DNA from: a virus
Length of the DNA stretch: 25,302 bases
Reading direction: 5' to 3' (one strand)
Virus record (IMG/VR): IMGVR_UViG_3300002052_000036
Location: 1-25,302 of that record
The notes below the pieces were generated by a model, which saw nothing but the letters and a program-made list of their open reading frames with translations, had not been told where the DNA came from and ran no database searches. The position numbers and the translations under genes were made by a program. This document shows positions 1 to 25,302 of the stretch, piece by piece (the first letter of the stretch is position 1; each line of letters begins with the position of its first letter).

Positions 1-420
1 CGCCTACAGGCAGAGCTAATCGAAGCGAAGGAAGATGCTTCCTCATGGCAAAAGCAATCTGATAAGGATGTGGACTTGTTGAATAAGGAAATTGAAAAGA
101 ACGCCAAGCTGCGAGAGGCTTTGAAAGAAGCAGAAGAACAAGGACTGAAAGAGCCAGATAAGATGGACAGGGTATTATCCATTTTACATGAAGCACTAGC
201 ACACAGTATGACTGATAAATGGATACCAGTAAGTGAGAGGTTGCCGGAACCGTATCGTTCGGTTGAACTATTTAGGCCAGAAGAAGGGGCTGGAGAAGAT
301 CAAGTTTTGATAGGGTATTATAGAAAATTACAAAAAGGCTTTTATTCAGATGAGCTTGAAGAAATTATTGATGGCGTAACACACTGGATGCCACTACCTG
401 AACCACCGGAGAAGGAATGA
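1..420 (+). CDS. DUF551-type phage protein, 5' end outside window
   Basis: The frame is open from base 1, so this is the 3' part of a longer gene. A GTG at 70 is the first start-like codon, but the upstream residues (RLQAELIEAKEDASSWQKQ) continue the same charged helix. The N-terminal half is heptad-rich and Lys/Glu-rich, probably coiled coil. The C-terminal half carries the DUF551 signature: WIPVSERLPE early in the domain and THWMPLPEPP at the end. DUF551 proteins are common in phages and prophages and have no established function. The stop (TGA 418-420) overlaps the next start as ATGA, which indicates translational coupling. The family call is firm and the role is unknown. Confidence 0.85.
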   Translation, partial: RLQAELIEAKEDASSWQKQSDKDVDLLNKEIEKNAKLREALKEAEEQGLKEPDKMDRVLSILHEALAHSMTDKWIPVSERLPEPYRSVELFRPEEGAGEDQVLIGYYRKLQKGFYSDELEEIIDGVTHWMPLPEPPEKE

Positions 421-644
421 TGGACTGTTCACGATGTGGAAAACTACAGGCCGCACTTGAGTTTGCTAATTTTGTAGCTGACGATCAGAGAGCAAGGAAG
501 GCCGGGCTGCGAGAGGCTTTGGTTGGTGTTTTGCAGGTAGCTTGTGACGGTGATGAGTGTTCTACGCTTGAAGAATATCAAGAGCTGTTAAATAAGATTG
601 CTGGTATTTCAGTTAAAGTACTGGCAGAACAGGAGGATGAGTGA
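417..644 (+). CDS. small hypothetical protein
   Basis: This 75-residue protein starts at ATG 417, overlapping the previous stop by 4 bases, with a purine-rich GGAGAAGG about 3 bases upstream. A CxxC pair lies near the N-terminus (CSRCGK), followed by a mostly helical acidic sequence. The LREAL segment and its DNA (506-521) repeat 16 bases of the preceding gene (108-123), so the two may share a duplicated segment. I do not recognise the family. The single CxxC is not enough to claim zinc binding. Confidence 0.7.
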   Translation: MMDCSRCGKLQAALEFANFVADDQRARKAGLREALVGVLQVACDGDECSTLEEYQELLNKIAGISVKVLAEQEDE

Positions 645-988
645 TGAGAACAGTTGAAGAACAGGCAGCCCGGATGCTGGATATTCTGCTGTCCTGTAAC
701 AGTAATGAGGAAGCCATGCAGCACCTCAGGAACGCCCTTCAGCTTGCCTATGAGGACGGTATGAGGGCCGGGGTGCAGCATTTTGGGGAGTTGTGTGCTA
801 CCCACTTCTCTGTGGCCGCTTGGTTGGCTCCCCCCGTCAATGAGGAGAGTCAACCTCACTGTTTTGGCTGCTTCGTGGATAACTTGGAAGTTGCCACCCG
901 ACGACAGATGATTGAAGGTTTGATTAATCTTGGCAAGTTGCCACCCGACGCCTTGGAAAATTTCAACAAGGCAATTGCAAACAAATAA
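644..988 (+). CDS. hypothetical protein
   Basis: ATG 644 is preferred over GTG 641 because the Shine-Dalgarno AGGAGG (631-636) is 7 bases from the ATG and only 4 from the GTG. ATG 644 also makes a TGATG junction with the previous stop. The protein has 114 residues. It is helical at the N-terminus, with a central His/Cys-containing stretch (HFGELC, HCFGCF) that could bind metal, though this is not diagnostic. It is the last gene before a 108-base gap holding inverted repeats and a promoter-like sequence. The family is not recognised. Confidence 0.7.
   Translation: MRTVEEQAARMLDILLSCNSNEEAMQHLRNALQLAYEDGMRAGVQHFGELCATHFSVAAWLAPPVNEESQPHCFGCFVDNLEVATRRQMIEGLINLGKLPPDALENFNKAIANK
883..950 (+). 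repeat. two close copies of a 22-base sequence
   Basis: CTTGGAAGTTGCCACCCGACG (883-903) recurs at 929-950 with one inserted C. The last 15 bases, AGTTGCCACCCGACG, are identical. The two copies fall in different codon phases (encoding NLEVATR and LGKLPPDA), so protein constraint does not explain it. Confidence 0.75.
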
Positions 989-1001
989 GCTAAGTTTTTG
1001 A

Positions 1002-1023
1002 TTTTTCAACTGAAAAATTTTTT
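1002..1023 (+). terminator. AT-rich inverted repeat with T-run, weak terminator or operator
   Basis: A perfect 7-bp inverted repeat (TTTTTCA, AC spacer, TGAAAAA at 1002-1017) is followed directly by TTTTTT (1018-1023). It lies 14 bases after the stop of the preceding gene. The stem is almost all A/T, so as an intrinsic terminator it would be weak. Its near-perfect symmetry just upstream of a promoter-like TTGACA also fits a protein-binding operator. Confidence 0.4.
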
Positions 1024-1024
1024 G

Positions 1025-1053
1025 TTGACAATGGGGCGAAGCTATGTTCAAAT
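1025..1053 (+). promoter_or_regulatory. candidate sigma70-type promoter
   Basis: A consensus -35 hexamer TTGACA (1025-1030) is followed after 17 bases by TCAAAT (1048-1053), which matches 4 of 6 positions of the -10 consensus. The surroundings are AT-rich and precede the gene at 1097. The short palindrome TTCGCTCGAA overlaps and follows the -10. The -35 is strong and the -10 is poor, so this is tentative. It would drive the nuclease/recombination block. Confidence 0.4.
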
Positions 1054-1096
1054 TCGCTCGAAATATGAAATTTTTTCGATTAACAGGAGCTAACCT

Positions 1097-1291
1097 ATGG
1101 GCGATGATCTCATCGAAGCACAGAAGAAACTACAGGACTACCGGGTACGGATACTAGCTGGAGAGGTGATACCTCCCGAAGAGCTGGCTGGTGCTCTGGA
1201 TGAACTCAGGGAAGCCCGGCAGACAGAACTGCTGGTGACTCCCCGTAAGAAAGCAACAAAGAAGAAGGTGAACAAGAGTGCCGAGAGCTAA
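1097..1291 (+). CDS. small basic-tailed hypothetical protein
   Basis: This 64-residue protein starts at ATG 1097 with AGGAG (1085-1089) 7 bases upstream. It is helical and charged (LIEAQKKLQDYRVRILAGE), with a Lys-rich C-terminus (PRKKATKKKVNK) that could contact nucleic acid or be disordered. It is the first gene after the candidate promoter and overlaps the next gene by 14 bases in another frame. The function is unknown. Confidence 0.75.
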   Translation: MGDDLIEAQKKLQDYRVRILAGEVIPPEELAGALDELREARQTELLVTPRKKATKKKVNKSAES

Positions 1292-1595
1292 ACAATACGA
1301 GAACTACCCCCAAGGGTTCTTCGAGCTGTTCCGTAGGGCTATTAAGAAGCCCATCACTATCACTTGTGAGAGTGAAGCGGCAGCCAAGAACATGAGAGGA
1401 GAGCTGTATGTTTTCCGTAGTGTCCTGTACAAAAATGCGGGCAAAGCCCCACTATTAGCTGCTAACGCAACCAACCTGCAATTCAGTATTGACGATAATC
1501 GGTTGACTATCGGTCCCAAGAAGATCACCCGGGATTCTGTAATTGAGCAGGCACTGAAGGAGAATGACCATGACAGCACAGAAACTTCCTATTAA
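1278..1595 (+). CDS. hypothetical protein, possible nucleic-acid-associated
   Basis: This 105-residue protein starts at GTG 1278 with a GAAGAAGG tract about 9 bases upstream. It overlaps the previous gene by 14 bases and the following nuclease gene by 26 bases. The N-terminal part is basic (FFELFRRAIKKPITITCES) and continues into a helix with several Arg/Lys, then a beta-rich end. The position just before a PD-(D/E)XK nuclease suggests a role in DNA metabolism, but that is inference from context only. The family is not recognised. Confidence 0.7.
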   Translation: MPRAKQYENYPQGFFELFRRAIKKPITITCESEAAAKNMRGELYVFRSVLYKNAGKAPLLAANATNLQFSIDDNRLTIGPKKITRDSVIEQALKENDHDSTETSY

Positions 1596-2517
1596 CGGGT
1601 CGGGTCCGGGGGAACTGGAGTTCCCGCTAGCGATCGACAGCACCATGAGAGGGGCTTTCTCGGCGTGTCCGCAGAAGTTCTTCTGGGAATTTATGAGGCA
1701 TTTGCAGCCTAGTCTGGTGAGTGTGCATCTGCACGCCGGGGCTGCCTATGCGAAAGGGTTGGAGGTGGCTCGGAAAGCCTACTACGGGGACGGTGTCTCC
1801 GCTCAAACAGCGAAAGGCTTGGGGGGCAAGGCGCTGATTGAGGAGTATGGGGAGTATGAGCCACCTTCCAATAGTCCAAAGACGTTGGAGGGTATGTTGG
1901 GAGCTTACAGCTTCTATCTGGAACAGTTTCCATTCGAGACTGATACCCTCACTCCGTTTCGTGGGTCGGATGGTGTAGAATTCTCCTTTGCGCTACCCAT
2001 CCCCGGTACTGCCCATCCAGCTACGGGCGAGCCTATCCTGTATATGGGCCGCTTTGATATGTTGGGTCAGATCGGTGGCGATCTGTGGGTTGTCGATGAT
2101 AAGACTACTCAAGCCTTGGGTCCCAGCTGGAGTAAACAGTGGGACTTGAGGGGGCAGTTTACCGGTTATTGCTGGGCTGCAAGGGAATACGGATACGATG
2201 TGAAAGGAGCCCTGATTCGAGGGGTTTCGATTCTAAAGACTAAGTTCGGTCATGCACAGGCTCTTACTTACAGGCCTCAGTGGTTGATTGATTCTTGGCT
2301 GGAACAATTGGCTCGTGATGTGAACCGGATGATTGCTCTCTGGGAAGAAGGCCATTGGGACAGAAACTATGATGGTGCTTGTGTAAGTTATGGCACTTGC
2401 CAATTCCACACGCTTTGCTCAGTACCAGAACCTGAACGCTGGGTAAAGGCAGATTTTGTGGAGAGACAATGGAACCCCTTGGTAGGGGAACGCAAACCAA
2501 AGGAGAACGCAGCATGA
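1570..2517 (+). CDS. PD-(D/E)XK nuclease, Cas4/RecB-like, with probable Fe-S cluster
   Basis: A DNA exonuclease or end-processing enzyme is predicted. Residue numbers count from the ATG at 1564; the likelier start is the ATG at 1570 (residue 3), since AAGGAG (1557-1562) is 7 bases from it and only 1 from 1564. Motifs visible are a RecB-type N-terminal helix with H58, the metal-binding D165 (GRFDMLG), the D178-x-K180 core (VVDDKTT), and Q198/Y202 (QFTGY). Cys35 together with Cys273, Cys279 and Cys285 matches the split four-cysteine Fe-S arrangement of Cas4/AddB-type nucleases. In phages such proteins lie beside recombinases, as here with the Sak4-like gene downstream. It is not part of a CRISPR locus, as no cas genes or array are present. 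Confidence 0.88.
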   Translation: MTAQKLPINGSGPGELEFPLAIDSTMRGAFSACPQKFFWEFMRHLQPSLVSVHLHAGAAYAKGLEVARKAYYGDGVSAQTAKGLGGKALIEEYGEYEPPSNSPKTLEGMLGAYSFYLEQFPFETDTLTPFRGSDGVEFSFALPIPGTAHPATGEPILYMGRFDMLGQIGGDLWVVDDKTTQALGPSWSKQWDLRGQFTGYCWAAREYGYDVKGALIRGVSILKTKFGHAQALTYRPQWLIDSWLEQLARDVNRMIALWEEGHWDRNYDGACVSYGTCQFHTLCSVPEPERWVKADFVERQWNPLVGERKPKENAA

Positions 2518-2954
2518 GAATCTCATTCGCAGAAAAGAAGCGAAGTTTAACTCAAGCCTTTAATCTTTACTCGGAGAACTTTATCTCTATGGAAGCTCTG
2601 ACCAAGATTACAGGCTACAGCCCGCAGCAAATTAAGATGACCCTGAACAAGATGTCTGATGTTGTTGATGACAACAAACGGCCTCGTGGGTATCAGCTGA
2701 AGGTTAATTTTCCGCACAGTAGTCGGTCGCATAATCGCTACCCGGCCAAGCGGAAGCAGGTTTCATCCTACAAACCCAAGAAGTTTCCCAAGAAGTCTGA
2801 AGTTGAGGCTCCAGTAGTTCAGAAGAAAGACTTGACTACTCAATTGGACTTGGTGATTGGGGATGTTCTCATGCTCGCTGACAAGTTGATTACTATGAAA
2901 GATGAACTTGAAACCCAGCGAGAGACAATCCGTAAGTTGAAAGAGGTGATCTAA
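2514..2954 (+). CDS. HTH plus coiled-coil protein, possible DNA-binding accessory
   Basis: The start at ATG 2514 is chosen over the longer frame from 2469 because AAGGAG (2500-2505) lies 8 bases upstream and an ATGA junction with the nuclease stop results. The 146-residue protein has three parts. An N-terminal helical segment (about residues 24-46, SMEALTKITGYSPQQIKMTL) looks like a helix-turn-helix. A basic, proline- and lysine-rich linker covers about 60-95. A C-terminal amphipathic helix (about 105-146) is probably coiled coil. It sits between the nuclease and the Sak4-like ATPase and overlaps the latter by one base (TAATG). A recombination or replication accessory role is inference. Confidence 0.75.
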   Translation: MRISFAEKKRSLTQAFNLYSENFISMEALTKITGYSPQQIKMTLNKMSDVVDDNKRPRGYQLKVNFPHSSRSHNRYPAKRKQVSSYKPKKFPKKSEVEAPVVQKKDLTTQLDLVIGDVLMLADKLITMKDELETQRETIRKLKEVI

Positions 2955-3763
2955 TGGCACTACCCGGAGCGAATGTGATGCTAGTTGGGGCTACTGGTAC
3001 GGGTAAAACGTACTCGGTTCGTAGCCTGCTTGATTCTGGTGTGAAGGAGGTTTTCATACTCTTTACCGAACCCGGAATGGAAGTGGTGGGCGATATTTCT
3101 TGCGATAAGGGTCTTCACTATCATTACATTCCTCCGGCTAACGCCCCGTGGACTGCCATGATTGACTCGGCCAAGAAGATTAACCAGTTCGATCAGGCAG
3201 CACTGAGTAAGCTTACCGGTATTAACACGAAGAACTATGCACAGTTTATTGAAGTACTCCAGTGTTGTAATAACTTTACCTGCGACCGGTGTGGTAAAGA
3301 GTTTGGAGACATTTCCAGCTGGGGTACTGACAGGGCCTTTGTATTGGATTCACTCAGTGGATTGAATGTAATGGCTATGGATTTGGTGGTAGGTAGTAAG
3401 CCAGTCAAGAGTATGGCTGATTGGGGTATTGCTATGGACAATCTTGAACGTCTCATACAAAAACTCACTACCGACACCAAATGTCACTTTGTCATGATTA
3501 CCCATCTCGAACGGGAACATGATGAAGCGACTGGAAGCACACAGTTAATGGCAAGCACCTTGGGTAAGAAACTAGCACCCCGGATGCCCCGCTTCTTTTC
3601 TGATGTGGTTCACGTGGTAAGGAAGGGCGATAAATTCAAGTGGTCAACGTCAACGTTGAACGTAGATTTGAAGGCCCGGAATCTACCACTTTCAACCGAT
3701 CTCGAACCCAGCTTCAAGGAACTCATAGCTGAGTGGCTGAAGCATGGGGGAGAGATTATTTAA
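2954..3763 (+). CDS. Sak4-like RecA-fold ATPase (phage ssDNA annealing/recombination)
   Basis: The 269-residue protein has a clear Walker A (GATGTGKT, residues 12-19), a Walker B strand (FVLD, 129-132) followed by SLSGLN, and a polar MITHLE motif (181-186) in the place of the RecA-family sensor. A cysteine group (C104, C105, C110, C113: CxxCG type) lies in the middle and looks like a small zinc-binding insertion. This layout is that of the AAA_24/Sak4 group of RecA-like phage ATPases, which work with a cognate SSB. An SSB-like gene lies immediately downstream, supporting the call. The main alternative is a generic phage NTP-binding protein of the same family without recombinase activity. Confidence 0.85.
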   Translation: MALPGANVMLVGATGTGKTYSVRSLLDSGVKEVFILFTEPGMEVVGDISCDKGLHYHYIPPANAPWTAMIDSAKKINQFDQAALSKLTGINTKNYAQFIEVLQCCNNFTCDRCGKEFGDISSWGTDRAFVLDSLSGLNVMAMDLVVGSKPVKSMADWGIAMDNLERLIQKLTTDTKCHFVMITHLEREHDEATGSTQLMASTLGKKLAPRMPRFFSDVVHVVRKGDKFKWSTSTLNVDLKARNLPLSTDLEPSFKELIAEWLKHGGEII

Positions 3764-3804
3764 CTACCAACGTAAATCCGTAATGGATAACGAGGAAAAT
3801 AGAA

Positions 3805-4251
3805 ATGGGTACATTTGATCCAGAAAGTTTTTTGACTAACACAACTACTGAAGAAAGTTCTACCAAACGCATCCCACTGGAAGCCGGTGAATATGTAGGT
3901 CAGATTACCAAGCTCAGAGCTGGTACTACCCCGAACAAGGGTATTCCGTTTCTTGAGGTGATCTACAAGATCGAACACCCCGAGCTGGCATCCGAGATGG
4001 GTCGTCCTGCATCTACTGTCCGTCAGACTGTCTGGTTGGACTTGGATGAACATGGCGATCTGGACATGGGTCCGGGTAAGAATATTACTCTGGGCCGTCT
4101 GCGTGATGCTGCTGGTCAGAATGTGAGTGGTGAGCCTTGGAGCATTGCGTCTCTGGAAGGTGCAACCGTGACCGTTCGTGTTGTCCACAATCCGGACAAG
4201 AACGACCCTGAAGTAGTTTACGAGGAAGTCAAAGGCGTTTCTGCTCTGTAA
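3805..4251 (+). CDS. SSB-like ssDNA-binding protein (DUF669-type)
   Basis: This 148-residue protein starts at ATG 3805 with GAGGAAAA about 8 bases upstream. It is beta-rich and acidic, beginning GTFDPESFL, with a conserved TVRQTVWLDLDEHGDLDMG stretch and a GKNITLGRLRDAAGQN segment. I associate this pattern with phage DUF669-like single-strand binding proteins found beside Sak4 ATPases. It would coat ssDNA during replication and support annealing by the neighbouring ATPase. The last codons and stop lie in the 5' arm of a hairpin (4241-4266). The SSB assignment is by pattern memory and synteny, with no diagnostic catalytic motif to confirm it. Confidence 0.72.
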   Translation: MGTFDPESFLTNTTTEESSTKRIPLEAGEYVGQITKLRAGTTPNKGIPFLEVIYKIEHPELASEMGRPASTVRQTVWLDLDEHGDLDMGPGKNITLGRLRDAAGQNVSGEPWSIASLEGATVTVRVVHNPDKNDPEVVYEEVKGVSAL

Positions 4252-4270
4252 TCTCCCGCAGAGCAGTTTT
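4241..4270 (+). terminator. hairpin overlapping the SSB-like stop codon
   Basis: CTGCTCTG (4241-4248) pairs perfectly with CAGAGCAG (4259-4266), giving an 8-bp stem with a 10-base loop followed by TTTT (4267-4270). The 5' arm encodes the last residues of the SSB-like protein and the loop begins with its TAA. The T-run is short, so partial termination or 3'-end protection is as likely as full termination. Confidence 0.6.
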
Positions 4271-4276
4271 GGGGAC

Positions 4277-4334
4277 GGCTGGGGGTGAACTCTTAATGGA
4301 GGAAGCCGACGAATGACCCAGCCTTCCCTTTTTT
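4277..4334 (+). terminator. long-loop hairpin with strong T-tract
   Basis: GGCTGGG (4277-4283) can pair with CCCAGCC (4317-4323), followed by TTCCC and then a T-run through about 4335. The loop is large (33 bases) and itself contains GGAAG, which could pair with CTTCC (4323-4327) in an alternative fold. The T-tract after a GC-rich stem supports termination, and the competing pairing raises a possible regulatory switch. Confidence 0.5.
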
Positions 4335-4410
4335 TGGCTCTGTCCCTTTAGTGCCTAAAGCCGGTATATGGCCAATGAGTTAGTGGGTTCCGGTCAGAGC
4401 CACCCTTTTT
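4335..4410 (+). ncRNA. structured RNA element or nested terminator of unknown class
   Basis: TGGCTCTG (4335-4342) pairs with CAGAGCCA (4395-4402), closing a roughly 52-base interior. Inside it lies a second perfect hairpin, CTTTAG/CTAAAG with a 3-base TGC loop (about 4346-4360). A T-run CCCTTTTT (4403-4410) follows the outer stem and directly precedes the AGGAG of the next gene. This is compatible with an intrinsic terminator or leader structure controlling 4422 onwards, or with the end of a small RNA. It is not a tRNA, as T-arm and anticodon features are missing. Confidence 0.4.
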
Positions 4411-4421
4411 AGGAGCTAATT

Positions 4422-4652
4422 ATGCCAGTTGTTTATATGACGCTTGAAGAGGCCCGGGAAGTTTTAGCGGCTCTGGAACATGGGTCTATACCAGTTCCCT
4501 TGAATGTACTGGATGCGTTTAAGAGTGAAATTGCCAAGACAGAAAGGTGGAAACATGAAGAAGAGGATTCACATCAACAAGCACAACTTGACCTTCAACC
4601 GGAAACAACCGGCACAGGAGAGACGCCCGGTTCTAACAGTGAAGACTTATAA
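4422..4652 (+). CDS. small hypothetical protein
   Basis: This 76-residue protein starts at ATG 4422 with AGGAGCTAA just upstream, much like the leader of the gene at 1097 (AGGAGCTAACCT). The N-terminal 45 residues are a plausible globular helical sequence (TLEEAREVLAALEHG). The C-terminal 30 residues are Gln/Glu/Thr-rich and low in complexity. That tail overlaps the next gene by 98 bases in another frame, so its composition is partly dictated by the overlap. The function is unknown. Confidence 0.65.
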   Translation: MPVVYMTLEEAREVLAALEHGSIPVPLNVLDAFKSEIAKTERWKHEEEDSHQQAQLDLQPETTGTGETPGSNSEDL

Positions 4653-4797
4653 GGGTAACGTGTACGGCTATGAAAAAGTCGAAATTCAAGGGCCCTCGGA
4701 ACTTGTATATAGGCCAGAAAATCCCCTTTCCTGTGGAGCGGTGGCGTGGATTGAAACACAGTCCCCGGTTATCGTTGATGGGGAGGAAAGCCTATGA
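4555..4797 (+). CDS. conserved phage hypothetical protein
   Basis: The start is taken at ATG 4555 (80 residues), preceded by an AGAAAGGTGG tract, rather than at the longer frame from 4504. The sequence begins MKKRIHINKHNLTFNRK, continues with PVLTVKTYKG and YGYEKVEIQGPSELVYRP, and ends PLSCGAVAWIETQSPVIV. I recognise this as a small beta-rich protein type found in many podovirus early regions, always of unknown function. It overlaps the gene before by 98 bases and the gene after by 4 bases (ATGA). Confidence 0.75.
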   Translation: MKKRIHINKHNLTFNRKQPAQERRPVLTVKTYKGNVYGYEKVEIQGPSELVYRPENPLSCGAVAWIETQSPVIVDGEESL

Positions 4798-5096
4798 CCT
4801 CATCGAACGAGAATACGGATTCAGTCAAGATACCTTTGTGGATAGCCGCCATAAGCGTCTCATTGATGTTGTACTCCGCGATCTTGTCTACTCTGTACTT
4901 GACCCAACGAGCCTCGTTGGGAGCCGACACGGTAAGCACGGTCGTGACCCAGACACAAAGCTTTTGCCTGAAGAAAAATCAACACAGTCTGTCAGTGACT
5001 CTGATTGGTGGTGAGTTAGCTGCGGTCTGTTACAACGAAAGGATTCTTGCTCCGCGTGTTCGGGGTAAGAACCGTAACCTGAGGAAAGGAACATGA
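4794..5096 (+). CDS. small membrane-anchored hypothetical protein
   Basis: This 100-residue protein starts at ATG 4794 (ATGA junction) with GGGGAGGAAA 7-8 bases upstream. A polar N-terminus of about 12 residues precedes one strong transmembrane segment (about 13-36, IPLWIAAISVSLMLYSAI). A roughly 60-residue presumably periplasmic tail follows, with two cysteines (Cys in QSFCLKK and in AAVCYNE) that could form a disulfide. It could be an early membrane-modifying protein, such as superinfection exclusion, but nothing specific supports that. It couples to the next gene by ATGA. Confidence 0.7.
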   Translation: MTSSNENTDSVKIPLWIAAISVSLMLYSAILSTLYLTQRASLGADTVSTVVTQTQSFCLKKNQHSLSVTLIGGELAAVCYNERILAPRVRGKNRNLRKGT

Positions 5097-5398
5097 AACC
5101 AGAAGACTTTAGCGGCCCGATTTGGGATAACGATGAAATGATTCGCATGACTGCACTGGCACATACGAATGGATATTCCGAAGCCAAGAACTTTGCTCTG
5201 ACTGGAATGGCTACTTGTATCAAGGAGATAAATATAATAGCTGCAAAGAATCAGGGTGATGTTGATACAATTTTGAAAGCCTTGATTGATAATCTGAAAG
5301 CGTATGCTGAAGAGCTTGCAGTTTCGGAGAGTAAAGATGCTGACACCTTCTACCAGAAAGCTGTAGAAAAGGCGGCTGCACAATGCCATACAAAGTAA
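5093..5398 (+). CDS. hypothetical helical protein
   Basis: This 101-residue protein starts at ATG 5093 with GAGGAAAGGA upstream and an ATGA junction. The composition (MTALAHTNGYSEAKNFAL; CIKEINIIAAKNQGDVD) suggests an all-helical soluble protein. The frame overlaps the following gene by 16 bases. No motif is recognised. Confidence 0.7.
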   Translation: MKPEDFSGPIWDNDEMIRMTALAHTNGYSEAKNFALTGMATCIKEINIIAAKNQGDVDTILKALIDNLKAYAEELAVSESKDADTFYQKAVEKAAAQCHTK

Positions 5399-5616
5399 CC
5401 AAGCTTATCTCGGTAGAGCACAGCCCTCTGTCGTCCGGGGACCCCGAGGCTAATTGGTGGAAGGCTACAATAGAACTTGAAGGTAAGCCGGATGCTACGA
5501 TTGAGTGGTATGTGCAGGGTGCCGAGTCTCACGTGAAGGAGAATCTTCGCAAGAGGCTGACTAAACTGAATGGTCGTACCGGGGGAAAGGTCGAGTGGGG
5601 TAAGTTCAAGACATAA
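5383..5616 (+). CDS. small beta-rich hypothetical protein
   Basis: This 77-residue protein starts at ATG 5383, overlapping the previous gene by 16 bases, with AAAAGGCGG as a modest ribosome site. It contains alternating strands and Trp (NWWKATIELEG; TIEWYVQGAE) and ends in a basic stretch (RKRLTKLNGRTGG). It is followed 4 bases after its stop by a very GC-rich hairpin. The function is unknown. Confidence 0.65.
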   Translation: MPYKVTKLISVEHSPLSSGDPEANWWKATIELEGKPDATIEWYVQGAESHVKENLRKRLTKLNGRTGGKVEWGKFKT

Positions 5617-5619
5617 AAA

Positions 5620-5640
5620 GGGGGGCGTTTTACCGCCCCC
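5620..5640 (-). terminator. GC-rich hairpin, canonical terminator only on the minus strand
   Basis: GGGGGCG (5621-5627) pairs with CGCCCCC (5634-5640) across a 6-base loop. On the plus strand no T-run follows. On the minus strand the stem is followed by CTTTTTA (5614-5620), the classic intrinsic terminator form. All genes here are on the plus strand, so a minus-strand terminator would stop antisense read-through from the converging late operon. On the plus strand the hairpin may still shape or protect the mRNA end. Confidence 0.6.
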
Positions 5641-5663
5641 AACGCAACCACAAAGGAGAAACC

Positions 5664-5672
5664 ATGCCATAG
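5664..5672 (+). other. minimal ORF Met-Pro-stop with strong ribosome site
   Basis: ATG CCA TAG is preceded by AAGGAG (5653-5658) with 5-base spacing, better than the site of several real genes here. It lies in the 95-base gap before the polymerase gene, 40 bases upstream of its ATG. It may be a leader mini-ORF or the remnant of a gene start. The polymerase has its own AGGAG immediately before 5712. Confidence 0.4.
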
Positions 5673-5711
5673 GCAGGACCTTCACCTTACCACCAGATTC
5701 TAGGAGATACA

Positions 5712-8006
5712 ATGGCTAAAGTAGGAGGAGTTGGGCCACAACCCGCCAAGATTATGATTGTCGGGGAGTTTCCCAAGGCTGAAGAAGAGCGGGCAGGACA
5801 GCCTTTTGTAGGTGCTGCGGGTCAGGAGTTGACCCGGATGCTGCACGACGCCGGTATTGACCGGGAGGAGTGTCGCCTTGTCTACGTGACCAAGTACCGG
5901 CCTGTCGGGAATAACATAGGTACTTTTTTCTACTCCAAGGCTGAAGCCAAGAAGCTGGGTCTTGCCCCCCTTGCCGGGAAATTTCCAAAGAGGGAGCTTC
6001 AGGAAGGCTTGAAATCTCTGGCCTTGGAATTTTCGATTACCAATCCGAATGTCGTGATTACCTTGGGTGATACGGCTTTGTGGGCCTTGACTGGACTGGA
6101 GGGAACTACCAGTTGGCGGGGTAGTATTCTGAATACTGAGTTGGAATCTCTTCCGAGGAAGTTCAAGGTTGTTCCCACGTATGACCCTGAAGCTGTCTTG
6201 CGTATGTGGAACTGGCGGTACGTTGCTGTTAATGATTTACGGAGAGCTAGAAATGAAGCTGAGTCACCTGAGATACCTGACCCGGGTTGGAGGTTTATCA
6301 CGGCCCCTACTTACTCTGAAGTTACTAATGAACTACATCGAATTAGAAGCCAGAGTAGGTTGGTGGCTGCTGATATTGAAACTAACAAAGGTCATATTAC
6401 CTGTATCGGATTATCAGGGTTCGAGGGTGAAGCGGTTTGTATTCCGTTTGTACATTCGGGCAACCAGCCGTATTGGACTGCTAAAGAAGAGTTTGCAATC
6501 GTACTACAACTGAAAGAGATTCTTACGGATAAGGCCAAGGAAATCGTCTGGCAGAATGGGCAGTATGATGCTCAGTACCTTGCCAAGTGGTGGGGTTTCC
6601 TGCCGTCGATCGACTTTGACACGATCATTGCTCACCACACTTGCTTTGCCGGGTTACCCAAGTCTCTGGATTTTCTTTCATCTCTATATCTACCGTATCA
6701 CCGGTATTGGAAAAATGAACTGAGAGCCCAACCCGATGAGGTTGTATGGGCCTACAATTGTAAGGATGCGGTTATTACTCGTGCACTGGTAGAGCCCTTG
6801 AAGGCTACAGTTGCGGCCTATCGACTGGAAGAAGTGTTCAAGACCCAGATGAGTTTGAATGGGCCTACCCTACAGATGATGCTGCGGGGCGTGGCGATTG
6901 ACCATGCTCAGACTCCTAGAGTATTATCTGAAGTAGAGGGCAAGATGGAAGCTGAGGAGCGGTTTTTTACAACCGCCCTCGGCCATCCTTTCAATCCAAG
7001 GTCGAACCCTCAAATGCAGACCCTCCTGTATACAGACTTCAGCCTCCCGGTTCAGCGAAATCGAAAGACCGGTAAGCCCACTTGCAATTCAGACGCGCTT
7101 AAATCCCTTGGCCGGAAGGAGCCGATACTCAAGCCTGTTCTGGATAGCATTGTACGTTTCAAAGAGTTGGGGGTGCTGAAGTCTACTTTTCTTGAAGCTA
7201 AGCTGGATACTGACAATCGAATGCACTCCAGCTTTTCTATTACTGGCACTGAGACTTACAGGTTTTCTTCTTCGACTTCTGCATTCTGGAATGGTTTGAA
7301 TATGCAGAACATTCCACCGGAGTTGCGATACCTGTATGTACCAGATGCCGGGTATATCATTGTTGATTGCGATCTTGATCGGGCTGACTTACAAGTTGTT
7401 GTCTGGGAAGCTGACGACCCGGAGTTAAAACAGGTTTTAAGGGAAGGGGTAGATGTTCACACAGAGAATGCAAAGACAATCGGGTGTACGCGCCCTCAAG
7501 CAAAGGCCGGAGTTCATGCCACCAACTACGGTGCTAAACCGAGGACACTCGCAACTACGCTGGGCATTACCGTTAAGGAAGCCGAGGCTTTCCAGAAGCG
7601 GTGGTTTGAAGCGCACCCGGGTATCAAAGAGTGGCACCAGAGGACTGAAGAGGCTCTCTGGGCTAATCGTATGGTTGCCAATCGGTTTGGGTATCGTCGG
7701 TATTATTTTGATCGGGTAGAGGGGCTGCTTCCTCAAGCTCTGGCGTGGGTCCCCCAGTCTACAGTTGGAATCGTTACAAACTTGGGTATGCTCAATATCC
7801 ACAAAAAACTTCCGGAAGTTCAGCTACTTATACAGGTCCATGACAGTTTGGTAATGCAGCTCCCGGAGGATAGAATAGAAGAGTTGCTCCCCCAAGTAAT
7901 CGACTGTATGAAAGTCACTGTACCCTATGACGACCCATTGGTTATCGGGGTTGGGGCAAAAATTTCCCCTGTGAGTTGGGGTGACTGCGAGGAGTATTCT
8001 GTATGA
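5712..8006 (+). CDS. uracil-DNA-glycosylase-like domain fused to DNA polymerase A with 3'-5' exonuclease
   Basis: This is the replicative polymerase candidate, 764 residues. Residues about 12-180 are a UDG-superfamily domain: IMIVGEFPK (14-22), GQPFVGAAG (29-37), NVVITLGDTALWALTG (113-128), and PTYDP (155-159) where an active-site His is usual. The proofreading exonuclease follows with D221-x-E223, D286 (NGQYDAQYL) and Y348-x3-D352. The polymerase has motif A DLDRADLQ (554-561), an O-helix R594-x3-K598-x3-H602-x3-Y606-G607, and motif C QVHDS (708-712). Motif A departs from the usual DYSQIELR: the steric-gate Glu is Asp559 and Arg is Gln561. The O-helix Phe/Tyr position is His602. AGGAG precedes the ATG. 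UDG-polymerase fusions occur in other phages, but the glycosylase activity of this one is doubtful. Confidence 0.93.
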   Translation: MAKVGGVGPQPAKIMIVGEFPKAEEERAGQPFVGAAGQELTRMLHDAGIDREECRLVYVTKYRPVGNNIGTFFYSKAEAKKLGLAPLAGKFPKRELQEGLKSLALEFSITNPNVVITLGDTALWALTGLEGTTSWRGSILNTELESLPRKFKVVPTYDPEAVLRMWNWRYVAVNDLRRARNEAESPEIPDPGWRFITAPTYSEVTNELHRIRSQSRLVAADIETNKGHITCIGLSGFEGEAVCIPFVHSGNQPYWTAKEEFAIVLQLKEILTDKAKEIVWQNGQYDAQYLAKWWGFLPSIDFDTIIAHHTCFAGLPKSLDFLSSLYLPYHRYWKNELRAQPDEVVWAYNCKDAVITRALVEPLKATVAAYRLEEVFKTQMSLNGPTLQMMLRGVAIDHAQTPRVLSEVEGKMEAEERFFTTALGHPFNPRSNPQMQTLLYTDFSLPVQRNRKTGKPTCNSDALKSLGRKEPILKPVLDSIVRFKELGVLKSTFLEAKLDTDNRMHSSFSITGTETYRFSSSTSAFWNGLNMQNIPPELRYLYVPDAGYIIVDCDLDRADLQVVVWEADDPELKQVLREGVDVHTENAKTIGCTRPQAKAGVHATNYGAKPRTLATTLGITVKEAEAFQKRWFEAHPGIKEWHQRTEEALWANRMVANRFGYRRYYFDRVEGLLPQALAWVPQSTVGIVTNLGMLNIHKKLPEVQLLIQVHDSLVMQLPEDRIEELLPQVIDCMKVTVPYDDPLVIGVGAKISPVSWGDCEEYSV

Positions 8007-8251
8007 GCTTGAAAACAACATCATGTGAACCCGCACTATGGTCATATGCTAATGTTACTACTGAGGTTACTACTGTGGGGGTTACTACTGTTGAGGTTAC
8101 TACTACTATAGGTACTGCTTCCTCTGTTGTTACAGCTCCTTTCCGTATGTATGTGGGGGTCGATCTTGCTGGAGAGGTCATAACTATTACTGAACTCGAT
8201 TGGGAAGAAGAACCTGTAGAGGCGAAGGAAGAACTTGGGTGCTGGTGGTGA
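8003..8251 (+). CDS. small Val-Thr-Thr repeat protein
   Basis: This 82-residue protein starts at ATG 8003 (ATGA overlap with the polymerase stop) with GAGGAG (7989-7994) 8 bases upstream. Residues about 18-37 are a short repeat, VTTEVTTVGVTTVEVTT, which would form a beta-rich or Thr-rich extended segment. The rest is ordinary (YVGVDLAGEVITITELDW) and ends acidic. It overlaps the next gene by a GTGA junction at 8248. The repeat comes from a DNA microrepeat (GTTACTACT four times). Coding is supported by tight coupling on both sides. The function is unknown. Confidence 0.65.
   Translation: MSLKTTSCEPALWSYANVTTEVTTVGVTTVEVTTTIGTASSVVTAPFRMYVGVDLAGEVITITELDWEEEPVEAKEELGCWW
8054..8104 (+). repeat. 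GTTACTACT imperfect tandem repeat
   Basis: GTTACTACT occurs exactly at 8054, 8066, 8081 and 8096, with spacings of 12, 15 and 15 bases, and the intervening bases resemble TGAGG/TGGGG. All copies are in frame and encode Val-Thr-Thr. Such in-frame arrays change length by slippage. Confidence 0.8.
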
Positions 8252-9603
8252 GAAAAACACAGGATTTCATGCAGACTTACATGGAGTATTCGGATGCGTC
8301 TGAATCTCCTGACAGCTTTCACAGGTGGACCGCAATCGGTACTGTGGCCGGAGTGTTACGCAGGCGGTGTTGGATAAATCAGGGCCGGTTTCAATGGACT
8401 CCTAATTTTTATCTTATCTTCGTAGCTCCCCCGGGAATCGTACAGAAGAGTACGACTATTGGCTTTGGGCTTGACTTGTTGAAGCAGGTGAAGGGTATTC
8501 ACTTTGGGCCGGATTCCTTGACGTGGCAGGCAATGGTAGAAGAAATGGCTGGCATTCAGGAGAACATGAATATCGGTGGCATTGTCGGCGCATTCTATCC
8601 CATGAGCTGTGTAACGCTTGGCATTTCAGAGTTGGGTACCTTGCTGGACACAGAGAACAAACAGATGATTGACATTATGGTTGACCTCTGGGATTCCCCG
8701 CAGAAGGAGTGGCGGAAGAAAACCAAGACGCAGGGGGAGGACCGGATTGTGAATCCTTGGATTAACATGATGGCTTGCACAACCCCCAAGTGGGTCGGGG
8801 ATAATATGACAGGTCAGACTATAAGCGGTGGCTTCCTCAGTCGCTGCTTGTTTGTTTATGGGGAAGAGAAAAGAAAACTTATCCACTTACCCAGTCAGTT
8901 TGTTGCAGCTCACCATGATGAATTGAAAGATGCCTTGGTATCTGATCTGAGACATATCGCCCAGCATATCAAGGGAGAGTATCACTATCACCGGGATGCT
9001 ATTCAATGGGACCGGGAGTGGTATGACAGACATAACGCTCAGGATTTTTCACACTTGGCTTTCACTATGGTTAGCGGGTATATCCAGAGAAAACAAACTC
9101 ATATTCACAAGACGGCTATGGTCTTGGCTGCTACCCGACGAGATGAAATGGTTATCATGAAAGAGGACTTGATTACAGCAGAGAGAATGGTTACAGACTT
9201 GGAGGAAGATATGGAAAAGGTTTTTGGTCAGATGGAGATTCGTACCTCGTCAAACATGAGGTATTCAGATGATGTGGTAACCCGGGTACGGTATCACAAG
9301 AAGATTAACAAGCAGGCTCTTTATCGCGATATGTTTGCCCGGAAGAAGATGAGCAAGAATGATTTCGACACGATTGTGAAGAGTGCGATCGCTGCTGGTG
9401 AGATAGAGCAGGTGGGCACTGATCTTATTTGGGTAACTCTACAGTCGGGAACAACTCCTCAATCCGGCGGTACTCCTTTCGTAGGCCCCGTTCAACCGGG
9501 CGACCCAGCTCCCGAGAGCGAATCCGGCGTTTACGTTCGCGAAGGGACCGCCTCAACGTCTTACCTGAAATCCTTAGTCTACGGTCCGGTACCCCGGCGT
9601 TGA
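8248..9603 (+). CDS. DUF3987-like helicase/primase-associated ATPase
   Basis: The start is taken as GTG 8248, which overlaps the previous TGA as GTGA; ATG 8269 is an alternative, and the longer frame from 8200 is unlikely. At 451 residues, the protein starts with a helical region containing SFHRWTAIGTVAGVLRRRC. A P-loop-like APPGIVQKSTT (from residue 60) follows. It lacks the canonical Gly before the Lys, which is Gln66. An acidic ISELGTLLD segment lies in the Walker B region. This layout resembles phage DUF3987/YfjI-type proteins, placed with DNA helicases or primase-associated ATPases. Its position next to the polymerase fits replication. The last 59 residues overlap the convergent late gene and become Gly/Pro/Ser-rich, unlike the core. 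Confidence 0.75.
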   Translation: MRKTQDFMQTYMEYSDASESPDSFHRWTAIGTVAGVLRRRCWINQGRFQWTPNFYLIFVAPPGIVQKSTTIGFGLDLLKQVKGIHFGPDSLTWQAMVEEMAGIQENMNIGGIVGAFYPMSCVTLGISELGTLLDTENKQMIDIMVDLWDSPQKEWRKKTKTQGEDRIVNPWINMMACTTPKWVGDNMTGQTISGGFLSRCLFVYGEEKRKLIHLPSQFVAAHHDELKDALVSDLRHIAQHIKGEYHYHRDAIQWDREWYDRHNAQDFSHLAFTMVSGYIQRKQTHIHKTAMVLAATRRDEMVIMKEDLITAERMVTDLEEDMEKVFGQMEIRTSSNMRYSDDVVTRVRYHKKINKQALYRDMFARKKMSKNDFDTIVKSAIAAGEIEQVGTDLIWVTLQSGTTPQSGGTPFVGPVQPGDPAPESESGVYVREGTASTSYLKSLVYGPVPRR

Positions 9604-12600
9604 AAATCTTGATTGATTTACGAATGTCAGCTATGGCTTCCCTGTCGTTGATACGATAGGCGTGGGCCATTTGATTAAGCAGCAGGTTACGCCGGGTCAT
9701 GATGTATTCTTTCATGTCCTCTTGGAAGGCACGTAGTTCGTACCGTTCATTCAGGCGTGTAGGAGTAAAGCCCAGACCTTGAGCTACCAGCTCTGCCATG
9801 TGGCTTGTGTTGTTGGGGTTGAACTCGGCAACTTGTCCGCCCCCTCGGAACTCTTCAGCTCCCCGGGTACCCATCCTCAAGGCTTTGTTAGCACCCTTGA
9901 GAGCACTCGGCATCATTCTTTCCCAACGTTTCCATGAGTCGGGGTTATCATCTTCAAGCGTTTTATAGACAGCATACGGTATGCCAAATACAGCACCACC
10001 CATAGCCGCCAAGGTGCGGCCCAGCTTCTCATCGGGCTTACCAGCTCCGAACATTTCCTGCGTACCCGGTACAGGGCGGCCCATGCTAAGCGAACCGCTG
10101 AGGTCTACATGAGGTATCGGGGCTCCTATCATGGAGAACAGGTGCAGCGGCCCAAGACCGTAGTAGCGGCTCATGCCATGCATCATCAAATCCGGGTTTT
10201 CGGAAAGCCAGCTCATATGTTCCTTCAACTGGCTTCTCAGGTACTCCCGGGTGTTGACTCTGGAGTTCTTGAGGCCCAAGGCTTCCCGGACATTCGAGCC
10301 ACCCCAGTCAATAATGTCCATCAGGTTTTCCGCAAAAGGCAATCCTTGAAGCCCTGCCGTAAAGAGCAGGAGCAGCCACACTCCGATTGCGACCTTCGCC
10401 CCTTCACCGCCAAACAGGACGAAAGCCATATGCTGCATGAAGGTCCAGAACAGGAAGAACACACTCTTCTTACCTCGCATAAACTCCGGTCGATTCCACT
10501 TGGCATACTCAAACATGGTAGAACGTACCGCATCCCTACCTGCTATGAAGGCTCCCTCCATATCCCCGGGGTTGTTTTCCAGATGGAGTTCCACTGAAGC
10601 TATAAATGCTACCCGACGACTTGCCTTTTCTGTCAGGCGGAAAGGAGTAGCCCCGTAGTAGACAAGCCTTGAGGCAAATCTCTGGGCCTTGGTGGAACCC
10701 ATTGCTCGCGCCAGCCCGCTTCCCTGCGAGGCTTCGGCAACCTCTACCGCCATAGACTCTTCCAAGAAACCATCCCGGATACCCCGAGCAATCAGATCAT
10801 CCAATTCCCGGCTGAGGTGGATATTACTTCTGTTCTCCGGGTTGATGTTGAAACCTTTCCACGCTTTAGGAATGGCTTTTGTAAGAGCTGACATTGCCCT
10901 GACACTTCCGTACTGGTTTGACAGGTACGGGAATGTAACCAAAGGCACTTGGCTGAAGTTAACTAAAGCAGATTTTACATTGAAACCAAGGTAGAACATG
11001 AATCCCCAGCTTCGCAGGAAAGCCCATTCATCCTTGGGATAGAGAATGTAATCTTCGTGCCGCTTCAGCGCGTTACGGATTTCATCGAATCCCCGGGTAT
11101 CCCCGCCGAAAGCCAAAGCTCCCATCTCTTCGTCCGTCACACCTACCCGGTGGTCCAGCTCTTTGCGGGCGGCTGCCATTTCTCTCTGGTAGCGGATTCG
11201 GGCCATGTGATTGGCTGCACTCTGCATATAGGAAGTGAACACCCGCTGGGCGTCACTACTCATACCGTCGATACCTCTGCGGCCTACCATGTGTTTGACG
11301 AAGCCTCGTCCGGGTGTCATTGCCAGAGAGATTTTCTTCAGTTGATTTTCCTGAGCTTCGGTAAGACCCATCTTCTCTCTCATACTCTCGAAGAGTGAGG
11401 GTGGAATACCGACAAAATCCTTGACGGCTTCGTCCAAGATTCCTTTGGTCATATGGAATCCATGACGTTGAAGAGTTTTGATCTCGTCTATATCAGCCAG
11501 CAGATTCTGCTCACGGGCGTTCTCGGCAGTAGCAAAGTAAATCAGGTCGCCCGCCTTGTAAGTTTTTCCCTGATAGTTAATCTCGTGGGGAGCAACCACA
11601 GTAATTGTATACTTGCCAAAACGCTTATACGGGAAGTAATCTCTACGCTTCAGTGTGTGGAACTCTTCGGTCGTGTTTTGCCACGCAGCAAACAGGGTTT
11701 CATGCTCTTCCGGGGTAAGCTGGTAACCTTCCAACAGGTTTTGACGACGCTCAATGATGTGCGGAAGGGTTGGGTCTACACTTTCAGGTCCGGCTGCTAC
11801 CCACGCATCGGTCATGACTTCTATGTTAGCGGGGTCTATATTTGCTACCAGACGACTGGCTTGTTCCACCAGACGAGTCCGCTCTACTCCTTTTATGACA
11901 TCTTTCAGCTGTGTCAGTACCTTGTCTACCATCTCATTTACAGCGTTGATTTCGTCACCTGTAACTCCGATCCGCTGGTAGATGCGTGCGCGATCCGGAG
12001 CTGATACTTTGGGATCGTGTCCGGCTGCGGCGTTGGCATCTGACTGGGCTGTGATTTCAAAAAGGGCTCGGCCTACCTTGTTGGAGAAATCTTTGCCCCC
12101 CTTGTTCCACTCTTGAAGGAGTGAGTCTGTCTTGGCAATAACAGCACTCTTGGCCCCAAACCAGTTGGTGACCACATCAATATATTTCTTCACCTCTGGC
12201 AGGTTATAGGTTTTGGCCAGCTGTTCGAGGGTGAGGATTCGGGTAAAGACTTTGGCTTTCCACAGGGACGAGAAGCGGTCTATTTCCTCTACGATATCTT
12301 GGGAAGCTCCCAATGATTTGGCATTCTTGGCTGCTCTGCTCAAGCCAAAGACTCCTTGAGCTACATCAGGAATAGCCAGTTTTTCATCGGCAGCAAGTTG
12401 CCGGGAATATCTATCCAGTAGTCTTTCAAGCTGTCTAAGTTGTTCTTCCCACTTGGAAACTTGAGAACTGAATATTGCGTTAACAGGACCGGCTTCCCTG
12501 CCTTCACTGTCAGTAAGGTAGCCATCAGCCATAGCTATAGAATCATTGTAAGCTTCAGCCATCTCAGCATCTTTAGTATTGGCAAAACGCATCCGGTCTT

Positions 12601-15430
12601 TAACTACTTCAACCTCAAGCGCTTTATCACCTTTACGATAAGCTACATAGCGTTTAACTGCATCCCAAGCTTCTCTCCAACGTTTTATGTTTTCTTTAGA
12701 TTCTTTGATTTCTGTTTTGTAAGACGCTACTAACTCTCTACCCGTTTTCAGGTGGCGTTCCCAAGCAGCGTCATCAATATAAGAGCCGTCTTTACGATAA
12801 CGAGTGCGGGTTCTTTCGGTTCCAAAGTGATCTGTATAGGTAACACCTTGGGATTTTCCACCTTGCTGTGCTTGGGCAGCTTCCAGTGGGTTTGCCATCT
12901 CGAAGGTGGCTGCTCCATTGAGGTGGTCTCTCAGACCTTGCAGAATGAAAGAGATGTCAGTGTCGTTGAGGCGCAGGGTAAGACCCATGCGGCGTAAAGC
13001 GTTACGGACCAGTGCGTAGAGTTTCTTGAGGAAACTCATATTATAGGCACTGGGATTTTCGGCAGCGTGAGCTATTACCTCTTCAGCCATCAGATCGGCT
13101 ACTTTCGGATTACTCTTCATGGCCTCAAGCTGGTCACGTTCAAGAGCCCGTTGTTCCATTGCTTCTTTCTGGGACTTCTTGACCAGATTGATTATGCTAC
13201 GATAGGCAGTATTACCAAGAGACCGGAGACCACCATGACCTACGACCTCATGGAGATACATGGAGATAGCTTGCTCTTCGCTGGTGATTTCACTCAGGAA
13301 GAAATAAGACGTTCCACGGGAACCATCGGCTTTGGGGATATGCAGACCTTGAGTAGTGAATCCACTCATAGCATCTCGGGCACGTATGGTAGACGCCAGC
13401 TCGATGTTGTCCATCTCGGCAATGTGATCGAGGATGACTATGTTACCTTCGTCCTTGACCCGTACCTTCTCGATAGCACTTAGAAATTGCTTGCGGGTAA
13501 AACCCCGACCGAGAATAGTCTGGGCATAGCCTCCTTGGGTGAAAGAGGGGTCTCCCTGTAAGGCTTTCAACCGATCTCGGAAGTCCCGCTCACGCTCCTT
13601 CCGGACCTTTTCAATGAATCGGGCATCTCGTTCGGTTTCTGTCAGGGCTTCAGCTTCTGCCTCCAATTCGAGGGCCGCAGATTCCTGATCGGCAGCTTTC
13701 TGGATTTGATCTCCACCTTTAGCTTTTGTTTCGAGGCGTTCCAGTTTTTCATATTCAAGTTCACTGAGGCCTTCCATTTCCTCTTTACGGCGAAGCTTGG
13801 CAAGAAATCTTTTCTCTCCCGGAGAGAGGGCAGCATCTTTCTGACGGACTACATCTGAAGTAGGAGTATCCAGAAAACCCGGAGACTGGACGCCTAGCTT
13901 TTCGGCAATCTTGGTCATCTTGGTTTCCAGCTTCTTGATGCTGGCCGTAGCAGTTGGTTTCAGGGTGCCTGTCTTGGCCCATGATTCCTGTGCGCTAAGA
14001 AGTCCCTGCCGGATGTCCCACAGGGTACGGAAAACAGCATCGTTCCTCAGGGTTTGATACTGCCCCAGATTTTGTTTGAGGTTGGCCAGTTCTCTTCGGG
14101 CCTTGGCCTTGGCTACCTCGAAATCGGCAATCTTCTGCTCTGCTGAAAGTTCTGACGCAGTAGTAAGGGTCAGGGACTCCATAGGCATATCAAGATCAAC
14201 CGTCTGGGCTGAACTATTGGAGAGAGCCTTGACCTTCTTGGCCTCCTGTACCGGGGTTTCCGGGGAGGTAGAAGGAGTCTCATCCAGTTGGGCATTGAAT
14301 TTTTCGGCGGCCGCAGCGAAATCTTCCCGGGCAGTCGGAGTGAGCTTGGTGGGGTCCGGGGGAGCCGAGGGTTCTTCTGTACCCTGCGGGGGCTGCTCCG
14401 GGGTTATTGGGGCTGCTGGGGGAGTTTCTGGAGTAGTTTCAGTTTCTGTACCTTGCCCCCCAATGTCTGGTTCTGGCTGAGTAGTTCCATCTGCTCTGGG
14501 CCGGAAGAATCCACCCGCTCCGCCAAATACGAAACCGACGAAACCTCCAGTAATACCTGAGTCAAGTAGTCGGGCTTTCGCTTCGTCCCCCAGAGAATCG
14601 TATTCTTCGTCTACGGTTTTCCGGGCGGCAATCGCCAGAGCTTCTTGCATTACTTCTGTACTGGCTTCAGTAAAAGCAGCTGTAGCGCCTACAGCCCCCA
14701 TTCTCTTTGGCCGGGTCATCTTAGCCAGAGCCTGCTTGTAGTTGCCCATCAGCTTGGATGCTGTGGGGGCTCCTACCCTGAAGTAGCTCATGGCTGCAAT
14801 GGGCAGCAGGGCTTCCAGAGAGCCAGCAGCAGTACCGAAAGCTAGGGCTGAGCCACCTTCCAAGGGAAGACCTTCTTCGATGCGTTCACCGGTAATTCCT
14901 CCAGTTTCCAGAGCACTGGCTCCTGCGGTGATACCCCCTACAGCTCCCCACTGGGCCATCTTTTGACCGAGGAAGTTGAGAGCAGTCTTCTCAAGACCTT
15001 TCTTGGCAGCAAGCCCCAGAATGCTACCAGCGCCACCAGTAAGAAGTACCGAGGCAATCACAGGTACCTGCTCTCCGAGGACTGAGGCAGCCCATGACAC
15101 GAACTGGCCGGGGGTGTCTATCTGATCCCACGAGGGGACCTCAGCAGCGTACTGCTGGGCTTCTTGGGTAAGCCTTTGGTAGTCAGCTATACGCTGAGCT
15201 GTGAACTCGTCAGCGCCTGTTATATCGCCCAAGGCTGCCCCAGCTCCATGGAACAGGGCTCTGGTCTGGAGAAGTCCCCGGGATAGTCCCTTTGAAAATT
15301 CTCCGGGTTGGGATTCGGGCTCACCTATACCCAACCGGCGTAGTCGAGCATCGAGGTCTACACTTATATCAGGTAGACCGCCGTCCTCGGTTATACCGAG
15401 CCTATTAAGTCTGTCTTCCAGTCCGCTCAT
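9425..15430 (-). CDS. giant polyvalent internal virion/ejection protein with zincin and LPD38-like regions
   Basis: This 2001-residue protein is probably injected with the DNA. The N-terminus has two LxxRLxRLGI copies (residues 4-13 and 27-36). Gly/Ala-rich hydrophobic helices lie at about 122-142, 162-172, 193-216 and 291-307. A Pro/Thr-rich linker (about 315-395) and charged coiled coils (about 430-625) follow. A zincin motif HEVVGH is at 727-732 (13235-13252), with EEVIAH at 783-788. From about 1470, WGFMFYLGFNVKSALVNFSQ and later hydrophobic segments (about 1655-1700) resemble Large Polyvalent Protein-associated Domain 38. The C-terminus is Arg-rich (about 1948-1990). It starts at ATG 15430, overlapping the upstream stop by one base, and is the last gene of the late operon. 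Proteolytic activity is inferred from the motif only. Confidence 0.88.
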   Translation of the reverse strand: MSGLEDRLNRLGITEDGGLPDISVDLDARLRRLGIGEPESQPGEFSKGLSRGLLQTRALFHGAGAALGDITGADEFTAQRIADYQRLTQEAQQYAAEVPSWDQIDTPGQFVSWAASVLGEQVPVIASVLLTGGAGSILGLAAKKGLEKTALNFLGQKMAQWGAVGGITAGASALETGGITGERIEEGLPLEGGSALAFGTAAGSLEALLPIAAMSYFRVGAPTASKLMGNYKQALAKMTRPKRMGAVGATAAFTEASTEVMQEALAIAARKTVDEEYDSLGDEAKARLLDSGITGGFVGFVFGGAGGFFRPRADGTTQPEPDIGGQGTETETTPETPPAAPITPEQPPQGTEEPSAPPDPTKLTPTAREDFAAAAEKFNAQLDETPSTSPETPVQEAKKVKALSNSSAQTVDLDMPMESLTLTTASELSAEQKIADFEVAKAKARRELANLKQNLGQYQTLRNDAVFRTLWDIRQGLLSAQESWAKTGTLKPTATASIKKLETKMTKIAEKLGVQSPGFLDTPTSDVVRQKDAALSPGEKRFLAKLRRKEEMEGLSELEYEKLERLETKAKGGDQIQKAADQESAALELEAEAEALTETERDARFIEKVRKERERDFRDRLKALQGDPSFTQGGYAQTILGRGFTRKQFLSAIEKVRVKDEGNIVILDHIAEMDNIELASTIRARDAMSGFTTQGLHIPKADGSRGTSYFFLSEITSEEQAISMYLHEVVGHGGLRSLGNTAYRSIINLVKKSQKEAMEQRALERDQLEAMKSNPKVADLMAEEVIAHAAENPSAYNMSFLKKLYALVRNALRRMGLTLRLNDTDISFILQGLRDHLNGAATFEMANPLEAAQAQQGGKSQGVTYTDHFGTERTRTRYRKDGSYIDDAAWERHLKTGRELVASYKTEIKESKENIKRWREAWDAVKRYVAYRKGDKALEVEVVKDRMRFANTKDAEMAEAYNDSIAMADGYLTDSEGREAGPVNAIFSSQVSKWEEQLRQLERLLDRYSRQLAADEKLAIPDVAQGVFGLSRAAKNAKSLGASQDIVEEIDRFSSLWKAKVFTRILTLEQLAKTYNLPEVKKYIDVVTNWFGAKSAVIAKTDSLLQEWNKGGKDFSNKVGRALFEITAQSDANAAAGHDPKVSAPDRARIYQRIGVTGDEINAVNEMVDKVLTQLKDVIKGVERTRLVEQASRLVANIDPANIEVMTDAWVAAGPESVDPTLPHIIERRQNLLEGYQLTPEEHETLFAAWQNTTEEFHTLKRRDYFPYKRFGKYTITVVAPHEINYQGKTYKAGDLIYFATAENAREQNLLADIDEIKTLQRHGFHMTKGILDEAVKDFVGIPPSLFESMREKMGLTEAQENQLKKISLAMTPGRGFVKHMVGRRGIDGMSSDAQRVFTSYMQSAANHMARIRYQREMAAARKELDHRVGVTDEEMGALAFGGDTRGFDEIRNALKRHEDYILYPKDEWAFLRSWGFMFYLGFNVKSALVNFSQVPLVTFPYLSNQYGSVRAMSALTKAIPKAWKGFNINPENRSNIHLSRELDDLIARGIRDGFLEESMAVEVAEASQGSGLARAMGSTKAQRFASRLVYYGATPFRLTEKASRRVAFIASVELHLENNPGDMEGAFIAGRDAVRSTMFEYAKWNRPEFMRGKKSVFFLFWTFMQHMAFVLFGGEGAKVAIGVWLLLLFTAGLQGLPFAENLMDIIDWGGSNVREALGLKNSRVNTREYLRSQLKEHMSWLSENPDLMMHGMSRYYGLGPLHLFSMIGAPIPHVDLSGSLSMGRPVPGTQEMFGAGKPDEKLGRTLAAMGGAVFGIPYAVYKTLEDDNPDSWKRWERMMPSALKGANKALRMGTRGAEEFRGGGQVAEFNPNNTSHMAELVAQGLGFTPTRLNERYELRAFQEDMKEYIMTRRNLLLNQMAHAYRINDREAIADIRKSIKIFNAGVPDRRLRISGKTLRRSLRERKRRIRSRELGRPVERGLRKEYRRIEELFPTVELPK

Positions 15431-16407
15431 TAGCGAGTGTCGTTTCTACCACTTCGTCCTGATGGAATCCCAAATCTACCTTCGGGTGAGGGCATCTTTG
15501 GAGCTGTCTTGGTTGGAGATGGCGGGGTTGGAATAGCAAAGCGGCCTTCACCAGCCCTGCTACGTTCTGCACCAGCCTTAGCCTCTCTCCGCGCTTTACG
15601 GGATTTCTTCTTTTCTTCCTCAGCTTGCTCCTGACCCTTCTTCTTGGCTTCGGCAGCTTTCGACTGGGCAGCCAGTTTACGGGCAAAACGAGCCCCGGTA
15701 GCCGGACCATAGTCTTTTACCAGATCACCAATCAAAATGTTGGCTTCACGATCTCGTCCAGTTGCAGCAAACTCCAGAGCCTTATCAATCGCAAGATCAG
15801 CTTCTGCATCATGCTGGCGGAAAGTTTGGGTTCCCCGACCTCGAATGCCCTTGATTTGATTGGACACTCGACGAAGCATCTGGTTAATACTGTCTACGTT
15901 GACCTCGTCTGCTACCTGAACCCAGCTGTCAACGATCCCGGCAACCAGTTTGAGGTCGTCTTTATCCCGTTCATCCTTAAGCTTCTGGGCTTCAATATCC
16001 AGCATTCGATCTTTATAGGCTTCATCAATATCCATTTCCCGGTCGCCTTGTCCCAGCTTACGTTCCTCACGACCTACTGCACCCGCAGCAGCGCGTTCTG
16101 CTTTGAGCTGTTCCAGAGCTTGCTGAAGCGCCATACCAGTCTGACCAGCCGGGGTTTGTCCGGGTTGGATTGGCTGCATAAGGGAAGTACCAAGGTTTAT
16201 CATGGCACTGTTCAGCATTGGATCATTCTGGAATTGCTGATTGAATGTATTGTATCCCTGAGAAATCCGCTCCAAGATTCCGGGTTGTGCCGGAGGCATA
16301 GGAGCTTGGGGCATAGGAGCTTGGGGGGCAAGGGGAGCCTGTCCCATCCCGCCTTGGGCTTGGATAAGAGCCAATAATTCTTCGGGAGTTTGCATTGGAT
16401 TTGCCAT
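15430..16407 (-). CDS. virion internal/ejection protein candidate
   Basis: At 325 residues, the protein has a Pro/Gln/Met-rich N-terminus (APLAPQAPMPQAPMPPAQPG) containing a duplicated 5-residue unit. A segment typical of phage internal proteins follows (PMLNSAMINLGTSLMQPIQPGQTP, then a long charged helix with many Lys/Glu/Arg). The C-terminus is Lys-rich and disordered, with two copies of EGRF(A/G)IP. It lies between the 307-residue structural protein and the giant ejection protein, with a one-base TAATG overlap to the latter. The context matches the trio of ejection proteins in podoviruses, but the family is not individually recognised. Confidence 0.7.
   Translation of the reverse strand: MANPMQTPEELLALIQAQGGMGQAPLAPQAPMPQAPMPPAQPGILERISQGYNTFNQQFQNDPMLNSAMINLGTSLMQPIQPGQTPAGQTGMALQQALEQLKAERAAAGAVGREERKLGQGDREMDIDEAYKDRMLDIEAQKLKDERDKDDLKLVAGIVDSWVQVADEVNVDSINQMLRRVSNQIKGIRGRGTQTFRQHDAEADLAIDKALEFAATGRDREANILIGDLVKDYGPATGARFARKLAAQSKAAEAKKKGQEQAEEEKKKSRKARREAKAGAERSRAGEGRFAIPTPPSPTKTAPKMPSPEGRFGIPSGRSGRNDTR
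16296..16325. repeat. 15-bp perfect tandem duplication in a coding region
   Basis: GCATAGGAGCTTGGG is repeated exactly twice (16296-16310 and 16311-16325). On the minus strand it encodes Pro-Gln-Ala-Pro-Met twice in the Pro-rich N-terminus of the gene at 15430-16407. It looks like a recent in-frame duplication. Confidence 0.85.
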
Positions 16408-16409
16408 GT

Positions 16410-17333
16410 TTAACCTCCCAATCCCGGTAGAGGTCCGGGTTGATTCATACCGGTATAGTTCGGTAACCGGCTCGGATTCATGGTATAAGCTCCGTAGTTG
16501 GTAGGTGCAAAGTTCTGACCTCCTCCCGGGAAGCTAAGCTGATTTTGCAGGCCAATACCACTGAGGGCTCCCCCAATACCGGCCATAAGCGGATTATGCT
16601 GGGGTGCTGCTCCGGTAGAAGTGCCTGTAGTAGAGCCTCCCATATTACCGGAAATCAGATTCTGGTAATTACCCAGACGTTGTAGTGGTTCATTCAGCAT
16701 CTGCTGTTGCAGGTTCTGACGTTGAGCACCCACGTCTTGCATGATCATGGAGGGGTAGAGTGCATTCTGTATCGCATTGGTGGTCTGGCCGGAAGCCCCG
16801 AGCATATTTGCAAGTTGCTGCTGATAATTCTGCATATAGGCTTGCGTAGCGTAATCCATAGCGCCCCGGGTAGCCCCTTCAATTGCACGACCTTGGGCAA
16901 TACCTTGTCGGGAAGACCCTACATTACCGGTTTGGGTAGCGCCTGACTGGATTTGAGGCATTACATTTTCCATCAGGTTCTGGAATACCTGACCGATACC
17001 ACCCTGAACAGTAGCAGCCAGATAAGGATTGGATTCGGGATTAAGCATTCCCGGGTTCAACATCATACCAAGAGCACCCCCTTGCTGTGCGATCAGGGGG
17101 TTGTTGGCTGCCGTCATTGCCATATTCTGGCCTTGGGTCTGGAGCGGATCAAAACCAGCAATCGTAGAACCGGGCCGGTTCAGGTAACCCGATGCCCCGG
17201 AGATCAGAGGGTCAAAGCGTTCATCCTGTCTCCACGGGGTATTCGTACCACCGGTAGAGGTCGTTGGAGCTTTACCCCCACCACCCAAAAGTCCGCTAAG
17301 CCCGCCAAGAATTGCGCCTATAGGAAATGCCAT
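16410..17333 (-). CDS. virion structural/internal protein
   Basis: The 307-residue protein starts with a hydrophobic Gly/Leu stretch (IGAILGGLSGLLGGGG) that could be membrane-active. A Gln/Asn/Met-rich helical middle follows (NPYLAATVQGGIGQVFQNLM; NVGSSRQGIAQGRAIEGA) and then a Gly/Pro/Asn-rich tail. This pattern is common in phage head-tail region proteins annotated as structural or DNA-transfer proteins. Its position after the nozzle-like gene and before two ejection candidates supports an internal virion protein. The exact role is not established from sequence. The start at ATG 17333 has GAGG about 10 bases upstream. Confidence 0.72.
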   Translation of the reverse strand: MAFPIGAILGGLSGLLGGGGKAPTTSTGGTNTPWRQDERFDPLISGASGYLNRPGSTIAGFDPLQTQGQNMAMTAANNPLIAQQGGALGMMLNPGMLNPESNPYLAATVQGGIGQVFQNLMENVMPQIQSGATQTGNVGSSRQGIAQGRAIEGATRGAMDYATQAYMQNYQQQLANMLGASGQTTNAIQNALYPSMIMQDVGAQRQNLQQQMLNEPLQRLGNYQNLISGNMGGSTTGTSTGAAPQHNPLMAGIGGALSGIGLQNQLSFPGGGQNFAPTNYGAYTMNPSRLPNYTGMNQPGPLPGLGG

Positions 17334-17344
17334 TATTCAATACC

Positions 17345-17593
17345 TCAGAGTTTGGTCCATGTTGACCCGTTATATTCATAAACACCAGCGCCAGAACCGG
17401 GATTCCAGTTGGTTCCGTCTGCTCGTGCAATGTCCCCTTTTCGGGGCCTGTCGGGTACCACATTGCTTTCTGTGATACGAACCCGAGGTACTTCCAGATA
17501 TTCTAACGCAGCTGAGATTCTTTGTAACTCCTGTTCTATCCAAATGGGATCATATTCTCTCGGTGGATTGGTAACTCGGTAGCCCTGTGCCAT
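17345..17593 (-). CDS. small conserved virion-module protein
   Basis: The 82-residue protein begins with a short helical segment (PIWIEQELQRISAALEYLE), followed by a beta-rich end containing RKGDIARADGTNWNPGSGA and GVYEYNGSTWTKL. That ending is a widespread phage sequence of the kind seen in small structural or accessory tail proteins. The start overlaps the upstream stop by one base (TAATG). The function is not known. Confidence 0.75.
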   Translation of the reverse strand: MAQGYRVTNPPREYDPIWIEQELQRISAALEYLEVPRVRITESNVVPDRPRKGDIARADGTNWNPGSGAGVYEYNGSTWTKL

Positions 17594-19209
17594 TATCTCA
17601 GCCCTATTGAATCAATATCTACTGTATAGCCCGACATTCTCCACGGATGGGTATTGCTGGATTCTACAAATTTGATGGCAAAATACTTCCCGTTTACTCG
17701 GCAGTCCACCCGGTCCTGTGTAGCTGGATCGTAGGTGTAGGGCCCTGTCCACGTAATGCTGTCTTCCAGTCGGTCTTGCCAACCCACATAAATGTCGAAA
17801 GTGACATCACCGGTAATCTCTATGTGGGGATATATAGCTCTCAGGAATTTTCTGACAGACCCATCAGAGAGGGGATTGCCATACTGATCTAACTGGCCGG
17901 TGAAAGAAATTCCAGTCCGTTCCATGTAGGAATCGTAGCTTGTACCGTCGAACGTATAATCATCGTCGATGTGCAGGAGGCGAGTACCAGCCGGGTCTGC
18001 CCCGACAAGTTGCCACTCTGCCGGATTCAAGGCTCCTTCACCAAAAGTTCCAGTATCATTGTCGAAGGTAGTTCCAGAGGAACTATCGAAAGAAATAGCT
18101 GCGGCTGTGCTGGTTGCGACTTGTCCGTAGTTTATATGGGCCATATCATCCAAATCCCGGATGGTCCACGTATTGTCACTCCAATTCCAGATGAGGGCTT
18201 TGTTGCAGTAGGTAGTGGCATGGCCGGTCTCAACAAAACAAATCCACATTTCCTTAGCCACGTAGTTAGGTACTACAAAAGTATTCAAATAATAGTCGCC
18301 ATGAATCGTATTGTAGAGCCATCTCCTCATACGTTCGTTGATAACTGATTCAGCTTGCTGGCCATTGAAAAGAAACACATCGTTGGTTCCTACCACGAAA
18401 TGCCGACGATAGAACTCAGCTACACAACGGGGAGCCAGTATTCCAGTGGTGTTGAGAATGCCGTCAAATCTGAAGATATAGGCACCTCCAATATATTGCA
18501 TTGACCAAATGGCATCTTCCTTGTAGATAATGTTGGTATCGCCTACAGGGAGACAGTCCAGAATATACCCACCGGTTTCAGCGAGACTGTTTTCTCCCGC
18601 TTCTACTGTAGCGTCTGTCTCATCCCAACTACCGGGTACTGATCCCGGATCGGCCTGATCACTCCACTTCACGGTATAGGGATAGCGGGTACCACTCTTT
18701 GTAACGTCTACGGCTATAAGATAGTTCTTGAAAGGCCTGATAATCTTGGTGTAAGTACTGGCAGGCCAGTTAGGTAAATCCTCAAAACGGCTGTTACCGC
18801 TGTTCCAGCTTTGGGGTGGATCAGTAAGATTATTATGGTTGAGGATTGGAACCCCATTAAAGACACCACCACTCCAGATTGGTCGAGTACCGGCTGTATA
18901 ATCATCGTCGCCGGGGCTACTAGTGTACCGGGTTACATTAGTGTGGGTGCCAGAAGAGTTAACCATATAGATGGTTGCTGTGCTTCCATAAAGCCAGAGG
19001 TAGCCAGAAGCAGCATTCCAAGGCATGAGTCCGTGGGGAGCTACAGTCGGACTGGCCCAGATTTCAGTCTCACCCCCCATCTTGATAATACGGCCTTCGG
19101 TAAACCGGATATTGTTACCGTCTGACCATTCCTTCGGGTCAAGTAAATCCGAGGCTTTGTCACTGACAATGCCTTTACGGCCAATCTCTGAAAGACGTAT
19201 CTTACTCAT
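17593..19209 (-). CDS. tail nozzle/stopper-type structural protein
   Basis: The ATG at 19209 is preferred to the GTG at 19212; it overlaps the adaptor stop by 8 bases. The 538-residue protein is beta-rich with a Trp/Tyr/Gly/Asp bias typical of phage beta-propeller tail proteins. It opens with a characteristic GIVSDKASDLLDPKEWSDGN segment followed by NIRFTEGRIIKMGG. It contains repeated blade-like strands (NYLIAVDV, YPYTVKWSDQADPG, RRHFVVGTNDVFLFNG). This resembles the P22 gp10/T7 gp12 class of proteins closing the short tail. The adjacent adaptor gene supports the assignment. It would be exposed at the distal tail. Confidence 0.75.
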   Translation of the reverse strand: MSKIRLSEIGRKGIVSDKASDLLDPKEWSDGNNIRFTEGRIIKMGGETEIWASPTVAPHGLMPWNAASGYLWLYGSTATIYMVNSSGTHTNVTRYTSSPGDDDYTAGTRPIWSGGVFNGVPILNHNNLTDPPQSWNSGNSRFEDLPNWPASTYTKIIRPFKNYLIAVDVTKSGTRYPYTVKWSDQADPGSVPGSWDETDATVEAGENSLAETGGYILDCLPVGDTNIIYKEDAIWSMQYIGGAYIFRFDGILNTTGILAPRCVAEFYRRHFVVGTNDVFLFNGQQAESVINERMRRWLYNTIHGDYYLNTFVVPNYVAKEMWICFVETGHATTYCNKALIWNWSDNTWTIRDLDDMAHINYGQVATSTAAAISFDSSSGTTFDNDTGTFGEGALNPAEWQLVGADPAGTRLLHIDDDYTFDGTSYDSYMERTGISFTGQLDQYGNPLSDGSVRKFLRAIYPHIEITGDVTFDIYVGWQDRLEDSITWTGPYTYDPATQDRVDCRVNGKYFAIKFVESSNTHPWRMSGYTVDIDSIGLR

Positions 19210-19858
19210 CACCCATCGTACGATCTTTATTTGCTTCCCTGTTGGCTATGTCATTACGCCATACCCGATCTTTACCCTTGGCAGCTTGATTGTAAAAAAC
19301 AGCAGCCTGTTGATCACTCTGCTGGTATTGAGCGGCTATAATAGCTCCCACCTCTCCAAGGAACCAATCTCCGGCATACTTAAGCCAGTTGTTCTCGATG
19401 TTTGCAGCATCCCCATAAGTGCCTGCCAGAGAAGTATCCTTGGCGTAATAACGCATCTTTATGGTATAGGTATCATCCGGGGTTGGAGATAGCAGGAAGT
19501 AATCCCCGGCTATGTCATAAGCAACAGGCTTACCCGCTTCTGTATTGGCAGCTTTTATGGAATCCCAATCGTCTTTGTCCAACTCAATCCAAGGATCGTC
19601 TGCGGTAGAATCGTAAAGATAAAGAGTTCCCTCCTCCCATTCTTGCAGGAAGTCAGTAGGAAGCTGAAGCCGCTCGTCATCTGCTACAGTAGTTGTAGTT
19701 GTAACTTCTGATACTAGCCAGAGAGGTTTCAAGGTGCCTTGTTCAAGAATATGCTCTTGTACAAACACCATTTCATTGATGATTTCATCCCGCAAGGTTG
19801 TATCGTTACTCTTGCCCAATCGTTGCAGAATAATATCGACTATACTATCTCGTGTCAT
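19202..19858 (-). CDS. head-tail adaptor-like protein
   Basis: At 218 residues, the protein has a helical N-terminus (DSIVDIILQRLGKSNDTTLR, then MVFVQEHILEQG). A beta-rich middle follows, with VADDERLQLPTDFLQEWEEG, a DPWIELDKDDWDSIKA stretch and FLLSPTPDDTYTIKMRYY. A helical end carries the residues facing the next ring. The pattern matches adaptor proteins that connect portal to nozzle in podoviruses (P22 gp4/T7 gp11 class). It is immediately upstream of the nozzle-like gene. A minor tail protein is the alternative. Confidence 0.72.
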   Translation of the reverse strand: MTRDSIVDIILQRLGKSNDTTLRDEIINEMVFVQEHILEQGTLKPLWLVSEVTTTTTVADDERLQLPTDFLQEWEEGTLYLYDSTADDPWIELDKDDWDSIKAANTEAGKPVAYDIAGDYFLLSPTPDDTYTIKMRYYAKDTSLAGTYGDAANIENNWLKYAGDWFLGEVGAIIAAQYQQSDQQAAVFYNQAAKGKDRVWRNDIANREANKDRTMGDE

Positions 19859-20174
19859 TTTTACATTCCCTCGGTAATGGTCTCCGGGCGATTACATCCA
19901 TATTACAGTTGTGCCTGCGAATAACTTCAGACTGCTTTCGTGAACGAATAGCGAGGTCTTTCCACTTCCGGCCTTCCAGTTTAGGGTCAGGTATACGCTT
20001 GGTCAGCTCATCATTTACCAGACGGGGATGAACTGTGCACCCCGCCAAGCTCAAGAATAGTGCTGTCAGGCATATCAATATTACTGCACCCCGTTGGATC
20101 GGATGCTTTTTCGATTCGCTCAACACTCTCTTTAACCTCCTGCTCGTGTTTGACATTCCCGGCCTTGATGTCAC
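19845..20174 (-). CDS. outer-membrane spanin lipoprotein (Rz1-like), overlapping Rz
   Basis: The GTG at 20174 has AAGGA about 5 bases upstream; ATG 20156 (residue 7) is also possible. The 109-residue protein has a basic N-terminus, a hydrophobic run (VILICLTALFLSL) and a lipobox LAGC at 43-46, so it should be lipidated and sorted to the outer membrane. The mature part is basic and longer than the classic Pro-rich Rz1. The first half overlaps the i-spanin gene by 164 bases in another frame, the Rz/Rz1 arrangement. Its 3' end overlaps the adaptor gene by 14 bases. With Rz it would fuse inner and outer membranes at lysis. Confidence 0.8.
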   Translation of the reverse strand: MTSRPGMSNTSRRLKRVLSESKKHPIQRGAVILICLTALFLSLAGCTVHPRLVNDELTKRIPDPKLEGRKWKDLAIRSRKQSEVIRRHNCNMDVIARRPLPRECKNDTR

Positions 20175-20307
20175 CGAGGTCCTTCAACTCCCGTTTGTCT
20201 TCCTTGAGAGCTGAGATTGTAACCTTGCTAGCCTGATAAGACATTCCCATGTAGAAAGCTCCCGCAAGGGCAAGCATTCCTATTCCAATCAGATATATTT
20301 TATTCAT
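20011..20307 (-). CDS. inner-membrane spanin (Rz-like)
   Basis: The 98-residue type II membrane protein has an N-terminal transmembrane segment (about 4-24, IYLIGIGMLALAGAFYMG). A charged periplasmic coiled coil follows (about 28-68, SALKEDKRELKDLG; EQEVKESVERIEK), then a short C-terminus with a lone Cys (DPTGCSNIDMPD). This is the Rz plan. The start ATG 20307 overlaps the holin candidate's stop by 4 bases. The 3' 164 bases are shared with the lipoprotein ORF in another frame. Confidence 0.82.
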   Translation of the reverse strand: MNKIYLIGIGMLALAGAFYMGMSYQASKVTISALKEDKRELKDLGDIKAGNVKHEQEVKESVERIEKASDPTGCSNIDMPDSTILELGGVHSSSPSGK

Positions 20308-20510
20308 GCTCTATCCCGGTAAGCTTCGGCTCCCTTGGCAACTCCCTCTTTAGCTACATAGGCTCCAAAGGTCATAGTAAATACCCCAATGACATCAACT
20401 GCCCTAAACGAAGGGTCTACAGCATACAGAACAGCTGCAAACAGGTTAATAACCATTCCATACTGGAACGTGGTTGAGTCGATTAGGCGCTTCTTGCTTA
20501 AGTTGCTCAA
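20304..20510 (-). CDS. small membrane protein, holin candidate
   Basis: The 68-residue protein has two hydrophobic segments (about 16-31 and 38-53) joined by a short polar turn (DPSFRAVD), plus a charged C-terminus (KEGVAKGAEAYRDRA). Size, topology and position between endolysin and spanin genes match a holin that releases the cytoplasmic M15 enzyme. No conserved holin motif is evident. The neighbouring 140-residue membrane protein is an alternative holin or an antiholin. Both ends are coupled by 4-base overlaps. Confidence 0.6.
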   Translation of the reverse strand: MSNLSKKRLIDSTTFQYGMVINLFAAVLYAVDPSFRAVDVIGVFTMTFGAYVAKEGVAKGAEAYRDRA

Positions 20511-20929
20511 AATAGAATCCTCAAATCCGGGTAAGGCGAGGGAATCTTGCCATAAGTATAGGCAACATGATCTTCACCCTCAAGAAATGTCAGGATGTCA
20601 GAAACTACCAAGGCAATCCTGTGTCTAATGCCATCTTGTTCATAGACATGACGACCCAATCTATAGGAATAGGTCTCGTTCCAGTTAGAGGGAAGCTCCC
20701 AATACAGAACAGAAAGAACGGTGACGTTCACGAGAATATCAGTTACTGCTGAGATCGCCATTGAGACAGCCCATGCCACTGAAAGAGGATAGAGAGCAAT
20801 CTTATAGGTGGTAGAGCGTTGAGTCAGTTCGAGAAGCGCCTGTCCCCACTTCATCAAGAAGCCGAAAGTAAAGAACCCGCGAAGAACAAAGGGAAAGGCA
20901 ATGCCAACTATAATGTATTCAAGTGTCAT
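20507..20929 (-). CDS. multi-spanning membrane protein in the lysis cassette
   Basis: This 140-residue protein has hydrophobic segments at about 3-26 (YIIVGIAFPFVLRGFFTFGF) and 44-78. A roughly 60-residue soluble tail ends IPSPYPDLRIL. It overlaps the endolysin stop and the holin candidate start by 4 bases each. It could modulate hole formation or act as a second holin. I do not recognise a family. Confidence 0.65.
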   Translation of the reverse strand: MTLEYIIVGIAFPFVLRGFFTFGFLMKWGQALLELTQRSTTYKIALYPLSVAWAVSMAISAVTDILVNVTVLSVLYWELPSNWNETYSYRLGRHVYEQDGIRHRIALVVSDILTFLEGEDHVAYTYGKIPSPYPDLRILF

Positions 20930-21321
20930 TTTTCCTCCAGTTCAAAATGAGGTAAGTCGTGGAAATTCTGGTCTTTTACTTCCATGTCTCCATCCCAATC
21001 AGCTCCGCAGCGAATGTTAATACCGAGCTGACTAGCAATACCGCGAACAATCCCGACAAACATATAAAAGCGGCGAGTATCGTCCCAATCAATAGGATAG
21101 GGAACAGCATCAACTGCCCTAGATGGGAATGAGTTATGCTTTGAGTTAGGAAACTGAACCTTGGATTTTCCTTCCGCATAAAGTTTGGTTTGCCTCTCTT
21201 CATTACGATGCCCCTCAAGAATGCTGCAATCGTAGTACTTAATGACTTCATTGAAAAGACGTTGTAAGTCGGGATGACAAGACCCCAGATTCATCTTTGA
21301 TTTTGTTCCAAAACTAGGCAT
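20926..21321 (-). CDS. endolysin, M15-type L-alanyl-D-glutamate peptidase
   Basis: The start at ATG 21321 is chosen over the longer frame from 21405. AGGGGG lies just upstream, and the extra 28 residues would run back into the previous gene. The 131-residue protein has the core of VanY/Peptidase_M15_4 phage lysins: ILEGHRNEERQ, then the zinc ligands H62 (SKHNSFPSRAVD), D71 and H125 (DLPHFEL), with D122 as the likely catalytic acid. It would cleave the peptide stem of peptidoglycan. No signal sequence or SAR segment is present, so export depends on a holin. The length is normal for a single-domain lysin. Confidence 0.9.
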   Translation of the reverse strand: MPSFGTKSKMNLGSCHPDLQRLFNEVIKYYDCSILEGHRNEERQTKLYAEGKSKVQFPNSKHNSFPSRAVDAVPYPIDWDDTRRFYMFVGIVRGIASQLGINIRCGADWDGDMEVKDQNFHDLPHFELEEK

Positions 21322-21329
21322 GAGGCCCC

Positions 21330-21869
21330 CTAAAGAGTAAGGATCAGGTTTCCAGCTGCCCGGTAGTAGATTCGCATTTGCATAGAATCTACTCTGACGT
21401 ACCAAGGTCCCGGGGTAGCTGCCTGTACAAACTGGACTTTGAATCCAAAATCAGAGGCTTCTACTTGGGCAGAAGTTAAAGACAATCCCCATTGGTCTGT
21501 CTGGCCCCCATAAGTAATCCAATCATAGGTACTATCATTTACCGCAGTTGGTACATCCTTGGCATCCCCTGTTACAGACCCACCAACAATAAGTTTTACG
21601 TCATCATCATTAACAGTATTGCCGGTCTTATAAGCCTTTACCCGGGCTTCCACTCCCCAAATCCAAGTAGGGTCACCCGGAAAGGAGAAGCCAAAATTTG
21701 TAACCTCAATGGTATCCGTAAGGTCATACACTTCTACTTGCAAAAGACCTGTCCCAGTACCATCTTCAGCCAGAACATTGCTAAGTAAAGTCCAATGGTA
21801 TGAACTGCCATTGTAGGTAGTATTGACAGTACCCGGGTCTGTCCAGTCGGTTACCAGTATCTCACTCAT
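21330..21869 (-). CDS. beta-rich virion or tail-associated protein
   Basis: The ATG at 21869 is used (179 residues, MSEILVTDWTDPG), with a purine-rich GAGGGGAGAAGAAGAG upstream. The open frame continues to 22076 but that part overlaps the fibre gene and looks like noise. The sequence alternates strands with Gly/Thr/Asp turns (GVEARVKAYKTG; VKLIVGGSVTGD; YVRVDSMQMRIYYR), suggesting a beta-sandwich such as a carbohydrate-binding or fibre-tip domain. It stands between the tail fibre and endolysin genes. The family is not recognised. Confidence 0.7.
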   Translation of the reverse strand: MSEILVTDWTDPGTVNTTYNGSSYHWTLLSNVLAEDGTGTGLLQVEVYDLTDTIEVTNFGFSFPGDPTWIWGVEARVKAYKTGNTVNDDDVKLIVGGSVTGDAKDVPTAVNDSTYDWITYGGQTDQWGLSLTSAQVEASDFGFKVQFVQAATPGPWYVRVDSMQMRIYYRAAGNLILTL

Positions 21870-21885
21870 CTCTTCTTCTCCCCTC

Positions 21886-22554
21886 TTACACCGCCGAGTG
21901 GTTGAGGTTGGTGGCAACGCAGGAGATTTTTCCGTGGGATTTGATGATCCCGAGGAAGTCTTGGACGTTAGTATCCACCGTAAGAGTAGGACTATCATTA
22001 TCAATCCCACTAAGAGTAATGGTATAACCTCCGGTGTTATGTATTGCCAAAGTTGCTTTGTCATTGGTGTTTGCACTCGCTATCGTCAGGGTTATATTTG
22101 AACTGACTTCAATGATATGCAGTTCTGCGTCTTCCAGATCAATCTGGGTACTGACACTCAGGGTTCCCCAATCCTTGACCCTGAAAGCTTCCATTTCGGC
22201 ATCGACAAAGGCCGTAGTAGCAATCTGGGTTGTACTTGTTCCAACCGAAGCCGTAGGTGCAGCCGGGGTACCCGTAAAAGTAGGACTTGCTACAGCTGCC
22301 TTTGCATTTAGCTGAGTCTGGATTGCCGAAGTAACTCCACTAACATAGTTCAATTCTGTCGTAGTGACTGTTGCTCCATCCAGAATATTCAGCTCAGCTG
22401 GAGTAGTAGTAACTGCCCCATTAATACTGGGAAAAGTCGTCTTCAGAATTGCTTTGATCAGACGTAGATGGTCATCAGCCGTTGCCCGATCATCCGTACC
22501 CGGAGGATTGGTAGAGACCAAGTCGCTTATGTAACTACCAGATTCAAGACCCAT
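21886..22554 (-). CDS. tail fibre protein with collar-type repeats
   Basis: At 222 residues, the N-terminus GSYISDLVSTNPPGTDDRAT, followed by ADDHLRLIKAILKTTFPSIN, is a common start of phage tail-fibre proteins and probably the virion attachment part. It is followed by ELN-type repeats (AELNILDGATVTTTELNYV), a fibre repeat typical of phages (SPTFTGTPAAPTASVGTSTT, then QIATTAFVD) and a beta-rich C-terminus with NITLTIAS and YTITLSG. It should trimerise and contact the host. The start overlaps the small upstream ORF by 11 bases. Confidence 0.82.
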   Translation of the reverse strand: MGLESGSYISDLVSTNPPGTDDRATADDHLRLIKAILKTTFPSINGAVTTTPAELNILDGATVTTTELNYVSGVTSAIQTQLNAKAAVASPTFTGTPAAPTASVGTSTTQIATTAFVDAEMEAFRVKDWGTLSVSTQIDLEDAELHIIEVSSNITLTIASANTNDKATLAIHNTGGYTITLSGIDNDSPTLTVDTNVQDFLGIIKSHGKISCVATNLNHSAV

Positions 22555-22684
22555 CGGAGCCCTCCTGTTCTTTCAGCAGTTTGGTTAGTGCGGCAATCAC
22601 CCGCAAATAGTTCGGGGCTTCAACCCCTTGAATCTGGACTCGCTGTAAAAAAGCCAAAGTCATCTGTATCTCTTCTTTAGTCAT
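22544..22684 (-). CDS. 46-residue small protein between two fibre genes
   Basis: ATG 22684 overlaps the stop of the upstream fibre gene (TAATG) and its TGA ends 11 bases inside the next fibre gene. The protein starts MTKEEIQMTLAFLQRVQIQG and is helical and charged (VIAALTKLLKEQEGSDGS). Coding is supported by the overlaps on both sides and the GGAG-type site feeding the next start. It may be a small assembly or accessory protein. The function is unknown. Confidence 0.65.
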   Translation of the reverse strand: MTKEEIQMTLAFLQRVQIQGVEAPNYLRVIAALTKLLKEQEGSDGS

Positions 22685-23679
22685 TAGTTTGGAACCCTCA
22701 AAACTTTATAACCAGACCCACCTGAATCATCTGCACCGACAGAAACCCTAACCAGTGCTCCAGTATCTACATCCCAGACAAGCATCCTAGTATTTCCAGC
22801 CGTACTATCGCCATCAAACTGGCTAGCATCTCCGGCTTGTGAAGTTAGTGTAATATTAGAACCAGACTTAAAAGTTCTAAGATTTAATTTGCCAAGATTA
22901 TAACCCCAACTTATAATAGCACCTTGAGCCATAGAGGGAGACCCAAAATTGTAAGTACTCGCTTGAGCATCTCCCCCTAGAATACTTATTCCAGTTGCGG
23001 TGTACTTTTCTACAACGATACCATCTGCATTAGTCGGAGCTGTTACTGTTCCTGCACTGGAAGTGTGAACGTGGAGGGTACCATCAGGATTACCTATTCC
23101 TATGCCCAGCCATCCATTCTCGTCAAATCTTGCTATCTCGCTGTCTGAACCCAATCCCCTGAATACTATTTGGCCCGCAGAAGTAGATGCTGTGCTAATA
23201 GTTAAGGCTGCGTTGGTATAATCCCATCGCACATAGGCCCCTACTGCACTAGATGGAGTACCAAATGCGTAATAACTTTGGCTTGCATCTGGGCACAACA
23301 ACGTCATACCAGTAGTCCCGGAATTTTCTACTACTAGATCGTCAACACTGGAATTAGCAGTAACAGTGCCAGCAGTAGCGGTGTGGATATGGAAGGTTCC
23401 ATCAGGAGAGACTGAAGTAGAGCCGATGATTCCTGTGGTGCCTGCTTCAAATGCCCCGGTTGCACTTAAGGTTGTAAAGGCCCCTGCGGCGGGGGTTGTA
23501 CCTCCTATTGCAGCACTATTAATAGTTCCACCGGTTACTGCAACCGCACTTCCAATTGCAGTCCAGAGTTCGGCAAGAGTTTCAGGCCCCCCCAGAAGAT
23601 CATGAATAAAGGCATCGACTTCATTAAGCCAATCAGCTTCGATTATAGTTTCTTCAGAGACAAAATTAGTAGTTGCCAT
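22684..23679 (-). CDS. tail fibre/spike protein with a duplicated segment
   Basis: The 331-residue beta-rich protein begins with an attachment-like helix (IIEADWLNEVDAFIHDLLGG). A Gly/Ala/Thr collar follows (GGTTPAAGAFTTLSATGA), and then a segment repeated with period 106: about 92-165 (PDGTFHIHTATAGTVTANSS) and about 198-270 (PDGTLHVHTSSAGTVTAPTN), with continuing similarity (VVENSGTTGM versus VVEKYTATGI). The C-terminus ends GGSGYKVLRVPN. It resembles tail fibres and spikes that present sugar-binding surfaces. It couples to the small genes on both sides. Confidence 0.8.
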   Translation of the reverse strand: MATTNFVSEETIIEADWLNEVDAFIHDLLGGPETLAELWTAIGSAVAVTGGTINSAAIGGTTPAAGAFTTLSATGAFEAGTTGIIGSTSVSPDGTFHIHTATAGTVTANSSVDDLVVENSGTTGMTLLCPDASQSYYAFGTPSSAVGAYVRWDYTNAALTISTASTSAGQIVFRGLGSDSEIARFDENGWLGIGIGNPDGTLHVHTSSAGTVTAPTNADGIVVEKYTATGISILGGDAQASTYNFGSPSMAQGAIISWGYNLGKLNLRTFKSGSNITLTSQAGDASQFDGDSTAGNTRMLVWDVDTGALVRVSVGADDSGGSGYKVLRVPN

Positions 23680-23680
23680 T

Positions 23681-23848
23681 TCAACTCCACGAACTGCTGG
23701 TCACAGAAGTAGCTATCCAGTTAGCATAAGAAACTTCACTGTCTGCTACAGCTAAGCCTGCTACTGCAAGACCAGCAATAGCTATACGATTTATGCCCGG
23801 ACGTGCTGTCCATGTACTTACTGCTTCATCTTCAGGAGACCAACTCAT
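23681..23848 (-). CDS. 55-residue small protein
   Basis: ATG 23848 overlaps the upstream TGA (TGATG) and the stop ends one base before the downstream fibre start, so it fills the gap exactly. The protein reads MSWSPEDEAVSTWTARPGIN, then an Ala/Val/Leu-rich hydrophobic run (IAIAGLAVAGLAVADSEVSY) and a Trp/Ser-rich end. The hydrophobic run could be a short transmembrane segment or the core of a tail component. The family is not recognised. Confidence 0.6.
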   Translation of the reverse strand: MSWSPEDEAVSTWTARPGINRIAIAGLAVAGLAVADSEVSYANWIATSVTSSSWS

Positions 23849-24087
23849 CAACCGCCCCCATGTTTAAAAAAGAAGTTGTAAACTGCAAGACCTATGGCTG
23901 AAAGAAACGAGATTGCTCCCCAGCCAAACACCTGCGTCTTGATCTTTTCCCAGCGCTCTTCTTTACGCTGTTCCCGCTTAAGAAGAAGTGCTATATAGTC
24001 ATGATGCTCTTGATGGATTTCATCAATGATAGTCCTGTTTTCATGAAGAACTTCTCGTAAAGCTTCAACAAGCTCAGATTTTTCCAT
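23848..24087 (-). CDS. small membrane protein with long N-terminal helix
   Basis: The 79-residue protein has a charged, His-rich helix (about 1-50, VEALREVLHENRTIIDEIHQ) that may be coiled coil. A single C-terminal transmembrane segment (about 54-74, FGWGAISFLSAIGLAVYNFF) ends KHGGG. Single-span proteins like this occur in late regions of many phages with holin or anti-holin labels, but no holin motif is visible. It overlaps the repeat protein's stop by one base. Confidence 0.7.
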   Translation of the reverse strand: MEKSELVEALREVLHENRTIIDEIHQEHHDYIALLLKREQRKEERWEKIKTQVFGWGAISFLSAIGLAVYNFFFKHGGG

Positions 24088-25302
24088 TACTTCAACCCTA
24101 CAAATTTTGGCACTGTCAGGTAATCCTCTAACAGATTAATAGTGTTCTGAGAGACCGCAGTTACTGTGCCGCTTACAGAAAATTCCACTACTACACTTTT
24201 TGCCGCTGGCAAATTTGTAATGGATGCCAAGTTAAAGGTAGTCGAGTAGTGCCCGCTACCAACTTCAGAAAGAGTTTGCTCTTTCGTGGTCCACCCCGAA
24301 GTTTTGAAGGTGACGTCGTTAAAGTCCAGATAAGATGTGCTGTCCAGAATATTCCTGACAGAAGCCCTAACCGTAAGGCCGGTAACACCGCCTGTATCGC
24401 TAGTAACCGCCAAGCTTAATGGAACTGCCGTATCTGTCCTCGTAATAACCAATTCATCCCCCACAATGATCTGGGCTGTTACCTGTAATCCGCCAACAAT
24501 TGTTGCTGAGAATGTTGACAGCGTAAGGGCATCTACAGTTGCACTGACAGTAACGTCTAATGCCAACCCGGCAGAATACTCTGTAAGTAACAGGGTATCT
24601 GTAGATGCTAGGATGTTCTTAGCAGCGTTTACATTGGCTGCGAGGGCGGTAAGGACAAGGCTGTCCTTTGTAGCAGAAACCGCTTTATGGAGGGCAATTC
24701 CCGCTGAATACTCGGTGAGAGTCAGGATCGCTCTGGTGGCATTGACCTCGGTGTCTACCGCAGCCAGCGATATGGTCGCATTATACTCAGTAAGGGTAAG
24801 TGAGGCCAGTCCAGCCAGTACATTAATTTCAGTGTTAACAGAGGCTGAATACCCTGTGAGGGAGAGAATATCTACCCCAGCCTGCACATTCTTAGGCAGC
24901 TGAATCGTAGCTGGATATTCTGTAAGAGTCAGAGCATCGGTGCTAGCAGATAAACTGGTTTCAGCGTTTACCGTGGCCTGATACTCGGTCAGTGATAGCG
25001 CATCTACGCCAGCATCAATACTGGTTTCAGCGTTAACACCGGCTTGGTACTCAGTCAGCGTGAGGGAGGCAACTCCCGCGCTTACATTGACATTCGTTGT
25101 TAAATCGACCGTGGCCTGATAGGTTGTCAGGGTAAGACTATCAACCCCTGCCGAAATCCCAAGAGGCAGCGTAACTGTCGCGTCATACTCAGTCAGCGTT
25201 AAAGCAGCTACCGTGGCGGATATGCCAAGCGGGAGAGTGACTGTCGCTGCATATTCAGTCAGGGTTAAAGCGTCAACCCCGGCGGTGAAACTTGTCTCTG
25301 CG
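24087..25302 (-). CDS. virion protein of degenerate 22-residue repeats, 5' end outside window
   Basis: The frame is open to the right edge, so at least 404 residues are present and the true start lies outside the window. The GTG at 24887 is an internal codon, not a start. At least twelve repeats of 22-25 residues follow the pattern (A/S)AGVxALTLTEYxATVxLxxx. They are followed by a unique C-terminal domain of about 130 residues (24087-24482) containing VITRTDTAVPLSLAVTSDTG and YSTTFNLASITNLP. The repeats are hydrophobic/Thr-rich and suit a beta-solenoid or stacked Ig-like fibre. The position at the distal end of the late operon suggests a tail or head-fibre protein. The family is not identified. 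Confidence 0.8.
   Translation of the reverse strand, partial: AETSFTAGVDALTLTEYAATVTLPLGISATVAALTLTEYDATVTLPLGISAGVDSLTLTTYQATVDLTTNVNVSAGVASLTLTEYQAGVNAETSIDAGVDALSLTEYQATVNAETSLSASTDALTLTEYPATIQLPKNVQAGVDILSLTGYSASVNTEINVLAGLASLTLTEYNATISLAAVDTEVNATRAILTLTEYSAGIALHKAVSATKDSLVLTALAANVNAAKNILASTDTLLLTEYSAGLALDVTVSATVDALTLSTFSATIVGGLQVTAQIIVGDELVITRTDTAVPLSLAVTSDTGGVTGLTVRASVRNILDSTSYLDFNDVTFKTSGWTTKEQTLSEVGSGHYSTTFNLASITNLPAAKSVVVEFSVSGTVTAVSQNTINLLEDYLTVPKFVGLK
24483..25302 (-). repeat. about 66-bp tandem repeat encoding LTLTEY units
   Basis: At least twelve copies of a 66-75 base unit lie in one reading frame, each centred on a TACTC(A/G)GT(C/A)AG-like plus-strand core that encodes LTEY. 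Copies are diverged in DNA but conserved in protein, so selection is probably at protein level. The array continues beyond the right edge. Confidence 0.85.

Follow-up and report, generated by a model that had tools for sequence, protein, structure and literature searches.

A 22-residue repeat family of environmental phages, predicted to form the beta-solenoid shaft of a surface fibre

How is a phage protein built that shows, at the end of a contig, a dozen variants of one 22-residue unit, and what would such a protein do on a virion? The question is raised by the right end of the IMG/VR virus record IMGVR_UViG_3300002052_000036, whose 25,302 nucleotides, analysed as a whole, are called the window here. 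We lean, with rather more belief than doubt, towards a gene for that part of a phage surface fibre or adhesin which bears the shaft, and in which each unit would form one coil of a modelled rod. The window features on which the argument draws are as follows.

24087..25301, minus strand: C-terminal 404 codons and stop of the repeat protein (open reading frame, 5'-open at the window edge; the remainder is L005:36-1526, minus strand)
24483..25289, minus strand: array of 12 units of 22 aa (anchors and spacing; unit HMM matches in 12 of 12; AlphaFold2 model with three strands per unit)
25289, 25223, 25157, 25085, 25019, 24953, 24887, 24821, 24746, 24680, 24614 and 24548, minus strand: first bases (high coordinate) of the 12 units
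24090..24446, minus strand: C-terminal non-repeat beta domain, residues about 286-404 (tblastn 43-50%; 49% identity to the L018 C-terminus)
22684..23679, minus strand: downstream gene of 331 aa, putatively tail-fibre-like from its appearance (open reading frame; no PHROG or Pfam match)
21886..22554, minus strand: downstream tail fibre protein gene of 222 aa (PHROG tail fibre families, E down to 1e-10)

The array and its full-length protein

The frame is open to the right edge of the window, as an earlier note on this DNA had read it; it runs on the minus strand from 25301 to a stop at 24087-24089, giving 404 codons, and the GTG at 24887 is the opening codon of unit 7 and not a gene start. The twelve 22-residue units that the note had counted as a minimum are there, as imperfect copies starting at residues 5, 27, 49, 73, 95, 117, 139, 161, 186, 208, 230, and 252. 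Their spacings are 22, 22, 24, 22, 22, 22, 22, 25, 22, 22, and 22, with two extra residues past unit 3 and three past unit 8. The periodicity of the window protein is far above chance: at lag 22 its self-identity reaches 0.37, whereas no lag in any of 1000 shuffles exceeds 0.21. The motif AGVxxLTLTEYxATV had been ascribed to every unit, which is too strict, because exact LTLTEY occurs in six of the 12 and "AGV" in about half. The note had also called the protein conserved and the DNA diverged. Mean pairwise identity between units is 50% for both, and as a statement about constraint on old copies the description stands: identity between units is 65% at codon position 2 and 29% (saturated) at position 3, and therefore the copies are old and have been held by selection on the protein.

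A second contig, IMGVR_UViG_3300002052_000064 (locus L005 in our numbering), was located with a 28-base pattern taken from the window edge, and its first 36 bases are exactly the last 36 of the window. A stop or frameshift just outside the window, which would have left the repeats untranslated, was sought and is absent: in L005 the same frame runs on without a stop and reaches an ATG at L005:1526(-), which lies 497 codons upstream of the window. The full-length repeat protein thus apparently has 497 + 404 = 901 aa. Its N-terminal part comprises two beta-rich domains (residues about 1-225 and 250-475), between which lies a lone unit, INAGVDALTLTTYAATI (residues ~229-247), and the first unit of the array follows the second domain. 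In other words, the array does extend past the window, as had been proposed, but in L005 not far: one further consecutive unit and one isolated unit are gained, and the rest of the N-terminal half is the two non-repeat domains. The joined protein has 13 consecutive units, a lower bound because further units may have been collapsed or the length may vary in the population, plus the isolated one, and then the C-terminal domain.

Searches of Pfam, PHROGs, NCBIfam, and PDB sequences assign the N-terminal domains to no recognised family; that they are adhesive is our guess from composition and position. Counterparts of the C-terminal domain occur as separate open reading frames in L003 and L004 (43-50% by tblastn) and as the C-terminus of the homologue in L018 (49% identity), with no match found in cultured phages. 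Contigs of three assemblies end in or just before the array (the window, L005, L002/L006, L010, and L011), and L006 (L006:8780; L002/L006) ends on exactly the last base of the window, 25302. These contig ends suggest that repeats were collapsed or that array length varies within the population.

A repeat family with a linked partner gene

A search of viral contigs with the unit alignment gave 19 loci with the repeat (two belong to the virus of the window itself, and a few are duplicates), and a search with a neighbouring gene of 145 aa gave 72 loci, most of which encode a protein whose period is exactly 22 in a shuffle-controlled periodicity scan. With an iterated unit HMM and duplicates removed, there are 55 distinct entries, with the window and L005 counted separately although each holds half of the same protein, and 494 distinct units. 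The spacing over these entries is 22 in 370 cases, 24 in 41, and something else in a few. The period is rigid, and the modular repeat protein proposed in the note is supported. L031, first recruited through a match, carries only a diverged array.

The detected copy number reaches 25 and drops to a few where the array is a fragment at a contig end or the member is diverged, in line with the variation between phages that the note had thought possible. The clearest evidence for a change in unit number between close relatives comes from L060 and L066, whose flanking DNA is 87% and 79% identical, yet which have 13 and nine units, respectively. The ends of the proteins are mosaic, judging from shared sequences: one N-terminal domain is common to L005, L011, and L018, another to L024-L026, and another to L072, L073, and L076; the C-terminal domain of the window is shared with L018; and a 30-residue C-terminal cap is common to L020, L029, L037, L059, L080, and L099 and, more weakly, to L030.

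In 51 of the 55 entries, the partner of 145 aa (consensus MATGDVTVFDEAKAYMIDGGW...GDLTITWNASGIFTI) is encoded in the same orientation as the array and no more than about 4.4 kb from it. It was not found in the window (the gene sits on the L005 side, at L005:1988-2434(-)), in L011 and L019 (both cut short), or in L018, the sole locus without it that is long enough to judge. Because loci recruited by the repeat alone also carry the partner, the association is not merely a product of the partner-gene search. The copy in L027 matches phrog_644 (function unknown) with E 6.6e-21. The partner is near the arrays in L015-L030, L037-L106, L107, and L108, as a two-gene cassette at differing points of the structural module. 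It is normally inherited together with the repeat protein, and may serve as a mount or assembly factor.

Outside these loci, the repeat protein is not explained by Pfam, PHROGs, NCBIfam, or PDB sequences, which yield at most chance-level matches or repeat-summed ones without an individual stretch. By tblastn, the repeat is found in none of 50,697 phage records (the nearest match is groEL only, E 0.6), a repeat query found none in bacterial genomes, and literature searches did not turn up the 22-residue repeat family. Two further repeat motifs, "VTVTGVSAT" and "GSFxLTGQxA", served as queries. The former found nothing in cultured phages, where the low-complexity filter may have masked the query, and the latter led to gp72 of EBPR siphovirus 2 (L033), which was rejected as a family member since the unit and tripled HMMs score at shuffle level.

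Partner homologues lie near other phage repeats of about 22 residues: distant ones near the differently worded repeats of the protein UOF77273 of the Manatee Spring phage MW202475 (L034) and near gp72, and one near the repeat protein of L105. UOF77273 and the L105 protein have a period of 22, as in the family. The tripled unit HMM gives 57.8 bits for L105 (reversed control, 21.3) and a weak 14.9 bits for UOF77273 (its shuffles, under 2), whereas gp72, unlike the family, has no HMM match. A kinship of these repeat types is suggested. Arrays are also present in contigs of metagenome-assembled genomes (MAGs), namely L107 (Methanoperedens MAG) and L108 (Anaerolineae MAG), two of the four MAG contigs found via the partner gene; both are probably phage contigs binned with their hosts. 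From these searches, the family is apparently found almost exclusively in environmental phage DNA and is apparently a new sequence family in the libraries searched, although its general kind, the beta-helical phage fibre, is already known.

The predicted coil

A repeated fold, as the note expected of a modular fibre, is predicted. A first AlphaFold2 run, on the whole 404 aa with a 17-row alignment, reached a pLDDT of 55.6, too weak for a fold assignment, and its viral Foldseek matches (TM-score <=0.34) were not used. The second run covered the array alone (residues 1-285), used an alignment of 47 arrays, and reached a moderate pLDDT of 74.5 and a pTM of 0.64, with three short strands in nearly every unit; the five models of the array range from 74.5 to 58.4. 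According to this model, each unit would be one coil of a three-sided parallel beta-solenoid, with strands at unit positions 8-10, 15-17, and 1-3, corners at 11-14, 18-20, and 4-7, and the aliphatic residues at 1, 3, 8, 10, 15, and 17 stacked inside. A beta-solenoid rises by about 4.8 A per coil, and the 13 consecutive coils would stack into a rigid rod roughly 6 nm long.

In VIA-align structural alignments with the array model, the neighbours are mostly right-handed parallel beta-helices, with Z of 17-19 for several: the phi29 gp12 appendage (Z 19.4, rmsd 3.4, 275 aligned), the antifreeze solenoid 3p4g (Z 18.9, rmsd 3.7, 245 aligned), and the Sf6 tailspike (Z 18.3, rmsd 3.3, 269 aligned). Left-handed helices (LpxD) align only at an rmsd of 12 A. 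Foldseek with the same model finds no significant match in the PDB or among viral structures, and therefore the likeness is one of architecture and not evidence of kinship. The beta-helix tailspikes and appendages (Sf6, HK620, 9NA, and CBA120 TSPs, phi29 gp12, and gp015 of Agrobacterium phage 7-7-1) are phage adhesive structures that share the predicted coil architecture (Z up to 19); gp015 is a long tail fibre with a beta-helical middle and a jelly roll end (PMC12796354). In contrast to them, the repeat protein has uniform 22-residue coils without long loops and no sequence similarity to a PDB chain, and its family has other end domains and a widely variable number of coils. Bacterial antifreeze and adhesin solenoids (3p4g, SRRP, tapirin, and HxuA) are likewise parallel beta-solenoids of short coils, but the repeat protein is unrelated to them in sequence, lies in a phage genome, and gives no indication of a calcium-binding role. 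Nor does the repeat protein match the sequence models of pectate-lyase-like tailspike depolymerases, having no match in Pfam, PHROGs, NCBIfam, or PDB sequences.

Phage fibres are usually trimers, and an objection to the single-chain coil is that the repeat may form a homotrimeric, interwoven fibre of the triple beta-spiral or beta-prism type, the solenoid being an AlphaFold2 artefact. The alternating hydrophobic pattern would suit trimer packing too, and AlphaFold2 is known to predict beta-solenoids too readily where repeats are perfect, stacking charged residues in the interior (PMC11795689). The units of the window, on the contrary, are imperfect repeats, and their core is free of the implausible buried charges described for such artefact models (PMC11795689): over the 494 units, positions 1, 3, 8, 10, 15, and 17 are 0.0-0.6% charged and 83-100% aliphatic, Ala, Cys, or Phe, and the charges concentrate at positions 6, 12, and 20. 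Three hydrophobic strands and polar corners within 22 residues also suit a three-sided coil better than a triple beta-spiral unit of about 15 residues; the adenovirus-type shaft built of that unit was rejected, the period being 22 or 24 in nearly all entries. We regard the trimer as a serious but unlikely alternative. In all 24-residue units, the additional two residues lie at one corner, and such insertions together with a charge-free core are what a real coil predicts. As modelled, the array falls in the parallel beta-solenoid class, with one coil per repeat and an inward aliphatic stack without buried uncompensated charge.

The corner insertions have a spacing of their own. In L016, L020, L022, L023, L027, L038, L051, L060, L092, and the window, the +2 insertions occur at the same corner, often four units apart. 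Insertions of two or three residues are four units apart in six of 15 gaps (1.7 expected, p 0.003), and 12 arrays have one after unit 4 (six expected, p 0.011), in tests that were made after the pattern was seen and on arrays some of which are related. The spacing may mark a four-coil building block.

Probable place on the virion

The structural-gene setting implied by the note's virion protein is borne out, the array lying in a late structural region with tail-fibre-like, portal, terminase, and capsid genes. The window carries virion structural, ejection, tail fibre, and endolysin genes, L005 encodes an SU10-type capsid, arrays in other phages neighbour terminase, portal, head closure, and capsid genes, and collagen-like genes are near several arrays. 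Three observations concern the rest of the window. The overlapping frames 20011-20307 and 19845-20174 (minus strand) resemble a nested spanin pair of the Rz/Rz1 type and lie close to the endolysin gene (20926-21405). Downstream of the ejection-type genes, 9425-15430 (minus strand) encodes a 2001-aa protein without a Pfam match, probably a giant internal virion protein. Finally, a 15-nt tandem repeat, GAGGTTACTACTGTG, is present in 2.8 copies at 8063-8104, inside a small open reading frame (8003-8251).

The most economical reading is that the virion bears a rigid rod with adhesive domains; we infer a virion location, adhesion, a probable place on the tail rather than the head, and a length that may set reach. 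The repeat protein could instead be a decoration fibre attached to the head, an adhesin displayed on the capsid and directed at particles, mucus, or sediment. Its gene lies between the capsid gene (in L005) and the tail genes in the genome of the window, directly before scaffold-like and capsid genes in L022, and directly after terminase and portal-type genes in L018. That position varies, however, with terminase, portal, capsid, Hc3, or tail spike genes alongside, and the neighbouring tail-fibre-like and collagen-like genes suit a tail fibre module at least as well; a head fibre seems to us rather improbable. The least probable reading is that the array only spaces globular domains flexibly, is maintained through drift and slippage, and has a length without function. 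This would suit the wide copy-number variation and the linker-like lone unit between the N-terminal domains, but a period and core strictly conserved while synonymous sites are saturated point to a folded, selected unit.

For the favoured surface fibre, the rod would bear two beta-rich, probably adhesive domains N-terminally and a small domain C-terminally; across phages, the end domains would be swapped, and the number of coils would change by gain and loss of units. As a bolder speculation, of which we are doubtful, single-chain beta-solenoid fibres that grow or shrink by single coils (perhaps by blocks of four, with the +2 corner insertion as their mark) and are mounted on the virion via a dedicated partner, the 145-aa protein, would be widespread, and the number of units would be an evolvable ruler of adhesin reach.

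Fibres determine which cells phages infect, and most fibres of environmental phages are not recognisable by sequence. The strict 22-residue signature and its linked marker gene allow the automatic detection of many unannotated phage fibre loci, and with natural pairs like L060 and L066 one can ask whether selection acts on fibre length. If the model of one coil per unit is true, the coil count would be a simple proxy of shaft length.
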